Positions 1 through 64,000 of a stretch of DNA of 64,000 nt are shown here, in pieces; positions within the stretch are counted from its first letter, which is position 1, and every line of letters begins with the position of its first letter. Where the stretch lies: the NCBI RefSeq assembly GCF_000331305.1, contig NZ_KB217478.1, positions 6,125,646 through 6,189,645 on the forward strand, given 5' to 3'. The stretch is from Calothrix sp. PCC 7103. GTDB lineage: Bacteria; Cyanobacteriota; Cyanobacteriia; Cyanobacteriales; Nostocaceae. The notes under the pieces were generated by a model, which saw only the letters and a list, made by a program, of their open reading frames with translations, was not told the DNA's origin and did not search any database. The translations under genes and the position numbers were made by a program.

Positions 1-104
1 AATTAATTAGTAATGCGTGCTCTTGAGAAAAACTAGTTTATTCGGCAAGTAAAGCAGGCTAGTTTTACCTTTTAATTACTTTTTATTATGTTGAATTAAT
101 TGAT

Positions 105-557
105 ATGCAGTGTAAATGCTGTACTGAGTATAATGTTGTGGCAAACAGTAGTTGTGATTATGAATCAACCTTAGATCGATCTAAAGTGTTGATTTTAGTC
201 ATTGATAACGATGAAGATAATTTGGAATTGACATCTAAGCTAATTAGTTATTATGGCTTTCAAGTTATGACAGCCACAAATAGTCTAAAAGGTTTGGAGC
301 TTTTTAAAAAATACCAGCCAGCAATTGTAGTCTCAGAGCTAATGCTCCCCGATGTTGATGGCATTGGTTTTGCTACATGTATAAGAGCAGGCGCCAACGA
401 AACTCCTATAATTGCTTTAACTACTTTACCAAGTCATTTATTTTACGAACAAACTTTGAAGGCTGGTTTTAATGCCTATATTGAGAAACCATTTGAGTTT
501 GAAACTTTAGAGCATGTACTTACTCGTTGTTTGAATTTATTACCTTCTCTCTCTTGA
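105..557 (+). CDS. Stand-alone response regulator receiver protein with Glu at the phosphoacceptor site
   Basis: A 150-residue protein made of a CheY-like receiver domain (about residues 28-147) and no output domain. The switch Thr (T106) and the conserved Lys (K128, in EKPF) are present. The position that normally holds the phosphoacceptor Asp reads VVSELMLPD, so it is Glu78. The acidic pocket reads IDNDED. In this family Asp-to-Glu often mimics the phosphorylated state, so the protein may be constitutively on or phosphorylation-independent (inference). The first 27 residues are rich in Cys and fit no domain, so translation could begin further in. The 3' end overlaps the convergent DUF2294 gene by 38 bp. 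No histidine kinase is adjacent. Confidence 0.8.
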   Translation: MQCKCCTEYNVVANSSCDYESTLDRSKVLILVIDNDEDNLELTSKLISYYGFQVMTATNSLKGLELFKKYQPAIVVSELMLPDVDGIGFATCIRAGANETPIIALTTLPSHLFYEQTLKAGFNAYIEKPFEFETLEHVLTRCLNLLPSLS

Positions 558-942
558 CTTTAGGAATAGATTCGGGGTCACGAATCGATGGTATATTACT
601 TAAGACGGCAATAATGCCAGAGACATCTTTTCTCAAATCGCTGTTTATTAAGATTGTATCTACCCTAGTTCCAAGTATTTCTTCGAGTATTGCTTGTAAT
701 AAAGGTTTTATTTCAATATCAAGTTGATCCCGGAGTTGATAGGCAAACTCTGGATGTTGACTCTCTAATAATAAACGCTCAGATGGAGTAATGATTCTTT
801 CGAGAACCATTGCCAGTTTTTCGTCGAAGAACTGGCATGTTATTCTCTCAGGACGGCGCCCAATTTTTTCAAAGTAAAAAGCTTGTAACTTTTGCGAGAG
901 ATTTCGTTCAAGTTGTCCGCGCGTTATATCTGATGCAGCCAT
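520..942 (-). CDS. DUF2294 family protein
   Basis: A 140-residue protein with the typical DUF2294 pattern: GQLERNLSQ near the N-terminus, then RRPERITCQFFDEKLAMVLE and ITPSERLL. The family is common in cyanobacteria and Gram-positive bacteria and has no firmly assigned function. No signal peptide or membrane segment is visible, so it is probably cytosolic. The C-terminal 13 codons overlap the 3' end of the receiver gene on the other strand. The family call is from memory of conserved motifs and is fairly secure; the role is unknown. Confidence 0.75.
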   Translation of the reverse strand: MAASDITRGQLERNLSQKLQAFYFEKIGRRPERITCQFFDEKLAMVLERIITPSERLLLESQHPEFAYQLRDQLDIEIKPLLQAILEEILGTRVDTILINSDLRKDVSGIIAVLSNIPSIRDPESIPKVKREKVINSNNE

Positions 943-1024
943 ATGATTTAGGTAAATTATTTGTAATAACTGGAATTAGTGCAAGGAAAAATCAATAGTA
1001 CTTCCCCTATAATGCTATTTTGAT

Positions 1025-2323
1025 TTACTCAAATTCATCTATCGTAGCCGGCATTTGTTTTTTAGGTTTTTTGACAGCAACATCGCGTTCGTACCAGTTC
1101 ATTAGTGGCGTAGAGCTTACACCATGTATGATTACAGAAATTACAATAACAGTGTAAGTTATCCAAGCTATTTGTTCGCCAAGTTCATCCTTTAGACCGT
1201 TGCCAAAAGCATAAGCAAGGTAATATAGCGAACCAACACCACGAATTCCAAACCACCCCAACAATAACCGCGTGCGTCCATCCATTTTACGATTAGAAGC
1301 TGGGGAGCGCATACCAATCGTGCTGACCCAAGTACCTAAAGGTCTTATCAGCAAAAATAGTAATATTGTAACTATCAATGATTGAACAGCATAATTCACC
1401 ATTGGTTGTACTAATAATATAGTACCCAGTACTAATATAGTACCAATCTCTAATAACTTTTCGATACGCTCAATAAATTCCAACTGTGCTAGTGGTTTTT
1501 CAGGATTTCTGTAGCTGCGTTGAACTACTAATCCTGCAACAAACACAGCTAAAAAACCATATCCATTCACAATTTCTGTTAAAGCATAAGTTATTAAAAT
1601 TGTCCCGAACGCCACAAAATCTTCCATTAAACTATCGGCAGGACGCATACGCTGTATTTTACGGTCAACCCAAACAACAGCTCTGGCAACAATGATACCC
1701 ATTACAATACCTGCCAATATTGCCCATATTAAATCAACTAAAACCCAGTTTTTTAACCAATTATTCCAATTATTATCTTTGAGTGCATGAATTGCAAAAT
1801 AAACGAAAGGAAAAGCTAAAGCATCATTTAGACCACCTTCTGATGTCAAACCAAAACGTAATTCATCTCTATCTTTAACATCTGTTAGCTGTACCTCTGA
1901 TGCTAGTACTGGGTCTGTCGGCGCCAAAATGGCTCCCAATAATATAGCTCCTGCCCAGTCCATTCCCAAAATATACTTACTAACTAAAGCAATTGCAAAA
2001 ATTGAAATTGGCATCAGTAAAGCAATTAACCTTATTGTTATATTCCATGTTCTTAGTCCTACGGGACGGACAATCTTCAAACCGCAGCTAAAAACAGAAA
2101 TAATTACAACCAATTCGGTTATTCGTTCTAACACTTCAGCGTTGAATGTTCCTGCTGCACGTAGGTTAATCAGTCCGAAGGCATAAGGCCCAAGAACAAT
2201 ACCTACCACAAGATAGATAAGAGCAAATGAAAGTGGTAAGCGCGAAATCCACCCAGACCCCAATGTTACTGTTAATAGCAGCAACCCAATTACCAGTAGG
2301 TCAAGGATATAAATATCGATCAT
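1025..2323 (-). CDS. NhaP-type cation:proton antiporter (CPA family)
   Basis: An integral membrane protein of about 432 residues with roughly 12 hydrophobic segments. Family signatures are visible: GAILAPTDPVLASEVQ and EGGLNDALAFP, which match the ion-binding TDP and ND motifs of CPA1/NhaP Na+(K+)/H+ antiporters. It probably exchanges monovalent cations for protons at the plasma membrane for pH and salt homeostasis. The reading frame extends upstream to 2410, but the Met at 2323 (IDIYILDLLVIGLLLL) opens the first membrane helix as in homologues. The C-terminal tail is short and charged. It is monocistronic, with repeat DNA upstream. Substrate specificity cannot be read from the sequence. Confidence 0.85.
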   Translation of the reverse strand: MIDIYILDLLVIGLLLLTVTLGSGWISRLPLSFALIYLVVGIVLGPYAFGLINLRAAGTFNAEVLERITELVVIISVFSCGLKIVRPVGLRTWNITIRLIALLMPISIFAIALVSKYILGMDWAGAILLGAILAPTDPVLASEVQLTDVKDRDELRFGLTSEGGLNDALAFPFVYFAIHALKDNNWNNWLKNWVLVDLIWAILAGIVMGIIVARAVVWVDRKIQRMRPADSLMEDFVAFGTILITYALTEIVNGYGFLAVFVAGLVVQRSYRNPEKPLAQLEFIERIEKLLEIGTILVLGTILLVQPMVNYAVQSLIVTILLFLLIRPLGTWVSTIGMRSPASNRKMDGRTRLLLGWFGIRGVGSLYYLAYAFGNGLKDELGEQIAWITYTVIVISVIIHGVSSTPLMNWYERDVAVKKPKKQMPATIDEFE

Positions 2324-2446
2324 AAATAAAACCAGGGGGATGCGGTGAGGTGAATAATTAATAACCTTTTTGATTAATGTAATTATTGAGACCGCTATTT
2401 TAATCGCCACAACAGAGGATTTTTTATAACCTTGCGATAGATTTCT

Positions 2447-2680
2447 GGCAACGGATACAACGGATGTAACGGATGCAAATTCGATATTTGTCTAATATAA
2501 CTAGGACTTATGCTCAGAAACCGGGTTTCTACGCATTCATTGTCGCAGACAAATCATTATTTTTATTACAAGATTTTAATGAAGAAACCCGGTTTATAGG
2601 ATTTTACTAGTAATTTATTTTACAACGATTATAAAAAAATACATTAATTATCCGTTACATCCGTTAATAATCCGTTGCCA
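2447..2680. repeat. Nested inverted-repeat element in a 540-bp gene-free stretch
   Basis: The outer arms are near-complementary: GGCAACGGATACAACGGATG from 2447 and TCCGTTAATAATCCGTTGCC ending about 2679, each built from an ACGGAT unit repeated three times. Inside them lie two copies of the AGAAACCGGGTTTCT palindrome family (2516-2530 and 2583-2595). The layout suggests a non-autonomous palindromic element, or one repeat inserted in another. No ORF was found. The rest of 2411-2953 holds AT-rich DNA, one GGCGCC site and the presumed promoter of the next gene. Confidence 0.65.
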
Positions 2681-2953
2681 ATGAGGTTTTTAACCCCTTA
2701 TACATATAGTTAACTAAATATGGTAAGTTGAAATTATCAAGAATTAATAGTCAAAACGATGGTGGGCGCCAAGTTGATTATTCTGGTTATGGCATAGATG
2801 AATATCAATGATACCTTTAGTTATCGCTAATTGATATTTAATCAAACCAAGTGAATAGGTACATAGTTTACTCAAGCTTTTTGATTTGTAATGTGGCTAT
2901 CTACATTACAAGTTGAGTTATGCAATTCAATCGGTGCATTCAAGGAGCAGCAT

Positions 2954-3394
2954 ATGAGTCGTTTGTTGTACGAAAGTTCAGTCTCGTATAAGGGTTATCT
3001 CATCATTCCTTTTGTTTTTAATCAAGTGGATGGTAATGATATATACTCGTATAAGCTTTTAGCAGAAATCGGATATCGAAGTCGTTATCACAAAGCTGAT
3101 AATCCTGCTAAGTCATACGGAACTAATACTGGTAATATCGTTGATATTGCTAAAGGACATCTTGACAATTACTCTGACTTCACTAGTCGAGAAGATGTAT
3201 TTAAGCATCGTTACACTTTTCGTCATAATCTCATCATTATTTTCAACGAAGCTAATAAATACTTCTATGACCATTATCCCCCTGAAACTTTGAACAATAT
3301 TGCGGCGCCGAAAGTGTTCACATCTGAAATAGACTGTATCAGTTGGATAAAGCAAGGTATGGACGGGTTGCACGTGCGACGACAAGTCAGGTAA
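2954..3394 (+). CDS. Hypothetical protein, unrecognised
   Basis: A soluble protein of about 146 residues that I do not recognise. The frame is open from 2891, but ATG 2954 is preceded by a good ribosome binding site (AAGGAG, about 7 bases upstream) and is chosen as the start. The protein is rich in Tyr, Asn and His, with a hydrophobic strand near the start (KGYLIIPFVFNQVDG) and a second in the middle (HNLIIIFNEANKYF). No signal peptide or known motif is visible. It lies between two repeat-rich spacers, which hints at accessory DNA, but its codon use is like its neighbours'. Confidence 0.6.
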   Translation: MSRLLYESSVSYKGYLIIPFVFNQVDGNDIYSYKLLAEIGYRSRYHKADNPAKSYGTNTGNIVDIAKGHLDNYSDFTSREDVFKHRYTFRHNLIIIFNEANKYFYDHYPPETLNNIAAPKVFTSEIDCISWIKQGMDGLHVRRQVR

Positions 3395-3399
3395 TCAAG

Positions 3400-3433
3400 A
3401 GAAACCGGGTTTCGTGAAAGTTTCCCGGTTTCT
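3400..3433. repeat. GAAACCGGGTTTC palindrome pair, possible bidirectional terminator
   Basis: Two palindromes, AGAAACCGGGTTTC and TTTCCCGGTTTCT, lie back to back just after the stop codon of the gene ending at 3394. Each can fold alone, and the pair can form a longer stem. The position right after a stop codon suggests a role in transcription termination or mRNA stability (inference). Confidence 0.6.
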
Positions 3434-3495
3434 TCGATTTTTGTTGAATTGTATACATAACTCTGGCGACTACTGAAAATTTTGGTTACAATCCT

Positions 3496-3529
3496 AGAAA
3501 CCGAGTTCCTTGTTGAAACCCGGTTTCTT
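3496..3529. repeat. Second GAAACCGGGTTTC-family inverted repeat
   Basis: A slightly diverged copy: AGAAACCGAGTTCC followed by GAAACCCGGTTTCT. It belongs to the same family as the copies at 2516, 3400, 4423, 12507, 14319, 16486 and 41643. Confidence 0.6.
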
Positions 3530-3647
3530 AATTTTTGTGAGAAAAATTCACATATATTATCTTTGAATCAAGTTGATAAACTTGATTGTTATATAGTACT
3601 ATACAAATATTTAACTATTTATTTATTGGAACAAGGAATTAGTAGCT

Positions 3648-4367
3648 GTGGAAAATGACTTAAAAGGTTTAGATATAAGTAAAAAAGAATTGCAGCAATT
3701 TACAAATTTACCAGTAAATGAAGAGCTTATACTCGTTGTTAATCAATTTAAAAAAGTTGTAAATAATTTTTTTGAAAGAGCTAGAGGTCCAGAAGCTGCT
3801 ACTGCCTATTTTCTTGGTATATCCTCAGTAGTATTTAGTTATCTAATTTTAGGCGCAGTTGGTAGTCTAATTATGCCTTGGTTACCTGTCCCATCATGGC
3901 TTGTAGCTTTATTATTGTTAGGAATTGGTGGCGCCGCTTCTCAATATATTTTATATTTTATCTGGAAACAAAGGAACAAAATTGTACAAGCTAATATTAC
4001 TCCTTCTTTAAAGATTTTATTGAGTGATGTTGAAAGGTATAATAATGTTATTAAAGCTATATATATTAATGATGAAATCGAAGCTGCGGGCAATGTAGAT
4101 GTGAGTATTAAAGAGAGACACAAAGTACTTGATGCTTTATCGCTCACACGCGCAGATTTAATTAGAGCATTAAAAACAGAAAGAATTTTGCGTGAGAACA
4201 AGAATTTTATTATTGGTAATAGCGAATTATTTGCCAATAATCTACCAACTTTGAGCGCACTCCAAGTTAGTGAACAAGCTACTGAACATGGAAGACTGTT
4301 AAACGAGGCATTACAAATTGCTTTAGATGTACAGTTGGAAATGAAGCGTTTGCAAAGCCAAAGCTAG
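3648..4367 (+). CDS. Hypothetical membrane protein with two transmembrane segments
   Basis: A 239-residue protein starting at GTG 3648. Residues about 53-75 (GISSVVFSYLILGAVGSLI) and 78-102 (WLVALLLLGIGGAASQYILY) form a hydrophobic hairpin with both ends on the same side. The charged N-terminal 45 residues and the helical C-terminal 135 residues probably lie in the cytosol. The C-terminal part is rich in Glu, Lys and Leu and is probably coiled or bundled. I do not recognise the family. It is monocistronic and flanked on both sides by GAAACC palindromes. Confidence 0.65.
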   Translation: MENDLKGLDISKKELQQFTNLPVNEELILVVNQFKKVVNNFFERARGPEAATAYFLGISSVVFSYLILGAVGSLIMPWLPVPSWLVALLLLGIGGAASQYILYFIWKQRNKIVQANITPSLKILLSDVERYNNVIKAIYINDEIEAAGNVDVSIKERHKVLDALSLTRADLIRALKTERILRENKNFIIGNSELFANNLPTLSALQVSEQATEHGRLLNEALQIALDVQLEMKRLQSQS

Positions 4368-4368
4368 A

Positions 4369-4441
4369 AACCAGAAACCCGGTTTATTTATTGAGATATT
4401 GTAATAATAACAACGATTATGCATAGAAACCGGGTTTCTTT
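4369..4441. repeat. Two GAAACCGGGTTTC-family palindromes
   Basis: One copy at 4369-4390 (AGAAACCAGAAACCCGGTTT) directly follows the stop codon of the preceding gene. A second copy at 4424-4440 (AGAAACCGGGTTTCTTT) lies before the DUF1350 gene. They belong to the dispersed family described at 3400. Confidence 0.55.
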
Positions 4442-4497
4442 GGAGGTTTCTTAGATTTGGTACATAATGGAAAGTGGATAGGCATGGTCATTTGTCA

Positions 4498-5289
4498 ATG
4501 AGTTGGAAAGAAATATCCGGTAATTGGGTTTTAGCGACAAAGCAAAAACCCCTTGGTATCATACATTTTCTAGGTGGCGCCTTCGTTGCGACTGCACCAC
4601 ACCTTACATATCGTTTGCTGTTAGAAGCGTTGGCTGAAAAAGGTTATATCGTAATTGCCACCCCGTTTGTCAATACTTTTGACCACGATGCTATCGCACA
4701 GCAAGTACTACTCAACTTTGAGCGTGCTATGATTCGTCTCGAAGAACGAGGTATATTAGGCAATGGCTACCTACCGATATATGGTATCGGACATAGTATG
4801 GGTTGCAAGCTGCATTTACTTATTGGCAGTCGCTTTCCAAAAGTTGAGCGTGCTGGAAATATTTTTATTTCCTTCAATAACTACGCTGCACGTGATGCGG
4901 TTCCATTTATCGAGCAATTTAACACAGCGTTTACAAATTCACAGCTTACCGTTGAGTTTGTTCCTTCACCAGCACAGACGAATGATTTAGTTCGTGAATA
5001 CTATAATGTTCGTCGTAATCTATTAGTCAAATTTACGAGCGATACAATAGACCAATCAGTGGGTTTAAGCGAAATATTAAGAGAACGCTTTAATGATATG
5101 GTGACGATGCAAATAATTGCTGGAAATCATCTTACACCTTTAGGTCAAGATGTAAAATGGCAACCAGGACGTGACTTTAATCCACTTGATGCTCTGGGAC
5201 AATGGTTCAAACAAGAAGTATACCGTGACCTAAATCTACTAAAAAGCATTATTCTGTTATGGTTGAATCCTTTATTACCACCAGTTTGA
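4498..5289 (+). CDS. DUF1350 alpha/beta-hydrolase-like protein
   Basis: A protein of about 263 residues matching the DUF1350 family of cyanobacteria and plastids. The N-terminus (SWKEISGNWVL, then GIIHFLGGAFVATAPHLTYR) and the nucleophile-elbow-like GIGHSMGCKLHLL fit an alpha/beta hydrolase fold with a possible catalytic Ser in GHSMG. A late GNHLTP could supply the His. The substrate is unknown. An upstream GTG (4474) is in frame, but ATG 4498 matches the usual family start. No signal peptide is present. Downstream, after 52 bp, is the phosphatase regulator on the same strand. Confidence 0.8.
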   Translation: MSWKEISGNWVLATKQKPLGIIHFLGGAFVATAPHLTYRLLLEALAEKGYIVIATPFVNTFDHDAIAQQVLLNFERAMIRLEERGILGNGYLPIYGIGHSMGCKLHLLIGSRFPKVERAGNIFISFNNYAARDAVPFIEQFNTAFTNSQLTVEFVPSPAQTNDLVREYYNVRRNLLVKFTSDTIDQSVGLSEILRERFNDMVTMQIIAGNHLTPLGQDVKWQPGRDFNPLDALGQWFKQEVYRDLNLLKSIILLWLNPLLPPV

Positions 5290-5341
5290 AGCTTGCAGTT
5301 AGTAGTTGATAATTTATAATAGTAAATCGCGGCTATCTCTT

Positions 5342-6475
5342 ATGTATCAAATCTTGGTAATCGATGATGACCCTGCGGTGCTAATACTCTTAAAACGAAT
5401 GTTGGTTAGACAAGGTTATGAGGTCATAGCAGCTAGTAATGGCGCAGAGGGAATTGCAATTGCGAATGCTAATCGACCTGCATTGATTATTTGTGATTGG
5501 ATGATGCCGGGATTAAGTGGTATAGATGTTTGTCAACATATTAAAGGTTCAAGCGCACTATCAACGACGTTTTTTATTTTGCTAACATCTCTTGATTCGG
5601 TTGCTGACCGTGTTAAAGGACTTGATGCAGGCGCTGACGATTATTTATCTAAACCAATTGAGCAAAACGAACTTCAGGCAAGGGTAAGGGCAGGTTTACG
5701 ACTTCATCAACTTAGTCGCGACTTACGAGAGCAGAAACACAAACTCGAAAACGAACTTACAGAAGCCGCAGAGTATGTTTGTTCGTTATTACCACCACCA
5801 ATGCTCGAACCATTAGATATTAGCTACCGATTTATTCCTTCACGCCAACTCGGTGGCGATTGTTTTGATTATTACTGGCTAGACCAGGATTCTCTGGGAT
5901 TATACTTACTCGATGCTGCTGGACACGGACTTAAAGCAACTTTACCATCGATTTCTGTGTTAAATTTGTTACGTTCACGTGCGTTACAAAATTTGAATTA
6001 CTACCAACCAAGTGAGGTACTTAAAGCGCTAAACGAAACGTTTCAGATGAATTATCAAAACGATAAATATTTTACTATTTGGTATGGTGTATATAATCGA
6101 AAACGGCGGCAGTTAATCTATTCGAGCGCAGGTCATCCACCAGGTGTATTAATATCCGGTAACAACCGTAGCTGTGAAGTCCAGTTATTGAGAACTTCAG
6201 GAATGCCAGTTGGAATGTTTCCGGATGCAAAATACATTGACGGGTTTTGCAGCATAGCGGAATCCAGCAAGCTATACCTGTTTAGTGATGGTGCGTATGA
6301 AATTACCAAAACTGATGGAAAACTATGGGGTCTGGATGCTTTCATCAAAATGCTGGGTGATTTATATCATCCAATTGACACTCGACTCGACGAGATAATC
6401 ATACATTTGAAGACTTTAAACGCTAAAGATGCCTTCGATGACGATTTATCTATACTGCAAGCTCGATTCGACTAA
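5342..6475 (+). CDS. Response regulator with RsbU/SpoIIE-type PP2C phosphatase domain
   Basis: About 377 residues. A receiver domain (residues 1-120) has the acidic pocket DDD at 8-10, phosphoacceptor Asp52 (LIICDWMMPG) and Lys in SKPIEQ. A short coiled linker follows (about 130-155). A SpoIIE-type PPM phosphatase domain (about 170-375) carries metal-binding motifs LGGDCFDYY, DAAGHGLKA, SAGHPPG, FSDGAYE and FDDDLS. Proteins of this design dephosphorylate STAS anti-anti-sigma factors when the receiver is phosphorylated. The gene abuts, tail to tail, a STAS gene that is the obvious substrate. The TTG at 5306 extends the frame, but ATG 5342 begins the receiver domain exactly and is preferred. 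Confidence 0.88.
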   Translation: MYQILVIDDDPAVLILLKRMLVRQGYEVIAASNGAEGIAIANANRPALIICDWMMPGLSGIDVCQHIKGSSALSTTFFILLTSLDSVADRVKGLDAGADDYLSKPIEQNELQARVRAGLRLHQLSRDLREQKHKLENELTEAAEYVCSLLPPPMLEPLDISYRFIPSRQLGGDCFDYYWLDQDSLGLYLLDAAGHGLKATLPSISVLNLLRSRALQNLNYYQPSEVLKALNETFQMNYQNDKYFTIWYGVYNRKRRQLIYSSAGHPPGVLISGNNRSCEVQLLRTSGMPVGMFPDAKYIDGFCSIAESSKLYLFSDGAYEITKTDGKLWGLDAFIKMLGDLYHPIDTRLDEIIIHLKTLNAKDAFDDDLSILQARFD

Positions 6476-6805
6476 TTAAGCTCTTAACATCATCGATTTT
6501 TCAAATTCTTCTTGATTGGCAAAAATCTCGAATACTTTATCCATCCCCGTTAATTCAAATAGTATCCGAATTTGTTCGTTAATTGAGCATAGTACTAATT
6601 TACTGTTGGCTGCTCTTAATGTCTTAAAAGCTAGAACTAAGGCGCCAAGACCGGAACTATCCATAAAGGTAACATTTTGAAGGTCAACTAAAACAACATT
6701 AGTACCATTTTCGACAATAGCAGCGATTTCTTGGCGAAATGCTTGCGATTTAGTGGCGTCTAAGCTTCCACTTGGTTGAAAAATTTTTACTTCTTGAGTC
6801 AACAT
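6476..6805 (-). CDS. STAS-domain anti-sigma factor antagonist
   Basis: A 109-residue single STAS domain, the full size of SpoIIAA/RsbV proteins. The phosphorylation loop reads FMDSSGLGAL, with Ser50 (or 51) as the expected phospho-site. In the family, the dephosphorylated form binds an anti-sigma kinase and frees a sigma factor. The gene is convergent with the RsbU-type phosphatase, and the two stop codons are adjacent with no spacer, so the transcripts probably overlap. No RsbW-like kinase is in the window, so the partner must lie elsewhere. Confidence 0.87.
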   Translation of the reverse strand: MLTQEVKIFQPSGSLDATKSQAFRQEIAAIVENGTNVVLVDLQNVTFMDSSGLGALVLAFKTLRAANSKLVLCSINEQIRILFELTGMDKVFEIFANQEEFEKSMMLRA

Positions 6806-7253
6806 GTTTAATGAAATTGCTTCTTTTAACTCGATTTTGACAATGATATGTAAATTAATGATAATTCATTTGAAAAAGTGTTGCCAACTTCTTTATTTGC
6901 ACTATTTTTATATAAATATTTATAAGATTGAAGATTTGCTCATAAATGTAATGCCGCTTACCAACGAGGATTTAACGACACTTTCTGCTTAGATGCACCT
7001 GATAATCCGGAGAAAGACAGTTAATGTCGCAATCGTATTTACTTTTTAATGGACAATCATAAATAAGTAGCTGTAAATTTTACAGGTACCCCATAAATGT
7101 GTTGCCCTTGTTCATGTCGTCAAATCCTGACTGGTAAGGGATAAAGCACACAGTAGTAGCAAAAACTACCAAGTTAACACATGAGAGATTTTCATCTCTA
7201 GTAAAGATTGTTCCCAAATTTTCTGACAAACTAACACAGAGTTTCTAAGGTTT
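6806..7253. other. Gene-free spacer of 450 bp
   Basis: It contains the upstream region of the STAS gene and the 3' side of the HTH gene. A small hairpin (AGAGAT-TTTC-ATCTCT) lies near 7184-7199. A 62-codon open frame at 6804-6992 has no ribosome binding site and no recognisable composition, so it is not called. Confidence 0.5.
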
Positions 7254-7910
7254 CTACACAGGACTAACCTTTGCTCGGTAAAGCAATTTTTCACCTTGAC
7301 GGTATCCAACATAGCGAATTTTCACTTTTTGACCAGGTTGTGCCGTACCATCAAGCAACTGGTGTAACTGTGGGTCATAGGATACTTCTTCCCCTACTGA
7401 TGCAATAGCTTCGACACCCCAGTGTTGCAGTAAACGTTCGAGTGGTTTTTGCACCAAAGGTAAAATATTAACTGCGGGTACTTCCGTGTTTTCCCGACAT
7501 GTACGCGCTGCTGTCGGAAACTGAACGAGTAGAGATTCTAACACCTGTAAGCTTTCTTGCTGAAATTCCTGCTTTAATATTTCTTTCTGCTGTTCAAACT
7601 GCTGTTGTAAAAATGAATACTCGCTTTCTAATTCTATAATTCTTTTTACTAAATCATTTTCATTATTCTTTGTACTTACTTCTAGTTCAGCACTAATTGA
7701 CTCCGAAAAACCTGTAACCAACTCATCAACACTAACTTTCAAAGCTTGTGAGAGTTTTGCCAGAACAGAAACTCGTATTTCTTTAACTTCACCTCGTCGT
7801 AACCGCAAAATTTGCCGCTCCGACACACCAGCATCACGTCCCAACGCTTTCAAAGAAGAAATACCAGCTTGTTTGATTAAATCTTGTAACTGCGGAGTAA
7901 AGTCAGACAT
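7254..7910 (-). CDS. Helix-turn-helix protein with coiled coil and GrpE-like C-terminus
   Basis: About 218 residues from the Met at 7910; an upstream extension to 7973 runs into a repeat and is rejected. Residues about 8-65 form an XRE-type HTH (KALGRDAGVSERQILRLRRG, then LAKLSQALKVSVDELV). Residues about 85-130 are a coiled coil rich in Glu and Gln (LESEYSFLQQQFEQQKEIL). The C-terminus (GVEAIASVGEEVSYDPQLHQ, then KVKIRYVGYR) resembles the beta domain of GrpE-family nucleotide exchange factors, and cyanobacteria have such HTH-GrpE hybrids. It may couple DNA binding to chaperone state (inference). It has no operon partner. Confidence 0.7.
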   Translation of the reverse strand: MSDFTPQLQDLIKQAGISSLKALGRDAGVSERQILRLRRGEVKEIRVSVLAKLSQALKVSVDELVTGFSESISAELEVSTKNNENDLVKRIIELESEYSFLQQQFEQQKEILKQEFQQESLQVLESLLVQFPTAARTCRENTEVPAVNILPLVQKPLERLLQHWGVEAIASVGEEVSYDPQLHQLLDGTAQPGQKVKIRYVGYRQGEKLLYRAKVSPV

Positions 7911-8080
7911 AGTAGGGTGCGTGGCGCCATAACAATCATACAACGAAGCTAGTAATCTAATAGCGCCACGCACCTTACTTCATAAGTTTACTTGGTAGCC
8001 GATGCGTGACGCTACAAGACTTGTAACTACGTTGAATTGTAACTACGTTGAAATTTCTTGGTAGCGTCACGCACCCTACT
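7911..8080. repeat. Cluster of GTAGGGTGCGTGACGC-type inverted repeats with a 16-bp tandem duplication
   Basis: Related copies in alternating orientation: AGTAGGGTGCGTGGCGCC at 7911, AGCGCCACGCACCTTACTT at about 7962, GGTAGCCGATGCGTGACGCT at about 7995 and GTAGCGTCACGCACCCTACT at 8061-8080. The last overlaps the dps stop codon. Between them TTGTAACTACGTTGAA is perfectly duplicated in tandem (8021-8036 and 8037-8052). Such repeats are typical cyanobacterial interspersed palindromes and may end the dps transcript. Confidence 0.65.
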
Positions 8081-8561
8081 CTTCTAACAAACTCCGCAAC
8101 ATCCAAGCAGTTTTTTCATGCACTTGCATCCGTTGTGTTAGCAAGTCAGCAGTAGGTTCATCGTTAACTTCTTCAACAGCAGGAAAAATTGAGCGTGCAG
8201 TTCTCACTACTGCTTCTTGTCCCTCCACAAGCAAACGAATCATTTCTTTAGCTTTTGGAACTCCTGGTGTTTCCGCAATAGAGCTTAAACGAGCATAATC
8301 ACTATAAGTCCCAGGCGCCGGAAAACCAAGCGCACGAATACGTTCGGCAATCAAATCAACTGCTAGCGCTAACTCGGTATACTGTGTCTCAAACATTAAA
8401 TGCAGCGTTTGAAACATTGGTCCCGTTACATTCCAGTGAAAGTTATGTGTCTTAAGATATAACGTGTAAGTGTCCGCCAATAAGCGTGATAATCCTTCAG
8501 CGATATTCGCACGCTTTGTCTCATCAATACCGATATTTACTGAATTTACTTGAGTAGCCAT
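8076..8561 (-). CDS. dps: Dps-family ferritin-like DNA starvation protein
   Basis: A 161-residue four-helix ferritin-like protein of typical Dps length. The ferroxidase region reads [16 protein letters not shown] followed by [17 protein letters not shown], which carries the conserved His and acidic residues of the inter-subunit iron site. Dps dodecamers oxidise and store iron using hydrogen peroxide, protecting DNA. The gene lies 35 bp downstream of a sulfiredoxin gene on the same strand, so the two are probably co-transcribed as a peroxide-defence unit. The last codons overlap a palindromic repeat. Confidence 0.9.
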
Positions 8562-8596
8562 ACCCTTTTGAATCTCCCTGTTATTTTATAGATTAT

Positions 8597-8860
8597 TTAC
8601 GCTATGTGCATTTTCAGCACACTACGAGGCGCCTTACGAACTCTAGCAAGGATTGTCTCTTTTCCTAGACGTTGACACGCTTCGTAACGATGACATCCTG
8701 AAAAACCATAGTACTCCCCATCAACTTCTAGCACGTCTATTGGCTCAAGCTGCCCAATTTCTGCTATCGATACCATTAAGGATTTTACTTTCTCTTGGTC
8801 GTTCACACGCGGCAACGGGCGCCGAATTTGATTTAAGGGTATCTCTTGGACTTTTACCAT
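8597..8860 (-). CDS. srx: Sulfiredoxin (ParB-like fold)
   Basis: An 87-residue protein with the sulfiredoxin pattern: PLNQIRRPLPR at the start and the catalytic Cys in FSGCHRYEACQRLG. Sulfiredoxin uses ATP to reduce the cysteine sulfinic acid of over-oxidised 2-Cys peroxiredoxins. The length and the SGCHR motif separate it from true ParB. It precedes dps by 35 bp on the same strand. No peroxiredoxin gene is seen in the window, so the substrate is encoded elsewhere. Confidence 0.85.
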   Translation of the reverse strand: MVKVQEIPLNQIRRPLPRVNDQEKVKSLMVSIAEIGQLEPIDVLEVDGEYYGFSGCHRYEACQRLGKETILARVRKAPRSVLKMHIA

Positions 8861-9076
8861 GATATTTTTACCAACTAACTGTATTTTTGTTCCTGCTCAT
8901 GCGTCCTTAAATAAATCATACTCATTATGACTTCACTTTGCAACTAATTGGGGAAAAAATCGAAGAAAGTTGTAATGTAATAATTTAGACGTTTGATGCT
9001 ACAAAGTTACTACAATTACAATATGAATGCATTGGGTGCTTCTAAGTTTTGGCAAAGCGAAAAAAAGCGGTTTCCT

Positions 9077-10813
9077 ATGAAGAGCATATGCGGGCGTATG
9101 TACTACACGACGCTGACTGTGTTTTGCCTGTTGGGATTAACAGGTGCATCAGCGAGTACAAAAGGTGATAAAACAGATGTTGATTTGAAGATTGGGATTG
9201 TGCAGCGGTTTGGTGATAGTCCAAAAGATTTGTTACAGCTTGAACCAACTAAGGGGGATAAGCTGCTATTGAGTTTTCGGACGAGTAACGGTCAACAAAC
9301 TGTTAGTACCGATAAACCTGTGCGATTAGAAATTGCGATGCAGCCACCAGCAAAACCTAGCATTAATGAGCGAGTTGTTTTGGGGGTTTTTCGGACTTTT
9401 GAGACAGCAGAGGATAATGCCAATAGATGGCGCGAGTTAGGTATTCAGGTAGAAATAGCCCAGCCAGACCGTTGGCAGGTATGGGCTTCTCGCAAAGTAT
9501 ATAGTACTCCGCTGTTGCGACGGTTATTATTACAGAGCTTACAAGCAAGCGGTAGAAAGACTCCATTCATTGATACTGAAGTCATTAAACAGGCGCCAGT
9601 TGTAAGTTGGACAGTGGGAGACAAGCGTTATAACGTCAATTCGTTGGCTATCGATAGTCAAAAAAGCCTGGTTTTGGTAAACCAAGGTAAAAAACTTGAC
9701 GTTCACGTTCACGTTCACGAAGTGTCGCGAAGCGAAGTGTCGCGTTCACGCAGTGTTCCGCAGGAAAGCGAAGTGTCTGCGAAGGAGAATAAAGACGCAA
9801 AAACTCCAAATAATCAACAAAAAAAGGATACTCTTAATCCAAACAAAGCACGGTTATTCCCTGGTAATTTACAGGTACAACCAAATGCTTATGGAACTTA
9901 CACGCTTGTAAATAACGTTCCATTAGAAACATATTTACGTGGAGTAGTACCTTACGAAATTGGTAATAACGCCCCAATGGCAGCACTCGAAGCACAAGCA
10001 ATCATTGCTCGAACATACGCATTGCGGAATATACGTAGATTTGCCGCCGATAATTATCAACTCTGTGCTGATACACACTGTCAAGTTTATTTTGGTTTAA
10101 AAGATGTTTCAGCTAGTACAGACAAAGCTATCGCCAGTACAAAAGGGATGGTAGTAACGTATAAAAATCAATTAGTAGATGCGTTGTATTCAGCTAGCAC
10201 AGGAGGCGTAACAGCTTCATTTTCTGATGTTTGGAATGGAGACGACCGTTCGTACTTGCGACCCATATTAGATGCACCGAACAATATATGGAACTTGACG
10301 GGGCAATCGCTGCGTGAGGAAAATAATTTGAAAGCGTTTGTCAATAAAAAAGAAGGGTTCAATGAAACTGGTTGGGACTTATTCCGTTGGAGGAGAGAGT
10401 CGCGCATTGAGGATATAACTAAGAGTTTGCAGAAATTTTTGGCAGTTAAAAAGAGTCCATTTGCCAAGCTTAAGGAAGTTCGGGAAATGAAAGTTGTCGA
10501 GCGTAGTGATAGTGGACGGATTTTGAAATTAGAGATAAAAACCGATATTGGTTCGTTTCACTTGACTAAAGACGAAGTTCGTAGTGCATTTGCGGCGCCA
10601 ATAAGTACACTATTCTACTTAGAGCCACTCAACAAAGGTGGGTCAGACTTGTGGGGATATGCTTTTGTTGGTGGAGGAATGGGACATGGAGTGGGTTTGA
10701 GTCAAGTTGGAGCGCAAAATTTAGCTAAACTTGGCAGATCCAGTGCTGATATTCTTCAGTTTTATTACCCAGGCACAAAACTTCAAGTTCTTGACGACAA
10801 AATCAAAAAATAG
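9077..10813 (+). CDS. SpoIID/LytB domain protein, probably exported
   Basis: About 578 residues from Met 9077, which begins a signal peptide (TLTVFCLLGLTGASA). The frame is open to 8996, but the earlier residues are not signal-like. An N-terminal SPOR-like segment (FRTFETAEDNANRWRELGI) is followed by the SpoIID domain (about 290-570) with NNVPLETYLRGVVPYEIG, LEAQAIIARTYALRN and GYAFVGGGMGHGVGLSQ. SpoIID proteins are lytic transglycosylases acting on denuded glycan; many cyanobacterial homologues are periplasmic. Residues about 207-240 (HVHVHEVSRSEVSRSRSVPQ) are encoded by an inserted repeat and are low-complexity. Confidence 0.82.
   Translation: MKSICGRMYYTTLTVFCLLGLTGASASTKGDKTDVDLKIGIVQRFGDSPKDLLQLEPTKGDKLLLSFRTSNGQQTVSTDKPVRLEIAMQPPAKPSINERVVLGVFRTFETAEDNANRWRELGIQVEIAQPDRWQVWASRKVYSTPLLRRLLLQSLQASGRKTPFIDTEVIKQAPVVSWTVGDKRYNVNSLAIDSQKSLVLVNQGKKLDVHVHVHEVSRSEVSRSRSVPQESEVSAKENKDAKTPNNQQKKDTLNPNKARLFPGNLQVQPNAYGTYTLVNNVPLETYLRGVVPYEIGNNAPMAALEAQAIIARTYALRNIRRFAADNYQLCADTHCQVYFGLKDVSASTDKAIASTKGMVVTYKNQLVDALYSASTGGVTASFSDVWNGDDRSYLRPILDAPNNIWNLTGQSLREENNLKAFVNKKEGFNETGWDLFRWRRESRIEDITKSLQKFLAVKKSPFAKLKEVREMKVVERSDSGRILKLEIKTDIGSFHLTKDEVRSAFAAPISTLFYLEPLNKGGSDLWGYAFVGGGMGHGVGLSQVGAQNLAKLGRSSADILQFYYPGTKLQVLDDKIKK
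9698..9790 (+). repeat. Interspersed repeat inserted in frame in the SpoIID gene
   Basis: A block beginning with GTTCAC three times in tandem and continuing with GAAGTGTCGCG/CGCGAAGCGAAG palindromic units. The reading frame stays open through it and it encodes a Ser/Arg/Glu/Val-rich linker between the N-terminal part and the SpoIID domain. Its base composition differs clearly from the flanking coding sequence. Confidence 0.7.
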
Positions 10814-10865
10814 CTGTACTGTGTCGTTCCATCTCTGACACTTTGGCGCCAATAAAAAACAAGCA

Positions 10866-10891
10866 AAAAAAGGGAAAAATGTTTCCCTTTT
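10866..10891 (-). terminator. Rho-independent terminator of petF
   Basis: On the minus strand, AAAGGGAAA-CATTT-TTCCCTTT is followed by a run of T. It lies about 40 bp past the petF stop codon. The stem is nearly symmetric and may also serve the convergent SpoIID gene. Confidence 0.75.
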
Positions 10892-10930
10892 ATGCTATTC
10901 ATATTTTTCTACTTAATATTCGCGTTTTTA

Positions 10931-11332
<402 letters not shown>

Positions 11333-11501
11333 CTACGAGAAAAACAACACTATGTAACCGGAAATTTGACGCGATTAGTAATGAAATTTAGTTACTTCTG
11401 ACCGATAAGTTTTGTTTATATTATTTACTGATACAAAGTAAAATCATCAAGTAAATTTATACTCAAGTGATAAATTCATCAAAATTATTGGCGTAGTAGT
11501 A

Positions 11502-12497
11502 ATGTACGATTTAGGACAGAATCTAACTAAGCGTATAAATGTCGGCTTAGTTGGTACGGGATATGCGGCAAAGCTACGGGCAGAAGCATTGCTGCAAGAT
11601 GAAAGAGCAAATTTAGTAGCAGTTGCAGGCGCCGAAAACGCGCGTAACGAAGCATTCGCAGCATCTTATCAAGCGTCAGCAATAGACTCATGGCAGCAAC
11701 TGGTAGAGTCAACGGGTATAGATTTAATTATTGTATCGACGATAAACAGTGAGCATAGCGCAATAGTTCGTGCAGCTTTGGAGTCAGGAAAGCATGTTGT
11801 AGTTGAATACCCTTTAGCACTCAATGCGATTGAAGCTCTTGAACTTATAGCTTTAGCTAAAGACAAAAATTTATTACTTCACGTTGAACACATAGAACTT
11901 CTGGGTGGTTTACATCAAGCCATTAAACAACACATATCAGAAGTTGGGCAGGTATTCTATGTTCGTTATAACACTATCAAACCCCAGCATCCTGCCCCAC
12001 GCAAATGGACTTATAACCATGATTTGTTTGGGTTTCCGCTTATGGGTGCCTTATCTAGGCTACATCGTTTTACTGATTTATTTGGTAAAGTTTTAACGGT
12101 AAACTGTCACCAGCGCTTCTGGCAAATTGAAGATGATTATTTCCAAGGTTGTTTTTGTGTTGCCCAACTTTCGTTTGAAAGCGGACTATTAGGACAAGTT
12201 ATTTACGCCAAAGGTGAAACTCTTTGGCAAAACGAACGTAAATTTGAAATTCACGGTGAACACGGGGGCATAATCTTTAACGAAAATACTGGTCAAATGG
12301 TACGTCGTGACGGAACAGTACCTATTGAAACAATTAACCGTAAGGGATTATTTACAAAAGATACAAGTATGGTATTAGACCACCTCTTGACAGGTGCCGA
12401 ACTTTATGTTAGTTCAGAACAAAGTTTATATACCATGAAAGTTGCCGATGCAGCTTTGCGTTCAGCACAAACAGGTTTAACAATGGTTGTTGATTGA
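11502..12497 (+). CDS. bvdR: Biliverdin reductase (Gfo/Idh/MocA fold)
   Basis: A 331-residue protein. The N-terminal Rossmann fold has VGLVGTGYAAKLRAEAL, and the middle region VEYPLAL, LLHVEHIELLGGLHQAI and FGFPLMGALSRLHRFTDLFG closely resembles the Synechocystis BvdR I recall. The enzyme reduces biliverdin IX-alpha to bilirubin with NAD(P)H and is needed for normal phycobiliprotein content. The length fits the family (about 330). It is divergent from petF and followed by a strong palindrome that probably ends the transcript. The alternative, a generic Gfo/Idh/MocA oxidoreductase, is less likely given the family-specific motifs. Confidence 0.85.
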   Translation: MYDLGQNLTKRINVGLVGTGYAAKLRAEALLQDERANLVAVAGAENARNEAFAASYQASAIDSWQQLVESTGIDLIIVSTINSEHSAIVRAALESGKHVVVEYPLALNAIEALELIALAKDKNLLLHVEHIELLGGLHQAIKQHISEVGQVFYVRYNTIKPQHPAPRKWTYNHDLFGFPLMGALSRLHRFTDLFGKVLTVNCHQRFWQIEDDYFQGCFCVAQLSFESGLLGQVIYAKGETLWQNERKFEIHGEHGGIIFNENTGQMVRRDGTVPIETINRKGLFTKDTSMVLDHLLTGAELYVSSEQSLYTMKVADAALRSAQTGLTMVVD

Positions 12498-12504
12498 ATA
12501 TCTC

Positions 12505-12541
12505 AGAGAAACCTGGTTTCTTCAAAAAACCAGGTTTCTTA
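12505..12541. terminator. Long inverted repeat between bvdR and a convergent gene
   Basis: GAAACCTGGTTTC and AAACCAGGTTTC are separated by TTCAAA and followed by TT. It is a CTGG variant of the GAAACCGGGTTTC family. It sits exactly between two convergent genes, as expected of a bidirectional terminator. Confidence 0.65.
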
Positions 12542-12548
12542 ATTTCTT

Positions 12549-12854
12549 TCATTTCTTACGAGCATTAGTAACAACCAGTTCAAATTCCCAACCTGGTATT
12601 TCTTTAACACATTCACTAATTTTAAGCAAAGAAAGTGAACCATTAAGACTCAAACTTTCGCGTGAACGTACATTAGCAGCAACTACTTTCTCACCATTTT
12701 TAGCTATCAAATCAAGCGAACAATCTGCTAATTTAGGTGGTAATTTATCAGCAGAAGGGTAGATGCAAACTGAGTAACCTTGTTCACGGTACTCGCGTGC
12801 TAGTTTTAACACTCGTTTGTGTTCAAGATTATTTTGATGATCAGAAGTATTCAT
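12549..12854 (-). CDS. Small protein resembling REase-fold AHJR-like family, catalytic motif lost
   Basis: About 101 residues from Met 12854. The pattern VLKLAREYREQGYSVCIYP, LDLIAKNGEKVV and PGWEFELVVTN resembles the restriction-endonuclease-fold AHJR-like family as I remember it. In active members the core strand ends in an E-V-K-S-R type motif; here it reads AANVRSRESL, so the Glu and Lys expected for catalysis are absent. It may be a non-catalytic binding protein or a decaying gene. The next gene upstream on the same strand is a RusA-like resolvase. Confidence 0.5.
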   Translation of the reverse strand: MNTSDHQNNLEHKRVLKLAREYREQGYSVCIYPSADKLPPKLADCSLDLIAKNGEKVVAANVRSRESLSLNGSLSLLKISECVKEIPGWEFELVVTNARKK

Positions 12855-12942
12855 ACGAGTATAAAAATTTTCACTTGCTATATGGTATTGTAACAGCACT
12901 TAAAAAATAGCTTCGTATGAACTAATACATCCTAATTTTCGT

Positions 12943-13365
12943 TTAAGCGGCTAAATCTTTGGGGTCAGGCGCCAAATCAATCACAATATGCAAAAATTCT
13001 TGACCATGACAAAATGCTCCCGCAAGAACAGCAGATAAACCGCGAATGCGAAAAGAACCATTAAGATTACGTCTTCTGCTCACAAAATCTGTGATTTGGT
13101 AATCATCTACATAAATAATTCCATTCAACGCATCCCTTACTGGCTTAACAATATTATCGCTGTCTGGAACCGCTGACTCATCTCCATAAGGAGCATCATA
13201 ATAGTGAGTAATTGTTACTTGTATATAATCCCCCAAAGGCGCCTGACTACCCCAAAGACCAAGAGATGCCGAACGAACCTTCTGTTTCCAAGTTTGTAAA
13301 CGTTTACGTTCTTTTGTTTGATAAGAAACTGGTTTACCAATGACAACAAATTCAAATGGTAGCAT
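12943..13365 (-). CDS. RusA-family Holliday junction resolvase-like endonuclease
   Basis: A 140-residue protein with the RusA core motif PDSDNIVKPVRDALNGIIY followed by VDDYQI, which supplies the acidic residues that bind Mg2+ in RusA. The enzyme family cuts four-way junctions. RusA genes are often of phage origin; here no other phage gene is near. It stands 90 bp upstream of the REase-fold small gene on the same strand. The length fits the family (120-140). Confidence 0.82.
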   Translation of the reverse strand: MLPFEFVVIGKPVSYQTKERKRLQTWKQKVRSASLGLWGSQAPLGDYIQVTITHYYDAPYGDESAVPDSDNIVKPVRDALNGIIYVDDYQITDFVSRRRNLNGSFRIRGLSAVLAGAFCHGQEFLHIVIDLAPDPKDLAA

Positions 13366-13704
13366 TGGGTTCTTTAAGTACTTTGTAATAAAAGTGACAC
13401 TTTACCATACGTCTATACTTAAAGATTAACATATTTCTGATAGTCATTATAAAAAAGCGCAAGTATTAAAAAGAGAAAATACTAAAAGCTACAAATTTTA
13501 TAAATTATCTAATATTATCTAAAAAAATATTTTAAAACTATTTAAAAATGTCATGAGTTTTACAGTAAAGTGTTTTTTATGTCATCCTAAACGCATTAAA
13601 GTATTTTATGTCATGCTGAACGGAGTGAAGCATCTAATGTATAAGTACGAAGCTTAGATTCTTAGCTACGCTCAGAATGACAATTGTTACGCGGCTAATG
13701 ACAA
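13366..13704. repeat. 340-bp spacer with a TCATGCTGAACG...CAGAATGAC interspersed repeat
   Basis: The element at about 13610-13681 begins GTCATGCTGAACGGAGTG and ends CTACGCTCAGAATGAC. The ends are imperfect inverted repeats. A partial copy (GTCATCCTAAACGCATTAAAG) lies at about 13580. Related copies occur at 34018-34106 and about 38500. The rest is very AT-rich with no ORF. Confidence 0.65.
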
Positions 13705-14232
13705 TTAAGGTAAACGAATATCAATAACAGTGGCATTAAAATTGTAATTAAAACCCTCTAATTCAAAAGGCATACCGATTTTAACTTTACTATTACCAAG
13801 TACAGGACCACCGTCGGTTAAATTAGCTTTACCCTCTAGGGTTAAAAGCATATCGGTGCTAAAGTTATTTTTTCTTGGGTCGGGTAATTCTTTAAGTGAG
13901 CCATCAGGTTGGGGAACGCTGAGAGTCCGAGGTAGTTCCTGTACGGACTTAATGGCAATTTCTCCATAGGGTTGGTTACGGATAATGACTTTAGTTTTGC
14001 CACCTTTACGAAAATCTTTCTCAACTAAGCGCTGTGGGTCGCGGACATTTAACCCTCGCACAACCAAGTCAACTTCGATAGGTACAGTTTTGCTGTTGAC
14101 TTGGGCAACCGAACCTGTAGTGCCTGGAAAGAAAAATATACTAATAACCACTAATAAGATAACGAAGACAGCGCCGACATCAAGAAGGTTGAATTTGCCG
14201 AACAAGCGGCCTTTAGAATCTAAAATAGCCAT
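13705..14232 (-). CDS. DUF4330 family membrane-anchored protein
   Basis: About 175 residues from Met 14232 (AILDSKGRLFGKFNLLDVG), the usual family start, preceded by AAAGGA. Longer frames upstream overlap the promoter region of the divergent gene. A single transmembrane segment lies at about 17-37 (AVFVILLVVISIFFFPG), and the remainder is probably periplasmic or luminal with beta-rich domains (KVIIRNQPYGEIAIKSVQ). The family is cyanobacterial and of unknown function. It is divergent from an M48 protease gene. Confidence 0.8.
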   Translation of the reverse strand: MAILDSKGRLFGKFNLLDVGAVFVILLVVISIFFFPGTTGSVAQVNSKTVPIEVDLVVRGLNVRDPQRLVEKDFRKGGKTKVIIRNQPYGEIAIKSVQELPRTLSVPQPDGSLKELPDPRKNNFSTDMLLTLEGKANLTDGGPVLGNSKVKIGMPFELEGFNYNFNATVIDIRLP

Positions 14233-14318
14233 AAAAAAATTCCTTTGAGAACGAGTAATCGATAATCGTGCGACACGGTGGATATTCAGTTCTATTAAGT
14301 CATGCGAAAGTGTATCAC

Positions 14319-14335
14319 AAGAAACCGGGTTTCTT
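14319..14335. repeat. AAGAAACCGGGTTTCTT palindrome
   Basis: A perfect copy of the dispersed palindrome, here in the divergent promoter region between DUF4330 and the M48 protease, so it is not confined to 3' ends. Confidence 0.6.
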
Positions 14336-14553
14336 TGAGTAATGTTAAACTCTATAGCCTGCGTTTCGTCAAGCTCATTAAGATACGAGCGCGAATATTC
14401 TTCCGGCTCGGTAGTAGCAACATACGTATCGTGTTGGCTAAAGTATGTGTAATAGGGTCTTTGATGCAACTTATTGGCTCAAGAAGCCGTCATATACCCT
14501 TACGTTCTATCAAAACACATCTAAGCCCGGAAGGTTATCGAGGTAATTTTTGG

Positions 14554-15411
14554 ATGAATTGGCAATACAATTCTCGCAATTTCTTTTCTGTAAGGCGCCG
14601 CTTTATATACCCGCTAATCTCAGTAGCAGTCGCTTTGTCACTGTTTTTGGGTACGGGCAAACCATCCCAAGCGCTGGACTTTCTACCACTGTTAATTCGC
14701 GGTGTACAAGTATTCCAGCTATCTAATATATCATCTCAGCAAGAGTTTCAACTGGGTCAACAAATGAACCAGCAAATTCTAGGTGGTGAAGTTCGGCTTT
14801 CTCGTAATTCAGAAATAAATCGTTACGTTCAAAACATCGGTCAGCGTCTTGTTCCGTTTACTGACCGTCCAAATCTTAAATACACATTCCAAGTAGTTGA
14901 TGAAGATAGTATTAATGCCTTTGCGACTACAGGAGGTTTTGTTTATGTTCACACAGGTTTGATTAAAGCAGCAGATAACGAAGCTGAATTAGCAAGCGTT
15001 ATCGCGCATGAAATTGGACATATTGGTGGTAAACACCTACTTAGTCAAATGCGACAACAAGCCATTGCCAGTGGTATTGCAACCGCAGCAGGTGTAGACC
15101 GTAATCAAATTGTTGGCTTGGGTGTAAATCTTGCCCTTAATCTTCCTCGCAGTCGTCAAGATGAATTTGATGCTGATAGACGAGGTTTAAGAACTTTAGG
15201 TCGTGCGGGTTATGCTCAGTCCGCGATGGTTTCGTTTATGCAAAAACTCCAAAAAAACTCAAGAGGTTCAACTCCAGCTTTTTTGAGTACTCACCCTGGA
15301 GCTGGAGACCGTGTTCGCACTCTTGAGAAACTGATTAGGGCACAACCAACGAATGGTAATGTTGGGTTAGATACAGCTACATATCGAGCTAATACTCGCT
15401 CGTTACGATAA
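14554..15411 (+). CDS. Exported M48-family metallopeptidase
   Basis: About 285 residues from ATG 14554, which begins a signal sequence (RRRFIYPLISVAVALSLFLG, then cleavage after PSQA). The frame is open to 14302, but the earlier part lies in promoter DNA. The zinc motif VIAHEIGHIGGKH and the downstream Glu ligand in QDEFDADRRG mark an M48 peptidase of the BepA/LoiP type, usually periplasmic and involved in outer-membrane quality control. The length is close to that of single-domain members; no TPR follows. Confidence 0.85.
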   Translation: MNWQYNSRNFFSVRRRFIYPLISVAVALSLFLGTGKPSQALDFLPLLIRGVQVFQLSNISSQQEFQLGQQMNQQILGGEVRLSRNSEINRYVQNIGQRLVPFTDRPNLKYTFQVVDEDSINAFATTGGFVYVHTGLIKAADNEAELASVIAHEIGHIGGKHLLSQMRQQAIASGIATAAGVDRNQIVGLGVNLALNLPRSRQDEFDADRRGLRTLGRAGYAQSAMVSFMQKLQKNSRGSTPAFLSTHPGAGDRVRTLEKLIRAQPTNGNVGLDTATYRANTRSLR

Positions 15412-15440
15412 TTGGTAAAAATCTAATCAAAATCTAACTA

Positions 15441-16202
15441 TTAAGCTCGGCGTTTTGACGGATGAGCGTATCTCATGTCGTTAGGATTGACATGCACGAC
15501 TAATTCTTCCATCGGTAAAACCCGCTTTATTTTCTTGAGTACATTAACTTGATATGCTATGCCGTTGGTGATGTCTAAGCCAGTTAACCAACCACTACGA
15601 GGATGATACGCGCCTGTGTCAATATCAAGCCAGCCTCTACCCTGAGCCAATTGACCAGGCGCCACACCGGGCATAGTAAAAGTAATAGTATGACCAATAA
15701 TAATTAGCTTGTCAGGGAAATAAGGCTTTTGAATACTGTGAAATTCATCACGTATCCAACATAGCTGTTCACCAGTTTGATTTTCTAAAGGCATAGAAGG
15801 GTCAACACCAGCATGAACAAGCAAAACATCTCCTAGATCTATATGTGTAGGCAAGCTAGAAAACCACTCTACATGCTCATAAGGCACAATCCCTTGCTCG
15901 TAAGAAGCTACCGTGGCTTGACCTCCACTGTATAACCACGCTTGTACAACTGGCGCCGGATTACGTCCTTGTGTCAAGATATTAATCAGCATTTGCTCGT
16001 GGTTGCCAAGCAAACATTGGTACTCATTTTCCATTACAAAAGACACAACCTCAGCACTTTGAGGACCTCGGTCAATTAAATCTCCAAGAAAATAAATTGA
16101 GTCAGCAGAAGTTGGAGAAATAGCATCCATTAGCGTCATCAGTCCCTTATAGTGACCGTGAACATCCCCAATCACAATTCGACGGTGGCTTTCGGCGCTC
16201 AT
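15441..16202 (-). CDS. PPP-family metallophosphoesterase (serine/threonine phosphatase type)
   Basis: About 253 residues from Met 16202. The metal-binding signatures are in order: GDVHGHYKG, FLGDLIDRGPQS and LLGNHEQML, with a later HAGVDPSMP and GHTI. The family covers Ser/Thr protein phosphatases and ApaH-like enzymes; short members such as this are common in cyanobacteria. It lies convergent to the M48 gene with only 29 bp between stop codons. The substrate is unknown. Confidence 0.85.
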   Translation of the reverse strand: MSAESHRRIVIGDVHGHYKGLMTLMDAISPTSADSIYFLGDLIDRGPQSAEVVSFVMENEYQCLLGNHEQMLINILTQGRNPAPVVQAWLYSGGQATVASYEQGIVPYEHVEWFSSLPTHIDLGDVLLVHAGVDPSMPLENQTGEQLCWIRDEFHSIQKPYFPDKLIIIGHTITFTMPGVAPGQLAQGRGWLDIDTGAYHPRSGWLTGLDITNGIAYQVNVLKKIKRVLPMEELVVHVNPNDMRYAHPSKRRA

Positions 16203-16232
16203 CAGTTTTAACTTTTTAATACTTATCAACAA

Positions 16233-16536
16233 ATATTTTTTGTCTATCTAATTATCTTGGCTACACCCTTTGTGAGTGATTTTCAGGAAAAAACAGTAAA
16301 AATTACTGCATGTCTCTTCAACCGTACTCAACCATTAACTCTAATCGCTTACCTCAAAGAGTATAGTTGAGATAACCAGTAATTTCTAGTATGACTCAAA
16401 CACAAAGCTTAAACATCTCTAGTATAATTTAAACCTGCACACTAGGATTGCTGTATTATTTAGTACATTTAATGTCGCTACGCAAAAGAAACCCGGTTTC
16501 TCAGTTTCCATGAAAACAACGTATGGAGTTTTAGCC
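16233..16536. other. 300-bp spacer with a GAAACCCGGTTTC palindrome
   Basis: It holds the promoter regions of the divergent phosphatase and DUF2470 genes. A copy of the AGAAACCCGGTTTCT palindrome lies at 16487-16501. Nothing else is recognised. Confidence 0.55.
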
Positions 16537-16812
16537 ATGTCAGAAATTACCATAGAAGTAAGTTCTCGAATATGCCAACATATGAACGACGACCACAGCA
16601 ACGCTGTACTTCTATATGCTCAAGCTTTTGGTGGTGTCAAAGAAGCGCAAGCTGCTCAAATGCAAGCAATAGATGCCACAGGAATGGATATTAACGCTCA
16701 AGTTAACGGCGATAATGTACCTGTACGTATAAATTTTAACCATGTTCTTCAAGATTCTGAAGATGCTCACCAAACGTTAATTACAATGGTAAAGCAAGCG
16801 CGTCAAAGTTAG
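16537..16812 (+). CDS. DUF2470 domain protein
   Basis: About 91 residues from Met 16537 (SEITIEVSSRICQHMNDDHS). The HMNDDH motif and AIDATGMDINAQV are characteristic of DUF2470, the domain found at the C-terminus of HugZ-type heme-degrading proteins and in stand-alone cyanobacterial proteins. The His-rich start may bind heme or metal (inference). A frame extension to 16510 lacks a better start. No flavin-binding domain is present. Confidence 0.75.
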   Translation: MSEITIEVSSRICQHMNDDHSNAVLLYAQAFGGVKEAQAAQMQAIDATGMDINAQVNGDNVPVRINFNHVLQDSEDAHQTLITMVKQARQS

Positions 16813-16923
16813 TGGTCTATGTCACAAGTAGGTTGGGCACTGCCCACCCTAGAATTTATATAACTCCCACTCCAGAGCAATATTTTATTTTTTCTTTTAT
16901 CTAAAATCTCAAACTTAAAATTA

Positions 16924-18084
16924 ATGGACAGACGTTATTTTTTAATTGGCACTGGTGTAATATCCTCGCAGTTACTCATAGGATGTTCTGATAATAAGAC
17001 TAGATTAACTGTAGAGTTATTAAAAAATTCACTACCTGCTCAGGTAGTTGATGAATTTCGTCGGACTTTAAAATCGAATACAGATATTAATATTGCGCTG
17101 GTCGAGCAATTTCAAGATGTGTTTAATAAGCTTGAAACTTGGCAAAAACCTACTCAAGCAAAAAACGATTCATTTGGATGGTTTCGGCGCCTATCGTTTG
17201 GTAATTCAGGTAATGAGAATCAAATTTCGACTGATTTAGTTAGTTTAGGTGATTATTGGCTAAGAGCCGCAATAGAAAAGAAATTAATTCAACCGATAGA
17301 TGTAAGTAAAGTTCAACAGTGGTCAGTTTTGCCAAAACAATATAAAGAACTAGTCACGCGCAACGATAAAGGATTTGTAGACCCACAGGGTAAAATTTGG
17401 GGCGCCCCTTACCGTTGGGGAAATACAGTTATTGTTTACCGTCGCGATAAATTTGAGGAAAAAAAGTGGGCGCCAATCAAAGACTGGGCTGATTTATGGC
17501 GCCCAGAATTACGAGACCGAATTTCATTATTAAATCATCCACGTGAAGTTATTGGTTTAGTTTTAAAAAGATTGAATAAATCCTATAATGAAACGGATTT
17601 AAAATCTGTCATCGAATTACAAAGTGAATTAAACAAGTTAAACCAACAAGTTAAATTTTACGGTTCGACTCAATATATAGAACCTTTATTAATGGGTGAC
17701 ACATTAGCCGCAGTTGGTTGGTCACAAGATATATTACCAGCCCTTGCTAACTATCGAGACCTTGCAGTGACTGTACCGCAGTCTGGCACAGCTCAATCAG
17801 TAGACTTATGGGTTAGTCCCAGTGGACGCCAAAGCCAGCAAGGACTTTTAACACAATGGATAAATTTCTTGTGGCAACCAAAAATAGCTAGACAAATAGC
17901 AACACGTACTCGAAGTCACTCACCAATACCTATAAAAATAGAAACATCAGAAATCCCAAAAGCATTGCGTAACTCGTTAATAATAAGCCAAAATATCCTC
18001 GATAAAAGTGAATTTATGCTTCCTTTACCAGTCGAAGTAGAACAGCAGTATATTAATTTATTTGAGATAATGAAAAATTCTTAA
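16924..18084 (+). CDS. Solute-binding lipoprotein, spermidine/putrescine-type
   Basis: A 386-residue exported lipoprotein. The N-terminus MDRRYFLIGTG and lipobox LLIGC give lipidation at Cys20. The body has the periplasmic binding protein class II features GAPYRWGNTVIVYRRDKF and WADLWRPELRDRISLL, typical of PotD-like proteins for polyamines or iron. No ABC permease or ATPase gene is adjacent, so it is an orphan receptor. Ligand identity cannot be read from the sequence. Confidence 0.78.
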   Translation: MDRRYFLIGTGVISSQLLIGCSDNKTRLTVELLKNSLPAQVVDEFRRTLKSNTDINIALVEQFQDVFNKLETWQKPTQAKNDSFGWFRRLSFGNSGNENQISTDLVSLGDYWLRAAIEKKLIQPIDVSKVQQWSVLPKQYKELVTRNDKGFVDPQGKIWGAPYRWGNTVIVYRRDKFEEKKWAPIKDWADLWRPELRDRISLLNHPREVIGLVLKRLNKSYNETDLKSVIELQSELNKLNQQVKFYGSTQYIEPLLMGDTLAAVGWSQDILPALANYRDLAVTVPQSGTAQSVDLWVSPSGRQSQQGLLTQWINFLWQPKIARQIATRTRSHSPIPIKIETSEIPKALRNSLIISQNILDKSEFMLPLPVEVEQQYINLFEIMKNS

Positions 18085-18107
18085 AATTATTATTAATTAA
18101 TCATTCA

Positions 18108-18656
18108 TTAGACAGGTGTTGAGGGACGTATCCGAAAACGGTTCTGATTATTCATGTTAATTCGACAATTTGCAGGAGTTGCCGTAAAATTACAAGTGTA
18201 AGTCCCAAGAAGTTCTTGCTGATAATTAAAAACTCGAACATTATAACCGTGACTGCGTGCATCATAACCTAAACGATTTATAAACTGGTAGCGTTCAAGA
18301 TAATCGAGAACACTCCAAACTTGCTGATTCACAATTAAATCAACACGTGCAGAAATTTGCGTAGTTGCAGGGTAAGCTATCCAATTATCAAGTAATTTAG
18401 TCTCCGAATTTTCTTTTGCCCACCACAAACTAGGAACTGTTGATTTATCTTGATTAAATGTATTAGCTGTAGTGACACCGACAGGGTTTTTCAGCATATT
18501 TAAATCTAAAGGTAAATTTGAAGGCTTGACGACTGCTAATGTTTGTGCATGGACAGGTTGATGTAAGTAATTGGGAATAGAACTTAATACAATACCAGTA
18601 AAAGTAGCTACAGATAATTTAAAAAATGCAACACTAAAGTTACTCATCGACTGCAT
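18108..18656 (-). CDS. Hypothetical exported protein
   Basis: 182 residues with a signal peptide (FFKLSVATFTGIVLSSIP, cleavage likely after VHA near residue 37). The mature part includes SLWWAKENSETKLLDNWIAYP, LERYQFINRLGYDARS and two Cys (YTCNFTATPANC) that could pair. This design recurs in cyanobacterial periplasmic proteins of unknown role. Convergent with the solute-binding protein, 23 bp apart. Confidence 0.65.
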   Translation of the reverse strand: MQSMSNFSVAFFKLSVATFTGIVLSSIPNYLHQPVHAQTLAVVKPSNLPLDLNMLKNPVGVTTANTFNQDKSTVPSLWWAKENSETKLLDNWIAYPATTQISARVDLIVNQQVWSVLDYLERYQFINRLGYDARSHGYNVRVFNYQQELLGTYTCNFTATPANCRINMNNQNRFRIRPSTPV

Positions 18657-18875
18657 AATTTGTTCAGCTTAAAATTTTTCTATATAGATTTACAATCAAA
18701 TCGCCTCAAAACAGGGCTTTCTTCCATGAATTTTCAACCCCAATGTGACACCGACGAGGCGCCTGTGCTACAAGTACTAGTCCCCAACTATAAATCATAG
18801 GTTCCCAAACGGATTCTCGTGGGCATCTGATAAAATTAAAATCGAAGTAAAAGTTTTGTAAAGGAGTATTAAGAA

Positions 18876-18983
18876 ATGGGCAGCGAATTATTTGCAGCAG
18901 CAATATTACCCTTCGGTTTGATTTTCTTAGGTTGGGGTCTTGGTCAAGCACTGCTAAAAATCCAAGGAGCAGAAGAAGAGTAG
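18876..18983 (+). CDS. petM: Cytochrome b6-f complex subunit VII (PetM)
   Basis: A 35-residue protein, the full PetM length. The translation starts [20 protein letters not shown] and ends [10 protein letters not shown], matching the PetM single transmembrane helix and its conserved KIQGAEE tail. A ribosome binding site (AAGGAG) lies about 10 bases upstream. PetM is a small peripheral helix of the b6-f complex in thylakoids. It is followed, after a repeat block, by ycf39 on the same strand. Confidence 0.92.
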
Positions 18984-19095
18984 AGTGCTGAGTAGAAAGT
19001 GCTGAGTGCTGAGTGGGATATGGGTAACAACGAGCGCACTTACCACTCACCATTCATTACTCATAACTCAGCACTCAGCACTAAACACTCAGCAT
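18984..19095. repeat. Short tandemly repeated repetitive (STRR-type) heptamers
   Basis: Many copies of AGTGCTG/CAGCACT-type heptamers (GTGCTGAGTGCTGAGTGGG and, in the other orientation, CTCAGCACTCAGCACT) occupy the spacer after petM. The two orientations can form a hairpin. A related block lies between trpC and lpdA. Confidence 0.7.
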
Positions 19096-19190
19096 TATAA
19101 TTGGTCAAAAAAGTTGCCATTTTATGTTAAAGCCCTTACATTCTGATAAGATTCTATTAATAAAGCTTAAAGTTTCGTAACAAAACCCTG

Positions 19191-20186
19191 ATGACATTAC
19201 TAATCGTCGGTGCCACTGGCACCTTGGGAAGACAAGTGGCTCGTCGTGCTATCGATGAGGGGTATAAGGTGCGCTGTCTAGTCAGAAGTGCAAAAAGAGC
19301 GGCATTTCTTAGAGAATGGGGCGCCGAGTTAGTGGGGGGAGATTTATGCTACCCTGAGACCGTACAACGTGCCTTAGAAGGTGTGACCGCTGTAATTGAT
19401 GCTGCAACTGCCCGTCCAACTGACTCGTTAAGTATCAAGCAAATTGACTGGGATAGCAAAGTCGCATTAATTCAAGCAGCGAACTTAGCTGGTGTAGAAA
19501 GATTTATTACATTTTCGATTTTAAACGCCGATAAATACCCAGATGTACCGCTAATGGAAATTAAGCGGTGTACAGAATTATATTTAGCTGAGTCTGGTTT
19601 AAACTATACGGTGCTGCAACTTGCTGGCTTTATGCAAGGTTTAATCGGTCAGTATGGAATACCTATTTTAGAAGGTCAACCGGTTTGGGTAACAGGAGCG
19701 TCATCACCTGTTGCTTATATGGATACACAAGATATTGCTAAATTCGCAGTCCGCGCTCTACAACTTCCAGAAACTTCTAAGAAAACATTTCCGGTAGTTG
19801 GAACTCGTGCATGGAGTGCAGAAGAAATTATTAGTGTATGTGAACGTCTTTCTGGTAAAAGTGCCCGTGTTACCCGAATGCCAATAAATCTTTTACGTAC
19901 AGTTCGTGGCAGCTTGCGGTTTTTCCAGTGGGGATGGAATGTTTCTGACCGTTTAGCATTTACAGAAGTACTTGCTAGTGGTAAGCCTCTTGATGCTTCA
20001 ATGGATGAAGTCTATAAAGTCTTCGGATTTGACGTAAGTGAGACCACAACCCTAGAAAGCTATTTCCAAGAATACTTTAACCGAATTATGAAGAAGCTTA
20101 AAGAGCTTGATTACGAGAAAAATAAATCTAAGAATAAAAAACAGCAACCAAAACGAACACCATTTAAAAAAGCTAATACACAATAA
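19191..20186 (+). CDS. ycf39: Ycf39-type NmrA/SDR protein, photosystem II assembly factor
   Basis: 331 residues. The N-terminal NAD(P)-binding motif VGATGTLGRQVARRA and the body (VRCLVRSAKRAAFLREWGAE, QLAGFMQGLIGQYGIP, SPVAYMDTQDIAKF) match Ycf39/HCF244. With Hlips, Ycf39 binds the early photosystem II reaction centre and helps chlorophyll delivery to D1. The C-terminus has a Lys-rich extension. Its place next to petM supports the call. Confidence 0.88.
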   Translation: MTLLIVGATGTLGRQVARRAIDEGYKVRCLVRSAKRAAFLREWGAELVGGDLCYPETVQRALEGVTAVIDAATARPTDSLSIKQIDWDSKVALIQAANLAGVERFITFSILNADKYPDVPLMEIKRCTELYLAESGLNYTVLQLAGFMQGLIGQYGIPILEGQPVWVTGASSPVAYMDTQDIAKFAVRALQLPETSKKTFPVVGTRAWSAEEIISVCERLSGKSARVTRMPINLLRTVRGSLRFFQWGWNVSDRLAFTEVLASGKPLDASMDEVYKVFGFDVSETTTLESYFQEYFNRIMKKLKELDYEKNKSKNKKQQPKRTPFKKANTQ

Positions 20187-20302
20187 TTCGCAGTTCGCAA
20201 TGTCCCGAAGGGAAATTACGAATTGTAGATGACTTTTTGCTCAAAAATGTGCAACGATTAACATAATAAAAAGCGTCTTGTGAAAAGTTTGGATATTTGA
20301 GT

Positions 20303-21220
20303 GTGCCCAAAGCAGGCATTATTTACAACGACATTAAGCCGATAGCAGAACGTGTTGCTATCGAGGTTAAAGACAAACTGACCGCTGCTGGTTGGGAGGT
20401 TCAACTTGCAACTGGTGTAGGTGGAATGTTGGGCTATGCGACTCCCGACAGTCCTGTTTGTCATACCCCTATTTCCGGTCTTATACCCCCTGGTTTTGAC
20501 TCTGAAATGAAGTTTGTGGTGGTTTTGGGGGGAGATGGAACGGTATTGGCGGCATCACGGCAGGTTGCCCCTTGTGGTATTCCGCTGTTAGCCGTCAATA
20601 CTGGTCATATGGGCTTTCTCACTGAAACTTACCTTAATAAGTTGCCTCAAGCTATAGATACTGTGCTTGCAGGTGATTATGATATTGAAGAACGAACAAT
20701 GCTCACGGTCAAGGTTTTTCGCAAAGAAAATGTTGTTTGGGAAGCACTTTGCCTAAATGAAATGGTCTTACATCGAGAACCTCTAACTTCGATGTGTCAT
20801 TTTGAGATTGTTGTTGGGCGCCATGCTCCGGTAGATATTGCTGCTGATGGGGTAATTGTTTCTACTCCTACAGGTTCTACAGCATATTCTTTAAGCGCTG
20901 GTGGCCCCGTTATTATACCAAGTGTACCTGTACTACAATTAGTCCCAATTTGTCCACACTCGCTGGCATCAAGAGCATTAGTTTTCCCAAATACTGACCC
21001 GGTAAATATTTACCCAGTAAATACACCGCGTTTAGTAATGGTCGTTGATGGAAACGCTGGTTTTTATGTTCTGCCAGAGGACAGGGTTTATTTAGAGCGT
21101 TCAGAATATGGCGCCAAGTTTATTCGCCTACAAAGACACGAGTTTTTCCGAATTTTGCGAGAAAAGCTAGGTTGGGGACTACCCCACATAGCTAAACCAA
21201 CTTCGGTAGAGTTACCTTAA
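20303..21220 (+). CDS. nadK: NAD(+) kinase
   Basis: About 305 residues from GTG 20303 ([13 protein letters not shown]), the usual family start; the TTG six bases upstream is in frame but less likely. Signature motifs are [26 protein letters not shown] and [16 protein letters not shown]. It phosphorylates NAD to NADP with ATP or polyphosphate. Cyanobacteria usually carry two NadK paralogues; which one this is cannot be decided here. Confidence 0.9.
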
Positions 21221-21235
21221 TAGGCGCCAGTTGTA

Positions 21236-21257
21236 GCCTGGGGCTAAAACCCCAGGA
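21236..21257. terminator. Hairpin after nadK
   Basis: CCTGGGG-CTAAAA-CCCCAGG forms a 7-bp GC-rich stem 16 bp past the nadK stop. There is no strong T-run, so it could be a repeat-derived mRNA end rather than a classic terminator. Confidence 0.5.
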
Positions 21258-21459
21258 ACAGTTTTATAATCATTTTTATTTGTTGCCTCTTTTAATCAAA
21301 AATTAAAATAAGATATAAAATTTATCAAAATACCGAATGGAATCGTGGATACTTATACGTACTCCCACGTATAATTGTATGTCTCAAAATTGATTCAATT
21401 GTTTAATTTATCAACATCGAACTTATAGCTGATAACTCCTAACTCCTAACTTTATAAAT

Positions 21460-22146
21460 ATGACGCTTGCTCACAATCCTTGTGTTTTAGTGATTGAAAG
21501 CGATGAAAGCTTGGCAAATCAACTTTCGTGTGATTTAAAAGAAGCTGGTTATGAACCACTTGTCGCGCATGATGCTGGATGCGGGTTACGATATAGTCGT
21601 GAACGTGAACCAGCTTTAATTGTTGTTGACCGGATGCTTTCAGGTGAATCTGGACTTTCGCTATGTAAAAGTATTCGTGGTTCTGGTAATCGCTCACCAA
21701 TGCTGATACTAATGGCACGTGATACCGTTGATGACCGTGTTGCTTGTCTTGAGGCAGGTGCTGATGATTACTTTTTAAAACCTTATCGCTCTGAAGATTT
21801 TTTAAATTTAATTCGTCTGTACTTAAAACCAGATGTAGATACTACTGAACAGCTACGCTTTGGTGACTTAGTGCTTGACATCGCAACTCGTCGCGCTATG
21901 TATAGTGGACGCAATATTGATTTGACGATGAAAGAATTTGAACTTTTGAAGTTTTTGATGGAGCATCCCCGTGAAGTCTTAACGCGCGAGCAAATTCTTG
22001 AAAATGTTTGGGGCTACGATTTTATGGGTGAGTCTAATGTTATAGAAGTTTATATCCGCTATTTGCGTCTCAAAATTGAGGATGAAGGTCAAAAGCGCTT
22101 AATCCAAACTGTGCGTGGTGTTGGTTACGTGTTAAGGGATACTTGA
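21460..22146 (+). CDS. nblR: OmpR/PhoB-type response regulator, NblR-like
   Basis: 228 residues: an N-terminal receiver (about 8-120) and a C-terminal winged helix (about 133-227: TMKEFELLKFLMEHPREVLT, VWGYDFMGESNVIEVY, RLIQTVRGVGYVL). The phospho-Asp position is present (IVVDRMLSG), but the acidic pocket is atypical (VIESDES), as reported for NblR, which works without canonical phosphorylation. NblR is needed for phycobilisome breakdown and survival under nutrient or light stress. The assignment over other OmpR regulators rests on remembered similarity. Confidence 0.7.
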   Translation: MTLAHNPCVLVIESDESLANQLSCDLKEAGYEPLVAHDAGCGLRYSREREPALIVVDRMLSGESGLSLCKSIRGSGNRSPMLILMARDTVDDRVACLEAGADDYFLKPYRSEDFLNLIRLYLKPDVDTTEQLRFGDLVLDIATRRAMYSGRNIDLTMKEFELLKFLMEHPREVLTREQILENVWGYDFMGESNVIEVYIRYLRLKIEDEGQKRLIQTVRGVGYVLRDT

Positions 22147-22290
22147 AAAGTATAGTGCGTAAGCAATAATGCTTAAGTAGTATATAAAAAATACTTGTCT
22201 TAAAATTCTCATAAAAAATTTAGACTTTAATTACCAATAAACGCTAACAAAGATGTAGAATCGAGGTTTAAAATCTCAGAATACTCAACC

Positions 22291-22839
22291 ATGTTACGTT
22301 TGTTACACTTATCTCCGATTATTTTGAGTATTTGGCTCATGGGGTGTTCGGCATCTACAACCGCTAAAACTTCTACAGAGGCGCCAACTTCGTTATCAAA
22401 TGCTCAAGTGACACAAAACACCAACAAAGGGCAGCAATTACCCATATCGGCGGTGGCTGTTCTGCCAAGTGGCGCCAAAATCGAATTAGAAGTTGCGAAA
22501 ACACCAGAGCAACAACAAATGGGGTTAATGTATCGACCAGCATTACCTGATAACCGAGGTATGTTGTTTGAGTTTGCTTCACCTCAACCAGTTAGCTTTT
22601 GGATGAAAAATGTACCAGTGAAATTAGATATGGTTTTCATTCATCAAGGTGTTGTTGAGTATATTACTGACTCCGCTCCTCCTTGTACCGCAGAACCCTG
22701 TCCAACCTATGGTCCCAATAAATTAATCGACCAGGTAATAGAACTGCGTGCAGGTAGAGCATCTGAACTCAAGCTCAAAGTTGGTGACCGTATAAAAATA
22801 CAACCTATCAGCACAAGTGGCAAATCCACTGCTGGCTAA
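22291..22839 (+). CDS. DUF192 lipoprotein
   Basis: 182 residues with a lipobox (IWLMGC, lipidated Cys19), a Thr/Gln-rich linker to about 55, and a DUF192 domain: KTPEQQQMGLMYRPALPDN, RGMLFEFASPQPVSFWMKN, KLDMVFI and VIELRAG. The domain is a small beta-barrel found in many bacteria and has no proven biochemical role. The internal CTAEPCPTYG could be a disulfide. It is monocistronic. Confidence 0.85.
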   Translation: MLRLLHLSPIILSIWLMGCSASTTAKTSTEAPTSLSNAQVTQNTNKGQQLPISAVAVLPSGAKIELEVAKTPEQQQMGLMYRPALPDNRGMLFEFASPQPVSFWMKNVPVKLDMVFIHQGVVEYITDSAPPCTAEPCPTYGPNKLIDQVIELRAGRASELKLKVGDRIKIQPISTSGKSTAG

Positions 22840-23400
22840 GAGATACTTGGTTAAAAATGCTTCTTAACACATAGAGTAAATGCTGATATAAATATGTAAC
22901 CGAGATAGCTTGAAACCCTTTCTGGGAAAAGATAGCATAAAATACTTGCTTAATAGATTTATGATTTAGTTGTAAAAAAGTTTATTTTGGCGGTAAGATT
23001 TGGTATACTGCTTGTCATTCAAAACCAGCACCGCAAGTTGAAGGTAAAATCTTAAACTTTGAGTATCAAAAGATATTCCTTTAGATGCAAGAGTTAGAAG
23101 ACCTTAATGATGCAATATAGGCAAATTAAAGTTTTGATACAGCGGGATTTAACGAGTTAAATAACCTGATTAGGTATATTTACTCACGTTAATAAAATAC
23201 ATCAAAATAACGCCCATAAAATTTTTGGTTAAATTTTATCAGTCTTGACATTAAGGAACTTATTGTTTTCTAATTCAAAGCTATTTTGTGAAAAACGTAG
23301 AGACGATTGTGTAGTGACAGATGAAATACTGGCAACTAGGCGATTAATATTTACTCACTGATATATGACAATACACACTACCCCAGGAGGTGAGACAAAA
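22840..23400. other. 560-bp gene-free stretch
   Basis: AT-rich DNA without a convincing ORF on either strand, without members of the repeat families seen elsewhere, and without GGCGCC. It could hold a long 5' leader or small RNA for the DUF2949 gene, but I see no conserved motif. Confidence 0.45.
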
Positions 23401-23595
23401 ATGTCACCATCGACATATTCCGGACTAATTGACTTTTTACAAGAGGACTTAGCAATTTCTTCAGCATCAATAGCTGTTGCACTTCGTCGTAGTCAACAAG
23501 ACCCAGGACCGTTGCCAATGATTTTGTGGCAATATGGGCTAATTACGCTAGAGCAGTTAGAGCGAATTTACGATTGGCTAGAAACTTCAGCATAA
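23401..23595 (+). CDS. DUF2949 family small protein
   Basis: About 64 residues from ATG 23401, preceded by a strong ribosome binding site (AGGAGGTGA). The translation SGLIDFLQEDLAISSASIAV followed by PLPMILWQYGLITLEQLERI is typical of cyanobacterial DUF2949. It is a short helical cytosolic protein of unknown role. The frame extends to 23365, but the binding site fixes the start. Confidence 0.75.
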   Translation: MSPSTYSGLIDFLQEDLAISSASIAVALRRSQQDPGPLPMILWQYGLITLEQLERIYDWLETSA

Positions 23596-23854
23596 AAACC
23601 ATACCAGATATAGATAGAGAATTATTGTTGTATCGATAACAAATCTTGATAATGTAATAAAACCACTCAAATTTACGATTATTTAAGTGCTGGGAGTATT
23701 AAGAATTATTACTGAGTCAATTTACAGGCATTCAGAAGATTAAAGCTTATGTCAAACAAACTCAAGCAGTAGCAAATTTTGATAGATATATAGACAAGTT
23801 GCGGGTTAGCTGTTTAACCCGCTTTTAAGTGTAGTGGTATTTAATATTTGCTTA

Positions 23855-24103
23855 TCAGCGGTCTGCTAAAGAAGTTGTATTGACGTGATTAATTGACCAA
23901 CGGTGGTCTATCTCCATCGCAGAAAACTGGCAAATTTCTTCTAGGTGCTTTTGTTGGACAGCTGCTTTGCGAAGAGTAATAATAAGCTGGTTAACCTGCT
24001 GCCGCAGTGCCGGGTTTTGATTTACTGCTGACATTGTTTGCCGTTCTAGCAGTTGTAGCAGCAGTTCGTAATGAACAGGTGAAGGCAGAGGAATTTGATC
24101 CAT
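23855..24103 (-). CDS. DUF5340 family protein
   Basis: 82 residues, soluble and helical: PLPSPVHYELLLQLLERQTM then LRQQVNQLIITLRKAAVQQK. This matches the cyanobacterial DUF5340 pattern as I recall it. Function unknown. It lies downstream of trpC on the same strand, 103 bp apart, and could be read through from it. Confidence 0.7.
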   Translation of the reverse strand: MDQIPLPSPVHYELLLQLLERQTMSAVNQNPALRQQVNQLIITLRKAAVQQKHLEEICQFSAMEIDHRWSINHVNTTSLADR

Positions 24104-24206
24104 GAAGTTTGATTCGCTTCGATTAAATATGGGGTATTAAGTCAGCAGAACGAGTAGGGTACTATTTGGAATTGTGACACAGAGAACAAGTTTTTGGTTA
24201 AAGTTC

Positions 24207-25109
24207 CTATTTTGTTGGTAATGAAGATTTGGCAAAGAGACTTTGAATTGCAGCTTCTATTTGAGGGTGTTTAACCAGAGATTCACCGATGAGGACAGCA
24301 GCAGCACCAGCAGATGTTACGACATTTAAGTCATCGGGTGTATGAAGTCCTGATTCGCTAACCACCAAAATGTTACGTTCCTTTAACTGTTGACTTCTTT
24401 CGGAGAGTAATTTACAGGTGGTTTGTAAATCTACGGAAAAATCCTCTAAATTTCGATTATTGATTCCAACTAAACAAACTCCATCTAATGCTAGTACACG
24501 GTCAAGTTCTTCTAAAGTGTGAACTTCAATTAAGGCAGCCATTTTAAGGGCCGCCGCAATCTTAACAAAATACTGTAAATCTTGGTCGCTTAAAATAGCG
24601 GCAATTAATAAAACTGCATCGGCGCCTTTAACACGTGCCAAGTATATTTGGTAAGGATAAATTACAAATTCCTTACAAAGTAACGGTAAATCTACGGCAG
24701 TACGAATAATCTCTAGGTTCTCAAAACTACCTTGAAAAAACTTTTGGTCAGTAAGTACAGATAGACAAGAGGCGCCTGCACGTTGATACTGTTGTGCGAT
24801 TTCTATAGGGTCAAAATCTTCTCGAATTACACCTTTGCTAGGAGAAGCTTTTTTAACTTCGGCAATTAATGCCGGGTTTGTTTTACCATCACGAAGCGCA
24901 GCGACAAAATCACGTGTTGGGGGTGCAGTCATTGCTTGTTTTTGCAACTCGCGCAACGGCACTTTTTCGCGAAGCATATCCACTTCAGCTTCCTTATGCC
25001 AAACTATTTCCTCTAAAATATTACTTGGTTCAGTATTTGGTAAAGCTGTTCGATACTCCAAGATAGATACTTTGACCGCTGGGTTAGGATTAATACGACG
25101 GATTTGCAT
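24207..25109 (-). CDS. trpC: Indole-3-glycerol phosphate synthase
   Basis: 300 residues, a TIM barrel with the family motifs [45 protein letters not shown] and [12 protein letters not shown], plus the terminal phosphate-binding [11 protein letters not shown]. It converts CdRP to indole-3-glycerol phosphate in tryptophan synthesis. The N-terminal extension ([20 protein letters not shown]) is usual. It follows lpdA on the same strand; a repeat block fills the 116-bp gap. The lpdA-trpC order is common in cyanobacteria. Confidence 0.93.
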
Positions 25110-25111
25110 AA

Positions 25112-25224
25112 CAAAAAAGTGATGAGTGAGTCGTGCTGAGTAAGGAGTTATGAGTGATGAGTGTTAAGTAAGGAGTGCTAACTTTCAACTATACTCAGCA
25201 CGACTCACTTTCCACTCAGCACTT
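25112..25224. repeat. STRR-type repeat block between trpC and lpdA
   Basis: Degenerate heptamers (GTGATGAGTGAGTCGTGCTG, GAGTGATGAGTG and the reverse ACTCAGCACGACTCAC) fill the whole spacer between two genes of one likely operon. Left and right halves are inverted and can form a large stem, which may affect expression of trpC. Confidence 0.65.
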
Positions 25225-25225
25225 T

Positions 25226-26653
25226 TTAGCTGACTGCGCGTTTATAAGCTTCGTCTAACACTTCGGAGAGTGTTGGGTGTGCGTGTACTAGGTGAGCGAG
25301 ATTGTGGACAGTTTGACGGTTAGCGATAGCCGCTGACGCTTCATGAATTAAATCTGATGCGTGTAAGCCAAATATATGTACACCTAAAACTTCGCCTGTG
25401 TCTTTACGATATATTACTTTTGCCATCCCGTCGGCTTCACCTTCTGCTAAGGCTTTAGAATTGCCTTTGTAGTAACTTTTTGCAACTCCAACTTCAAAAC
25501 CCAGTTCTTTGCCCATATCACGTGCGGCAGTTTCAGTTTTACCTACATAACTTACTTCTGGGTGGGTAAATGCTGCTGCTGGAATGCTATCGTAATCAAT
25601 TTCCTTGGTTCTACCGCAAATATTTTCAACCGCGATAATACCTTGGGCTGAAGCAGCGTGCGCTAACATCATTTTTCCTGTTGCGTCTCCAATTGCCCAC
25701 AAATGTGGTATAATTTCACCACTGCTAAGAACAGCCATACTGTCGTTAACTGGAATATAATTACGACGGTCAAGCTCGGCGCCTACTGATTCTAAGCCAA
25801 GATTTTGGGTTGCAGGAATTCTTCCTGTAGCCACTAAACAAGCATCAACTTCAATAACATCAACATCTTCTTTGGTTTTGAAATTGGCTAATTCAATTAC
25901 CACGGGTGAACCAGGAATGACACGCTTGGCATATATACCTACATGAGTTTCAATATCACGAGGAGTAATTAAAACTCGTTCGGCAAGCTTGGCAATATCT
26001 CTATCAAAACCGGGCATTAACTGGTCTAGCGCTTCTATCATTGTGATTTCACAACCAAGCGCTGAATATACATCAGAAAATTCTAACCCAATGTAACCAC
26101 TACCAATAATTGCCACCCAATCAGGAAGTGTTTCTAGCTTTACACCTTGGTCGCTAGTAAAAACTGTTTTTCCGTCAACTTCGATACCAGGAGGCACAAA
26201 AGGAATTGAGCCAGGTGAAAGAATAATATCTTTTGCTGTAAAAGTTTTTTCTCCAGAGTCTGTAATAACGCTAACTTTTTGACTACCTACTAGTTTACCC
26301 CAGCCTCGGATAATATCAACTCCAAGTCGTTTTAAACTATTCGTCAAGTCTCCTTGGATTTTAGAGACAAGGTTATTTGCATGGTTAGCAATATCCTCTC
26401 TTGAGAACTGGACGTTGCTAATTTGAATGCCTAAAGCTTTTAGGTGGTGAGCATTACGCAACTCACGTACTTTTCCAGATGCTGCCAGCAGTGCTTTTGA
26501 AGGAATACAACCACGGTTTACACAGGTTCCACCCATATCATTCGCTTCAATAATCGCGCTTCTTAAGCCACAACTAACGGCGTGGAGTGCCGCACCATGT
26601 CCACCTACTCCGGCGCCGATAATCACTAAGTCGTAATCAAATCCGTCACTCAC
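25226..26653 (-). CDS. lpdA: Dihydrolipoyl dehydrogenase (E3)
   Basis: 475 residues. FAD-binding [16 protein letters not shown], redox-active disulfide [19 protein letters not shown]-binding [27 protein letters not shown] and the C-terminal catalytic HAHPTLSE are all present. It reoxidises lipoamide in pyruvate and 2-oxoacid dehydrogenase complexes and in glycine cleavage. The length and motifs are those of the cyanobacterial enzyme. It is the first gene of a likely lpdA-trpC unit. Confidence 0.93.
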
Positions 26654-27138
26654 GTTAATATACCCCGTGCGAAAGCCCTATATTTTCTTAAATTAATTCA
26701 GCAATCAGTTTATTGTACAACTGGTACTAACTACTCAATTTTAGGGTGCCGCAAAACCTTTCTTTATGACTTTAGATACCAACGCAATGAATAAATTGAT
26801 GCTTATAACCAACTAATAGTAGCATAAATAACTCTCATGTTGAGATGTTGAGATGTTTCTGGCTAACAATAACAAGCAATTACAAATTATATCTAAGTAA
26901 TTTATATGTAAAATAAAAATTTTAAAATAGCCATCATAATACGTATTACTACTTAGAGGAACTTTCAAAAAACGTACTACATTTGTAGTTAAAAGTAATC
27001 AGAATAGGCGCCGCTTTATTAAGTGTCCCTTGCAGACAACATTAGGTATGTACTGTTGTTATAAAATACAGAACCAAAGCAGTAGCTACTTACTAGGGTG
27101 CTTGAGGAAACTTGATAGTTTATAAGCGTGCAAAGCCA
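26654..27138. other. 485-bp divergent spacer
   Basis: It lies between divergent lpdA and the NB-ARC gene. It is AT-rich with one GGCGCC site (27007) and a small inverted repeat ACTACATTTGTAGT near 26977. No ORF is supported. Confidence 0.45.
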
Positions 27139-29718
27139 ATGACTCAGCAGCATACAGAAGAACTTGCCAAGCAAGGGGATGTCAACGCGATTGAAGCTTT
27201 GATAAATGAATTGATTGAACCGAATGGAATCAAGGCAAAAGTTGGAGTAAAAGACAGTTGTTTGTATGTTGCTTGTCTGGGGGCAGAAATTCCAGAAAGG
27301 CAAGCTCTAGTGAAATGTATTGGTAAAAGGATACTCAAGCTAGGTATAAAATCGCTGCAAAGCGCCAAAATTTATGCTGCACAGTGGGGTCAAAACCTTC
27401 CTGTTTGGCAACAGGAAATTCCACTTAACCCACTTCGTTTAGATTTGAACAACAACGCTTCAGCAAAGGTACCTGTAAATCCTCAACCAGCGAAACAACT
27501 GCGTGTAGGTAGGCACAAAGTTCAAATATCTTCCAAAGGTATTATCGTTAGCAAAGGTCAACTAAAAGAGATTGAATATCATTCGCAGTGCCTTATAATG
27601 CTGCCGCGTCCTTTACCCAATTTAATTGGACGATTATCACAAATAAAAGGCGCCTTAACATTTTTAGATACAAATCAATCTATCGAATTTTATGGTTCAG
27701 AAGGGTTAGGCAAATCGGCATTACTAAGGCATCTATTATACTTTATCCACAAAAATTCAATTTTTACTGATGGTGCAGTTTGGTTTGGTAATGCTTATCA
27801 TTCGCAAGCCGATTTACTACAACATCTATTTGAACTTTTCCACGAAAGCAGCACAACATATAAACCAACGAACTTAGAAACTCGCCGATTTCTTCACAAT
27901 AAAAAGCTTTTAATTTTTTTAGATGACGTAAACTTAACGTCCGAAGACATCCAGCAACTAGAATTAATATTACCTGGTAGCCGCTTTATAGTAGCATCAT
28001 CAAGTCAAAAGCTTTCTTCTAGTTCTTCTACACAATTATCAGGGTTGTCCAAACGTGATAGCATAGCATTTATAACGCAGAAATTACACCAATCAATTAG
28101 TGCAGAAGAGCTAGTGACAGTAGAAGCACTAGCTAATTTGCTTTCAGGACACCCATATATGATGCAGCTTGCTGTAAATTGCATAAACAAAAATGTGTGT
28201 ACATTGAGTGAGTTGGTATTAAAGCTACAACCACCTGAAAGCAGTCAAAAATTGATTAAGCAAATTTTGAAAGTATTACCAACAGAACATCAAAATATTC
28301 TAGCGACGTTAGCAACTGTTGATGGAATTGGATTATCGAGGGTACAAATCGAAGCTTTAAGCGAAGCTAACGATACATCAGAAATATTAGCAAGCTTGCT
28401 AGATTGGAATTTAATTGATACAGAGTTTAGTCGATATTCTCTAAATAAAACTCTAGTAATAGCATTAAAGCAAGAGCTAGTTTTAAACTCATTTTACGAA
28501 CGTGTACTCTCTAACTTCATAACTTGGGCAGAAAAATATCCTGAATTTTTAACCTTGGGTACTCCCAATGCTTTAATACCTATTCTCACCTGGGCAACTC
28601 AAACAGAACGCTACTCGAACATTTTGCGTTTAGTAAAAGCTACTGAAGTTTCCTTATTCTTGAGTAAACGTTGGGGATTGTGGGAACAAGTATTAAAGTA
28701 CGGTAACATCGCTGCAATTGCCTTAAACGACAAACAGAACGAAGCTTGGATGCTGCACCAACTAGGAAGCATAGCTTTGTGCTTAGATGATACGAGTGTA
28801 GAAGCGCACAAGTACTTAACAAGTGCGTTAAAAATTCGTGAATCTTTGAATTTAGCAGATGCAGTTGCAGCTACTAGTCAGAATTTAAAACTAGTAAAAA
28901 TTTCTTCACCTGAACCAGATGAAATTACACAATATCGAATTAATCGCACGCAAACTAATACCAAATTACAATTTTTAGCTATTGCATTAATACCATTATT
29001 CTGTTCAGCTTTAGCTGGATTACTAGCTTGGTTCGTCGTATCACATTTAATCACATCATCAGCACCAAGTGGTCTCTCTAAGCAACCACAAGAATTGACG
29101 AACGTGTCAACATTTAAGATTAGCACCAGTGATTTAAACTTTGGCAAACAGCGAGTAAACGCAGAAAGTAAAAGTGAAACAGTAACAATTACCAACGATA
29201 GCTTAGTATCAATGCGAATCGCCGAAATTGAAACAATAGGGAAGCAAGGAGATTTTGATATTACTAACAGCACTTGTGCAACCGCAATACCACCTAAACA
29301 AAGGTGTAATATATCAATAGTATTTGCTCCTATCGAAATTGGTGAACATCGCGCAAGCTTACAACTCACCGACAGTAACGGCAAAACATTACAGCAAATA
29401 ATAATGAAGGGAATGGCAATATCAGCTATTCAACCAACATATGATATTCCAGTGGCGCCTTCCCCTATAATTCAAACACCCTTACCACTCCCAAAACCAA
29501 AACTAATATTACCTCAAACACCCAAAATAATTAACAATCAACCACGCATCTATACTCCATACACACCAACACCAATTCAAACTCCCCAACAACCTATCGA
29601 ACTACCACAAGCAACACAAACAGAACAACATACGGACACAATAACCGAATCACCCGAAGTATTTCCGACCATCGAAACAACACCCGAACCCACAGAAACA
29701 CCAACACAAGCAAACTAA
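27139..29718 (+). CDS. Membrane-anchored NB-ARC/STAND ATPase with C-terminal ASH-like domain
   Basis: About 859 residues from Met 27139. An N-terminal domain (1-95) of unknown type has a strand-rich part and the segment GIKSLQSAKIYAAQWGQ. A STAND-type ATPase follows: P-loop FYGSEGLGKSALLRH (about 185-199), Walker B KKLLIFLDDVN, RNBS-like LPGSRFIVASSS and LSGHPYMMQLA. Winged-helix and helical repeat-like regions run to about 600. One transmembrane helix (about 612-636, LAIALIPLFCSALAGLLAWF) precedes an ASPM/SPD-2/Hydin-like Ig domain (about 655-765; LNFGKQRVNAESKSETVTI, CNISIVFAP) and a Pro/Thr/Gln-rich tail. STAND proteins are signal switches. Here the sensor may lie outside the membrane (inference). 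Confidence 0.7.
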   Translation: MTQQHTEELAKQGDVNAIEALINELIEPNGIKAKVGVKDSCLYVACLGAEIPERQALVKCIGKRILKLGIKSLQSAKIYAAQWGQNLPVWQQEIPLNPLRLDLNNNASAKVPVNPQPAKQLRVGRHKVQISSKGIIVSKGQLKEIEYHSQCLIMLPRPLPNLIGRLSQIKGALTFLDTNQSIEFYGSEGLGKSALLRHLLYFIHKNSIFTDGAVWFGNAYHSQADLLQHLFELFHESSTTYKPTNLETRRFLHNKKLLIFLDDVNLTSEDIQQLELILPGSRFIVASSSQKLSSSSSTQLSGLSKRDSIAFITQKLHQSISAEELVTVEALANLLSGHPYMMQLAVNCINKNVCTLSELVLKLQPPESSQKLIKQILKVLPTEHQNILATLATVDGIGLSRVQIEALSEANDTSEILASLLDWNLIDTEFSRYSLNKTLVIALKQELVLNSFYERVLSNFITWAEKYPEFLTLGTPNALIPILTWATQTERYSNILRLVKATEVSLFLSKRWGLWEQVLKYGNIAAIALNDKQNEAWMLHQLGSIALCLDDTSVEAHKYLTSALKIRESLNLADAVAATSQNLKLVKISSPEPDEITQYRINRTQTNTKLQFLAIALIPLFCSALAGLLAWFVVSHLITSSAPSGLSKQPQELTNVSTFKISTSDLNFGKQRVNAESKSETVTITNDSLVSMRIAEIETIGKQGDFDITNSTCATAIPPKQRCNISIVFAPIEIGEHRASLQLTDSNGKTLQQIIMKGMAISAIQPTYDIPVAPSPIIQTPLPLPKPKLILPQTPKIINNQPRIYTPYTPTPIQTPQQPIELPQATQTEQHTDTITESPEVFPTIETTPEPTETPTQAN

Positions 29719-29730
29719 ACAGCAAATAAA

Positions 29731-29760
29731 TTTGTGGCACAGGCCAAAACGCCTGTGCAG
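29731..29760. repeat. TGTGGCACAGGC...GCCTGTGCAG interspersed repeat
   Basis: TTTGTGGCACAGGCC and GGCCTGTGC-like arms flank AAAA, forming a stem right after the stop of the NB-ARC gene. Other members: 33586, 38541, 45768, 48727, 54770 and 63692. Confidence 0.6.
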
Positions 29761-29770
29761 TACATATGCA

Positions 29771-30388
29771 TTACGACACACTAGGGTCATCAGACTGTTT
29801 AATTTTCTTCAACAAACCTTCAATGCGGTTAACTCGGTCATTACGATTTTGTGACTTAAATATATTCAAAGCCTTATTAAGTAAAGCCACCGCTTCATCA
29901 CGTTTATTGAGTTGAAGTTGCACTTGTCCCATATACATAAGTGCATCACCATATTGTGGGTTAATTTCCAACGCCTTACGGAATTGCGCCAAAGCATCAT
30001 CCCATCGTTCTTGGTTAGCATACACTAAACCAATCCCATTATAAGCAAGGGCATAGCGCGGATTCAGTTTAACCGCTTCAGTAAACGATACAAGCGCATC
30101 TTCTGGCTTCTCCTGTAAATACAACGCATTACCGAGTTGGAAATGGGCGAAAGCATCCTTGGGAAACTTCTTAACTAGCTGACGTAGAGTTTGTTCGGCG
30201 CCAGTAAAGTCACGTTGACCCAAAAGGGAATTAGCCTTTTGAATTAATTCAGCCCTTTCAGCTTTTTCACGTTCTGAGAATTGAGCAAGTACTTGTGATG
30301 GCGCCATCACAGTTACAATAGTAGGTAGCACACAGAAAAACGGTACAAATCCAGATATAATAAGGCTCTTGAGCTTCATAACACTCAA
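29771..30388 (-). CDS. Exported TPR protein
   Basis: About 205 residues with a signal peptide (LKSLIISGFVPFFCVLPTIV, cleavage after VLA near 36). Three to four TPR units follow between about 45 and 190 (FAHFQLGNALYLQEKPEDAL, ALAYNGIGLVYANQERWDDA, GDALMYMGQVQLQLNKRDEA). Such proteins are periplasmic or luminal adaptors; the partner is unknown. Convergent with the NB-ARC gene. Confidence 0.78.
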   Translation of the reverse strand: MSVMKLKSLIISGFVPFFCVLPTIVTVMAPSQVLAQFSEREKAERAELIQKANSLLGQRDFTGAEQTLRQLVKKFPKDAFAHFQLGNALYLQEKPEDALVSFTEAVKLNPRYALAYNGIGLVYANQERWDDALAQFRKALEINPQYGDALMYMGQVQLQLNKRDEAVALLNKALNIFKSQNRNDRVNRIEGLLKKIKQSDDPSVS

Positions 30389-30477
30389 TTGATTTACGGG
30401 TTTTTCCCTATCATAGTTTTATTCTCATCCTACATGAGCCTTACTTGTGTCACTTATCACCTATATTCATTGGTTGT

Positions 30478-30526
30478 GCAGCCACATAGTTTTTTTTACC
30501 ACAGGGACAGAGAGTACACAGAGAAA
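30478..30526. repeat. ACCACAGGGACAGAGAGTACACAGAG repeat (composite family, part C)
   Basis: GCAGCCACATAG followed by a T-run and ACCACAGGGACAGAGAG. It is the right half of the composite element seen complete at 33586-33657 and inverted at 48680-48757 and 54710-54800. Confidence 0.6.
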
Positions 30527-30614
30527 TGAACGTTTGTATTTAATACTAATGACCTTTAAAGCTAGAATAACTTTAAAATATAAGCTATAAGTTTCCACGC
30601 TTGGACAATAGATC

Positions 30615-31208
30615 ATGGTTACAAATAGGCGCCAAGAGTATATTTCTCCCGAAGAATATTTAGAAGGAGAGAAAATTAGCGAAATAAAACATGAGTATAT
30701 TGATGGAGAAGTTTATGCAATGGCAGGGGCGAGTGATGCCCATATTAATATAAGCGGAAACTTATACATACGGCTGCGAAATCATCTGCGAGGTGGTGGT
30801 TGTAGTGTATATATATCAGATATGAAGGCACAAATACATAGAAGAAGTCGTTACTACTACCCAGATGTAATGGTGACTTGTGACCCACGAGACAGAGACT
30901 CTGAATACTCAAAAGGTCATTCGTCCTTAATCATTGAAGTATTATCAGACAGTACTGAGGCAAAAGATAGAGGTATAAAATTTAAAGATTATCGTCGTTC
31001 GCCTTCTTTACAGGAATATGTGCTGGTTTCTCAAGACACAATGAATATTGATATCTTCCGTCGTAATGAAAAAGGGCGTTGGGAATTATATTCTTTTACA
31101 GAAGGTGAAGAAGTCGAGTTTACAAGTATTGATTTTCGGTGCGATATAGCTGATATTTACGAAGATGTGGTATTAGCTAAAGTTGATGATGCTGATACGA
31201 ATGAATAA
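30615..31208 (+). CDS. Uma2 family (DUF820) PD-(D/E)XK nuclease-like protein
   Basis: 197 residues. The start ISPEEYLEGEKISEIKHEYI is typical, and the core holds YYYPDVMVTCD and LIIEVLSDSTEAKDRGIKF, with the acidic residues and Lys of the restriction-endonuclease-like fold. Uma2 proteins are hugely expanded in cyanobacteria, and their role is unproven. The start ATG is well placed after an AT-rich leader. No partner gene is adjacent. Confidence 0.85.
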   Translation: MVTNRRQEYISPEEYLEGEKISEIKHEYIDGEVYAMAGASDAHINISGNLYIRLRNHLRGGGCSVYISDMKAQIHRRSRYYYPDVMVTCDPRDRDSEYSKGHSSLIIEVLSDSTEAKDRGIKFKDYRRSPSLQEYVLVSQDTMNIDIFRRNEKGRWELYSFTEGEEVEFTSIDFRCDIADIYEDVVLAKVDDADTNE

Positions 31209-31212
31209 AAAC

Positions 31213-31486
31213 ATCCGTAGGTTGGGTGGAGGCTTTGCGGAACCCAACAGAAACGCATTTATAATATGCTTCGTCGTTATTTAAAGTCCAGAAGAACAAA
31301 CAAACTGGGAAAGGTAGCTCAGAAATCAAATCAGTAGAGGGTAAATCTTGTTTTATCTCAAAATTTTTATTGTCATTCTCAGTAACTTTTGCGTTATTGA
31401 GAGTTGCTTCTATATAAATAATAATATTATTTCAGTGTCCTATAGTAAAGGGCGGGCAAGGATGCCCACCCCACAAGATACTAATC
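31213..31486. repeat. Two interspersed repeat fragments between Uma2 and acs
   Basis: CCGTAGGTTGGGTGGAGGC...GCGGAACCCAACAG (31218-31250) is an imperfect palindrome, with a related copy at 45838-45870. GGGCGGGCAAGGATGCCCAC followed by CCCACAAG (31451-31481) belongs to the GGGCAAGGATGCCC family. The middle is AT-rich without ORF. Confidence 0.55.
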
Positions 31487-31493
31487 CAAAATG

Positions 31494-33464
31494 CTAGGCG
31501 CCTTCACGCAATTTATCAAGAACGCTTCTATCTTCGAGTGTTGAAGTATCTCCTGAAACTTCTTGACCTGCGGCTAAATTTCTTAGTAGGCGCCGCATAA
31601 TTTTACCAGAACGGGTTTTTGGTAAGGCATCAGTAAAACGAATTTCACCTGGACGAGCGATGGCGCCAATTTCTTGAACTACGTGTTGTTTAAGTTCTTT
31701 AATTAATGCTTCGCTGCCTTGATGAGTTCCTTCTAAAGTTACAAAAGCTACTACTTCTTCGCCTTTTAATTCATCAGGTTTACCAACAACAGCGGCTTCT
31801 GCTACGGCTGGGTGGGAAACTAATGCTGATTCGACTTCCATTGTACCTAGGCGATGTCCTGATACATTTAACACGTCATCAACGCGACCCATGACCCAGA
31901 AGTAACCGTCTTCGTCACGTCTGGCGCCATCACCTGCAAAATATGTGTATTTACCATCAGTAGGAGGAATATGTTCCCAGTAGGTGCGACGGAAGCGGTC
32001 AGGGTCACCGTATACTGTACGCATCATACCAGGCCAAGGATAACGGACGGCAAGATAACCACCTTCGTTGTCTGGTACAGTGTTACCATCTAAATCGACG
32101 ATATCAGCAAGGATACCTGGGAAAGGACGAGTTGCGGAACCGGGTTTTGTGGAAATGGCGCCTGGTAGGGGTGTAATCATAATACCGCCTGTTTCGGTTT
32201 GCCACCAAGTATCAACGATTGGGCAGCGTTCTCCACCAATTACTTTGTAATACCACATCCAAGCTTCGGGGTTAATTGGTTCGCCCACAGTACCCAATAA
32301 TCTTAGTGATGACATATTGCGTGCTAAGGGATGTTGTTCACCCATTTTAATAAACGCACGAATTGCAGTAGGCGCCGTGTAAAAGATAGTTACACCATAT
32401 TTTTCAATAACATCCCAGAAGCAACCAGGGTTGGAGGCACGTGGCGCCCCTTCATACATTACCGTTGTGGCGCCATTAGAAAGTGGGCCGTAGACAATAT
32501 AGCTGTGACCAGTAATCCAACCTACGTCAGCAGTACACCAATATACATCGGTATCTTGCAAATCGAATATCCATTTAGTGGTCATATGGGTATAGAGGTT
32601 GTAGCCACCAGTGGTATGCACAACTCCTTTCGGTTTTCCTGTACTGCCAGAAGTGTATAAAACAAACAACATATCTTCGCTGTCCATTGGTTCAGCAGAA
32701 CAGTCAGCAGAAGCATTTTGCTGTAATTCATGCCACCAATGGTCACGTCCTGCTTCCATTTTGACCGCTTGGGCAGTACGCTTAACTACCAGTACATTTT
32801 CTACACTTGGACAGGCGCCGTTATCTAAAGCTTTATCAACTTGCTCTTTAAGGGCAACAACTGCATCTTTACGCCAACCACCATCGGCAGTAATTACTAT
32901 CTTTGCTTGTGCGTCGTTAAGTCTATCGCGCAAAGCTTCCGCACTGAAACCACCGAAAACAACGCTATGGGGGGCGCCGATACGCGCGCAAGCGAGCATT
33001 GCAATCGCCGCTTCGGGTATCATTGGCATGTAAATTCCAATTCTGTCACCTTTCTTGGCGCCTAAGCTTTTGAGAACATTGGCAAACTGACAAACTTCGC
33101 GATGTAGCTGTGCATAGGTGAGAGTACGTGAGTCACCAGGTTCACCTTCCCAAATAATCGCAGCCTTATTTTTGCGCCAGGTAGTTAGGTGTCTGTCAAG
33201 ACAATTGTAAGAAATATTAATCTTTCCATTCACAAACCACTTTGCAAACGGTGGTTGCCAATCAAGGACAGTATCCCATTTTTGAAACCAGTGTAATTCT
33301 TTTTCCGCCAATTCCGCCCAAAACTTCTCTGGGTCAGCTTTTGCCTTGTCGTACAGATTTTGGTAATCTTCCAAACTTTTAATATGTGCAGCTTGCGAAA
33401 ACTCCGCACTGGGTTGGAATAAGCGCTTTTCTTGAAGAATTGATTCTATCGTTGATTCAGACAT
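31494..33464 (-). CDS. acs: Acetyl-CoA synthetase (AMP-forming)
   Basis: 656 residues, full length. The AMP-binding P-loop [19 protein letters not shown], the [16 protein letters not shown] motif, and the C-terminal [10 protein letters not shown] with the Lys that is acetylated in homologues are present. The N-terminal ACS domain ([19 protein letters not shown]) confirms acetate specificity over other acyl-CoA synthetases. It forms acetyl-CoA from acetate, ATP and CoA. About 11 GGCGCC sites fall in it, the highest density in the window. The upstream region is duplicated (see 33518). Confidence 0.94.
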
Positions 33465-33517
33465 GGTGATAATACAAACTTGGGTGTTGTTACTGTATTT
33501 TTAGCCAAGATTAGCAG

Positions 33518-33857
33518 CTAAATGCTTTGATTTTCATTAAGGAAAGCCAAAAAAGCAAGGTAAGTACAAATACAATTCCTCAGAGTTGTGGCACAGGCAT
33601 CTTGCCTGTGCAGTCACATAAGTAATTATTTTTACCACAGAGACACAGAGAACACAGGTAGAGACAGGTAAGCCGCAGGATTTCCCGTAGGGATTAATGT
33701 GTCTCAACAAAGGTTTAAAACTAGAATTTATGTATTACATTATCTTGCCCAGTATTGCAATATATGCCCTTTTTTGAGCATTACACAAGTTAATGTTTTG
33801 ATTTTCATGAAGCAAAAGCCAAAAAGCAAGGTAAGTATGAATACAATTGTTCAGATC
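33518..33857. repeat. Direct duplication of the acs leader flanking a composite interspersed element
   Basis: A segment of about 55 bp upstream of acs (33518-33580: TTTGATTTTCATTAAGGAAA, then GCAAGGTAAGTA) recurs at 33796-33857 (TTTGATTTTCATGAAGCAAA, then GCAAGGTAAGTA). Between the copies lies a complete composite repeat (33586-33657: TGTGGCACAGGCATCTTGCC then ACCACAGAGACACAGAGAAC) and a GAGACAGG...ATTAATGTGTCTC segment. No ORF is supported in 33465-33885. Confidence 0.6.
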
Positions 33858-33885
33858 AAACAGTCAGGGTATACAGAATCGGCTT

Positions 33886-34011
33886 ATGGAAGCATTTCCA
33901 AGAGAAATTCAGAACTATCGCGCGAAGGACGATAGAGAACCTTTTGCCGAATGGCTTGATTCTTTGCGAGATATTCGCGCAATTGATATACTGCAAACGG
34001 GTAAAATATAG
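33886..34011 (+). pseudogene. Truncated RelE/HigB-type toxin
   Basis: 41 codons starting MEAFPREIQNYRAKDDREPF and continuing AEWLDSLRDIRAID, which matches the N-terminus of phage-derived Gp49/HigB-type toxins (normally about 100-110 residues). The similarity stops where the frame runs into TAG and a TCATGCTGAACG interspersed repeat at 34018. The mRNase core is missing, so the toxin is dead. Confidence 0.6.
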
Positions 34012-34017
34012 ACTTTT

Positions 34018-34106
34018 GTCATGCTGAACGAAACGTAGTATAGTGAAGCATCTTGGAGATTCTAGCCTGCGGCAAATGCTCCGCATTACGCTTTGCTCAG
34101 AATGAC
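34018..34106. repeat. TCATGCTGAACG...CAGAATGAC interspersed repeat
   Basis: It begins GTCATGCTGAACGAAACG and ends CTTTGCTCAGAATGAC, with an internal inverted part (TAGCCTGCGGCAAATGCTCC). It sits exactly where the HigB-type toxin is broken off and is related to the copy at 13610. Confidence 0.65.
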
Positions 34107-34136
34107 AGTTCTTAGCCGTTTTTAGTATAAAATTGA

Positions 34137-34274
34137 GATTATGAAAAACTCGACAAAATTCTTGCTAAAACTGGTGGTGAGGAAATTTTAACTTTGATTG
34201 AGTTTTTAGATGAACTTGGTTACAGAATTGCTGTTGTCCCGAAAGATGAGGAAATAAGTGAAACTGAAGATTAA
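34137..34274 (+). pseudogene. C-terminal remnant of a HigA-type antitoxin (tentative)
   Basis: An open frame of 45 codons, without start, reads YEKLDKILAKTGGEEILTLI then EFLDELGYRIAVVPKDEE. It lies downstream of the truncated toxin in the order toxin-antitoxin typical of HigBA-like loci, and the fragment looks like the end of a small DNA-binding antitoxin. The N-terminal HTH is missing. The family call is inference from position and style. Confidence 0.4.
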
Positions 34275-34380
34275 ATAGGGCTTGCGGAATGAAAGTGTAA
34301 GGTAGCCCAGATAAAGATTTGAGCGCCTTTCTTCCAATGCTATACTTATATAAAATTAACTAAATAATGTAGGCTAAATT

Positions 34381-34557
34381 ATGGATGCCTTAATCGAACA
34401 ATTACAGGTCAAGTTGCGTCAATGGGAACCAGACGTTGCCGAGCAGGTGCGACAATCTATTGCTGAAATTATTGAGTTAGCAGATCGTGATGTATTTGAT
34501 ATTTTACGAAGTCGTATTGTAGAGCAGGAAGTGTTGGATATTTTAGATGAACCCTAA
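34381..34557 (+). CDS. Putative antitoxin paired with PemK/MazF-type toxin
   Basis: 58 residues: MDALIEQLQVKLRQWEPDVA then VRQSIAEIIELADRDVFDIL and LDILDEP. Its stop overlaps the start of the toxin gene by 11 bp, the classic layout of a type II toxin-antitoxin operon, with the antitoxin first. It is acidic and helical. I do not recognise a defined antitoxin family; the call rests on position, size and charge. Confidence 0.65.
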   Translation: MDALIEQLQVKLRQWEPDVAEQVRQSIAEIIELADRDVFDILRSRIVEQEVLDILDEP

Positions 34558-34837
34558 ACCCGGTGAAGTATGGCTTGCTGACTTAGGATTAACAGCTAAG
34601 ATGCGTCCCGTTGTGATTGTATCTCGTTATGACTCTAATCCACCAAGAGCTTTAGTTATTTATGTTCCAGTGACAACCCAAAATAGAGGAAGTTTGTACG
34701 AAGTCGAACTACCAAGACTTCCGTTTCTCATACAAGGTTCTGTAGCTAATGTTCAAGGTTTGAGTTCTACACCAAAAGCAAGATTGGAGCGTAAACTAGG
34801 AGAGCTACCAGAAGAAACAATGCTTGATATCAAGTAA
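34547..34837 (+). CDS. PemK/MazF-family toxin with premature stop
   Basis: 96 residues. The MazF core is clear: NPKPGEVWLADLG, MRPVVIVSRYD, VIYVPVTTQ and QGLSSTPKARLERKLGELP. MazF enzymes cut mRNA. In frame after the TAA at 34835-34837, translation would continue ALLFALDLEIDIEQQSSMKE to a second stop at 34901-34903, which reads as the usual end of the family. A CAA-to-TAA change would explain this. The C-terminal helix is thus lost, and activity may be reduced or gone. Confidence 0.8.
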   Translation: MNPKPGEVWLADLGLTAKMRPVVIVSRYDSNPPRALVIYVPVTTQNRGSLYEVELPRLPFLIQGSVANVQGLSSTPKARLERKLGELPEETMLDIK

Positions 34838-34937
34838 GCTCTTTTATTTGCTCTTGATTTAGAAATTGATATAGAACAACAAAGTTCTATGAAAGAAAGT
34901 TAAACAATTTTGCTCGATGTACACTAATCAACTGGTA

Positions 34938-36503
34938 CTATAGTTGGAACGCTCCCTGAAATAGTTTATCAACTTCAGTTTCTAAAATCTTTAAAACTTT
35001 TCCTTCCTGTGGTTCAGTAGGAAAACTTGGTAGCTTTTTTACTTGATTTGAAATTGTTCTATACAATGATTCATAATAATTTTGAAACTTTTCAGAGTCA
35101 TCCATGATGTTAGAAGTCATAACATGACCAAGTGTAAGTAACAAAGAAACTGCACTATATCCAAAATAATAGTAGCTAGCACCTACAAATTTAACTTCTC
35201 CTGTTTCTTCTTCCCAATGCTCGGTGTGAGAGTACTCTTCTTTATATCTATCAATTACCTGTCGAGTTACAGTTTTTTTATGATAGCCGACAACTTCATA
35301 AACTTTTTTCTTCTTTCCATATGTACCATGTTCTAATAAATTTTTCATCCCTTTTAAAACATTACTGGTATCAACCCAAACTTCTCTTCTTTCTTTAATT
35401 GGATTATTGTAGTCAGTAACTTGTTCTGAGATAGTCTTGAAAATTGGTACAGATTTATACATCTGTTTCGATTTCTTTTGCTTTACTTTCTCATAATGAT
35501 TGATAATACATTTTTGAAGCACTGTATTAACTTGAGCATTAATTACATCTTGTACACAACTGCTAATTTCTTTTGACTTACATGACAAAGGAGCAATAAA
35601 CTCCCAAAGCTCATTACAAGCATCGTATAAAAATTTATCACTAGCATTAATAGGCTTTTGGCAGGCTACATGTGCAACTAGTCTTAATATCTCTCGTTTG
35701 ACTTGATTAGAAAACTCAACAGGCGCCTTTTCATTCTGGTAATTAATCAATTCATCAAATACCTTTGCTTTATCCAGCTCTAACATTTGTTTGGCAGAAG
35801 TTATTAACTCAGTAATCCCTTCTCCTGTCCAACAGTTGATTTTAACTATTTCAGGTTGACATGCTTCTCCAAAAGCTGAAATATGAACTTTGCTAATTTT
35901 GGTGACTATATCAGTAATATTTTGAGATGTTGCTGATTGACTCTCAATAGCTTGTTTATTGCTAAATGTATTCAATACATAAATAATTTTGCTATAGTGT
36001 TTCAACAAATCCTGTAGATAAATACAGTCATCACGTAAAAACTGTTTATCTGCTGCAATTAAGTAAAAAATTATATCAGACTTAAATTGTTTACTAAAGT
36101 CGTTAACACTAAAGCTTTCTTTCTCGCTGCTTTGATTTTCAAGATATTGAGATAAGGTTAAACTATCAACTATCGGAAAATTTTCTACTTGTTGTAAACC
36201 TAGTGCTGCCCGATTATAATTTTCTAGTCTATCGTCGCTACAAACTCCGGGAAGGTCAAAATAGTTTAGACCGATAGGAAATTTAAGTAGATTAATTTCA
36301 TCGGTACAGTCTTGATGACCTGAAGATGGCATCAAGTAATCCATCCCACTCAAACGATTTCCTAAAGTAGTTTTGCCACTTCCTGTTCTACCAGTTATAA
36401 ATATATTAACGTTGCCAAGACTTGTAGGAAAATTTGCTAGTCTCTCAACAATAAATTTCGCTTGGATAGCGGGTGAAGAGGGTTGATTAAAATTGAAAAG
36501 CAT
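34938..36503 (-). CDS. Dynamin/IRG-like GTPase-fold protein, second of a tandem pair
   Basis: 521 residues. G1 TGRTGSGKTTLGN (residues 37-49), G2-like GHQDCTDE (62-69), G3 YFDLPGVCSDD (81-91). The G4 position reads YVLNTFSNKQ: the Asn is kept but the Lys and Asp of NKxD are not, so guanine specificity is doubtful. A helical region of about 250 residues follows, then a hydrophobic segment (YYYFGYSAVSLLLTLGHVM, about 445-465) that might touch membrane. The design recalls IRG, GIMAP and dynamin-like GTPases. It lies 21 bp downstream of a paralogue and is probably co-translated. Few GGCGCC sites occur here. Confidence 0.65.
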   Translation of the reverse strand: MLFNFNQPSSPAIQAKFIVERLANFPTSLGNVNIFITGRTGSGKTTLGNRLSGMDYLMPSSGHQDCTDEINLLKFPIGLNYFDLPGVCSDDRLENYNRAALGLQQVENFPIVDSLTLSQYLENQSSEKESFSVNDFSKQFKSDIIFYLIAADKQFLRDDCIYLQDLLKHYSKIIYVLNTFSNKQAIESQSATSQNITDIVTKISKVHISAFGEACQPEIVKINCWTGEGITELITSAKQMLELDKAKVFDELINYQNEKAPVEFSNQVKREILRLVAHVACQKPINASDKFLYDACNELWEFIAPLSCKSKEISSCVQDVINAQVNTVLQKCIINHYEKVKQKKSKQMYKSVPIFKTISEQVTDYNNPIKERREVWVDTSNVLKGMKNLLEHGTYGKKKKVYEVVGYHKKTVTRQVIDRYKEEYSHTEHWEEETGEVKFVGASYYYFGYSAVSLLLTLGHVMTSNIMDDSEKFQNYYESLYRTISNQVKKLPSFPTEPQEGKVLKILETEVDKLFQGAFQL

Positions 36504-36524
36504 AACTTATATTAAATATACTTA

Positions 36525-38174
36525 CTATAATAATTCTCTTTCTAGAATGTAAATTAGTTTTTGCTCTATGTCTTGAGCCGAAGGGTTATCAGTAAACTTT
36601 TCGATTTCAACTTTGATATGGGCTAACTTATACTCATAATATACTTCTGCGTCTTTAATACAAACTTGTAAACTGTTTTGGGAGTTACTACAGTAAGTTC
36701 GGACACCTTTACCTAAAGCTAAAATAAGCTTGATGACTGGATAACCACCTTGAAGATAATTTTTGCCGACCACCTCTTCTACTTGTCCAACTACTACCTC
36801 GATAGTATCAATTACTTGTTTTTCGTAACCAAGAAAACGAGTCTCAAGCCTCTCAATAGGTTGTCTTACTTTTTCGTTAAAAATTTCTTCTTCAAAAAAC
36901 TTGAAACCAAAAATGCTTTTTGTAAATGTATTAGTAATTTTTTGAAACCCATTTAATTCTTCGACTGTAACTTTATTAGTTTCAATATAATCGGTTACTC
37001 GTTTTTCTTCAATAATTGGGATTTCTTTAATAAGTTCTTTTAGTTCAGTAATATTTTTTGGAACTATTATATCTTTGGCTTGGCTTTCTTTCACTAATGT
37101 TGCTGTATTCTCAATAATTTGGCTGAGTTCTGCTTGAATTTGAGCAATTTTCTCTGGATTTTTAAAGGTTTCAACCCCATAAGTACAAACTGCTGAAGCT
37201 GCAACTTTTATTAAATCTTGGTTTCCAGCTTTTTGGTCAACTTTATAAGTGGCTAAACGGCTAGCAATGCGAATTAAAGCCTTCTCATAACGGATGATTC
37301 TTTCTTGTTGAGCTAATTCTTTTAAATTACCGCGTAGAACTTGCTGGATATTACCCAGTTTTTCTTTGGGTAATATTTGGCAAATGTAACTAGTAATTTC
37401 ATTTAGACCACTACCTGTCTTAGCATCAAAAGTAAAAATAGGAGGGTTATCATCTGTTTGATAAATTTGTTGAAAATAATTAGTTAGAATATTTTCAACA
37501 TCTTCTATATTTTGTGGAGTATGTTTAACTTCACCTGTTTGTTCATTACGGAAAATATTGATAGCAAAAATAACTTGATTTTTATTTGATGCTTTTTGAG
37601 TTTCAAGTAAGTCGCCTAAATATTCTCTATCTGAGCGAATGAACTGCATATGAGGCGCAATTACATAAAGAATTATATCTGGCTGTACTTCCTTTTGTTT
37701 ATCATTTGATTGCCATTTTTCAACTTGTATCTGTTCTGTTTTTGAATTTTCACCATTAGAATAATCAATTAATTTAAATTTTTGAATAGATATATCAACA
37801 TATTTATCTGGAATTTGAGGCATTAATAAAACAGCACGATTTATATTCTCATATTTGTCGTTGCTACCTGAACCTGGTAAGTCAAAATAACAAAGGTTAC
37901 TAGCTAGCTTGAAATATCCTACACTGTCGGTACAGTCTATGTGCCCTGTAGATTTCATTTCGACTTCTTCTAACAGGCAATTTCCTAGAGAGGTTTTCCC
38001 GGCGCCAGTACGTCCAGTTACATATAAATTAATAGGCGCGGCAAATAACTCATTATTTTTTCTAAAGGTGCCTACTAATTCACGTGACTCTATATCACCG
38101 AGTTCGATAATTTTTAGAAGGTCTGGTTGGTCTTGAAAAATTAGGCGAAGAGTTTCTAATGCATTGTCTGCCAT
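36525..38174 (-). CDS. Dynamin/IRG-like GTPase-fold protein, first of a tandem pair
   Basis: About 549 residues from Met 38174 (AGGA upstream; the frame extends to 38207). G1 TGRTGAGKTSLGN (53-65), G2-like GHIDCTDS, G3 YFDLPGSGSNDKYENINRA, G4 position FAINIFRNE. The motif set matches its neighbour: both have GH-x-DCTD and N-[TI]-F in place of NKxD. Two helical stretches (about 300-400 and 440-545) with a weak hydrophobic segment near the C-terminus follow (GGYPVIKLILALGKGV). Paired dynamin-like proteins in bacteria often work as hetero-oligomers on membranes; that role is inference here. Confidence 0.65.
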   Translation of the reverse strand: MADNALETLRLIFQDQPDLLKIIELGDIESRELVGTFRKNNELFAAPINLYVTGRTGAGKTSLGNCLLEEVEMKSTGHIDCTDSVGYFKLASNLCYFDLPGSGSNDKYENINRAVLLMPQIPDKYVDISIQKFKLIDYSNGENSKTEQIQVEKWQSNDKQKEVQPDIILYVIAPHMQFIRSDREYLGDLLETQKASNKNQVIFAINIFRNEQTGEVKHTPQNIEDVENILTNYFQQIYQTDDNPPIFTFDAKTGSGLNEITSYICQILPKEKLGNIQQVLRGNLKELAQQERIIRYEKALIRIASRLATYKVDQKAGNQDLIKVAASAVCTYGVETFKNPEKIAQIQAELSQIIENTATLVKESQAKDIIVPKNITELKELIKEIPIIEEKRVTDYIETNKVTVEELNGFQKITNTFTKSIFGFKFFEEEIFNEKVRQPIERLETRFLGYEKQVIDTIEVVVGQVEEVVGKNYLQGGYPVIKLILALGKGVRTYCSNSQNSLQVCIKDAEVYYEYKLAHIKVEIEKFTDNPSAQDIEQKLIYILERELL

Positions 38175-38207
38175 TATGAGTATCCTAGAATATAAATATT
38201 TATGCAA

Positions 38208-38632
38208 ATAGGTGGCAACTGTTAATTGGCGCCTTTGAAAAATATATGTATCAAAATCTGTACCTATCTTGTGGATAAGCGTTTAGGTTTAATGTTGAAG
38301 CAGCTAATATGAGATTAATATGATGTTGACACAATAATTTATACTAATCATCAGAGTTTACACTTAGAATAACTAGTCTGTTGATAGTGTGTTACGGCAT
38401 ACATTTTCTTTCATCAGACCGAAGATGAGTTATCTTATGCTTTGCCTTTAGTCTCACCTCTCAAGTTAGTTTTGCCGTTCTAGAAAAAAAGTGAAAATCT
38501 TAAAGATGCTTCCTTCCTCAGCATGACAGAATTGAAAATTTTCTTGTGGGGTGGGCGTCCTCGCCCGCTCTTGATATGGAACGGGCAGGGATGCCCATTC
38601 CACAAGATTTAATTGCCCATTTTAAAAGATAA
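38208..38632. repeat. 425-bp spacer with two interspersed repeat families
   Basis: AAAGATGCTTCCTTCCTCAG followed by CATGACAG (38501-38529) is a short TCATGCTGA-family copy. TTGTGGGGTGGGCGTCCTCG...GGGCAGGGATGCCCATTCCA (38544-38603) is an inverted pair of the GGGCAAGGATGCCC family. The remainder probably includes the promoter of the GTPase pair. Confidence 0.6.
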
Positions 38633-40726
38633 TTAATTTATTTCTTGTTGCCAGAGAATTTGGGCGATTCTTTCCATTCCGGCTTTGAGATGGCGCCTGT
38701 ATGTACTAAATGGTAGGTCTAGTAGTTCGGCGGCTTGTTCTTGAGTGGGAGCAGGGTTTATATATGTTCGGTGTATGGCACGGTATAGTTTGTCGTCACG
38801 TGGTGATACTTGTAAGGATTCGGCGGTTTGTTTGATTAAGGTTTGTAATGTAGAAATTCGTTCGTTGATGTCGTTGGTGTTAACTTTGTCTTCGATTAGG
38901 TGTGAATATAATAGTGGGCTGTTGTGTAATGCGTTTGTACGAGTGAAGTTTTTTAATGCGTCGTTTACTGCTTCGATAAAATCGGGTTCGCTTAGTACTA
39001 ATAATCTAGGAGTTACAGTAGAAGTGATTTCTGCTTCGCTTTTGGCATCTATTTCACGTTTTGCTAAAAGTTCTCGCCAAGCTGAGGGGGAAATTATTCG
39101 CCAGTCATGTCCATAAACTCCGTATTTTCGTTTGTTGATTTCAAAGTCAGCTTTGGGTAATCTTTTTAAATCGAAGTACGTTAGCATCGGCGCCCACATT
39201 TCAGGTTCGGCGCATGGTAAAAATGTATAAGCTAGTCCAGGAGTTTTTTGAAAGTATTGTACAAAGTTGATAAATATTAGGCTTTGAGTTGGTGAGACTG
39301 CTTGATATGTATCGCGTGCCATCCAAAATCTGAATATTGTGGCGCCTTCAGACGAAGAACGCAATGGAGCTTCTGACTGTAAATATTGCCATGCAGCAAC
39401 GGCGCCTGTATCAACCTCTATATCTTGTGCTGTGGCTTTATGCAGTTCTACAAAAATCGCAAACCCTGCTGGAGTAGGATTGGAATCACGGAAGACTACA
39501 ATATTTTCAGGTTGTCGTGATATCCAATGTGCTGCAATTGAAGCAGATTCTTTACCCTCATATTGTGTGATTATTTCTAAAATTCCAGCTTTATCGCTTT
39601 CTCTATATATATCTGTTTGTAAGCTGCTGTGTTCTTGCCAAGTGAAGCGTGGACGAATTGCAGCGTTATCACGATGTAAAAACATATAGTCAAAAAGAAC
39701 CCGGTGTTTCTCGTCTCCTTGGGTTTGACCTAGTTTTACGGTGTAGTAATTACGTGCGCGTTGGTGTAATTCTGCGTAAAATTCCGGATGGCGCCAGCGT
39801 AGGTCAGCGATTAATACTTCTCGCGCTAAATCATGAGGAAATAATCCATTTTGCCCTGATTCTACAAACGAAAGGGAGCGCAACCACTCAAAAATATCTC
39901 TAACGTCAGACAAGTCAAGCATTTGTTTCAATAAAGCTTCAGTAGTCAAACGTACTACCGCACAAGCTTCGAGTGCCATTCGGTGAGCAGTTGATGGTAC
40001 ATCTTGAATAAAGCGTTCAAGTAGAGTCTTAATAACATCTGGTTGACTATCAGGTTGAAAGGTTGTCTCTTTCTGGGTAAATACGTCTGCTACTAACGAC
40101 AGCGCAAGTGGATAACCATGAGTAAAATCAAGAATTACTTGGTGCTGAGTGTTGGGAATATCTCGACGAGCTAAATAACTTAAACTTTCTTCATAGCTCA
40201 AATTACGTAAAGGTAAAGTACGAATTAATGCCTGCCAACCAGGGTCACTGCGCCAAGCTGGGGAAGGTGGAGTGCGACCAGCAAGGACGATTAAAGTATC
40301 AAGAGATAAGTGTGGTAAAAATTCCTCGCGCAGCCATTCATCAAGCGTTGCTATGTTTTCGTAAGTATCTATAAATATAACGTTACGTTTATTACTTGTT
40401 TTTAAAATATCTAAAGGCGATTCTGATTCTTGCAAACCCATAATACCGCGCAACGCTGCTAAGAACGATTCCGGCGCCCCCTGAACAGTTACTACTAAGT
40501 TACGAGCTTCAATAGAAACATAATCACAATTAGCTTGTTCGCACAACTGCATAAACTGCGCGCACAAACTTGTCTTACCAACTCCACCAGGCCCATAAAT
40601 ATATAAGATATTAATAGGCAGTTCAGTCGAGGCTATAGTATTTTGAAACAGTGCTAGCTCTTGCACTCTTCCTACAAACCGACGATTTCGTTCTGCGTTC
40701 AAGCGACCCAAAAGCGATGATGGCAT
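38633..40726 (-). CDS. STAND ATPase with GNAT-like middle region and C-terminal HTH
   Basis: About 697 residues from Met 40726 (GAGG upstream). An ATPase domain at the start: RRFVGRVQELALFQ, P-loop YIYGPGGVGKTSLCAQF, Walker B VIFIDTYENI, and LDFTHGYPLALSLVAD. A winged-helix region (EWLRSLSFVESGQNGLFPHD) follows. The middle (about 370-560) looks acetyltransferase-like (ENIVVFRDSNPTPAGFAIFV), though I cannot confirm catalytic residues. The C-terminus has a sigma-4-like HTH (TQEQAAELLDLPFSTYRRHL). It may be a ligand-activated transcription regulator. The combination is unusual. Confidence 0.65.
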   Translation of the reverse strand: MPSSLLGRLNAERNRRFVGRVQELALFQNTIASTELPINILYIYGPGGVGKTSLCAQFMQLCEQANCDYVSIEARNLVVTVQGAPESFLAALRGIMGLQESESPLDILKTSNKRNVIFIDTYENIATLDEWLREEFLPHLSLDTLIVLAGRTPPSPAWRSDPGWQALIRTLPLRNLSYEESLSYLARRDIPNTQHQVILDFTHGYPLALSLVADVFTQKETTFQPDSQPDVIKTLLERFIQDVPSTAHRMALEACAVVRLTTEALLKQMLDLSDVRDIFEWLRSLSFVESGQNGLFPHDLAREVLIADLRWRHPEFYAELHQRARNYYTVKLGQTQGDEKHRVLFDYMFLHRDNAAIRPRFTWQEHSSLQTDIYRESDKAGILEIITQYEGKESASIAAHWISRQPENIVVFRDSNPTPAGFAIFVELHKATAQDIEVDTGAVAAWQYLQSEAPLRSSSEGATIFRFWMARDTYQAVSPTQSLIFINFVQYFQKTPGLAYTFLPCAEPEMWAPMLTYFDLKRLPKADFEINKRKYGVYGHDWRIISPSAWRELLAKREIDAKSEAEITSTVTPRLLVLSEPDFIEAVNDALKNFTRTNALHNSPLLYSHLIEDKVNTNDINERISTLQTLIKQTAESLQVSPRDDKLYRAIHRTYINPAPTQEQAAELLDLPFSTYRRHLKAGMERIAQILWQQEIN

Positions 40727-40801
40727 AGTATAACCCTCGCGACGCACAATAGATACAAAGTGAATCTCTATTTTATATACGCGAGTTAAGAGATTTTGGA
40801 T

Positions 40802-41266
40802 TTATGTTGCGCTTTGGATATTCTGTAATAATTTATCAACTTGTTCAGCTTTTTGGGGTTGACGCTGTGCTTTAAATAAGTCGCGCGCTTTTTCTAGGTT
40901 TGCGACAGCTTCGCTCTTATTACCCTGCTGCATCAAAGCATTCGAGAGACGCAAGTAAGCATCAACCTTTTTAGGAGCGCGTTCTATTACATCTTTAAAT
41001 TCTGTCATTGCTTCCTCAGTTCTATCCTGCTGCATCAAGCAATCACCTAAAAGCAAATGTACTACATCGTTCGTTGAGTTTATATCAATTACTTGACGAA
41101 ACGCAGCTTCAGCATTTTTGTAGTCTTTTTGTTGGTATAGATTTACTCCTTTCTGGAAGCGATTAGATGTTATTAAAGTTTTAACCGCAAAATAAATAAG
41201 AAGGCATACACTTAAAAAAACAATCAGCGTTGCAGCTATATTACTTCCGCTTGTAGGGATTTCCAT
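40802..41266 (-). CDS. Membrane-anchored TPR protein
   Basis: 154 residues. One N-terminal transmembrane helix (about 10-32, ATLIVFLSVCLLIYFAVKTL) and two or three TPR units (GVNLYQQKDYKNAEAAFRQV, VVHLLLGDCLMQQDRTEEAM, AYLRLSNALMQQGNKSEAVA). Probably a cytosolic or luminal scaffold. It lies upstream of the STAND gene on the same strand with a 75-bp gap, so co-transcription is possible. Confidence 0.75.
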   Translation of the reverse strand: MEIPTSGSNIAATLIVFLSVCLLIYFAVKTLITSNRFQKGVNLYQQKDYKNAEAAFRQVIDINSTNDVVHLLLGDCLMQQDRTEEAMTEFKDVIERAPKKVDAYLRLSNALMQQGNKSEAVANLEKARDLFKAQRQPQKAEQVDKLLQNIQSAT

Positions 41267-41449
41267 ATTTTATACCAATGGTACGGGTGGGGCGCCTGTA
41301 TAGTATATCAACAACTGCATAAACTGCATAAGTTGATTGTAGTAAACACTATCAAAAGAAAGAAGTGTATTTCGTGCTTCCGCAAGTTGCCGATTATTCA
41401 AATAAAAGTATTTATAGTTATTAAGTGTTGTTACAGGAGATAGACAAGT

Positions 41450-41644
41450 ATGTCAATTTGGTTATGGGTTGCTTTATGTGCTTACTTAATTGGGGTTGCA
41501 ATCGAGTGGTTTCGATTCCAACCTCAAATTAAAGAGTACGACGAATACAGTAACTTTCCTATTGTTTGGGCACAAAAGCAGGTTGTTGCATGTGGTTATC
41601 TATTTAAAGCATTGCTATGGGTTGTTGATTTGCTTGTTGTTTGA
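41450..41644 (+). CDS. Small membrane protein, hypothetical
   Basis: 64 residues from ATG 41450 with a good ribosome binding site (CAGGAG). A first hydrophobic segment (IWLWVALCAYLIGVAIEW) and a second near the C-terminus (YLFKALLWVVDLLVV) flank a short polar middle (FRFQPQIKEYDEYSNFPIVW). Conserved-looking small cyanobacterial protein; I do not recognise a named family. A GAAACCAGGTTTC palindrome directly follows the stop. Confidence 0.6.
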   Translation: MSIWLWVALCAYLIGVAIEWFRFQPQIKEYDEYSNFPIVWAQKQVVACGYLFKALLWVVDLLVV

Positions 41645-41659
41645 GAAACCAGGTTTCTT

Positions 41660-42583
41660 TTATCCTAGTAAAGTTACAAATGGAAAAATTAAATATTCGA
41701 TAAAGAAAAGCTTCCAAATAAACTGGTAAAAGCTGGCGATAGAAGTTTTATCTTGTAAGTCTACTCGTTTGCTACGGCGCCACATCCAGACTAATAGGAT
41801 AATGTGCGAAATTACAAGTAAAATAGGCTGAACATTAGCAAGTCTAAATAAACCAGCTAATATCATTGCCACATAGCAAACTGTAATAACCCAGCGTGCG
41901 AGTTTAAAAACAGCTTCTTTACCTAGTTGAATTGTAAATGTGGTAATATTGTACTGTAAATCGCCTTCCATATCAGGAATATCTTTAAAGATGGCAATCG
42001 CGAATGTAAAAACGAGTACAAATAAAGTTAATGCCCAAACTGCCGCTGGAATGCTTGAGCTATTTTGTAATACCCAGCTATAGTGCAAATAAAGCCCTAA
42101 ATTAACAATGGCGCCGCGTACAGAGAAAATACATAAAGCAGCCCAAAAAGGGTAGCGCTTTAAACGAATTGGTGGTAATGAATACGCAGTACCAATTGTC
42201 AAGCTAATTACGACCATCCAAAATAAATATGGTCCTTGAAAAAAAGCAACAGCTAACGCCAAAAAAGCACATATTCCGACAATAACTTGTGCAGTGCGTT
42301 GAGAAAACTCACCTGCTGCCAAAGGTAAATGCGGTTTATTTATTTTGTCGATAGCAACATCTTCAAGTTGATTTAACCCAACAATATAGATATTCCCACA
42401 AATACAACTAACCCAGGCGCCGAGCGGAGTCACAACAGAAAAACTAGAATTTGTAATTCCAACAGCAACTAGATACAACCCAACAACACTTAAAGTCGTA
42501 CCAATAATAGTGTGTGGACGCGAGAACTTCCACAGCGAATAGAACCAATTACCCTGAGATTTAACACCAAAAACACGAGCCAT
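41660..42583 (-). CDS. hpt: Homogentisate phytyltransferase (UbiA family)
   Basis: 307 residues with eight or nine hydrophobic segments. The first Asp-rich motif NQLEDVAIDKINKPHLPLAA and the second KDIPDMEGD bind prenyl diphosphate and Mg2+. The N-terminus (LWKFSRPHTIIGTTLSVVGL) is the HPT type. It joins homogentisate and phytyl diphosphate in tocopherol synthesis at the membrane. It follows the gamma-tocopherol methyltransferase gene on the same strand; the 29-bp gap consists of GTTAGGA-type heptamers. Confidence 0.88.
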   Translation of the reverse strand: MARVFGVKSQGNWFYSLWKFSRPHTIIGTTLSVVGLYLVAVGITNSSFSVVTPLGAWVSCICGNIYIVGLNQLEDVAIDKINKPHLPLAAGEFSQRTAQVIVGICAFLALAVAFFQGPYLFWMVVISLTIGTAYSLPPIRLKRYPFWAALCIFSVRGAIVNLGLYLHYSWVLQNSSSIPAAVWALTLFVLVFTFAIAIFKDIPDMEGDLQYNITTFTIQLGKEAVFKLARWVITVCYVAMILAGLFRLANVQPILLVISHIILLVWMWRRSKRVDLQDKTSIASFYQFIWKLFFIEYLIFPFVTLLG

Positions 42584-42612
42584 AAAAAAAGTTAAGAGTT
42601 AGGAGTTAGGAG

Positions 42613-43452
42613 TTACTTTTTTCCGCACAGTAAACCAAATCGAATTAAACCAGTTTCGTAACCGCGCTGCATTAAACCCAAAGATAAGGCGCCTTGAATA
42701 GTCGTCCAACCCGAACGCAGCAAACCCCATAACGCTTGCAAGTTAAAAGCAGAGTCTATAACTACATTCCAAAACGGCGCCACAGCAGTAGACCAATCAG
42801 CAGTACGAAGGTCATTCAACGGTAATTGACGGGCAATTTCTTCGTATTGAGGTAAAGAAATTACGTAGGGTAGACAGTAAACGCGGTAAATTTCTTCTAA
42901 GTGCTTTTGCTCCTCTGAAGTCAGAGGTGTATCAAGTGGACGGTGACACCATGTAACTACAATCATCGTTCCACCCGGTTTTAACACGCGGTAACACTCA
43001 GATAGAAACTTGACTTTATCTGGCATATGTTCGCCACTTTCCAATGACCAAATCAAATCGAAGGAATTATCGCTAAACGGCATATTTAACGCATCTGCAA
43101 CCTGAAAATTAACTCGGTCACTCAAGCCAAACTCTGCCGCGCGTTGCTTTGCCCTTGTTGCTTGCACTGGACTCAAAGTAATTCCTGTTGCGCTAGCATT
43201 ATATTTGCCAGCTAGATACAATGAACTACCACCTATGCCACAACCAACATCAAGAATATGAGAAGCTTGTTCAATTTTTGCCCATCGCAACACCTCCTCA
43301 ATTAAATCGATTTGTGCCTGACGCCGTTCTTTTTTCTCTGTACCATCGGCGCCGTAATAGCCGTGGTGCATGTGTTCGCCCCAAATTTCCTCCCATAAAC
43401 CAGAGGAAGCATCGTAGAATTGCTGAATTTGTTGATAAAGTGTTGCGCTCAT
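42613..43452 (-). CDS. Gamma-tocopherol methyltransferase (SAM-dependent)
   Basis: 279 residues. SAM-binding motif I ILDVGCGIGGSSLYLA, plus post-motifs FQVADALNMPF, SLESGEHMPDK and RVLKPGGTMIVVTWC. The N-terminal FYDASSGLWEEIWGEHMHHG is typical of tocopherol methyltransferases of cyanobacteria and plants. It methylates gamma- to alpha-tocopherol. Its partner hpt lies downstream on the same strand. A related MPBQ methyltransferase is the main alternative, but the motif set and pairing favour gamma-TMT. Confidence 0.8.
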   Translation of the reverse strand: MSATLYQQIQQFYDASSGLWEEIWGEHMHHGYYGADGTEKKERRQAQIDLIEEVLRWAKIEQASHILDVGCGIGGSSLYLAGKYNASATGITLSPVQATRAKQRAAEFGLSDRVNFQVADALNMPFSDNSFDLIWSLESGEHMPDKVKFLSECYRVLKPGGTMIVVTWCHRPLDTPLTSEEQKHLEEIYRVYCLPYVISLPQYEEIARQLPLNDLRTADWSTAVAPFWNVVIDSAFNLQALWGLLRSGWTTIQGALSLGLMQRGYETGLIRFGLLCGKK

Positions 43453-43605
43453 AAGTTAAGCAGTGCTAAGACAAGACAGAAAGATTAGTCACACATATTT
43501 AAGTAGGCTACCATGTGTGATTTGATTTGAATTAGGGTATTTTTCGTTCCCAAGTCGGTACACCCTACCAAGAAGGCTTGGGATTGTTTAATTTTTTACG
43601 TATAT

Positions 43606-44940
43606 ATGACGGTTTCTCGTACAATTTGTCTAGGCTTTTTAGCTGTTATCGCGATAGGTGCCATCTTGTTGATGATGCCTTTTTCTACCAGTAGTGGTAC
43701 GTGGGATAGCCCAATAGTAGCTTTGTTTACTTCTACTTCTGCTGTGTGTGTTACGGGTTTATCGGTGGTAGACCCAGGTACACACTTCTCATTTTGGGGG
43801 CAGTTCTTTATTGCTCTATTAGCACAAATTGGTGGTTTGGGCTATATGACCACCACGACATTCTTAATTTTGCTGATTGGTCAAAAATTTAACCTGCGTC
43901 AAAAAATAGCTATTCAACAATCATTAGACCGACCAGGGATGAGTGGTAGTAACCAAATTATTCGTTCGATTATTGCCACAACGTTAATTTTTGAAATCAC
44001 CGGGGTATTTTTACTAATGGGTGCTTTTGTACCTAAGTTTGGATGGAATCAAGGACTTTGGTTAGCAGTATTTCATAGTATAAATGCATGGAACAATGCT
44101 GGATTTAGTTTGTTTAAAGATAACTTGATAGGGTATCAAACATCACCATTAGTAGTTTTTACAGTGACAGGTTTGATTATTTTCGGTGGTATTGGATACC
44201 AGGTGATTTTGGAAACATACATGTGGGTGCGCGATACAATCAAGAAAAGGCAAATTAAATTAGTATTGTCACTAGATTTCAAAGTTGCAACTACTACCAC
44301 AATAATTCTACTTTTTATTGGGACAATTGCCTTTTTTGTTGTGGAATTAAGAAATCCAGAAACTTTTGGTAATTTTAATCTTGGTGATAAATTTTTACTT
44401 GCTTGGTTTCAATCTGTTACGCCTAGAACCGCAGGTTTTAACACCATAGATATTAGCAAAATGACCAATGCAGGTCTTTTTATTACAATTGCGCTCATGT
44501 TTATAGGCGCCAGTCCAGGTGGTACTGGTGGAGGTATGAAAACAACAACTTTGCGCGTGTTAACAAGCTGTACAAAAGCCATTTTGCAAGGCAAAGAAGA
44601 AGTATTGCTGTATGAACGTAGAATAGCATTGTCTTTGATTCTCAAAGCAGTGGGTGTTCTAGTTGGTTCAATCGCTACAGTAATTTTTTCAACAATATTG
44701 ATTTCTTTGACAGACCCAGAAGTTTCTTTCATTCAAATTTTGTTTGAAGTCGTCTCCGCGTTCGCTACCGTTGGACTGTCTACTGGTATTACTGGTACCG
44801 TTACAACAGGCGCCAAGCTAATATTAATTCTCACCATGTACATTGGGCGCGTTGGTATTTTACTATTAATGTCGGCGATATTAGGCGACCCTCGTCAAAG
44901 CCATATTCGCTATCCAGAAGAAAACCTACTTGTCGGCTAA
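43606..44940 (+). CDS. ktrB: KtrB-type potassium channel subunit (TrkH/KtrB family)
   Basis: 444 residues with four M1-P-M2 repeats. Filter motifs: TSAVCVTGLSVVDPG, NAWNNAGFSLF, VTPRTAGFNTID and AFATVGLSTGITG. The gating-loop region reads ASPGGTGGGMKTTT. It forms the K+ (Na+-dependent) uptake pore with the cytosolic RCK subunit encoded 116 bp downstream on the same strand. In Synechocystis the Ktr system is needed for hyperosmotic shock survival. Confidence 0.88.
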   Translation: MTVSRTICLGFLAVIAIGAILLMMPFSTSSGTWDSPIVALFTSTSAVCVTGLSVVDPGTHFSFWGQFFIALLAQIGGLGYMTTTTFLILLIGQKFNLRQKIAIQQSLDRPGMSGSNQIIRSIIATTLIFEITGVFLLMGAFVPKFGWNQGLWLAVFHSINAWNNAGFSLFKDNLIGYQTSPLVVFTVTGLIIFGGIGYQVILETYMWVRDTIKKRQIKLVLSLDFKVATTTTIILLFIGTIAFFVVELRNPETFGNFNLGDKFLLAWFQSVTPRTAGFNTIDISKMTNAGLFITIALMFIGASPGGTGGGMKTTTLRVLTSCTKAILQGKEEVLLYERRIALSLILKAVGVLVGSIATVIFSTILISLTDPEVSFIQILFEVVSAFATVGLSTGITGTVTTGAKLILILTMYIGRVGILLLMSAILGDPRQSHIRYPEENLLVG

Positions 44941-45056
44941 GTTCAGTTACAATACTTTATGGATAAAATAATTATTTTTAACAAATTTATGTAGTTAGTT
45001 ACATAGCCCAATAATAGCTAATCAAGAAATCGCCAGGATACATCAAGGTAAAAATC

Positions 45057-45752
45057 GTGAATCTATCATCATTAGGTTTTTTTCGTAGCTTACGTAAAGA
45101 TAATCAACAATTTGCCGTCATAGGATTAGGTCGTTTTGGACGTTCTGTTTGTGCGACACTACATAAATTTGGTTATCAAGTGCTAGCAACTGATATTAGC
45201 GAAAAGCGTGTAGCAGATGCTTTAACAGAACAAATCGTAGGACATGCAATACAACTTGATTCTACCGAACCAGCAGCACTCAAAGAAGCAGGAATATTTG
45301 AATTTGATACTGTAATTGTTGCAATTGGTAACTATATCCAAGAAAGCATTGTCACAACTTTAAATGTCAAAGAAGGTGGTGTTCCCCATGTAGTCGCTAA
45401 AGCTTCAACCGAAGTTCATTGTAAATTACTTACTCGTGTTGGCGCCGACCATGTTGTTTTTCCAGAATTTGAAGCAGGTCGTGCATTAGCAAGAACTTTA
45501 ACCAAACCATCTATCCTCGAAAGATTTGACCTAGACCCCGATAACAGTATCGTCGAAGTAATTGTACCCGACGAGTTTCACGGTAAAACCGTCTCCGAAT
45601 TACAATTACGTAACCGCTACGGCTTAAACCTTCTCGCAGTCAGTAACGAAGGTAAATTTCTAATTAACCCCGAACCCGACAAACGACTGCAAAAAGGTTC
45701 TGCAATGGTTGTAATTGGATGTAACAAAGACATTAACCGTCTACCAATTTAA
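45057..45752 (+). CDS. ktrA: KtrA-type K+ uptake regulatory subunit (RCK)
   Basis: 231 residues from GTG 45057. RCK_N: FAVIGLGRFGRSVC with the adenine-binding Asp in LATDIS, then IVAIGNYIQESIVTTLN. RCK_C (TrkA_C) after about 145 with VIVPDEFHGKTVSELQLRNR. The subunits form an octameric ring that opens KtrB on ATP binding. It follows ktrB, as expected for an operon. Confidence 0.9.
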   Translation: MNLSSLGFFRSLRKDNQQFAVIGLGRFGRSVCATLHKFGYQVLATDISEKRVADALTEQIVGHAIQLDSTEPAALKEAGIFEFDTVIVAIGNYIQESIVTTLNVKEGGVPHVVAKASTEVHCKLLTRVGADHVVFPEFEAGRALARTLTKPSILERFDLDPDNSIVEVIVPDEFHGKTVSELQLRNRYGLNLLAVSNEGKFLINPEPDKRLQKGSAMVVIGCNKDINRLPI

Positions 45753-45767
45753 TTATCTTCAATCTCT

Positions 45768-45870
45768 TGTGGAACAGGCATCCTGCCTGTTTCATATAGG
45801 TCGGGCAAGGATGCCCACCCCACAAGAAATAATATTGTAGGTTGAGTGGAGCGGAGCGCGTAACCCAACA
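45768..45870. repeat. Interspersed repeats between ktrA and the hic locus
   Basis: TCTTGTGGAACAGGCATCCTGCC followed by TCGGGCAAGGATGCCCACCC (45769-45829) forms a back-to-back pair of stem-loop repeats. Then GTAGGTTGAGTGGAGCGGAG...AACCCAACA (45838-45869) is a second family, with a copy at 31218. Confidence 0.6.
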
Positions 45871-45876
45871 CATTAT

Positions 45877-46074
45877 CTAAAAAGCTTTAGGTAATCCCGC
45901 TTGTTTCAAAACACCATTTGCAGTGTGACGCGACTTTATAGAACCATCCACTACAAAACGACTGCTTGTAATTGGACTGTACTAAACTTCATGGTCACCT
46001 TTTCCTTGACGTACAAAGTAACAACCAGCTTCTGCAAGAATTTTTTTCAATTCAGGAGTAAACGACACAGCCAT
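45877..46074 (-). pseudogene. HicA-type toxin, disrupted by an in-frame TAG
   Basis: Reading from 46074: MAVSFTPELKKILAEAGCYF, VRQGKGDHEV, stop (TAG at 45982-45984), then YSPITSSRFVVDGSIKSRHT and ANGVLKQAGLPKAF to the natural stop at 45877. The whole HicA domain, with catalytic His in GDHE, is intact apart from one codon; family members have Trp here, so TGG-to-TAG is the likely change. It begins 1 bp after the hicB-like stop. The toxin should be inactive. Confidence 0.8.
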
Positions 46075-46075
46075 T

Positions 46076-46324
46076 CTACGAAGCCACCTCAATTAACTCC
46101 TGTCGATGACTTGTTAATTTGAAATTTATAGAACCTGTATAATCTATAGGCACTATTTTATTAGCAAAAATTAATTCCGGAATCATTACTCGTAGTTTAG
46201 AGGCCAAAAGCTCAATTGTTTCAGCCTCGGTCACTAATCCTGGCACATCTTCACTTGTTGCAACCCAAACTTCTGCTTCTGAGTCCCAGAACGCCTCAAC
46301 ATTGTATCTCAATTCTGTAATCAT
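46076..46324 (-). CDS. HicB/DUF1902-like antitoxin
   Basis: 82 residues: AFWDSEAEVWVATSEDVPGL then TEAETIELLASKLRVMIPEL, the HicB-type antitoxin pattern (DUF1902 group). It binds and neutralises the HicA RNase encoded directly downstream, which here is broken. No DNA-binding domain is visible, as in short HicB forms. Confidence 0.8.
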   Translation of the reverse strand: MITELRYNVEAFWDSEAEVWVATSEDVPGLVTEAETIELLASKLRVMIPELIFANKIVPIDYTGSINFKLTSHRQELIEVAS

Positions 46325-46409
46325 TGAGGAATAATCCTATTATTATCAGATAATTTCTAGTGTAGTACAAACAGAATAGTATATGCAATATACTGACGTA
46401 ATTAGCTGC

Positions 46410-46526
46410 TTACATATACCTATATAACAAACCGTCAGCAGTTAGATTTCTCTTTTGTTGAAACTTGATAACAGCAGCTTTAGTATTGGCGCCAAATAGA
46501 CCATCAACGGCGCCTGTATAATACTA
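46410..46526 (-). pseudogene. Fragment of a peptidoglycan-binding (PG_binding_1) domain
   Basis: On the minus strand an open stretch reads YYTGAVDGLFGANTKAAVIK then FQQKRNLTADGL, the second half of a PG_binding_1 domain. It is preceded by in-frame stops (TAG at 46524-46526, another TAA further on), and no complete gene can be made. The open frame on another register at 46442-46636 is a shadow. Confidence 0.5.
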
Positions 46527-46658
46527 TTTGGCTTTAACATCCCGCGATTAAAACCCTGATTTATTACCCAAATCATTTTAACCGTAACATCGCTACTGAA
46601 AGGTTTCGCTGATTGAGTAATGATCATATAACTCAAGTAAATTTATTAGGTAGCATAT

Positions 46659-47993
46659 TTACACTAGCCTAACAAGTTTTCTAAAACTAACCTTCAATCC
46701 ATCGCGCGGACGGGAAAAAGGTAATACAATTCGCTCTAAATTTTGCCCTGGTGTCAATTCCCACTCATATTCACGAATTAACAAAGCTGCAAATATTTTA
46801 ATTTCTAGCTTGGCAAATTCTTTACCTAAACATTCTCGAATGCCACCCCCAAAGGGAATATGGGCAAAAGCTGTTTGTTTATCTTCGGCTTTTTCTAGAT
46901 AAAAACGGTCAGGGTAAAATTTTTCAGGATGACTGTATATATTTTGGTCTTGGTGAGTTTCTTGAATTTGATAAAATATTCCCCAATGTGCAGGAATTTG
47001 ATATCCTGAAAATTCGCATGGTTCTAAAACTTTCCTTAGTCCACTGCGAACTACAGGAGGCGCCATCCTTAAAACTTCTTTCATTACTTGCTCAAGATAA
47101 GTCATTTGTTTTAACTCTTCTTGCGTAATGGGTTTTGAGAAATTAAACTGTTCTTGTTCTACGCGCGCGCGATTTAGTACATCTGGATGTTGAGCAAGCA
47201 ACAAACACAGCGAAGTTAGTGCAGATGTTAGAGTTTCGTGTCCGGCAACTAACATGCCCAATAAATTATCTTTTACTTCGTCTCGACTCAAGCGTTTACC
47301 TTCTTCATCCTGTGCTTGTAATAAAATCGTTAATACATCTTGATTATTAGTTGGGTTTTGTAAACGCTGGTCTATCAGCTTATCAAAACGAGCAAGTAAT
47401 TGTTCACGTGCGTGAATAGCTTTGTCAAATTTGTTGCCAGGAAAACGCACGGGAATGGATAATAATCCATCGCTCCAAGTTTCGTAGACTTTTTCTAATG
47501 CTTCTTCTGATTCAGTTTCTACACCAATAAATAACTGACAAGCAATATCTAAGGTATATTTTTTTAATTCTGGATACCATGTTAATGTCTCCATTTTTTC
47601 CCAACGTTTTAAGTAGCGATGGGTAATGTTTTGCATTGTTGTTGCATAATCTGCCAATGCTCTTGGTGCAAATGCTTGGTATAAATATTTTCGCAAAGTT
47701 TGGTGAGCGGCGCCTGTTACCACTCCAATTGAATTTATTCCTAGCAGTCTCTCAAAGCTAGGAGTATTCGTCATTTCAAATTTTTGACCTTCGTTGGTAA
47801 ATAAGAAGCGTGTGGCGCCTGCTCCTATCAATACAATTGTCGGAAAACCAAAAAGATGAGTTTTGAAAATATTACCGTATTGTTTTTGCCGCTTCTCCAT
47901 AAAGTTTGCTGGACTGCGTAGATAACTTACTGACTCGCCAATTACAGGTAAGCCAAAGTTACCAGGAGGTAAAGGTAAGCTAGATTGAGGCAT
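46659..47993 (-). CDS. Cytochrome P450, CYP120 type
   Basis: 444 residues. The heme-binding loop FGGGIRECLGKEFAKLE, the I-helix oxygen motif LVAGHETLTSAL and the K-helix ExxR (EVLRM) are all present. The N-terminus LPLPPGNFGLPVIGE and the overall pattern match CYP120A1 of Synechocystis, a relative of CYP26 that hydroxylates retinoic acid, so a retinoid or carotenoid-derived substrate is plausible. It is divergent from a TetR gene with a shared 55-bp spacer containing a palindrome. Two redox partners would come from elsewhere, possibly petF. Confidence 0.86.
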   Translation of the reverse strand: MPQSSLPLPPGNFGLPVIGESVSYLRSPANFMEKRQKQYGNIFKTHLFGFPTIVLIGAGATRFLFTNEGQKFEMTNTPSFERLLGINSIGVVTGAAHQTLRKYLYQAFAPRALADYATTMQNITHRYLKRWEKMETLTWYPELKKYTLDIACQLFIGVETESEEALEKVYETWSDGLLSIPVRFPGNKFDKAIHAREQLLARFDKLIDQRLQNPTNNQDVLTILLQAQDEEGKRLSRDEVKDNLLGMLVAGHETLTSALTSLCLLLAQHPDVLNRARVEQEQFNFSKPITQEELKQMTYLEQVMKEVLRMAPPVVRSGLRKVLEPCEFSGYQIPAHWGIFYQIQETHQDQNIYSHPEKFYPDRFYLEKAEDKQTAFAHIPFGGGIRECLGKEFAKLEIKIFAALLIREYEWELTPGQNLERIVLPFSRPRDGLKVSFRKLVRLV

Positions 47994-48014
47994 ATTTTTT
48001 AAATAATTAAATTC

Positions 48015-48035
48015 AATACGATACTATATCGTATT
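48015..48035. promoter_or_regulatory. Perfect 9-bp inverted repeat, probable TetR operator
   Basis: AATACGATA-CTA-TATCGTATT lies 21 bp from the P450 start and 13 bp from the TetR start, in the centre of the divergent spacer. TetR-family operators are typically palindromes of this size at such positions. It probably lets TetR control both genes. Confidence 0.75.
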
Positions 48036-48048
48036 TATATTAACACCT

Positions 48049-48630
48049 ATGAGTGACGTTAGTAAAAAATCGCCAGGGAGACCCAGGAGTCAGCAATCTC
48101 ACCAAGCTATGCTGCAAGCAACTTTGGAACTGCTTGGTGAAGTTGGGTTTGATGGTATGAGTATTGATGGAATTGCTGCACGTGCAGGTGTGGGTAAAAC
48201 GACTATTTACCGACGTTATGCATCCAAAGAGGAATTAGTCGCTGATGCAATTGAGAGTGTTAGGCAAGATGTGGAAATTCCTGACACAGGAAGTATATGG
48301 AGTGACATTGATGCATTAATTGAAGGCGCCGCGCAAATAACTTTTACTCCTCTAGGAAGAAAAACCGTAGCGATGATAATTAGCAGTGCATCGAGTAATG
48401 GAGAGTTTGCACGTATTTATTGGGAAAAGTATTTGCAACCCCGACGAGATGCTTTTGCTGTGGTTATAGAAAGGGCAAAAGCGAGAAAAGAGGTTTGTGT
48501 AGATTTAGAACCAGGTATTGTGTTTGACATCATGAGCGGCATTATGCTTTATGGGTTAATTTTTCCACCGACTACAGAATCATGGCAATTATATGTTCGG
48601 CGCGCTTTAGGGTGTTTGCTCTCTCCCTGA
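48049..48630 (+). CDS. TetR-family transcriptional regulator
   Basis: 193 residues. N-terminal HTH: LLGEVGFDGMSIDGIAARAG then VGKTTIYRRYASKEELVADA. The C-terminal ligand-binding domain ends near residue 190, with a TetR_C-like FARIYWEKYLQPRRDAFAVV. It is divergent from CYP120 and flanks the operator-like palindrome, so it most likely represses the P450 and itself until a ligand binds (inference). Confidence 0.9.
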   Translation: MSDVSKKSPGRPRSQQSHQAMLQATLELLGEVGFDGMSIDGIAARAGVGKTTIYRRYASKEELVADAIESVRQDVEIPDTGSIWSDIDALIEGAAQITFTPLGRKTVAMIISSASSNGEFARIYWEKYLQPRRDAFAVVIERAKARKEVCVDLEPGIVFDIMSGIMLYGLIFPPTTESWQLYVRRALGCLLSP

Positions 48631-48639
48631 TTTTTTCTT

Positions 48640-48757
48640 TGCGACCTTTGCGCCCTTTGCGGTTAATTTTCTTACTCTCTTCCTCTGTGTTCTCCGTGTC
48701 TATGTGGTAAATAAATTAACTTGAATGCACAGGCAGGATGCCTGTGCCACAAGAAAA
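48640..48757. repeat. Composite interspersed repeat, inverted orientation
   Basis: TTTGCGACCTTTGCGCCCTT, then CTCTGTGTTCTCCGTGTCTATGTGG, then CACAGGCAGGATGCCTGTGCC and ACAAG. It is the reverse complement order of the element at 33586-33657, with both halves present. Confidence 0.65.
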
Positions 48758-48765
48758 AGGAGGTA

Positions 48766-49935
48766 TTAACTTTTATTTTGTTCTGATTCGGCTGACACTG
48801 GTTGACCGAATTCTATTACTTTTGTTTGGGTTGATTCGCTCTCATTATTGGGTTGAGTTTCTGTTGGAGGTTGGCTATTAGTATTTTCGCTGTCTTCAGT
48901 TGGGGTTTCTGTTTGAGTTTGGGTTTCGGGGTTTTCGGTAGTGGTTTCTGTTTGAACTGTTGCTTCGGGTTTAACTTGGGGTTCTGATGCAGCAGGTGTG
49001 ATAGGTCTGTCACCTTGTGCTGTTTGGATGATTAGTTCTTCTATTTTTTCGGCTAGTTGAATATTACCTTGTTGGCGATATTGTTGCTGCGCGCGTTTGA
49101 ATGCTCTGTTTGCTTTTTTATATTCACCTTGGTTCATCCAAGCTATGCCGATACTATAATAAGCATCTGGATTTACGGTTGTTCTACGAATTGATTCTTG
49201 GTAGGTTGCTACAGCTTCGTTTGTTAGTCCGCTTTTTGCCATTAAAGTACCTAAACGATTGTAAGCAGCAGCGTTATCTGGATTGATGTTTAACGCTTGG
49301 CGATATGAATTCATTGCTTCTTGAACTTGTCCTGTTTGTTCTAAAGCAATAGCTAAGTTGTAGTAAGCGTTTGCATTACTGCTGTCGATATTTATTCCCT
49401 GTTGGTAAGCTGTGATTGATTCGTTAATTTGTCCTAGTTCGTACAATGCTAACCCCATGTTGTAGTGTGCTGCTGCCATTGTTGGATTAACTACTAATGC
49501 TTGACGATAGGCAGTAATTGCTGTTTCGCGTTGTCCTTGCTTGTGCAGTCCTAAACCTAAGTTAAAGTAACCTTCTGCAAAGTTTGGGTCAATTCGTACT
49601 GCTTCTGAATATTCTTGTACTGCTGATTCAATACGATTTTGCTTCAACATGATGTTACCAAGGTAAGTCCTCGCGGCTGCTAAGTTGGGGTCGCGCTGTA
49701 ATGCTTGCCTTAGTAACATTTCTCCACTCTGATAATCTCCACGGCTGTAACGGATTACACCTTGTTGATATAAGCCAGCTGCTTCTAAGTCTTGAGTAAC
49801 AACGTTTTGTGCCAATAATTTACTATGAGTGTTTAAAAAACTGGGCGCCGTCAAAGTTAACAAAACAGAAGCTGCAAAAAGAGTAATTCGGGAATAAAGG
49901 CGTAAATACTTATGAGAATGATAATTATGAGACAT
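48766..49935 (-). CDS. Exported TPR protein with Thr/Glu/Gln-rich tail
   Basis: 389 residues. Signal peptide about 1-42 (YSRITLFAASVLLTLTAPSF). Six or more TPR units run from about 48 to 290 (AARTYLGNIMLKQNRIESAV, AEGYFNLGLGLHKQGQRETA, AAAHYNMGLALYELGQINES, ANAYYNLAIALEQTGQVQEA). From about 305 the sequence is low-complexity (Thr, Glu, Pro, Gln). A periplasmic or outer-membrane adaptor is likely; the partner is unknown. Confidence 0.8.
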   Translation of the reverse strand: MSHNYHSHKYLRLYSRITLFAASVLLTLTAPSFLNTHSKLLAQNVVTQDLEAAGLYQQGVIRYSRGDYQSGEMLLRQALQRDPNLAAARTYLGNIMLKQNRIESAVQEYSEAVRIDPNFAEGYFNLGLGLHKQGQRETAITAYRQALVVNPTMAAAHYNMGLALYELGQINESITAYQQGINIDSSNANAYYNLAIALEQTGQVQEAMNSYRQALNINPDNAAAYNRLGTLMAKSGLTNEAVATYQESIRRTTVNPDAYYSIGIAWMNQGEYKKANRAFKRAQQQYRQQGNIQLAEKIEELIIQTAQGDRPITPAASEPQVKPEATVQTETTTENPETQTQTETPTEDSENTNSQPPTETQPNNESESTQTKVIEFGQPVSAESEQNKS

Positions 49936-50022
49936 ATCAGGTAGACCTGTACTTATATTTAAAGACTATAAGTCTAGGTTTCCCAGTATTCCCGATGAAA
50001 TATACAGTGTGATGAATTTTTA

Positions 50023-50079
50023 TGCTCGTTGTAAGCACTAAAGTGATTAATGCAAGCACTAAAGTGCTTATGACGAGCA
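50023..50079. repeat. Stem-loop overlapping the 3' end of queA
   Basis: TGCTCGTTGTAAGCACT...AAGTGCTTATGACGAGCA forms a stem with the inner direct repeat GCACTAAAGTG. The right arm encodes the last codons (SCSS) and stop of queA. It probably ends the queA transcript. Confidence 0.6.
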
Positions 50080-51222
50080 GCTTTTTTCTTTTTCAGGCAG
50101 AATTAGCATTGCGTCACCAAAAGAGTAGAAGCGGTATTTCTCGTTTATTGCTTCTTTGTATATATTGAGTAAGTTTTCTCGACCGATAAGTGCGCTGACT
50201 AGCATCAACAAACTAGAACGGGGTAAGTGGAAGTTGGTTATCAACCCCTCAATGACTCGCCATTTAAAACCAGGGTAGATAAATAAATTTGTCTTGCCGC
50301 AAAATTCTCTTATTTCACCGGTTTCTGCTGCGGCGCCTTCTAATGCTCTAACAACGGTTGTTCCTACTGCTATAATTCTTCCACCTTTGTTTTGCGTTGC
50401 TTTAATTTGCTCGACTGTCGTAGACGGCACTTCTATCCATTCGGAGTGCATTGTGTGTGTAGTTACATCTTCAACTTCAACGGGACGAAACGTTCCTACA
50501 CCTACATGTAGAGTGATAAACGCGCGGTTTATGCCCTTTGTCTCTAATGTGTCAAGTAGTTCAGGTGTAAAATGTAGCCCTGCTGTCGGCGCCGCTACTG
50601 CACCTGGTGTATTTGCATATACTGTTTGATACTGTTCGTCGGATGCTTGGCTTTGTGTAATGTACGGAGGTAAAGGTACTTCACCGAATGTATCTAATAA
50701 TTGCACCAAAGATTTTCCACTTGGTACATGGAATTTTAATAGCCGTCCACCCGTTGCTTTGTCTGAGTCTATTACTGTCGCTGCTAGTGTGCTATCATAA
50801 GAGGGCGCCTCAAAAAATATCTGTGAACCAATCTTAAATCGCTTTCCTGGTTTCACTAATGCCAGCCAGCAATTTTGTTCACGCTCCTCTAATAGTAAAA
50901 CTTCTAACTTGGCACCTGTGGATTTACGACCGTGTAAACGCGCGCTCAAAACTTTGGTGTCGTTCATTATCAACAAATCACCTGGTCGCAAAATCTCCGG
51001 CAAATCACTGAATATATGGTGTAAAGTAGAACTAATATTCTTTTTACTAGTCGAATTTACTACTAGCAATTTTGAACTGTCACGGGGAACTGCTGGATTT
51101 TGAGCTATCAATTCTTCGGGTAAATTGTAGTCGTAACCAGCTGTGGAACGGTCTAAATCACAATATTTCTCTCCCTCTGTGGAAGTGGAATTGAAATCTC
51201 GTTCTTGTAAGTCCTGCTGCAT
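50068..51222 (-). CDS. queA: S-adenosylmethionine:tRNA ribosyltransferase-isomerase
   Basis: 384 residues. YNLPEELIAQNPAVPRDSSK, NDTKVLSARLHGRK, APTAGLHFTPELL, LHVGVGTFRPVEVEDV and NFHLPRSSLLMLVSAL are the standard QueA motifs. The enzyme adds the ribosyl part of SAM to preQ1 in tRNA, giving epoxyqueuosine. The N-terminus carries about 28 extra residues (ERDFNSTSTEGEKYCDLDRS) before the usual start. No other queuosine gene is adjacent. Confidence 0.93.
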   Translation of the reverse strand: MQQDLQERDFNSTSTEGEKYCDLDRSTAGYDYNLPEELIAQNPAVPRDSSKLLVVNSTSKKNISSTLHHIFSDLPEILRPGDLLIMNDTKVLSARLHGRKSTGAKLEVLLLEEREQNCWLALVKPGKRFKIGSQIFFEAPSYDSTLAATVIDSDKATGGRLLKFHVPSGKSLVQLLDTFGEVPLPPYITQSQASDEQYQTVYANTPGAVAAPTAGLHFTPELLDTLETKGINRAFITLHVGVGTFRPVEVEDVTTHTMHSEWIEVPSTTVEQIKATQNKGGRIIAVGTTVVRALEGAAAETGEIREFCGKTNLFIYPGFKWRVIEGLITNFHLPRSSLLMLVSALIGRENLLNIYKEAINEKYRFYSFGDAMLILPEKEKSCSS

Positions 51223-51353
51223 CTAGATTCTGATAATGGATATAAAGTAATTTTAGCTTTTCTTTATAAATGAACTTTACGCGATTAGGGGTCAATCTTA
51301 TCTTTTGAGTTTATGATGAATACTATTAGGTGACACGTAAACGAAAATATAAA

Positions 51354-51375
51354 AATTGGGTAAACCTACCCAATA
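51354..51375. promoter_or_regulatory. Hairpin ATTGGGTA-AACC-TACCCAAT in the leader of an unrecognised gene
   Basis: A perfect 8-bp stem with a 4-base loop is followed by AAAAAA. It lies about 90 bp upstream of the gene at 51463. It might be an attenuator-like element or a terminator of an upstream minus-strand transcript. No riboswitch family is recognised. Confidence 0.45.
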
Positions 51376-51462
51376 AAAAACGGGGGCTTTTACCCTACCG
51401 GATGATGGGGTTATTGTTCCAATAATAGATATGTAGGATTGGCTTTCATCCCAAGCAGCGAA

Positions 51463-51852
51463 ATGGAATATTTGTATTATCTGGCAAATGCCAGTCTAAC
51501 CTTAAGAGTAATTCAATTCTTACACTCCCGACCACAGTTGCCTGTTTCTTTCGTAACTGTGATTCATCAAATTGATGGCTGGGTGGTACGAGTTAAACTT
51601 ACAGGTCAAGTATCATCGGACATAGATGGTGATTTTCGCGCGTTCTTAAACGAGTTAGGAATTGCTTACGAACCACCAATGCGGGTACAAATGGCACTGT
51701 GGAGTTTAGAAGCTGGACAGTATCCTGTTGATGTGATGCGTCGCTATCAAGTCGCGATAGTCTCACATGGAAATCCTGAAAGAGAAGAAATTGAAGCATT
51801 CCGTCAACAGTTTGTGCGAGGTTTGGGTTACTGCCCAGAAACACTGGCTTAA
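51463..51852 (+). CDS. Conserved hypothetical protein
   Basis: About 129 residues from ATG 51463 (EYLYYLANASLTLRVIQFLH); a TTG 24 bases upstream is in frame. It is soluble, with a beta-rich middle (VTVIHQIDGWVVRVKLTGQV) and a helical end (EEIEAFRQQFVRGLGYCPET). Homologues seem to be cyanobacterial, but I do not recognise a named family. It lies between queA (divergent) and yraN (convergent). Confidence 0.6.
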   Translation: MEYLYYLANASLTLRVIQFLHSRPQLPVSFVTVIHQIDGWVVRVKLTGQVSSDIDGDFRAFLNELGIAYEPPMRVQMALWSLEAGQYPVDVMRRYQVAIVSHGNPEREEIEAFRQQFVRGLGYCPETLA

Positions 51853-51889
51853 AAAGTTAAGTTTGAGAAAGTGAATACACATCTTCGGA

Positions 51890-51945
51890 AAAATTGTCGA
51901 GACGTGATTAATCCCTGTGGGAAAACCTGCGGTTTACACGTCTCT
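51890..51945. repeat. GAGACGTGATTAATCCC...TACACGTCTCTACC repeat
   Basis: An imperfect inverted repeat whose arms are GAGACGTGATTAAT and ACACGTCTC. Related elements lie at 33660-33703 and 54607-54642. Confidence 0.55.
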
Positions 51946-52411
51946 ACCAGTTATCACCGTTTGAATCAAAAGCACCAGCAATATATTCTTGTAGGGTTAA
52001 ATAATAACTTGAATTTTCTTGCGAGCTTATGGCAGTGTTAGGTTTTGGCTTACAAGAGACGATAGCAACATCAAAGCGACACGTATAGTTTTCTTTATCA
52101 GGGTGTTCTGCCAGAAACATTTGTGCTGCTATCCTTAATTTAGTTTGTTTACGTAACTCTACGGCATCTCTTCCCCCAGAGTCCCAGTTTCCTGCGCTGC
52201 GCGTTTTCACTTCAACAAACGCCAATGTTAAATCTTGAGTGGTAATATTTATTTTTCCTTTTGCTTCAACGAGCGCAATAATATCAATTTCTCCTCTACG
52301 ACCACTCTTCCATCTGCGGTGTAGAATTTTTGAGCCGTTTTCAGCTAACCACTCGGCTACAAAGTCTTCACCTAATGTACCGATGTCGAGATAATGATTA
52401 GAAGGAGCCAT
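51944..52411 (-). CDS. YraN/UPF0102 family nuclease-fold protein
   Basis: 155 residues. GTLGEDFVAEWLAENGSKIL, RRGEIDIIAL and LAFVEVKTR give the PD-(D/E)XK core (Glu/Asp, ExK) of UPF0102. Family members are thought to act in DNA repair or uptake; the function is not settled. It is divergent from the pentapeptide gene with only 26 bp between starts. A C-terminal extension after about 130 is not part of the core. Confidence 0.87.
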   Translation of the reverse strand: MAPSNHYLDIGTLGEDFVAEWLAENGSKILHRRWKSGRRGEIDIIALVEAKGKINITTQDLTLAFVEVKTRSAGNWDSGGRDAVELRKQTKLRIAAQMFLAEHPDKENYTCRFDVAIVSCKPKPNTAISSQENSSYYLTLQEYIAGAFDSNGDNW

Positions 52412-52437
52412 AAATGTAAATACTACTTCAAAACTAT

Positions 52438-52935
52438 ATGACTAAACGCATTAGGACGTATATACTTAGTTTATTCTTTTACGGAATAATTTGCTTAACT
52501 TTGAACTTTGGGCTGGCGCCAGCAAGTTTTGCACTCGACTATAATAAAGAGATTTTGATTGACGCTGATTTTTCGGGACGTGACTTGAGCGACTCTAGCT
52601 TTACCAAAGCCAACTTAAAGCAAAGCAACTTTACTAACTCTAATTTGCGCGGTGTAAGTTTCTTTGCTTCAAATCTTGAGTCAGTAGATTTTACTGGTGC
52701 TGATTTAACAAACGCTACCTTAGACTCCGCACGCTTAGTTAAAGCGAACCTAACCAACGCAGTATTAGAAGGAGCTTTCGCTGCTAGTGCAAAATTTGAT
52801 GGCGCCATAATCGATGGAGCAGACTTTACCGACGTATTATTACGCGACGACGAGCAAGAAAAATTATGTAAACTCGCCAAAGGTACAAATCCCAAAACCG
52901 GACGCGACACCCGCGAAACATTAATGTGCCCATAA
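52438..52935 (+). CDS. Luminal-type pentapeptide repeat protein
   Basis: 165 residues. Signal peptide (LSLFFYGIICLTLNFGLA, cleavage near PASFA). Pentapeptide repeats A(D/N)LXX run from about 42 to 140 (ADFSGRDLSDSSFTKANLKQ, GADLTNATLDSARLVKANLT) and fold as a right-handed quadrilateral beta-helix. The C-terminal LCKLAKGTNPKTGRDTRE and final CP pair resembles thylakoid-luminal TL15/TL17 proteins. Probably exported to the thylakoid lumen or periplasm. Confidence 0.85.
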   Translation: MTKRIRTYILSLFFYGIICLTLNFGLAPASFALDYNKEILIDADFSGRDLSDSSFTKANLKQSNFTNSNLRGVSFFASNLESVDFTGADLTNATLDSARLVKANLTNAVLEGAFAASAKFDGAIIDGADFTDVLLRDDEQEKLCKLAKGTNPKTGRDTRETLMCP

Positions 52936-52988
52936 TGTAAATGCCAAAGCATTTTATATTAGAGTTATTCTTTAATAATTAAAAAATT

Positions 52989-54179
52989 GTGAAAGCAATA
53001 ACTCTTCTTGGTTCCACAGGTTCAATAGGAACCCAAACTTTAGATATTGTGGCACAGTATCCTGACCAATTCAGGGTTGTAGGGTTAGCGGCTGGTAATA
53101 ATGTTGAAATGCTAATCAAACAGATTCGGCAGTTTCGACCGAGTATAGCAGCAATTTGCGCTCCTGAAAAACTGTCAATACTTCAAGATGGCATTAAAGA
53201 CCTTGATTACAAACCAATTTTGCTTGCAGGTGAAGCTGGAATTATTGAGGTAGCTGCTTATGGTGATTCCCAAAGTGTTGTTACAGGTATAGTTGGTTGT
53301 GCTGGTTTACTTCCAACTATCGCAGCGATTAAAGCAGGTAAAAATATTGCTCTTGCTAACAAAGAAACTTTAATTGCAGGCGCCCCAGTTGTTCTACCGT
53401 TAATTGAAGAGTATGGTGTTAAATTACTACCTGCTGACTCAGAACATTCTGCAATATTTCAATGTTTACAAGGTGTACCAACAGGAGGACTACGTAAGAT
53501 TATTCTGACAGCTTCAGGAGGCGCCTTCCGTGACTGGGCAGTATCCGATTTAGCTTCAGTTACAGTTGCCGATGCTTTAAAACATCCGAACTGGTCAATG
53601 GGGCGCAAAATTACCGTTGATTCTGCAACCCTGATGAATAAAGGTTTAGAAGTAATCGAAGCACACTTTTTGTTTAGGATGGACTACGATAACATCGAAA
53701 TTGTAATTCATCCGCAAAGTATTATTCACTCACTAATTGAACTTCAAGATACTTCAGTACTAGCTCAACTTGGTTGGGCTGATATGCGTTTACCATTGCT
53801 GTATGCAATGTCATATCCCGAAAGAATTTTTACAGACTGGGAACGTCTCGATTTAGTCAAAGCTGGAAATTTGACTTTCCGTGAACCTGACCATCAAAAA
53901 TACCCATGTATGAATTTAGCATACGCAGCAGGTCGGGCAGGTGGTTCGATGCCAGCAGTATTAAACGCAGCTAATGAACAGGCAGTAGCTCTGTTTTTAG
54001 ATGAGAAAATTAAGTTTTTAGATATCCCACGTTGTATTGAAATGACGTGTGCGCGTCATAATAATGCACAAAATCCTTCTTTGGAAGATATTATAGGCGC
54101 CGATAAGTGGGCAAGACAACAAGTTATAAATGTTACTGAGCAATTAGAAACTCGTCCCCAGTTTATTTCATTACGTTAG
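52989..54179 (+). CDS. dxr: 1-deoxy-D-xylulose 5-phosphate reductoisomerase
   Basis: 396 residues from GTG 52989. NADPH-binding [16 protein letters not shown], then [59 protein letters not shown] and the C-terminal helical domain. It makes 2-C-methyl-D-erythritol 4-phosphate, the committed step of isoprenoid synthesis, which supplies carotenoids, phytol and the tocopherol side chain. The gene stands alone after the pentapeptide gene on the same strand. Confidence 0.95.
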
Positions 54180-54411
54180 TTCCAATTCCCTCGGATGTAT
54201 AAATCCGGGGGAAAGAAAGCCAAGAAGGGCATAGAGAAAATAATTCAATAAACAGATGTAACAATCAATGTCAATGATAGCAACAATTAATACTTAAATT
54301 TCTTTTAAGTCTCGTAAAAATCGAGTACTATTATCGTTGTTTTGGTTCAGAATTAAAACTTACCCATTAGCCATTGACTAAAACTCATACTTAACTAATT
54401 TTATACAATAT

Positions 54412-54594
54412 ATGTTCGTAGCTTTGATTGTAGCGTGGATTATCTTTACATTTCTTCTTCGAGTCATTAAGACAACACTTGTAAATGCAGCATTAATTGC
54501 CGCAGTAATTTTCTTTTTACAGGCAGGTTACGGTATAACTTTACTTGATGTAATTCAATACTTTACTCAAAATACGCGCACGGGTGGTAGATAA
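54412..54594 (+). CDS. Small membrane protein, conserved in style, unnamed
   Basis: 60 residues: FVALIVAWIIFTFLLRVIKT and TLVNAALIAAVIFFLQAGYG form two hydrophobic segments, followed by a short polar tail. Cyanobacteria have many small membrane proteins of this type. I do not recognise a family name. There is no clear ribosome binding site. Confidence 0.55.
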   Translation: MFVALIVAWIIFTFLLRVIKTTLVNAALIAAVIFFLQAGYGITLLDVIQYFTQNTRTGGR

Positions 54595-54603
54595 TTACTT
54601 ATA

Positions 54604-54800
54604 ATGAGACACAGAGACGTGATTAATTACGTCTCTACAATGCAAGATTTTTACACATAATTTAAGACTGTTATATATTTTCTTTCTTTCTTCCTTTCTT
54701 AGTGTTCTTTGTGCCCTTTGTGGTTTATTTCTCTTGCCTCTGTGTCTCTATGGTAAAAAATACGTAACTGCACAGGCGCTTTCCTGCCTGTGCTACAACT
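54604..54800. repeat. Interspersed repeat cluster between a small gene and a thioesterase gene
   Basis: CAGAGACGTGATTAATTACGTCTCTAC (54607-54635) is followed by GTGTTCTTTGTGCCCTTTGTGG, CCTCTGTGTCTCTATGGTAA (about 54700-54757) and CACAGGCGCTTTCCTGCCTGTGC (54771-54797). The last two are the composite element in inverted orientation. Confidence 0.6.
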
Positions 54801-54802
54801 AA

Positions 54803-55297
54803 TTAATTCATGGGGTTGGTAATTTTGAGAAGCGCATCTTTGACGTTAGCTGGCAGTTGACGCATTATTTTACCACGCTCTCGGTCTACAGCTACAAGTG
54901 TTACTGCTGCGGTTAAATATAACTCTTGGGTATCTTCAGATTCGAGAGCATAATCAAAATTAATACGTACACCGCTTAAATCTCCCATACGGGTTTTTAA
55001 AATTGCTGTTGTTCCTAGTTGCAGTGACCGATGGTAACGTACAGATAATTCTATAACTGGTAAATCGCAACCTAAAGCAACTAAATCGGCATAGTTTATA
55101 CCGCAAGTACGTAAATACTCAACGCGCGCTTCCTCCATCCAAGTTAAATAAGTGCCATGCCAAACTATTCCAGCATAGTCTGTGTGGTGAGGATATACGC
55201 GGACTGGGTACTCGAACCAGTTTTCGTATGTGCTAGATGATGGATTGGTAATTGTACTTGTGGGTAACGAGTATTGATTTACTTTTTCTTCGGACAT
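54803..55297 (-). CDS. Acyl-CoA thioesterase, YbgC/4-hydroxybenzoyl-CoA type
   Basis: 164 residues, hotdog fold: RVYPHHTDYAGIVWHGTYL with the catalytic Asp, then WMEEARVEYLRTCGI and ELSVRYHRSLQLG. It hydrolyses acyl- or aryl-CoA thioesters; in cyanobacteria a relative acts on DHNA-CoA in phylloquinone synthesis, which is possible here but unproven. The first 30 residues are disordered (Ser/Thr/Asn-rich). Confidence 0.8.
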   Translation of the reverse strand: MSEEKVNQYSLPTSTITNPSSSTYENWFEYPVRVYPHHTDYAGIVWHGTYLTWMEEARVEYLRTCGINYADLVALGCDLPVIELSVRYHRSLQLGTTAILKTRMGDLSGVRINFDYALESEDTQELYLTAAVTLVAVDRERGKIMRQLPANVKDALLKITNPMN

Positions 55298-55891
55298 ATT
55301 AAAATTTTCCCATTCTTATGCCTAACTATTTCGACCCTGGAAATAGCATAACAATACATATTGTAGTTCTAGGAAAAATGACTGGGAACTCAAATATATG
55401 AGAAATAAATTTACAAGTATCGAAAAGCCTAAGTAGTTATAACTCTAAGAGTTGAAGTTTGCTACGTATTTGGTTGTGTTTAATTTCTTGGTTGGTCAGC
55501 AATTATAGCACCGCGAGTCGAATCGCTTTCGGTTTATTACTCGTAATGTCACCCCATTCATAAGCATGACCGTCTGAGTTGCTCATGATTACATTGTAGT
55601 TAACTCGCGAAGTGCTATATACGCTTCCTATTCAACTTAATATCACTGCTCTCGTTGATTTATTACCGCAAAACCACTTGCTAGCATTAAATTTTATTGA
55701 GATAAAGTGAGTGTGTTGCACGCTTGCTTTCTGGGCTTCAGGGCAATGGCTAAAGGCTAACAGCGTTTTTAGCACTTTGGTATCGTTTTAAAAACAAGCA
55801 ATTAGCAATTAGCATTCCCAGTGGGAGCATTTCATAATTACCTTGTTTCCACGTACTTTGTAAATAAATATACTAGCGGTATTTATTGTAC
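55298..55891. other. 590-bp gene-free stretch
   Basis: No convincing gene, and no member of the interspersed families. A 27-codon open frame on the minus strand (55503-55586, MSNSDGHAYEWGDITSNKPK) has a coding-like composition and could be a gene remnant or a very small protein. No ribosome binding site supports it. Confidence 0.4.
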
Positions 55892-56239
55892 TTAGTGACG
55901 TTTGGCAAGGGTTTTGCTAGCGGCGCCTTTATCTTGCATAGAGTATTTGACAATATTAGCCAATTCTTGCAACTGGTTAACAGCCTCTGCTCCTTCCAAC
56001 TTCATTAACTCACGGTCATCACGCATTTCAGTCCAGGTAATTCCATAATCGGATACCAAAAAGCGAATTAAGTGGTTTTCTCCTAAGCTCACCATAAATG
56101 AAGCACTGTTCATTTGGTCGCCACAGGTATAGCAAGATGCAGGATAGCCACGACGTTCGAGTACTATCGCCAATGCCTGTAAATTCATTACCAAGTCTTG
56201 GACAAATTGCCTGTGTTGTTGCGCTAATCTTAGAAACAC
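55892..56239 (-). CDS. DUF1815 family protein
   Basis: 115 residues: MFLRLAQQHRQFVQDLVMNL, LERRGYPASCYTCG and FLVSDYGITWTEMRDDREL are typical of DUF1815, a cyanobacterial family of unknown function. Two Cys (CYTC) could bind a metal or pair. The gene starts with a good ribosome binding site (GGAGG upstream). Flanked by two long gene-free stretches. Confidence 0.82.
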   Translation of the reverse strand: MFLRLAQQHRQFVQDLVMNLQALAIVLERRGYPASCYTCGDQMNSASFMVSLGENHLIRFLVSDYGITWTEMRDDRELMKLEGAEAVNQLQELANIVKYSMQDKGAASKTLAKRH

Positions 56240-57219
56240 TATTTTTCCTCCTTACACCACGGTATCGGGCGTACTTTTATATTTTCTTTAGATTTTCTCA
56301 TGAACTGGTATTGTAGACTAATCATTACAATTTCCAGGTATCTACAAAGTACCGGGAAGCTACCTCACGCTTAAGGTAGTGCATAGGAATTTTTGCTGCC
56401 GTATCAAAACATTCACTTTTGACGTTAGTTATATCGGACAGAATCATCAGATTTAACCTTATCTTCATGTAATGCTTTCTTTGTAGACTTCGGTCTTGTA
56501 ATGAGTACGCTTTAAGACTAACTCAGATTGAGTACAAGTCAAGCACGGAAAAGCTACAAATAGCACAAAAATTCACGAACCGCCGTAACATGCGCTACTT
56601 TTCTTAAGAAAAACGATAGTATTTTTACTTTTGTACCATCAGTTTGCTTAAGACTATAAGCCTTTCACACTAACAATAACGCAAATCAAAAAATCGCTAT
56701 TCTTCAGTATACAAGTCTAAATATATACACGTTTTTCTATATCCTTGTTGTATTCTTACAAGGCAACGCTTATTTCACTTGCCTTACAACTAAAAATACA
56801 ACCAAGTATAAGTAAAACTGAGTGCTTAATTAGACTAATATCTCGGATAGTTAGTTTTCGTACTATTTTATATAGATGCCCTAATTGGTTAATACACCTG
56901 ATAACTTGTATAGACTTATATCAATACTGCTGATAATAAGTTTGACTACAATCCCGAAGTAACCCTGAATCGCTTGGCTGATAAAAATGAAGATAACTGA
57001 GCATCGGTAGAGAATGTTGCCATTTCGGCAGGTCGATTCTTAAGCTTTAATAAAAAAGTATCATTAGCTACTTAGCTTTTAACTTTTAGTCAGATTGTAT
57101 AATTTTCAGTATTGTAGATTACTTTTTATCAAAGTAATTATACTAGTTTAATAAAACTACAACTGGGTCAGGGAAAATAAATAGTTATATTAAATCTTTT
57201 CCCTTGACCTTTTTGGCTA
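56240..57219. other. Longest gene-free stretch of the window (980 bp)
   Basis: It is AT-rich, without GGCGCC and without the dispersed repeats. Open frames, such as 56745-56933, have no ribosome binding site and odd composition (Ile/Thr/Leu-rich), so they are not called. It may hold regulatory RNA, a decayed gene, or the leader of the DUF1815 gene. I could not identify a known RNA. Confidence 0.45.
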
Positions 57220-57435
57220 TTAACCTACAGTTTGCCACCAACCGAAAGCTGGACCAATAAAACGTACTGTTACCCAGATAGCAACCATTGCGCCAATTCC
57301 AAACCAGGCGCCCTTAGTAGTCCATTTGACAAACTTTTCGGCTTGGGTTTTAGTAATAGGCAACCACGGCAGAATTTGCTGTTCCTGTCCGTATTTTTCT
57401 CCTAGCGATTCTTTGCGACGTTTAGCTTCACCCAT
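57220..57435 (-). CDS. DUF2839 family small membrane protein
   Basis: 71 residues beginning MGEAKRRKESLGEKYG, the DUF2839 signature, followed by one transmembrane helix (GAWFGIGAMVAIWVTVRFIG). A cyanobacterial family of unknown role. Confidence 0.82.
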   Translation of the reverse strand: MGEAKRRKESLGEKYGQEQQILPWLPITKTQAEKFVKWTTKGAWFGIGAMVAIWVTVRFIGPAFGWWQTVG

Positions 57436-57550
57436 AATTTAATTAAAATTTGGTATTTCAAACACACTTACAAGCTGATAATAGCGCGATTAAATGGGCA
57501 TTGAGCATCGGTTGTAGGTTACAGAATATTAAACAATTAGCACAAATTAA

Positions 57551-59077
57551 CTATTCGTTGTTGGTTGGGTTAAATAAATTTGGGTCGAGGTAGTTAATAC
57601 GCGCAAGCGGACTAAGAGAATTCAGAATTTGGGCGCCATAGCTACGGTTAACAACACGACTATCGAGTAAAGCGACCACTCCTTGGTTTTCACGAACTGG
57701 TGCGATGGCACGCTGCAATTCATTTAAAGCTGTAGGTAAAAGGTATAACCGAAACCAATCTTGATGTGTACGCTTGTAATACGACACCCTTAGTGATACC
57801 AAAGGGTTTTCCAACGATGGTAAAGGTAATGTGGCAATAATCATTAGCTGAGGTGCAGGTAAAACGCTTTGATGCTCACGCCAAAATTGCCAACCTGTGA
57901 CTAAAATACCGTTTTCATCCAAACAAGTTTTCTCAACTTGCACCCGTGAACCAAATTCTGATGCCAAAATTGTCCCTACTTGCGCTTTGAGCGGTACATC
58001 CCCTACTACAATTACCGTTAACCCAGGCGCCGTTGCACTGAGGCATACTAATGTACGGGTTTTATGAATAAATGCCGCTTGATATTCGGGTGTATTAGGT
58101 AAGGGTAAGTTATAAGGTACGTAAAGTTGTATCGCTTCGGTTTGATTATCACCAGAAAACTTTAAACAAGTTACCTCTCCTATTCCCATACGCTCTCGAA
58201 ATAATGGTGCCTCGGTTTCTGTTTCTACAGCACTACCAATTAGTACGATGGGTTGACGCTGCCAAATCGGCGCCAATATTTGACCTAGTTTAACTGGGCA
58301 GGTATGTAAATAAAATGTCCCATACGTCCGATTAATAGTAGCCCAAAAAAGAGGGGACTCAGATGTAGCTCGAAAATTAGAATAGAATTTTTTCCATGTG
58401 TCAGGGAGGGTAGGTATATCTAAAACTGAATACAATCGCTGTAAAATTTCGATTTCTGCCTCAGAGACTGCATAGCATTCGTAGGGATTAGCGGGATGTT
58501 TAAAAATATTGTGCGTTAGTTCAACCCTCGAATTGCGAATAACTGACTCGTGAAACGGATAAGCTAGTGCAAGTTCATCCCAGCAAGATGGAGAAAGCGT
58601 AACAGTAAGACTAGCGCGCACCCAATCTTCTAAATCATCAATACCATCAATAATTGTAGGAATCTCAACAGAGAAGGCGCCGTTTTGTGTAAGTTGTGCG
58701 TTTAACCAAACTTCGGGTGTCGTTAAAAGTATTCCTTGAAAGTCACCACCGACCCAAGCATCACCCGTTCTAATTGGCTTATCAACTCGTAACCACTGCT
58801 GTAAGCGAGGAATTTCAACTTTGAGCAAACGATTGTGTACAACGGAAGGAGCAACAATAACGACTCCAGATTGCCACATTAACGCCGACGCAATAAAACT
58901 AGTGCGATACCTGCCTTGATAACCACAAACTGCGCCAACTTGAATTAAGGCGCTTCTTCCCAAACGCAAGGCGCGCGCAACCAACCGCGCCATCGTTAAA
59001 TGATGGTGCCACGCTGGGAAACCCGCCTGCGACCGCAGGAAGTTGTGTAATGACAAATGAACTTCTGCCTCAATCAC
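57551..59077 (-). CDS. DinG/XPD-like helicase homologue without ATPase motifs
   Basis: 508 residues. The layout is that of a DinG-type SF2 helicase, but the Walker A position reads IQVGAVCGYQGRYRTSF (no GKT), the DEAH position reads IIDGIDDLEDW, and motif VI reads LQRAIAPVRENQGVVALLDS with the arginines of the active enzyme changed. The C-terminal VVNRSYGAQILNSLSPLARI keeps the family's closing pattern. It cannot be a normal helicase and may be a structural or regulatory paralogue. An upstream palindrome is absent; the gene is divergent from an M48 gene. Confidence 0.65.
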   Translation of the reverse strand: MIEAEVHLSLHNFLRSQAGFPAWHHHLTMARLVARALRLGRSALIQVGAVCGYQGRYRTSFIASALMWQSGVVIVAPSVVHNRLLKVEIPRLQQWLRVDKPIRTGDAWVGGDFQGILLTTPEVWLNAQLTQNGAFSVEIPTIIDGIDDLEDWVRASLTVTLSPSCWDELALAYPFHESVIRNSRVELTHNIFKHPANPYECYAVSEAEIEILQRLYSVLDIPTLPDTWKKFYSNFRATSESPLFWATINRTYGTFYLHTCPVKLGQILAPIWQRQPIVLIGSAVETETEAPLFRERMGIGEVTCLKFSGDNQTEAIQLYVPYNLPLPNTPEYQAAFIHKTRTLVCLSATAPGLTVIVVGDVPLKAQVGTILASEFGSRVQVEKTCLDENGILVTGWQFWREHQSVLPAPQLMIIATLPLPSLENPLVSLRVSYYKRTHQDWFRLYLLPTALNELQRAIAPVRENQGVVALLDSRVVNRSYGAQILNSLSPLARINYLDPNLFNPTNNE

Positions 59078-59216
59078 ACGCTTTACGTTCCATACGAAAT
59101 TTAACTTTTATCAGCAATTACGCGCGCTCTTTGAAAAACGAGGCGCCATCGTTAACCATGTGGGCAATTGTTATATTAGCCACATAACTTAGTTTTGGTT
59201 ATAAACAAATTGGATT

Positions 59217-60185
59217 ATGGCTTCTTACCCAGGAATTAAAGCGGAAGCATTCCGACATCCCTTAGATAGGCAAGCGGAACAGACGCTCCGCAGCCTACCA
59301 GGGTTCGATTTCCTTGCACGTAAATTTGTAGAATTTTTTGCCGAACGCCCGCAGTTAGTTTTTCTAATGGGCAACACCATCCAAGTTGGGCCTCGTCAAT
59401 ATTCCACTATTTACCATATGTTTCGCGAATGCGTGCGGGATTTGGACATTACCTACGAGCCTAAACTGTTCATCGAACAAAATGCTGTCGCCAACAGCTA
59501 CTCGCTTGGGAAAGAAAACCCCTGCATCGTCATCAATACAGGCATACTAGACTTACTTAGTGAAGTCGAGATTAGGGCGGTGTTAGCCCATGAACTGGGG
59601 CATATTAAGTGTGGTCATACTATTTTAATTCAAATGGCGAAGTGGGTGAGTCAGGCTGCAACTGCGATTGGTCAGGTAACATTTGGTGTCGGTAAATTTG
59701 TCAGCCAGGGTTTATTGCTAGCCTTTTACGAATGGCGCCGTAAAGCTGAATTATCGTGTGACCGTGCGGCTTTGCTTGTTATTGAAGACCTAAACACGGT
59801 GATGAAAACGATGATGAAAATAAGTGGAGGTAGTATAAATTATGCCCACGAGTGCCATTTACAAGAGTTTATTAAACAGTCCGAAGAATACCAGGCACTA
59901 GATGAAGATGGACTGAACCAGGTTTACAAACTGCTAATGTATTCAGGGGTAATAGGGGAAATGCAAAGCCACCCTTTCGCAGTCGAGCGTGTGCATTATT
60001 TGCGTGAGTGGGCAGTATCACCGGAATATGAACAAATACGTCAGGGCAACTACATGCGTTCGCCGGAGGAAGGAGCCGTTAATGTTGAGGTAAATAATGA
60101 TACTGAAACTGATAGACTAAGGCGCCAGCTTGAGGAACTCCAGCGTGAAATTGAGAGAATCCGTAGGACGGGAAATCAATCATAG
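59217..60185 (+). CDS. M48-family metallopeptidase, cytosolic or membrane-associated type
   Basis: 322 residues without a signal peptide. Zinc site AVLAHELGHIKCGHT and the third ligand in RRKAELSCDRAALL mark M48. The N-terminal ISO-like region includes LFIEQNAVANSYSLG. A hydrophobic segment (AATAIGQVTFGVGKFVSQGL) after the active site may touch the membrane. The C-terminus is a coiled coil (DRLRRQLEELQREIERIRR). The role is unknown; many cyanobacteria have this form. Confidence 0.84.
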   Translation: MASYPGIKAEAFRHPLDRQAEQTLRSLPGFDFLARKFVEFFAERPQLVFLMGNTIQVGPRQYSTIYHMFRECVRDLDITYEPKLFIEQNAVANSYSLGKENPCIVINTGILDLLSEVEIRAVLAHELGHIKCGHTILIQMAKWVSQAATAIGQVTFGVGKFVSQGLLLAFYEWRRKAELSCDRAALLVIEDLNTVMKTMMKISGGSINYAHECHLQEFIKQSEEYQALDEDGLNQVYKLLMYSGVIGEMQSHPFAVERVHYLREWAVSPEYEQIRQGNYMRSPEEGAVNVEVNNDTETDRLRRQLEELQREIERIRRTGNQS

Positions 60186-60263
60186 CCTAAAAATTGCTCT
60201 ACAACAATTAAAATTTCTGAACAGTGTAGGTTTATACTATTTGAAAATTGTATAAGCAATATA

Positions 60264-61232
60264 CTAACTTTTAGGTTCTACCTGGGAATTACAAGCATGA
60301 GTGGCATAGCCACTTTTTTTTTGATTATAGGGCTGGAAAGCTCCGCGTGCTTCTAGCATCTGTACAATACTGCCAGAATTAGGGTTTCGCATCAAAGAGC
60401 GCAAAAATTTTAAACGAGTCAAGCTTTGAGCTTCGGTGTCTAGCTCCTCAAAAATACGGTTTTTTTGGTGTCGCGATAAATCTCCTTTAATTTGTGCCAT
60501 TACCGAGACAATCATTTGCTGTGGTTCAACCTGCATAATTTGCAAAAATTGAGATAAAGTTTCCACAATTGTGCTTTGGCTTTTCATACTTAAAGACAAA
60601 TTATGAAATAACATTACCGACGTTGCGTGATGACGGCTTTTATCTGTCAAAAAACCTTGTAATATCAAGCTTATATCAGGTTCATAACATTCTATTGCCA
60701 AGCTACGGTAATAGCTCAAACTCCACCCGTCCAAAACTAGAAGCACAAATAAAATAACAGCTTTATCTTGAGTATCAATTACATCATTTAAAAATTTGAG
60801 TAATTGATTGTCTTCGTCTTGCCATGTTACAGATGCTGGAATTGGAATAAATGGTTTAATTTTGGCCACGTGCATCGCTTCATCAGCACCAAACAAACTA
60901 TAGAGCATTTGTTCTTCAATACTTTCATGCATCAGCACCAGCTTTGCCATATAATTTACACAAGCTTTTTCAATTGTGTATATTTGTTTTAGTACACAGT
61001 AGTTGCAAAGCTGTAATATTTCAGCCTGATGGTAAAAATCAGCAGATTGAAAGCTTTTGACTTTGTTCAAGCCAAAATAGCTGGCTCCCCAGTAGATAGG
61101 GGTACTCTCTGTAGGAGACAATTGGCAGTTATGCCCAAGTCGGGCGCCTAGTTCAGAAGAAAGCCAACATAAAAGTTTATTTTCTTCGGAATTTGCTAGA
61201 TTTGCCCCTGGTATAAATTGTTGTTTAATCAT
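60264..61232 (-). CDS. Ferritin-like fold protein, possible di-iron oxygenase
   Basis: 322 residues, nearly all helical. Two candidate metal-binding helix pairs: an early Glu (IYTIEKACVNYMAK) with ADEAMHVAKIK (ExxH), and later LSYYRSLAIECYEP with LTDKSRHHATSVM, where the second ExxH-like motif has Asp-Lys in place of Glu (DKSRHH). This suggests a ferritin-like di-iron protein of the AurF or MiaE kind, perhaps with a modified centre. The last codons (KKSGYATHACN) overlap a terminator for the opposite strand. Confidence 0.5.
   Translation of the reverse strand: MIKQQFIPGANLANSEENKLLCWLSSELGARLGHNCQLSPTESTPIYWGASYFGLNKVKSFQSADFYHQAEILQLCNYCVLKQIYTIEKACVNYMAKLVLMHESIEEQMLYSLFGADEAMHVAKIKPFIPIPASVTWQDEDNQLLKFLNDVIDTQDKAVILFVLLVLDGWSLSYYRSLAIECYEPDISLILQGFLTDKSRHHATSVMLFHNLSLSMKSQSTIVETLSQFLQIMQVEPQQMIVSVMAQIKGDLSRHQKNRIFEELDTEAQSLTRLKFLRSLMRNPNSGSIVQMLEARGAFQPYNQKKSGYATHACNSQVEPKS
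60299..60322 (+). terminator. Rho-independent terminator inside the 3' end of the convergent gene
   Basis: GAGTGGC-ATA-GCCACT followed by eight to ten T on the plus strand. It lies 115 bp past the M48 stop and within the coding 3' end of the ferritin-like gene, where the T-run encodes Lys-Lys on the other strand. Confidence 0.75.
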
Positions 61233-61268
61233 TTATTTATAAATCAGACGACACCACAGACAGCATAT

Positions 61269-61595
61269 TTAGCCGAGGTTGCGACGCGGATTATTGAGGT
61301 CTACAAGTATTTGACAATATTCACTTTGAACTGATTGCAATGTTTCTTCAAATACCTTATCCTCTTTCCAAGGCTCTTCGTTTGCACCACTCTTGCTAAC
61401 AAAACAAGTGATAGGACTTGCGGTTGCCTTAGTTCTAACATCACAGTATTCGCCTTGTATAAATTGCTGGTTATACTGAGATACTCTATCATTTAAGCAC
61501 CAATTGTAATGACTTCTAAGCATATCTATCCAACGACCCATTTCAGTAATTTGACTGTTATTAGGTTGAAGTTTATATACATAGTTTGTTAGCAA
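61269..61595 (-). pseudogene. 5' fragment of an IS200/IS605-type tnpB
   Basis: About 108 codons from TTG 61595, preceded by a near-perfect ribosome binding site (AGGAGGTGA). The translation (LTNYVYKLQPNNSQITEMGR, WCLNDRVSQYNQQFIQGEY, VSKSGANEEPWKED) is the TnpB N-terminus. It loses similarity after about residue 85 and ends at 61269, while TnpB is about 400 residues with RuvC and zinc-finger domains. So the nuclease is lost; the fragment could be a remnant of a decayed transposon. Confidence 0.75.
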
Positions 61596-61653
61596 GTTAA
61601 AATCACCTCCTTTCATTGTTTTCTTACTATTAGCATAGGTGTATGTTCTAAAA

Positions 61654-61845
61654 ATGTCAACAGCAAAAGGGAAAAAAAGAATTAGAGAGCAACCCGTTTT
61701 GTACGATGAGCCTAAGAAAAAGCGTGGCGTAATGCTTACTGATACTGCATGGCATAAAGTACAAGAATTGGCAGCACGAAACTGTATGAGCGCAAGTGAA
61801 TATCTTGAACAAATGATTAGAAACCATAGTATGATTGATGGCTAA
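61654..61845 (+). CDS. Small ribbon-helix-helix-like protein next to a tnpB remnant
   Basis: About 63 residues from ATG 61654: STAKGKKRIREQPVLYDEPK, then RGVMLTDTAWHKVQELAARN and MSASEYLEQMIRNH. The second half looks like a ribbon-helix-helix or similar small DNA-binding fold. It is divergent from the tnpB fragment and ends at a transposon-end-like hairpin, so it was probably carried by the same element. Family uncertain. Confidence 0.55.
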   Translation: MSTAKGKKRIREQPVLYDEPKKKRGVMLTDTAWHKVQELAARNCMSASEYLEQMIRNHSMIDG

Positions 61846-61866
61846 AGCCATTCTATGTGCTTTCAT

Positions 61867-61892
61867 CCCCGCCATGAATAGACGGGGTTTTT
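61867..61892. mobile_element. Hairpin CCCCG...CGGGG, probable IS605-type element end
   Basis: CCCCG-CCATGAATAGA-CGGGG followed by TTTTT, within GCTTTCATCCCCGCC...GGGGTTTTTCCTGCGG. Such a hairpin near the end of cyanobacterial IS200/IS605 elements is familiar. It would also serve as a terminator for the gene ending at 61845. Confidence 0.5.
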
Positions 61893-62227
61893 CCTGCGGA
61901 TAACTTCGCTCTTCAGCATATCGTTTATAAAATTATTCACGCTTGTGGTAGAAAGGGAATGCCAATAAAAAGTAATCTATATTCCAGCCTGTCATAAATA
62001 GAGCAATTTAGTTATTTAGTCATGTGGCAGTAAAAAATCTGTCACATTTTCAACCCCATTTTTTGCAATTTGTGAAATAGTGGAAACATCACCTAGCTAG
62101 TTGCATGTTGTTTAAGTACAAATGTGATTAAGCAAACACTCCTAGAGACGCGGCTGCTGAACCATGTCTCAACTCTTCAAAAAGTAAAAAATTACTTGAG
62201 TACTAGTTATTCACAACTAGAGGTTTC
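61893..62227. other. 335-bp spacer before rtcB
   Basis: AT-rich DNA with no supported ORF. It follows the transposon remnant and includes the rtcB promoter. An open frame at 62124 overlaps rtcB in another register and is a shadow. Confidence 0.4.
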
Positions 62228-63676
62228 ATGCAGCCCAAAAATATGTGTCGTCTCCTGCGTGCGTTGTCACGTCAGGGTTTGGATGTTAGCTACGAAAATA
62301 AAACTTATTCGGTTCGCTTAAATAAATCAAAGCAAGATGTACCTGTTGCTTCAGTTCTTTTACCCGAAGATTTTCCTGTTGAAGCAAAGGCTTTAAATCA
62401 ACTTGCACTACTTGCCAGTATGCAACATCCTGCTGGTGGGTGTGTATGCGGTGCCTGTGCGACACCAGATTTTCATCCAGGAGATGCAGGTGTTGCTATT
62501 GGTTCGGTTATTGAAACCGAGAATATGGTGATTCCTGCTGCCGTCGGTTCTGATATTAACTGCGGAATGCGGTTACATGTTGCAAATTTAACCATCGATA
62601 AATTTCTCGCACAGCGTGACAAATTTGTCGAATTAATGAAAGGCGATTACTTTTTTGGTACTCGTGATGTGACGATGACCGCTTCAAGTATGCGCGCGTT
62701 ATTTCAGGATGGTGTGCTGGGATGGGTTGATGCTATGTGGAAGGCGCCAACAGGAAGTTTCGTTAAATCAGATTTTGCACAGTTAGCCAAAGAAGTAGAC
62801 CGTATTTTTCTTAATGGTTCGATGGAAGGTAACTGGAAAAAGGCGCCATGTGAGCTTGTGCCAGATGAAGGAGTTGTGCGCGATGGAGGTTTAGCCACTA
62901 TTGGTGGTGGCAATCATTTTGTTGAAATTCAGCGTGTAGACAAAATTGAAAATCGTGGACTCGCGCATTTATGGGGAGTAAAAGAAGGGCAGCTTGCTTT
63001 TATGATTCACTCAGGTTCACGTAACGTTGGTAAATATATCGGTGGTGCTTGGCGTGATAAAGCAAAAGCTACTTGGGGTAGGAGTGTAAAATATCCTGAC
63101 TCGAATATCTTCCCATTATCAACAAATTCGCACCCTGAACTTGTAGCAAGTTATCTACAAGCAGAAGCAACAGCAGCAAACTACGCATTTATGAATCGTT
63201 TACTTTTAGCGGAGTTATTACGACTACGCTTACGTCAAGTATTTGGTGATATTGAGGTGCCGCTAGTTTACGATTTACCTCACAATATAACTTTACCTCA
63301 ACCCCTAATTAACAAATGGGTGACACGTAAAGGCGCCTGTCCGGCATTTGATAATCAACCCGTAATTATTCCCGGTTCGATGGGCGCCACTTCATATTTG
63401 TGTGTAGGAAAAAGTAACCCTAAGTTTCTAAATTCTGCATCTCACGGTGCAGGAAGACAACGTAGTCGCTTTGAATTAACCCGTCAAGGTGCTTCATACA
63501 CCGAACAAGAATTGGGGTTAACTGGAGTTGACTGTATTACTTTACGCGAAGAACGTCGAATTGAAGAGGCGCCTGTCGCTTATAAACCAATACAATCAGT
63601 TATTGATGTACAAGTAGAAGCAAAAATGATTGAAGTTGTAGCTTCTTTAAGCCCAATATTAACTTTCAAAGCCTAA
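62228..63676 (+). CDS. rtcB: RtcB-family RNA-splicing ligase
   Basis: 482 residues. Mn2+ and GTP-binding motifs: VGSDINCGMRLHV (Asp and Cys ligands), TIGGGNHFVEIQ, FMIHSGSRNVGK and SASHGAGRQRSRF with the His that is guanylylated. RtcB joins 2',3'-cyclic phosphate or 3'-phosphate and 5'-OH RNA ends. The length agrees with bacterial RtcB. No RtcA or RtcR gene is adjacent. It lies just after the tnpB remnant. Confidence 0.92.
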   Translation: MQPKNMCRLLRALSRQGLDVSYENKTYSVRLNKSKQDVPVASVLLPEDFPVEAKALNQLALLASMQHPAGGCVCGACATPDFHPGDAGVAIGSVIETENMVIPAAVGSDINCGMRLHVANLTIDKFLAQRDKFVELMKGDYFFGTRDVTMTASSMRALFQDGVLGWVDAMWKAPTGSFVKSDFAQLAKEVDRIFLNGSMEGNWKKAPCELVPDEGVVRDGGLATIGGGNHFVEIQRVDKIENRGLAHLWGVKEGQLAFMIHSGSRNVGKYIGGAWRDKAKATWGRSVKYPDSNIFPLSTNSHPELVASYLQAEATAANYAFMNRLLLAELLRLRLRQVFGDIEVPLVYDLPHNITLPQPLINKWVTRKGACPAFDNQPVIIPGSMGATSYLCVGKSNPKFLNSASHGAGRQRSRFELTRQGASYTEQELGLTGVDCITLREERRIEEAPVAYKPIQSVIDVQVEAKMIEVVASLSPILTFKA

Positions 63677-63691
63677 AAACAACAAACCATC

Positions 63692-63815
63692 TTGTGGCAT
63701 CTCTTGTGGCATCTCTTGTGGAACGGGCATCCTTGCCCGTTTTTCTTCAGCATCTTCTTCTTGTATCATCTTGAAAATTAGAATTAGGGCGGGCAGGGAT
63801 GCCCGCTCCATAAGA
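63692..63815. repeat. Tandem TCTTGTGGCATC units and GGGCAAGGATGCCC palindromes after rtcB
   Basis: TCTTGTGGCATC is repeated in tandem and leads into TCTTGTGGAACGGGCATCCT and TTGCCCGT; a second inverted member GGGCGGGCAGGGATGCCCGC, then CCATAAG, ends at about 63815. Same family as 38544 and 45769. Confidence 0.6.
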
Positions 63816-63821
63816 TTGATT

Positions 63822-64000
63822 TTACAGTTCTAAGGCAAAGTGTTGGTGGGAATATTCCTGGAGTTCAATTTGTGTGCGCTCAACTTTCCAGATGTCTTGG
63901 CAATATTCGCGAACCGCTCGGTCAGATGAAAATTTACCTGTACGTGCGGTATTAAGAATTGACATTTTTGTCCAGCTAGCAGTGTCAAGATATGCTTGGC
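63822..64000 (-). CDS. glgP: Glycogen phosphorylase, C-terminal end (partial)
   Basis: Only the last 58 codons are in the window; the gene runs off at 64000. [20 protein letters not shown] then [16 protein letters not shown] is the conserved C-terminal motif of glycogen/starch phosphorylases. It releases glucose 1-phosphate from glycogen. The stop (TAA) is at 63822-63824. Confidence 0.85.

Follow-up and report, generated by a model that had tools for sequence, protein, structure and literature searches.

A conserved pair of IRG- and dynamin-like P-loop NTPases with a degenerate G4 motif: possibly an undescribed accessory membrane system of some cyanobacteria

Closest Described Systems

IRG proteins, exemplified by Irga6/IIGP1 and IRGB10, are large P-loop GTPases that work as dimers or oligomers, and their helical domain is assembled around the G domain from helices of the N and C termini. 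They constitute an animal immune family, the bacterial side of which is little known. SpoIVA is a membrane-associated protein. It belongs to the TRAFAC class, retains the Asn of the base-recognition motif G4 while having lost its Lys and Asp, and according to part of the published account offers an earlier case in which a degenerate G4 goes with ATP use (PMC7952092). Bacterial dynamin-like proteins also occur as pairs, among them Campylobacter Cj-DLP1/2 and LeoABC (Eleos). In DO-GTPase (double-GTPase) systems, as described in the sections of the source drawn upon here, one or two TRAFAC GTPases are accompanied by a third component that is constant and by partners that vary, including HSP70 in some cases, and such systems are nearly absent in cyanobacteria (Kaur et al., 2020; PMC7159879).

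The Gene Pair and Its G Motifs

The window analyzed here is a stretch of 64,000 nucleotides from Calothrix sp. PCC 7103. An earlier sequence-only reading had singled out two adjacent paralogues of about 520-550 residues at 34938-38174. Both open reading frames are present, with sizes as described:

34938..36503, minus strand: gene A, the downstream one of the two, P-loop NTPase of 521 aa (MMR_HSR1 27 bits, cut-off 21.9)
36525..38174, minus strand: gene B, P-loop NTPase of 549 aa from its ATG, upstream member of the pair (MMR_HSR1 26.4 bits, cut-off 21.9)

The genes are separated by 21 bp, and the open frame of B extends to a TTG at 38207. A and B are true paralogues, with 27% identity over 524 columns (BLASTP, E 5e-39). 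Acquisition of the region had been suggested from a scarcity of GGCGCC sites. This argument is weak, with two sites observed against 5.2 expected and 7% of same-size windows holding two or fewer; acquisition is better backed by a lowered G+C content (0.325 and 0.324 versus 0.387), and it fits the empty or decayed sites of the pair in genus-mates.

Both proteins keep G1, G2 and G3, in the form of GRTG[SA]GKT, GH[QI]DCTD and FDLPG followed by VCSDDRLENYNR or SGSNDKYENINR. These motifs, and the N-T-F or N-I-F at G4, are all as had been claimed, and the G4 residues end a predicted strand:

36369..36392, minus strand: G1 motif GRTGSGKT of A (motif alignment)
37992..38015, minus strand: G1 motif GRTGAGKT of B (motif alignment)
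35964..35972, minus strand: degenerate G4 of A, N178-T-F180, where predicted strand 173-178 ends (AlphaFold model and alignment)
37551..37559, minus strand: degenerate G4 of B, N206-I-F208, where predicted strand 200-206 ends (AlphaFold model and alignment)

The motif alignment contains 31 proteins, some near-identical (13 A rows and 18 B rows, including A and B of the window). G1 is seen in all 30 rows that reach it and G3 in 31/31. At G4 the N is kept in 31/31, position +2 holds F, H or Y in 30/31, and K at +1 and D at +3 are missing from all 31 proteins, so the G4 change is no local accident. A normal G4 in another place was also sought. Over their first 330 residues, 30/31 rows contain no [NT]KxD motif; the lone exception (the A protein of locus L056, residue 120) falls in the linker that follows G3, and none stands at or near the G4 position in the alignment. 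In A and B alike the P-loop GTPase-type core is complete (G1, switch Thr, DLPG and a TGxG-like G5 loop) and the base-recognition motif is degenerate. Assignment to the TRAFAC P-loop GTPase superclass follows from G1, G3, MMR_HSR1 scores above cut-off in both proteins and the fold recognized by Foldseek, whereas the [NT]KxD signature of guanine specificity is lost throughout. That K and D are lost throughout in both partners provides a further natural case, beside SpoIVA, for the role of base choice.

Family Placement

The G domains of the pair are closest to those of IRG, EHD and dynamin-like proteins. The nearest solved folds (Foldseek) include Irga6, EHD2/4, BDLP, LeoA and GIMAP2. An IRG is the best Foldseek match of B, and its best sequence-profile match is Irga6 over G1-G3 (E 5e-5). 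The top Foldseek matches of A are EHD structures (4cid, 5mtv), and A also matches BDLP and LeoA. Against IRG chains the models give low TM scores (0.22-0.28 by query), and both models have helical segments bordering the G domain and arm.

The likeness to IRG, GIMAP and dynamin-like proteins drawn by the sequence-only reading is upheld by fold and profile but does not extend to membership by curated Pfam models, none of those tested claiming the pair beyond the general GTPase model MMR_HSR1. At E values up to 1, IIGP (PF05049) is listed for neither A nor B, and it reaches 15.7 and 18.8 bits in two relatives (L057 and L059), below its cut-off of 24. Dynamin_N scores 14.7 bits in A against a cut-off of 27 and is unlisted for B. 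AIG1/GIMAP (PF04548) is likewise not listed for either protein up to E 1, scoring 16.1 bits against 27 in L059, and SpoIVA_ATPase does not appear for either of them up to the same E value. PADLOC returned only weak partial matches (LeoBC, LeoA, mad8 and mad3). A matches LeoBC over residues 19-92 (3e-8) and LeoA over 28-99 (1.8e-4), and B matches LeoBC over 53-114 (4e-4); these are short G-domain matches, not the full-length ones expected of Eleos (LeoA plus LeoBC).

IRG proteins and the pair have DLPG at G3 in common, but the pair differs in having no [TN]KxD at G4, in its IIGP scores, in its long predicted arm and in being a bacterial operon pair. Bacterial dynamin-like pairs are similar in comprising two unequal, side-by-side paralogues with a G domain and a long stalk, the tip of which may touch the membrane; our pair departs from them in its sub-threshold Dynamin_N score, degenerate G4 and a stalk predicted to be a β-hairpin rather than helical. 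SpoIVA has the same losses at G4 but is a single gene with other domains. EHD ATPases, despite being the top structural matches of A, are not among the sequence-profile matches (queries A4 and A5), and no EH domain was matched in the pair. An ordinary Era/TrmE/EngB-type GTPase is ruled out by the extra 300 residues, the pairing and the G4, although Era, EngB and Der do appear among the matches.

Predicted Arms

Each model carries a long projection, for which the following features are proposed:

35178..35501, minus strand: arm of A, residues 335-442, predicted as a long β-hairpin capped by a short helix (AlphaFold, pLDDT 67-85 in 10-residue blocks)
36756..37079, minus strand: arm of B, predicted long β-hairpin, residues 366-473 (AlphaFold, 63-86 in 10-residue blocks of the strands, below 50 at the tip)
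36891..36956, minus strand: tip of the B arm, residues 407-428, phenylalanine-rich with three lysines in the window's B (sequence)

The hairpins are predicted to have 41-47 residues per strand in the A and B of the window, from shallow AlphaFold alignments (13 and 18 rows; pTM 0.64 and 0.48). Long helical parts had been described for both proteins, which is only partly right because the long middle segment of each is predicted as a β-hairpin and not as a helical stalk; in 7/12 A relatives, however, a segment of 348-350 residues that is probably coiled-coil occupies the arm position. Other A proteins have an acidic segment there. A cross-strand charge test gave no independent support for the hairpin (chance 0.49 and 0.76), and a solved counterpart of the arms was not recognized among the Foldseek matches listed, for which aligned ranges are not given. 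The arms, if real, represent an unusual stalk.

The middle of the B arm contains an uncharged, strongly hydrophobic run of 22-55 residues in 9/18 B rows, and the average distance of the hydrophobic peak from the midpoint of the segment is 0.07 of the segment length. The Phe-rich tip of the window's B has no long uncharged run and is not clearly hydrophobic; six more B rows also have short runs only (6-10 residues). Arm lengths of A and B do not rise together in the nine rows with a hydrophobic tip (correlation -0.25).

Conservation and Distribution

A and B are inherited together in a fixed order. In the genome scan B precedes A on the same strand in 13/17 true relatives, one of them with a broken A. 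Among 378 genomes of the order, 20 bear B and 17 of these have B then A, the A type being checked by BLAST in all 17; the other three hold a B-B pair, a contig ending just after B, and a fragment. The co-occurrence in other genomes on which the sequence-only reading depended is therefore borne out by the search for two-gene neighborhoods. The distance matrices of A and B correlate, with r of 0.82 for 15 pairs and 0.75 for the 13 left without near-duplicates (0/20000 permutations in each case). A correlation of this kind is also expected from simple co-inheritance. At one locus (L051), A and B come from different lineages.

The pair is patchy, being found in 9/217 genomes of the family with fragments included. 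Of seven genomes of the genus, two have intact flanks without the pair and three have fragments only. Cyanobacteria account for 15/17 true scan relatives, and two B-type genes were found in gammaproteobacterial MAGs. Carriage by viruses, plasmids or phages was not seen, the searches giving no confirmed match in viral_contigs (query A3) and no match for A or B among plasmids or phages. Two candidates were set aside: L063 is an ABC transporter and a false match, and G466, which gave a short 35-bit match, was left out of the pairs, its only ORF there being one of 301 aa that matches the G domain weakly.

Possible Functions

The pair looks like an undescribed accessory membrane system of some cyanobacteria, possibly for antiviral defence. 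We tentatively favor A and B as two halves of one heteromeric membrane-acting NTPase, most likely with an accessory role in conflict or envelope stress and not a housekeeping one. Each G domain and helical base would bear one very long, thin arm, and B may contact or enter the membrane via its arm tip. The A and B G domains could dimerize across their nucleotides in the way suggested for a paired bacterial dynamin-like complex, and nucleotide turnover would drive arm movement. The nucleotide may be ATP, or the pair may not discriminate between bases. The pair might remodel membranes and serve in defence, and its role could be phage defence or membrane sealing or permeabilization.

How else might these proteins act? 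They may be a divergent but ordinary GTP-using dynamin-like/IRG heteropair, tethering membranes like Campylobacter DLP1/2, with a G4 change that has no effect on base choice. IRG, EHD, BDLP and LeoA are indeed among the top PDB matches, and bacterial dynamins are mostly operon pairs in the portion of the literature consulted (PMC6104087). This is nevertheless unlikely given that K and D are missing from G4 in every aligned row, that Dynamin_N and IIGP scores fall below cut-off, and that the window proteins have no predicted helical stalk. The style of G4 decay, with N kept and K and D lost, is that of SpoIVA (PMC7952092), and would suit a static scaffold in which ATP hydrolysis leads to one-way polymerization on the membrane, without remodeling. 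The long arms could serve such a scaffold as polymer contacts. However, SpoIVA_ATPase is absent from the Pfam matches and membrane-tip hydrophobicity occurs in half of the B rows, and a heteropair with a third gene is not known as a feature of SpoIVA; we regard this scaffold as quite improbable.

The predominance of cyanobacteria among the relatives, a GUN4-TPR fusion on one A protein, and the thylakoid dynamics or repair proposed for a cyanobacterial dynamin-like protein in part of one report (PMC9950537) are consistent with a developmental or photosynthetic-membrane remodeling pair that is no conflict system. Such a role appears rather unlikely for genes found in just 9/217 family and 20/378 order genomes, decayed or absent in close relatives, and represented by B-type genes in gammaproteobacterial MAGs. 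A DO-GTPase conflict system is hardly credible, even though paired paralogous TRAFAC GTPases and variable partners are described for these in the sections consulted (PMC7159879) and HSP70 is present in one locus here. PF19975 (DO-GTPase1) matches three other places in the genome and none at the pair, and profile comparison aligns only 23-25 P-loop columns, which together rule out this identity. PF19993, which we take to be DO-GTPase2, is not among the Pfam matches of the pair up to E 1. The pair has a different G domain without Glu after DLPG, no zinc ribbon was seen, and there was no GAP1 match among the selection of neighbor proteins scanned.

Neighboring Genes

The STAND and toxin genes neighboring the window's pair are not conserved with it. 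The STAND ATPase is no fixed partner because one genome (G063) has it without the pair and another (G064) has the pair without it. A coiled-coil protein, U, is encoded upstream of B in 7/17 loci. Two of these seven carry it as a fusion, with B in Microcystis (L057) and with a partial B in L050; U1 and U3 are homologous. In the window's subtype no U gene adjoins the pair. Where present, U may serve B as an adaptor or sensor.

A bolder proposal, which we also think unlikely, would be an undescribed prokaryotic immune machine in which two paralogous IRG-like NTPases have changed from GTP to ATP or no longer select a base. It would form a heteromer with exchangeable arms (β-hairpin, coiled coil or acidic), the B arm driving a hydrophobic tip into the membrane, under the control of coiled-coil adaptors whose family the same genomes also employ alongside WD40 and other repeat sensors. 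A conserved bacterial pair with a G domain scoring nearest to IRG proteins, its patchy loci in some cases holding dynamins, HSP70-TPR or toxin-antitoxin-like genes, makes it possible to test concretely whether NTPases of this membrane-attacking kind originated in bacterial conflicts. One such locus (L053) has HSP70-TPR and two LeoA/LeoBC-like dynamins, the LeoA/LeoBC-like genes lying downstream of the pair, and another (L042) has a dynamin directly upstream. PIN-toxin-like genes lie between B and A in three lineages, and a fourth has NUDIX at that position.

Two Paired NTPases and Their Distribution

The window encodes two adjacent paralogous P-loop NTPases, hereafter A and B, whose genes are separated by 21 bp:

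36525-38174, minus strand, gene B, 549 aa, upstream member of the pair
34938-36503, minus strand, gene A, 521 aa, downstream member of the pair

The proteins share 27% identity over 524 columns (E 5e-39), and a search of the whole 11.58-Mb genome with A at E 10 returned matches only at the places of A and B. The G+C content of the pair is 0.32-0.33, compared with 0.387 for the window. Judged by these proteins, Calothrix sp. FI2-JRJ7 and Dulcicalothrix desertica are among the genome's nearest relatives, which would make the source a filamentous cyanobacterium of their group. A literature search, mostly of openly accessible papers, found no paper on the pair.

At family level the A query matched 9 and the B query 8 of 217 genomes, fragments and cross-matches included; 7 of 386 genomes were matched in a phylum sample, one of them by a short and doubtful hit. 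Within the order, a B profile matched 20 of 378 genomes, and in 17 of these A (its type confirmed by BLAST in all 17) adjoins B downstream on the same strand. Order genome G1021 carries a B-B pair instead, the contig of G940 stops 182 bp past B and G1090 is a fragment. A scan of genome contigs gave 18 loci, 17 of them true and several being the same records as genomes of the other surveys; B is followed by A on one strand in 13 of the 17 (with A broken in one of these, L058), and in two loci from gammaproteobacterial MAGs (L060 and L061) B is present and A not detectable. Only the Parabeggiatoa genome itself was matched among 274 genomes of its class. Solid findings are the existence of the pair, the fixed B-then-A order, the G4 signature and the patchy distribution.

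Within the genus, the place of the pair is between an acetyl-CoA synthetase gene and a TPR/UbiA block. It is intact in two of seven genomes (the window's own, G000, and G064), persists as fragments in three (G060, G062, and G065) and is absent between the flanks in two (G061 and G063). The neighbourhoods fetched from the four other pair-bearing genera of the family have almost no genes in common with that of the window. STAND-like ATPase genes with AAA_16 and NB-ARC above cut-off lie at 38633-40747 and 27112-29718 of the window, and the presence or absence of the former is independent of the pair among genus-mates. A PemK/MazF-like toxin gene (34547-34837) is convergent with A; just ahead of it on the plus strand are remnants like small ORFs repeated in loci L044 and L043 of genus-mates.

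A Conserved but Atypical G4 Motif

The motifs were surveyed in 13 A and 18 B aligned proteins. A P-loop of the form GRTxxGK[TS], or close to it, is found across these 31 rows (L061 begins downstream of it), and the switch-region Thr, a G3 of D[LT]PG followed by EN[YIV]NR, and a TGxG-like G5 loop are kept in both A and B. At the G4 place, where the strand preceding G5 ends, Asn is present in 31 of 31 proteins, with Lys at +1 and Asp at +3 in none; position +2 is Phe, His or Tyr in 30 and Leu in one. In the AlphaFold models this Asn ends strand 173-178 of A and 200-206 of B, which is the NKxD position. What nucleotide might such proteins use? According to PMC7952092, the G4 of the SpoIVA family retains Asn, replaces Lys with Ser/Thr and constrains Asp poorly, and changes in G4 and G5 accompany a preference for ATP. 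By analogy, the resembling G4 change suggests ATP use or a relaxed base choice in A and B.

Predicted Architecture and Fold Neighbours

AlphaFold models built from the alignments of 13 (A) and 18 (B) rows share a layout of G domain, helical segments, two-strand hairpin and helical end. The two hairpin strands (A, 44 and 47 residues; B, 41 and 45 residues) form a predicted arm of inferred length ~135-155 Å at 3.3 Å per residue. Mean pLDDT is 81.9 for A (pTM 0.64, arm blocks 67-85) and 77.3 for B (pTM 0.48, arm blocks 63-86, tip <50), and a charge test of the hairpin was unsupportive of it. In 7 of 13 A proteins the arm slot holds 348-350 residues; these long segments match apolipoprotein and coiled-coil proteins weakly, and the C-terminal end remains alignable (residues 427-521, 31-35% identity). 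The arm-slot segment of A in L056 is 71% charged. Near the middle of the arm, 9 of 18 B proteins have an uncharged run of 22-55 residues and three more have one of 12-13, flanked by 48 and 46 residues; the tip of the window's own B is Phe-rich only, with three lysines.

Sequence profiles of B match Irga6 (E 5e-5) and EngB (8e-5), and those of A only Der (0.0018) and EngB (0.0055), IRG lying at 0.018. The best Foldseek match of B is also Irga6 (1.5e-6), those of A are EHD2 (4.6e-6), EHD4 and Irga6, and BDLP, LeoA, mitofusin, GIMAP2 and Toc34 rank lower. Since rmsd is large and TM-score low over the whole chain, the kinship claimed from these models is confined to the G domain. Membrane action is moderately supported by the fold neighbours and the B tips of relatives.

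A paired bacterial dynamin forms a membrane-tethering heterotetramer (Liu et al., 2018; PMC6104087), and a review treating cyanobacterial dynamins (PMC9950537) does not mention a pair like A/B in the part available. Kaur et al. (2020; PMC7159879) describe systems built on a single TRAFAC GTPase or on two paralogous ones, HSP70 being part of some; A/B is analogous to these and not alignable with them past the P-loop. Although that paper gives such systems as nearly absent in cyanobacteria, DO-GTPase1 (PF19975) is above cut-off in 7 of 98 sampled phylum genomes and matches two adjacent ORFs (380 and 385 aa) of the window's genome, ~42 kb beyond the window (G000:C7:6231302-6232880; loci L086 and L109).

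Associated Genes

A coiled-coil protein with a conserved domain (U) precedes B in 7 of 17 loci, two of which show a fusion: the Microcystis locus L057 joins U to B, and L050 joins it to a partial B. By hhalign, type U1 is homologous to U3 (95.7%, E 1e-8) and U2 probably so (50.6%, 1.6e-4), and U1 and U2 show no direct homology to each other (5.3%). U of L049, L053, and L060 had no Pfam match above cut-off, and a short remnant of U2 persists in L054 and L055. Of 13 genomes searched that carry the pair or B, 6 were matched by a U1/U3 profile that leaves U2 outside. Away from the pair, the window's genome encodes two U relatives, one of which is a fusion with WD40 repeats by Pfam. Apart from the pair, the domain family also occurs in a Pfam-tested WD40 fusion (L144:8479-10833) and with repeats WD40- or TPR-like by reading only (L145:5652-7472, L146:6474-8426 and 10390-12591, L147:5653-7923).

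In L051, a UBA11153 contig, A is 80% and B 50% identical to those of L049 and U is of the L053 type, so that A comes from one lineage and B with U from another; judged by these sequences, it is a natural A-subunit swap. Together with L060, where U and B occur and A is not detectable, these mixed lineages suggest that U-B may be a core with an exchangeable A.

Other additions include HSP70-TPR and two LeoA/LeoBC-like dynamins (L053), a dynamin gene 93 bp upstream of B (L042), a kinase-pentapeptide fusion on B (L059) and a TPR-GUN4 fusion on A (L050). The following genes lie between B and A:

L049:3752-4371, PIN-toxin-like gene
L052:8355-8983, PIN-toxin-like gene
L129:3438-4074, PIN-toxin-like gene
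L040:10811-11230, NUDIX gene

The PIN-toxin-like genes, from three lineages, have no BLAST match among themselves and each has a small ORF ahead, Phd-like below cut-off in L052; L124 and L121 apparently duplicate the records L049 and L052 and were left out of the count. The space between B and A seems to serve as a docking site for small conflict genes. Indications of a conflict function of A/B come from distribution and company only. Downstream of the pair in L048 (10695-14046) lie a DNA polymerase III beta gene and then an intein-bearing clamp-loader gene.
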